Source: JBBIVP01 sp037439705 [NCBI: bacterium] (GTDB lineage Bacteria; JBBIVP01). Taken from it: DNA of 6,025 nucleotides. Position numbers and translations under genes: made by a program. Shown one piece after another: positions 1-6,025 of this stretch (positions are counted from its first letter, which is position 1; every line of letters starts with the position of its first letter). The stretch covers positions 1 through 6,025 of the forward strand of contig JBBIVP010000131.1 of the NCBI GenBank assembly GCA_037439705.1, read 5' to 3'. The notes beneath the pieces were generated by a model. The model ran no database searches. It was not told the DNA's origin and was given only the letters and a program-made list of their open reading frames with translations.

Positions 1-18
1 AGCAATCATTTGTATAAG

Positions 19-93
19 TTATATATTATGCGACATTTTATGATTTTGAATGAGATAATTTAAGGGGCTTTTTGAACAAGGGATTTGTTTCAT
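19..93 (-). CDS. Possible 24-aa small ORF with Shine-Dalgarno site
   Basis: Reading the minus strand, AAGGAG (positions 105 to 100) lies six bases before an ATG at 93-91, and the frame runs 24 codons to TAA at 21-19. The peptide begins MKQIPCSKSP and has no recognisable domain, signal peptide or membrane segment. Support is only the well-placed ribosome binding site; an ORF this short is expected often by chance in A+T-rich DNA. It could be a small protein, the remnant of a decayed gene, or nothing. Confidence 0.2.
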   Translation of the reverse strand: MKQIPCSKSPLNYLIQNHKMSHNI

Positions 94-215
94 CTCTCAC
101 TCCTTAATGTCGCGCACATCTTAACTTTTCCAGGTTGTTTGAGAGAGAGGGGGGAATATGAAAAAATTCAATCTTAATAAAAATTGACGAAAAATTTACA
201 AAAAGGATTGCGGAA

Positions 216-260
216 GTCAAAATTCAAAACCTGACCCCCGACTCCCATTCACGTAGGGGT
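216..260 (-). repeat. Candidate REP-like or mobile-element-end relic
   Basis: Read on the minus strand, 239 to 216 gives GGGGGTCAGG followed by TTTTGAATTTTGAC. From memory this resembles a phrase (GGGGTCAGGTCTTGAATTTTGAC) often seen near REP-associated IS200-like transposases in bacterial genomes; this is recollection, not a search result. Beside it, ACCCC (234-238) can pair with GGGGT (256-260), with an inner CG/CG pair (239-240 with 252-253) and a two-base bulge, making a weak imperfect hairpin. No transposase is present in the window. It might instead act as a poor terminator for the recO-pdo transcript. Confidence 0.25.
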
Positions 261-296
261 TTACCACAAATCATCAAAGAAGGTGGCTATTTCAGG

Positions 297-947
297 TTAA
301 GACATAGTGTCCATCTTTGCTGCCTGGAGCAAATACTCAACAAACTGGTCTTCACTAACCGCTCCTACAAACTCAAGTGCATCATTTATTACAGTTTTTG
401 GGACACTAGCAATTTTGTAAAGTGAAGCCATCTCAGGATACTCACTTACCTCAACCCCAAACGCAGATATATTACTGTTTTCCATAGCAGCCTGATTGGC
501 AAGAAGAACAGCAGAGGGGCAATAAGGACAGGATGGTGTAACAAATACCTGAATTTTTAAGGGAACATTTATTTCTTTTATTTTTTCACGATTTGAAGAT
601 TTAAATTTTGTTTTACCTTTTGAGACGAGGATTATGCTTTCAAGGAGTGTGGCAAATTCATATCCCGCGGGGATTCCAAAAAACCTTATTCCGTAATCCC
701 TCTCTCCCACCAGCCCAATAGCAGGAATTTTATCTATCCCGTACTTTTTTGATAGTTCTTCATTTTCCAGTGGAGAAATTATTTCTACTGAAAGTTTCGG
801 AGATAACTCAACAACTTCCTTTATGAGTTCTTCTGTGGGTTCACAGAATTCGCAGTTTATTCTTTGAGAAAAGAGGAGAATTTTCACTGGGTTCTCCATT
901 TCTTCAAGCCTCTTTTTTATTATTTCTCTGTCTTTCTCTGTAAGCAT
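297..947 (-). CDS. pdo: Protein disulfide oxidoreductase, two thioredoxin folds (glutaredoxin-like, PDO family)
   Basis: A 216-residue cytoplasmic thiol-disulfide oxidoreductase with no signal peptide. It contains two thioredoxin-like units in tandem. Unit 1 (about residues 20-115) carries C32-E-F-C35 and a cis-proline candidate at I74-P75; unit 2 (about 128-212) carries C140-P-Y-C143 and V182-P183. The phrase GIPAGYEF (residues 91-98) is typical of this family. Length and two active sites match the PDO proteins of thermophilic archaea and bacteria, which form, reduce or rearrange disulfides in the cytoplasm, usually with a thioredoxin-reductase-like partner (none seen here). The ATG start is supported by AAGGAGG six bases upstream. 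It is the second gene after recO, 32 bp away, and is probably co-transcribed with it. The family call is firm; whether it acts mainly as oxidase, reductase or isomerase cannot be read from sequence. Confidence 0.9.
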   Translation of the reverse strand: MLTEKDREIIKKRLEEMENPVKILLFSQRINCEFCEPTEELIKEVVELSPKLSVEIISPLENEELSKKYGIDKIPAIGLVGERDYGIRFFGIPAGYEFATLLESIILVSKGKTKFKSSNREKIKEINVPLKIQVFVTPSCPYCPSAVLLANQAAMENSNISAFGVEVSEYPEMASLYKIASVPKTVINDALEFVGAVSEDQFVEYLLQAAKMDTMS

Positions 948-953
948 CTTTTT

Positions 954-960
954 CCTCCTT
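954..960 (-). promoter_or_regulatory. Ribosome binding site of pdo
   Basis: On the minus strand AAGGAGG is followed by six bases (AAAAAG) and the ATG of pdo. This near-perfect Shine-Dalgarno site fixes the start codon and contrasts with recO, the first gene of the pair, which has none. Confidence 0.8.
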
Positions 961-979
961 TTTTAAATTTTGATACTTT

Positions 980-1726
980 TCACACCAAAAAGGTTTCAAA
1001 AATTTCTGGAATTATTTTGAGAGCGATATCAAATTGCATTTTTGTTACCATGTTGATAAGACTTCCTATTTCAATTATCTGGGTTTTTGTTAGGCTCAAT
1101 CTATGTAAAATTTCTGGCTGAAAAAAGAACTTTTCCAGAACTTTCATCGTTGCTTTTGAAAGCCTTATTCCTCCGCTCTCACATTTTAAACAGAAAAACC
1201 CGCCGCTTCTGGGATGAAAAACTCCATTTTCCTTTATTTTTTTTAAACATCTCACACATTTTATATCCGAAGGCATAACTCCTTCCTTCTGGAGGATGAA
1301 AATTTCGGAGTAAAGTAAAATTTTCAACAAATTTTTCCCTTCTGATGAATCAGCGGAGGAGTAAAATGAAAGGGCGGTTTCGTATAGAGATTTATCATAT
1401 CTTTCAAAAGGCTTTATTATTGAGAGCAAAAATTTTGCAAAATATCCACACATCAAGAATTTTTTCCAGTTCCTTCTTATGTTTACAAATCTCCTCTTAA
1501 TATCTGCACTTTCAAGGATGAATTTTCCATATAACCTTGAAGAACTCATCCAGACTTCTATTTCATTGAAAAGTTCAAGGGTATTTACAAATCTGTGAAG
1601 GCTTTTCTTTCCTCCCTTGGCAATAAGTGTGAGTTTTCCAAATTTGTTGCTGATACCTTCTACCTCAAAGTCAATATCTCCCACATCCCTTTTTGAAAGA
1701 ATGAGCATACGAGTTTTGTAAAACAT
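980..1726 (-). CDS. recO: DNA repair protein RecO
   Basis: A 248-residue recombination mediator. In the family, RecO works with RecR (and RecF) to displace SSB and load RecA on single-stranded gaps, and it anneals complementary strands. Residues 1-80 fit the N-terminal OB-fold, with the family-like opening RMLILSKRDVGDIDFE and then FGKLTLIAKGGKKS (compare the VLxxxxYGExD and GKxxxxAKGARKxxS patterns of RecO proteins). The rest is the helical C-terminal domain, with a zinc site C157-x2-C160-x18-C179-x2-C182 inside the motif CVRCLKK...GGFFCLKC. Length is normal for RecO (about 240-260). The ATG at 1726 gives a normal N-terminus, but no Shine-Dalgarno site precedes it; instead a -10-like TAAAAT lies six bases upstream, suggesting a leaderless message. 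It is transcribed divergently from dnaJ and leads into pdo. Sequence is divergent, but architecture and zinc knuckle make the call good. Confidence 0.88.
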   Translation of the reverse strand: MFYKTRMLILSKRDVGDIDFEVEGISNKFGKLTLIAKGGKKSLHRFVNTLELFNEIEVWMSSSRLYGKFILESADIKRRFVNIRRNWKKFLMCGYFAKFLLSIIKPFERYDKSLYETALSFYSSADSSEGKNLLKILLYSEIFILQKEGVMPSDIKCVRCLKKIKENGVFHPRSGGFFCLKCESGGIRLSKATMKVLEKFFFQPEILHRLSLTKTQIIEIGSLINMVTKMQFDIALKIIPEIFETFLV

Positions 1727-1732
1727 AAGAAA

Positions 1733-1761
1733 ATTTTAACAATTTTTTTAACTAACTTCAC
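1733..1761 (-). promoter_or_regulatory. Candidate recO promoter giving a leaderless mRNA
   Basis: On the minus strand TAAAAT (1738 to 1733, 5/6 to TATAAT) lies six bases before the recO ATG, which would put +1 on the A of that ATG. Seventeen bases further upstream is GTGAAG (1761 to 1756), only a 3/6 match to TTGACA, so the -35 is weak. A TAAAAT is common in A+T-rich DNA; the main support is its exact placement and its likeness to the dnaJ promoter on the opposite strand. Confidence 0.4.
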
Positions 1762-1795
1762 ATACGACAAAGTGATTTTGGTAAAAAATATACAT

Positions 1796-1824
1796 TTGAC
1801 TTTATGGCGGATAAATACTATAAT
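1796..1824 (+). promoter_or_regulatory. Strong sigma-70-type promoter of the dnaJ-htpX-clp operon
   Basis: TTGACT (1796-1801), a 17-base spacer, then a perfect TATAAT (1819-1824): 11 of 12 consensus bases at ideal spacing. The predicted +1, seven bases after the final T, is 1831, the A of an in-frame ATG. The -10 and most of the spacer lie inside the longest dnaJ reading frame (from 1804), so the 1804 ATG would not be in this transcript. No CIRCE inverted repeat (TTAGCACTC-N9-GAGTGCTAA) was seen, so HrcA-type heat control is not evident here. Confidence 0.75.
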
Positions 1825-1830
1825 TTTAAT

Positions 1831-2892
1831 ATGAGGATGAAAGATTATTATTCCATACTCGGAGTTTCAAGAAATGCTACACAGGAAGAGATAAAGGAGG
1901 CTTACAAGCGTCTTGCAAAGCAGTACCATCCGGACAGGAATCCGGGTGATAAGTCGGCAGAGGAAAAGTTCAAGGAAATTAATGAAGCATACCAGGTTCT
2001 TGGAGACCCACAGAAAAGGGCGCAATATGACAGAGCATATCAGTTTGGATTCAACTCCTTCGGTGATGACTGGAAAAGAACTGATTTCAACTTTGACTTT
2101 TTAAATTTTGACTTTTCAAATCTGGGAGATATTTTTGATACCTTCTTTGAGAGCACAGAGACAAAGGTTCCTGAAAGAGGAGAGGACATAGAGGTAGAAA
2201 AGGAAATTTCCCTTGAAGATGTATTTCATGGAAGGAGTTTTGAAATTGGTTATACAAGGCTTCAGCCATGTTCTGTATGCGGAGGAAGGGGTTATAAAAC
2301 TGGAAAAAGCGGAGTTTGTGCAACCTGTGGGGGTAGAGGATATGTGAAAGCATCACACGGATTATTTTCCATAAAGCAAACCTGCCCCACCTGTAAGGGA
2401 ACAGGGAAAAGAGGAAGCTTTTGTTCCTCCTGCGTAGAAGGAAGGGTTCAGGGTTATGAGAGAATAACAGTAAAAATCCCAAAGGGAATAAGAGACGGAG
2501 AAAAATTGAGGATTCAGGGGAAGGGAAATGCCGGGAGATTTGGAGGAGAACCAGGCGACATCTATATAAAGGTAAAACTTATTCCCCATCCTCTTTTTGA
2601 AGTAAATGGAAACGATGTGATTTATCAGCTTCCCATTTCCGTATTTGATGCAATTCTCGGGAAGGAAGTTGAAGTTCCAACCCTTGACGGAAAAATTTCT
2701 TTACGGATTCCTCCCGGAACAGATAGCGGAACAAAACTTCGCGTAAAGGAGAAGGGGCTTCCCGATAGAAATGGTAGAATGGGAGATATGTTCGTTCAGA
2801 TAAAAATCATGGTTCCAAAGAACCTTTCTGAGGAAGAAAAGAAGGATTTTGAAAGGTTGAAAAATACCCTTTTGAGGAATAAAAAACTTTAA
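1831..2892 (+). CDS. dnaJ: Chaperone protein DnaJ (Hsp40, type I)
   Basis: Cytoplasmic co-chaperone that binds unfolded protein and stimulates DnaK ATPase. With the start at 1831 it has 353 residues. The J domain spans about 5-70 ([12 protein letters not shown], with H33-P34-D35). A Phe/Asp/Asn-rich linker (about 71-110) replaces the usual Gly/Phe region. Zinc motifs are C147/C150, C163/C166, C185/C188 and C198/C201; the fourth reads CSSCVEGR, one residue short of CxxCxGxG. Two C-terminal substrate-binding domains follow, including a [15 protein letters not shown] strand region. A longer frame begins at ATG 1804, but that start has no Shine-Dalgarno site, lies inside the promoter and adds nine atypical residues; from 1831 the N-terminus (MRMKDYY) matches the length of the usual MxxxDYY. 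ATG 1837 is also possible. It is first in an operon with htpX. Slightly shorter than E. coli DnaJ (376 residues). Confidence 0.93.
2089..2118 (+). repeat. Two-copy 15-bp tandem repeat inside dnaJ
   Basis: Positions 2089-2103 and 2104-2118 match at 13 of 15 bases and encode NFDFL then NFDFS. The repeat lies in the linker after the J domain and accounts for part of its unusual phenylalanine and aspartate content. It looks like an in-frame duplication of one five-codon unit. Confidence 0.6.
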
Positions 2893-2901
2893 GGAGGTGA
2901 T
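2890..2901 (+). promoter_or_regulatory. Twelve-base Shine-Dalgarno site of htpX overlapping the dnaJ stop
   Basis: TAAGGAGGTGAT is complementary over 12 bases to the usual 3' end of bacterial 16S rRNA (ATCACCTCCTTA). Its first three bases are the dnaJ TAA stop. Nine bases separate GGAGG from the TTG start of htpX at 2907. The exceptionally strong site decides that weak start codon and probably offsets it. Confidence 0.85.
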
Positions 2902-2906
2902 GTAAA

Positions 2907-3755
2907 TTGAGAAATACTCTTAAAACCACAATCCTTCTGGCTTTTCTCACAGGGCTTTTCATAGTAATAGGAAATCTGCTTGGAGGTAATGAAGGGATGA
3001 TATTTGCGTTAATTCTTGCTGCAGGAATGAACTTTTTCTCATACTGGTTTTCCGATAAACTTGTTCTTGCTTTTATGAGGGCAAAAGAGGTTACTCCAAA
3101 CGAGGCACCATGGCTTCATTCAATGGTAGAAAAATTCGCTCTCAGTGCAGGAATTCCGAAACCAAAGGTTTACATAGTTCAATCACCTTCTCCAAATGCG
3201 TTTGCAACAGGAAGGAATCCATCACATTCAGCAGTGGCAGTCACAACCGGAATTATTGACCTCTTATCAAGGGAGGAACTTGAAGGAGTTCTGGCGCATG
3301 AGATAGCCCATGTAAAAAACAGGGATACACTGATAAGTGCTGTTGCAGCAACCATTGCTGGAGCAATAATGGTCCTTGCCAATATGGCAAGGTGGGCGAT
3401 AATATTTGGAGGTGGAAGAAGAGATGAAAGAAACAGGGGAGGAGAATTTTTTCTCCTTTTAATGCTAATTCTTGCTCCTCTTGCAGCTACACTCATTCAA
3501 CTTGCCATATCCCGTTCAAGGGAGTATGAAGCGGATGCGGATGGAGCAAAGATAGCAGGAAATCCGATGGGACTTGCGAAAGCCCTCCAGAAACTCGCAT
3601 ACGCTTCAGCGAGGATTCCAATGAATGTATCACCCCATTACTCACATCTTTTTATAGTCAATCCTTTATCAGCAAAGGATATATTTATTAAACTTTTCAG
3701 CACACATCCACCAATTGAAGAAAGGATAAGAAGGCTTATGGAGATGAAGTTCTAA
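2907..3755 (+). CDS. htpX: HtpX-type membrane zinc metalloprotease (peptidase family M48)
   Basis: A 282-residue inner-membrane protease that in the family cleaves damaged or misassembled membrane proteins on the cytoplasmic side. Likely membrane segments are residues 6-26, 29-47, about 141-165 and 178-200. The catalytic zinc motif is H131-E132-I133-A134-H135 followed by VKNRDTL, and the third ligand is expected at E206 in [11 protein letters not shown] (the ExxxD motif, E206 to D210). The C-terminal [14 protein letters not shown] is a standard HtpX ending. Length matches the family (about 280-300). The start is TTG, chosen because a 12-base Shine-Dalgarno match lies directly upstream and the ATG at 2900 meets a stop at once. 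It sits 14 bp after dnaJ and 2 bp before the Clp ATPase gene. In E. coli htpX is stress-induced; induction here is inferred from operon context. Confidence 0.95.
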
Positions 3756-3757
3756 AA

Positions 3758-6025
3758 ATGGATATGTTTGACCTAACATCCTTTAAAGAGAGGCTCTCGG
3801 AGAGGGCTCAAAGGGTTATAAAGTATTCAATAGAGGATGCCCAGAGGAGAAATCATTATTACCTCGGCGTTGAGCATATTTTTCATTCAATTTCTGTCGT
3901 TGAATTAAAGCTTTTTAATCTTGTGTTTGAAAGCGTTGGAGTTGACCCAAATATGGTGAGAAAGGTAATAAATAACTATCTTGATACGCCAAAACAATAC
4001 CTCGGAGTTGGAGTAAAAATTACACCGGAGGTAAAAATGCTATTTCAGAATGCATTTGAGAATTCAAGGAATTCGGGTAGGTACCTGATTACATCTGTTG
4101 ACCTATTTATTGCCATTTTTCAGAATTCAAGGTGGATTCCAGCAAGAATAGTTAAGGAGTTCGGCTTAACCCCTCAGGAGGTGATTAACGGGATTGTATT
4201 TCATGCCAAAAGGCGTGAGATTTTTGAAAAAGAATTAAAGAAAAAATTTGAACTTCCTCCATTCCTCAAGCAGTTTGGGATTAACCTTAACGAACTTGCC
4301 TATTTTGACCGTATACCTCCTCTTATAGGAAGAGAAAAAGAATTAGAAGAAGTAGTCTCAATTCTCTGTCAGAAAGAAAGATGTAATTCAGCCATGCTGG
4401 TTGGTGAAGCAGGTGTTGGGAAAACTGCTATTGCAGAGGGGCTTGCAAGAAAGATAGAGTTTGAGCCCGAAGCCCTTCCTCCACAGATAAGAAACAAACA
4501 GATTGTAAACATCCAGATGAATTCTGTAGTTGCTGGAACTGTCTTCAGGGGAATGTTTGAGGAAAGGATGGAGAAAATAATAAAGGAATTAAAGGAAAGT
4601 AAAAATTACATAATGTTCGTTGATGAAGCACATACCATTATAGGAGCAGGTTCCGCAATGGGAGTTCCCGCAGATGCAGCAAATATCCTGAAGTCCTCCC
4701 TATCAAAGGGAGAAATCCAGATGATAGGAGCAACAACTTATGAAGAATACAGAATGTTCATTCAGGAGGATTCAGCACTTTCAAGAAGGTTTCAGGTAGT
4801 TTATGTGGAGGAACCAAGTTTAGAAGATACAAGGAAAATTCTCAGGGAATTAAAGGGAAGGTTTGAAACTACATACAATATAAAAATTTCAGATTCCGCA
4901 ATAGATACAACAATTGAACTTTCAAAAAGATATTCAAGGCACATAAGGCTGCCGGATAAGGTTATAAGGTGGATGACAAATGCGTGCGTTAGAACCCAGT
5001 TAAACCACCCTCATGAGCCCCTTTCCTCTGAGGACATATATCATGTTGTTTCAAGGGATGCAAAAATTCCCTTCGTTATGGTAAAAAGGGATGTTCTTGA
5101 GACCTTTAAGGACTTTGAAACCGCTATAAGTAAAAGAATTGTGGGGCAGAGACATATTATAGAAGCGCTCGGGAAAAAACTGAGGATGAACAAAGGACCA
5201 CTCAAAGAAAACTTCAAAAGACCCGATGGAGTTTTTCTCTTCCTTGGTCCCACAGGGGTGGGAAAAACCGAGACCGCAAAGGCTATTGCGGAATTCCTTT
5301 ACGGAGATGAGGACAGGATGATAAGGATTGATATGAGCGAATATACAGATGGAACGGTTTCTGTGGACAAACTTATAGGAATGCCGAGAGGAATAGCTGG
5401 GTCTGAAATGGGTGGAGTTTTAACGAGCAAGATAAGGGAAAATCCATCAAGTGTGGTTCTTCTTGATGAGATTGAAAAGGCGCATCCACTTGTGTTCAAT
5501 CTGTTCCTTCAGGCTTTTGATGAAGGATTTATTACCGATGGAAGGGGAAAGAGGGTGTATTTCAGCGATGCAATTATTATAATGACATCAAATGTCGGGT
5601 CCTCTGAGATAGAAAAGACGCTTCATCCTCCCGGATTTATAAGTGAGGAAAACCTGATAAAAAAGAACCTGTGTGATTTGATAAAGAAACAGGCAGAAAA
5701 TTACTTTTCTCCAGAATTTTTGAACAGAATAGATGAAGTTTTTGTGTTTTCTCCACTTACACAGGAAGAGGTTGAGGAGATTGCAAGGCGTTACCTCAAC
5801 AGTATAAACGCACAGCTTTCAAGCTTTGGTAAGAGCCTTGAAGTCAGCAATGAAGCTATAAAACTTCTTGCAAAGCTTGGATACAGTATGAAATACGGTG
5901 CCAGATTTTTAAAGAGGACAATTGATGAAAAGGTGAAAGTTCCCATTACCCTAATGTGGAACAGTGGAAACCTTTTCAATGTTGATGCTGAAGGAAACGA
6001 GATTTCGGTAAAAGAATCAAAAAGC
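3758..6025 (+). CDS. ClpA/ClpC-like AAA+ unfoldase, open at right edge
   Basis: A class I Hsp100/Clp ATPase with two AAA+ rings; 756 codons run without a stop to the window edge. Family members thread proteins through a hexamer pore, often into ClpP. Residues 8-150 form a double Clp_N repeat (LGVEHIF at 36-42). D1 has Walker A GEAGVGKT (216-223), pore loop F263-R-G, Walker B D289-E290 and arginines R343/R344. D2 has Walker A GPTGVGKT (497-504), Walker B D570-E571, arginine finger R657 in FLNRID and sensor-2 R716 in GAR. There is no ClpB/ClpC coiled-coil insertion, so the layout is closest to ClpA (758 residues in E. coli), and the true C-terminus is probably close. Oddities: D2 pore loop GIAG (545-548) instead of GYVG; candidate ClpP loop P625-G-F627; LPDKVIRWMTNAC (398-410) instead of LPDKAIDLIDEAG. 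ATG 3758 is 2 bp past htpX with only a distant GGAG (3740-3743), so translational coupling is likely; ATG 3764 is an alternative. Confidence 0.9.
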   Translation, partial: MDMFDLTSFKERLSERAQRVIKYSIEDAQRRNHYYLGVEHIFHSISVVELKLFNLVFESVGVDPNMVRKVINNYLDTPKQYLGVGVKITPEVKMLFQNAFENSRNSGRYLITSVDLFIAIFQNSRWIPARIVKEFGLTPQEVINGIVFHAKRREIFEKELKKKFELPPFLKQFGINLNELAYFDRIPPLIGREKELEEVVSILCQKERCNSAMLVGEAGVGKTAIAEGLARKIEFEPEALPPQIRNKQIVNIQMNSVVAGTVFRGMFEERMEKIIKELKESKNYIMFVDEAHTIIGAGSAMGVPADAANILKSSLSKGEIQMIGATTYEEYRMFIQEDSALSRRFQVVYVEEPSLEDTRKILRELKGRFETTYNIKISDSAIDTTIELSKRYSRHIRLPDKVIRWMTNACVRTQLNHPHEPLSSEDIYHVVSRDAKIPFVMVKRDVLETFKDFETAISKRIVGQRHIIEALGKKLRMNKGPLKENFKRPDGVFLFLGPTGVGKTETAKAIAEFLYGDEDRMIRIDMSEYTDGTVSVDKLIGMPRGIAGSEMGGVLTSKIRENPSSVVLLDEIEKAHPLVFNLFLQAFDEGFITDGRGKRVYFSDAIIIMTSNVGSSEIEKTLHPPGFISEENLIKKNLCDLIKKQAENYFSPEFLNRIDEVFVFSPLTQEEVEEIARRYLNSINAQLSSFGKSLEVSNEAIKLLAKLGYSMKYGARFLKRTIDEKVKVPITLMWNSGNLFNVDAEGNEISVKESKS

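What the first reader, a model, noticed from the sequence alone, without database searches (positions are those of the whole stretch)
1796..1839. dnaJ is probably leaderless and starts at 1831, not 1804
A TTGACT-17-TATAAT promoter places +1 exactly on the A of ATG 1831. The upstream ATG at 1804 lies in the promoter spacer and has no Shine-Dalgarno site. Starting at 1831 puts the HPD motif at residues 33-35 and the DYY at 5-7, the usual positions in DnaJ. A major chaperone gene with a near-consensus promoter and no 5' leader is unusual and would be read by initiation directly at a 5'-terminal AUG.
Basis: partly seen in the sequence, partly recalled or inferred. Interest (0 to 1): 0.6.

Follow-up and report, generated by a model that had tools for sequence, protein, structure and literature searches.

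The report
Probable leaderless start of dnaJ
The gene for the chaperone DnaJ appears to start right where its messenger RNA begins, without a ribosome-binding leader; this is a known way for bacteria to start genes, and here it mainly corrects where the gene begins.

Summary
TTGACT (1796-1801), 17 nt, TATAAT (1819-1824) is the only 11-of-12 sigma-70-type match in the window, and its expected +1 is the A of ATG 1831. That exact geometry arises in 8e-5 of dinucleotide shuffles of the intergenic region (post hoc). Start 1831 gives MRMKDYY, the usual N-terminal length of DnaJ homologues; none of 80 homologues has an in-frame start at the place of 1804.

New support: the divergent recO start (ATG 1726) has the same layout, TAAAAT at -12..-7 and no Shine-Dalgarno (SD) site, while the operon-internal PDO and htpX genes have AGGAGG.

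Limits: no RNA or protein data; no genome of this organism and no close relative was found, so the conservation test could not be done. Distant dnaJ and recO homologues do not share the fused promoter and start. Leaderless genes with a -10 box about 12 bp upstream are documented in many bacteria, delta-Proteobacteria and Aquificae included (PMC3160421). So this is a new member of a known kind and a useful start-site correction.

The parts
1796..1801 (+). -35 hexamer TTGACT of the predicted dnaJ promoter
   Evidence: 5 of 6 to TTGACA, spacer 17
1819..1824 (+). -10 hexamer TATAAT
   Evidence: 6 of 6; at -12..-7 of ATG 1831
1831..1831 (+). predicted transcription start and first base of the dnaJ start codon
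   Evidence: inferred from -10 spacing; not mapped
1831..2892 (+). dnaJ coding sequence with the preferred start (MRMKDYY...)
   Evidence: TIGR02349 387.3 bits, cut-off 377.2; homologue N-termini
1804..1830 (+). in-frame upstream stretch (ATG 1804), judged promoter spacer and not coding
   Evidence: no SD; no start at that place in 80 of 80 homologues
1837..1839 (+). alternative in-frame ATG (MKDYY)
   Evidence: one homologue, G215, starts MKDYY
1733..1738 (-). -10-like TAAAAT at -12..-7 of the divergent recO ATG (1726)
   Evidence: 5 of 6 to TATAAT, no SD; inverted repeat with the dnaJ start region, 80%
980..1726 (-). recO, probably leaderless too
   Evidence: TIGR00613 58.7 bits, cut-off 48.7; start layout
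2891..2900 (+). SD of htpX (AAGGAGGTGA), overlapping the dnaJ stop
   Evidence: sequence
2907..3755 (+). htpX, TTG start, second gene of the operon
   Evidence: NF002826 369.3 bits, cut-off 369
3758..6025 (+). clpA-like gene, third in the operon, runs off the window
   Evidence: TIGR02639 606.8 bits, below its cut-off 993.15; starts 2 nt after the htpX stop
954..959 (-). SD core AGGAGG of the operon-internal PDO gene
   Evidence: sequence

Best explanation
dnaJ is the first gene of a dnaJ-htpX-clpA-like operon transcribed from a near-consensus housekeeping-type promoter whose start point is the A of ATG 1831. The mRNA then begins with AUG and is read by ribosomes binding directly at the 5'-terminal AUG. 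The downstream htpX is read by an SD site and the clpA-like gene probably by coupling. The divergent recO is probably started the same way as dnaJ. Shown: hexamers, spacing, absence of SD, homologue N-termini. Inferred: promoter activity, the exact +1, leaderless translation, the operon.
For: Promoter and geometry; shuffle frequencies 8e-5 exact and 4.9e-4 relaxed. Start 1831: NF008035 and NF010894 align profile position 1 to codon 1831; the start codon stands at the place of 1831 in 20 of 80 homologues and within 2 codons of it in 76 of 80; 24 of 24 readable dnaJ genes beside clpA-like genes have Met 2-4 residues before the K/R of the KDYY-like motif; 10 of 11 more read M/V-x-x-K-D. recO has TAAAAT at the same place; both starts at 5/6 or better occur in 6.1e-4 of shuffles. 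Internal genes PDO and htpX have AGGAGG. The layout equals the TANNNT signal about 12 bp upstream that marks leaderless genes in PMC3160421.
Against: No mapped 5' end. At the homologous start, 0 of 11 dnaJ and, among candidate starts shown, 0 of 19 recO homologues has more than 3 of 6 -10 matches at -12, though these are distant and many sit in other gene contexts. The recO -35 is weak (3 of 6). Of five distant genomes of or near the same phylum only one, G362, shows a clear -12 peak. ATG 1837 cannot be excluded, and other profiles align differently (NF010885 begins at 1837; NF010872 would begin further upstream). The statistics are post hoc and rest on one site and five genes.
Confidence: 0.75

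Rival explanations
1. Same promoter and transcript, but translation starts at ATG 1837 (MKDYY), leaving a 6-nt leader AUGAGG; still a near-leaderless mRNA.
For: G215 DnaJ starts MKDYY; a start at the place of 1837 is the furthest within -6..+1 in 14 of 80 homologues; NF010885 begins there.
Against: A 5'-terminal AUG two codons upstream in frame is expected to be used first; more homologues have starts at -2 or -3 than at 0 (20 and 22 against 14). No SD at usable distance: AGG abuts ATG 1837.
Confidence: 0.13
2. A longer transcript from an upstream promoter carries a leader without SD, and 1831 or 1837 is still the start.
For: A weak 9-of-12 match TTCACA-19-TAAAAA lies at 1757-1787; genes without SD but with leaders exist in bacteria (general knowledge).
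Against: The 11-of-12 site at 1796-1824 is far stronger and placed at the leaderless distance.
Confidence: 0.08
3. The annotated-style longest start, ATG 1804, is real and the protein begins [16 protein letters not shown].
For: In-frame ATG; MADKYY loosely resembles DnaJ N-termini; 1804-1830 aligns weakly with the DNA from 1831 on (shuffle p 0.053).
Against: No SD; needs another promoter; 0 of 80 homologues has an in-frame start there and only 1 of 80 has an ATG at -8..-16.
Confidence: 0.04

Closest known systems
TA-led leaderless genes of bacteria (Zheng et al. 2011, PMC3160421; search passages and section 7 read)
   Same: TANNNT -10 box about 12 bp upstream of the start codon, no SD; known in delta-Proteobacteria (8 of 33 genomes, mean 15.8%) and Aquificae (2 of 5, mean 26.5%)
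   Different: Here a single gene (plus recO) in an organism without a held genome; no genome-wide count possible
Leaderless transcripts of C. acetobutylicum (PMC4533764, passages)
   Same: Leaderless mRNAs are monocistronic or first in their operon, as here
   Different: Mapped by RNA-seq; the passages seen do not call its dnaJ leaderless
Short-leader hsp70 mRNA of haloarchaea (PMC4574771, abstract and outline)
   Same: A heat-shock chaperone mRNA with almost no leader
   Different: Archaeal system, 4-nt leader, tested by experiment

Membership tests
Leaderless (TA-led) bacterial gene | TANNNT about 12 bp upstream of the start codon | tested here: met
   TATAAT at -12..-7 of ATG 1831
Leaderless (TA-led) bacterial gene | no SD before the start | tested here: met
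   upstream of 1831 is AT-rich without AGGAGG-like words
Leaderless (TA-led) bacterial gene | first gene of its transcription unit | tested here: met
   upstream neighbour recO is divergent
Leaderless (TA-led) bacterial gene | genome-wide excess of the signal in the same organism | not testable with these tools
   no genome held for the window; in five distant genomes clear in one
Leaderless (TA-led) bacterial gene | mapped 5' end at the start codon | not testable with these tools
   needs RNA
Bacterial DnaJ (TIGR02349) | profile score above cut-off | tested here: met
   387.3 bits, cut-off 377.2
Bacterial DnaJ (TIGR02349) | J domain with HPD | tested here: met
   PF00226 107.7 bits; HPD at 33-35 from 1831
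Bacterial DnaJ (TIGR02349) | four CxxCxGxG zinc motifs | tested here: inconclusive
   three canonical and a degenerate fourth (CSSCVEGR) in the translation; PF00684 30.6 bits, below its cut-off 32.7

The most novel reading that the evidence does not exclude
This poorly sampled lineage starts many transcription units without leaders: both divergent units seen here do so, each with a -10 box at -12..-7 of its ATG. Its heat-shock operon would then begin the chaperone by direct ribosome binding at a 5' AUG and the protease gene htpX by SD, which could keep DnaJ made when SD-led initiation falters under stress.
Probability: 0.2. Interest if true: 0.4.

Novelty: new member of a known kind. Interest (0 to 1): 0.22.

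Why it matters
It corrects the start of a core chaperone gene by nine residues and suggests that a poorly sampled bacterial lineage uses leaderless initiation for operon-first genes. The principle is known; the gain is annotation accuracy and a clean divergent pair (recO/dnaJ) as a test case.

Tried and rejected
Close relatives were sought and not found. RecO was searched in 395 genomes of the phylum of L001's genome, 55 handles, two of them virus records, three classes of 41, 46 and 46 genomes and a second phylum draw of 384 that returned no better hit. The clpA-like protein was searched, DnaJ in 40 handles. A viral-contig scan gave 36 DnaJ loci, none close over its length; a near-identity plasmid search found nothing.

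CIRCE and sigma-32-like sites near the start: best 10 of 18 and 8 of 13, nothing convincing. A duplication origin of 1804-1830: shuffle p 0.053, not pursued. Gene starts in the distant genomes were taken as the first in-frame ATG of long ORFs, without a gene caller, which blurs any peak. The offset column printed has a sign slip in its query-start term; I used the printed translations instead.

Full report
What is there. The window holds a protein disulfide oxidoreductase gene (PDO, minus strand, 297-947), recO (minus, 980-1726) and, on the plus strand, dnaJ, htpX (TTG 2907) and a clpA-like gene that runs off the end. recO and dnaJ diverge. Between the ATG of recO (1726) and ATG 1831 lie 104 bp with 21% GC.

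The promoter. TTGACT 1796-1801 and TATAAT 1819-1824 with spacer 17 are confirmed. It is the only site with 11 of 12 matches at spacer 16-18 on either strand of the window. Promoter-like sites as a class are not enriched (11 found, 13.7 expected, sd 3.4), so the weight rests on strength and position. In 100,000 dinucleotide shuffles of the intergenic region the exact geometry reached 11/12 in 8e-5; allowing 1 nt and spacers 16-18, 4.9e-4; an 11/12 site anywhere, 1.1e-2. These are post hoc figures.

The start codon. The frame has ATG at 1804, 1831 and 1837. From 1831 the protein begins MRMKDYY, with DYY at 5-7 and HPD at 33-35 (direct count). Two NCBIfam DnaJ models (NF008035, NF010894) align their first position to codon 1831; NF010885 aligns its first position to 1837; NF010874 and NF010871 would begin one codon after 1831 and NF010872 further upstream by extrapolation. 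In the 80 DnaJ homologues, the furthest in-frame ATG (or GTG/TTG where no ATG) within -6..+1 codons of the place of 1837 falls at -6 (2), -5 (2), -4 (9), -3 (22), -2 (20, the place of 1831), -1 (11) and 0 (14). Ten of 80 have any in-frame start codon at -8..-16, one of them ATG, none at -11, the place of 1804. Of 33 clpA-like loci given to, 24 showed a J domain; in all 24 a Met codon stands 2-4 residues before the K/R of the KDYY-like motif. In one search, 10 of 11 dnaJ genes read M/V-x-x-K-D and one MKDYY. MRMKDYY fits the majority length.

The neighbour. recO has TAAAAT at -12..-7 of its ATG and no SD. The two start regions appear as an 80% inverted repeat, CATAAGAAAATTTTA / TATAATTTTAATATG. 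Both starts scoring 5/6 or better at that exact place occurs in 6.1e-4 of shuffles. The recO -35 is weak (3 of 6 at spacer 17, read from the sequence). Of the genes that lie inside operons, PDO and htpX have AGGAGG; the clpA-like start (ATG 3758) lies two bases after the htpX stop with only a distant GGAG. So the two operon-first genes lack SD and carry a -10 box at the leaderless distance, while two of three internal genes have a strong SD. The sample is five genes.

Relatives. No genome of this organism is held. The nearest DnaJ found is 50% identical (L001, record titled Deltaproteobacteria). The nearest full-length clpA-like protein is 58%; 56 of 63 genomes of that class match at E 1e-250 or better. 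RecO reached 84 bits at best in 395 genomes of that phylum (283 matched at 1e-5) against 44 bits at best in 55 other handles (27 matched), so the organism probably belongs to or near that phylum; no named taxon was established. In 16 of 20 clpA-like loci of that class a dnaJ gene lies directly upstream of the clpA-like gene, without htpX between, so the dnaJ-clpA link is old.

Conservation at this distance is negative. At the homologous start 0 of 11 dnaJ genes, and among the candidate starts shown 0 of 19 recO genes, has more than 3 of 6 -10 matches at -12. Many of these genes sit in other contexts, so this neither refutes nor supports the claim for the window organism.

Leaderless signal in distant genomes. 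First in-frame ATGs of operon-first ORFs were tested for TATAAT-like (5/6) hexamers at -12 (209-400 kb per genome). G362: 7 of 113 (one of the seven also has an SD word), mean 0.77 at other offsets, p 1.4e-5; its internal genes 3 of 150, p 0.033. G262: 3 of 139, p 0.2. G128: 1 of 100 (6 at -13). G019: 1 of 105. G001: 0 of 55. So one of five shows it clearly and the two genomes of L001's class (G001, G019) do not.

Literature. Zheng et al. 2011 (PMC3160421; passages and section 7 read) report TANNNT signals about 12 bp upstream of starts as leaderless genes in 207 of 953 bacterial genomes, including delta-Proteobacteria (8 of 33, mean 15.8%) and Aquificae (2 of 5, mean 26.5%). In C. acetobutylicum leaderless transcripts are monocistronic or operon-first (PMC4533764, passages). 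Haloarchaeal hsp70 has a 4-nt leader (PMC4574771, abstract and outline). A search for leaderless with dnaJ found 83 papers, of which 15 were listed; none of the listed titles and abstract beginnings names a leaderless bacterial dnaJ, and 68 were not seen. Searches with Thermodesulfobacterium (one paper), Desulfovibrio (two papers) and Deinococcus with heat shock (eight papers) showed nothing closer in their listings. This is no proof of absence.

Verdict. ATG 1831 with a 5' end at the AUG is the best reading (0.75); ATG 1837 is the main rival. It is a well-formed example of a documented class, of modest interest.

Noticed in passing
window 1724-1738 and 1819-1833: The divergent recO start mirrors the dnaJ start (TAAAAT-TTTCTT-ATG against TATAAT-TTTAAT-ATG), so recO is probably leaderless too.
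   Followed up: partly
window 1711-1727 and 1774-1790: A 17-nt direct repeat, 82% identical, in the recO/dnaJ intergenic region and recO start; a regulator site or chance.
   Followed up: no
window 1831-6025; loci L117, L124-L142: dnaJ sits directly upstream of a clpA-like gene in 16 of 20 loci of a distant class; in the window htpX is inserted between them.
   Followed up: partly
window 3758-6025: The clpA-like protein is 58% identical to proteins of that class but scores below the ClpA, ClpB and ClpV cut-offs; it may be a separate Clp subfamily.
   Followed up: no
window 2270-2450: The fourth zinc motif of this DnaJ is degenerate (CSSCVEGR in place of CxxCxGxG).
   Followed up: no
L271 14116 (+) and L324 2582 (+): A J-domain-like protein (294 and 311 aa, 45% identical) has TAAAAT at -12 of its ATG and no SD in both genomes G362 and G262, a second leaderless-looking J-domain gene; its DnaJ Pfam score is below the cut-off.
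   Followed up: partly
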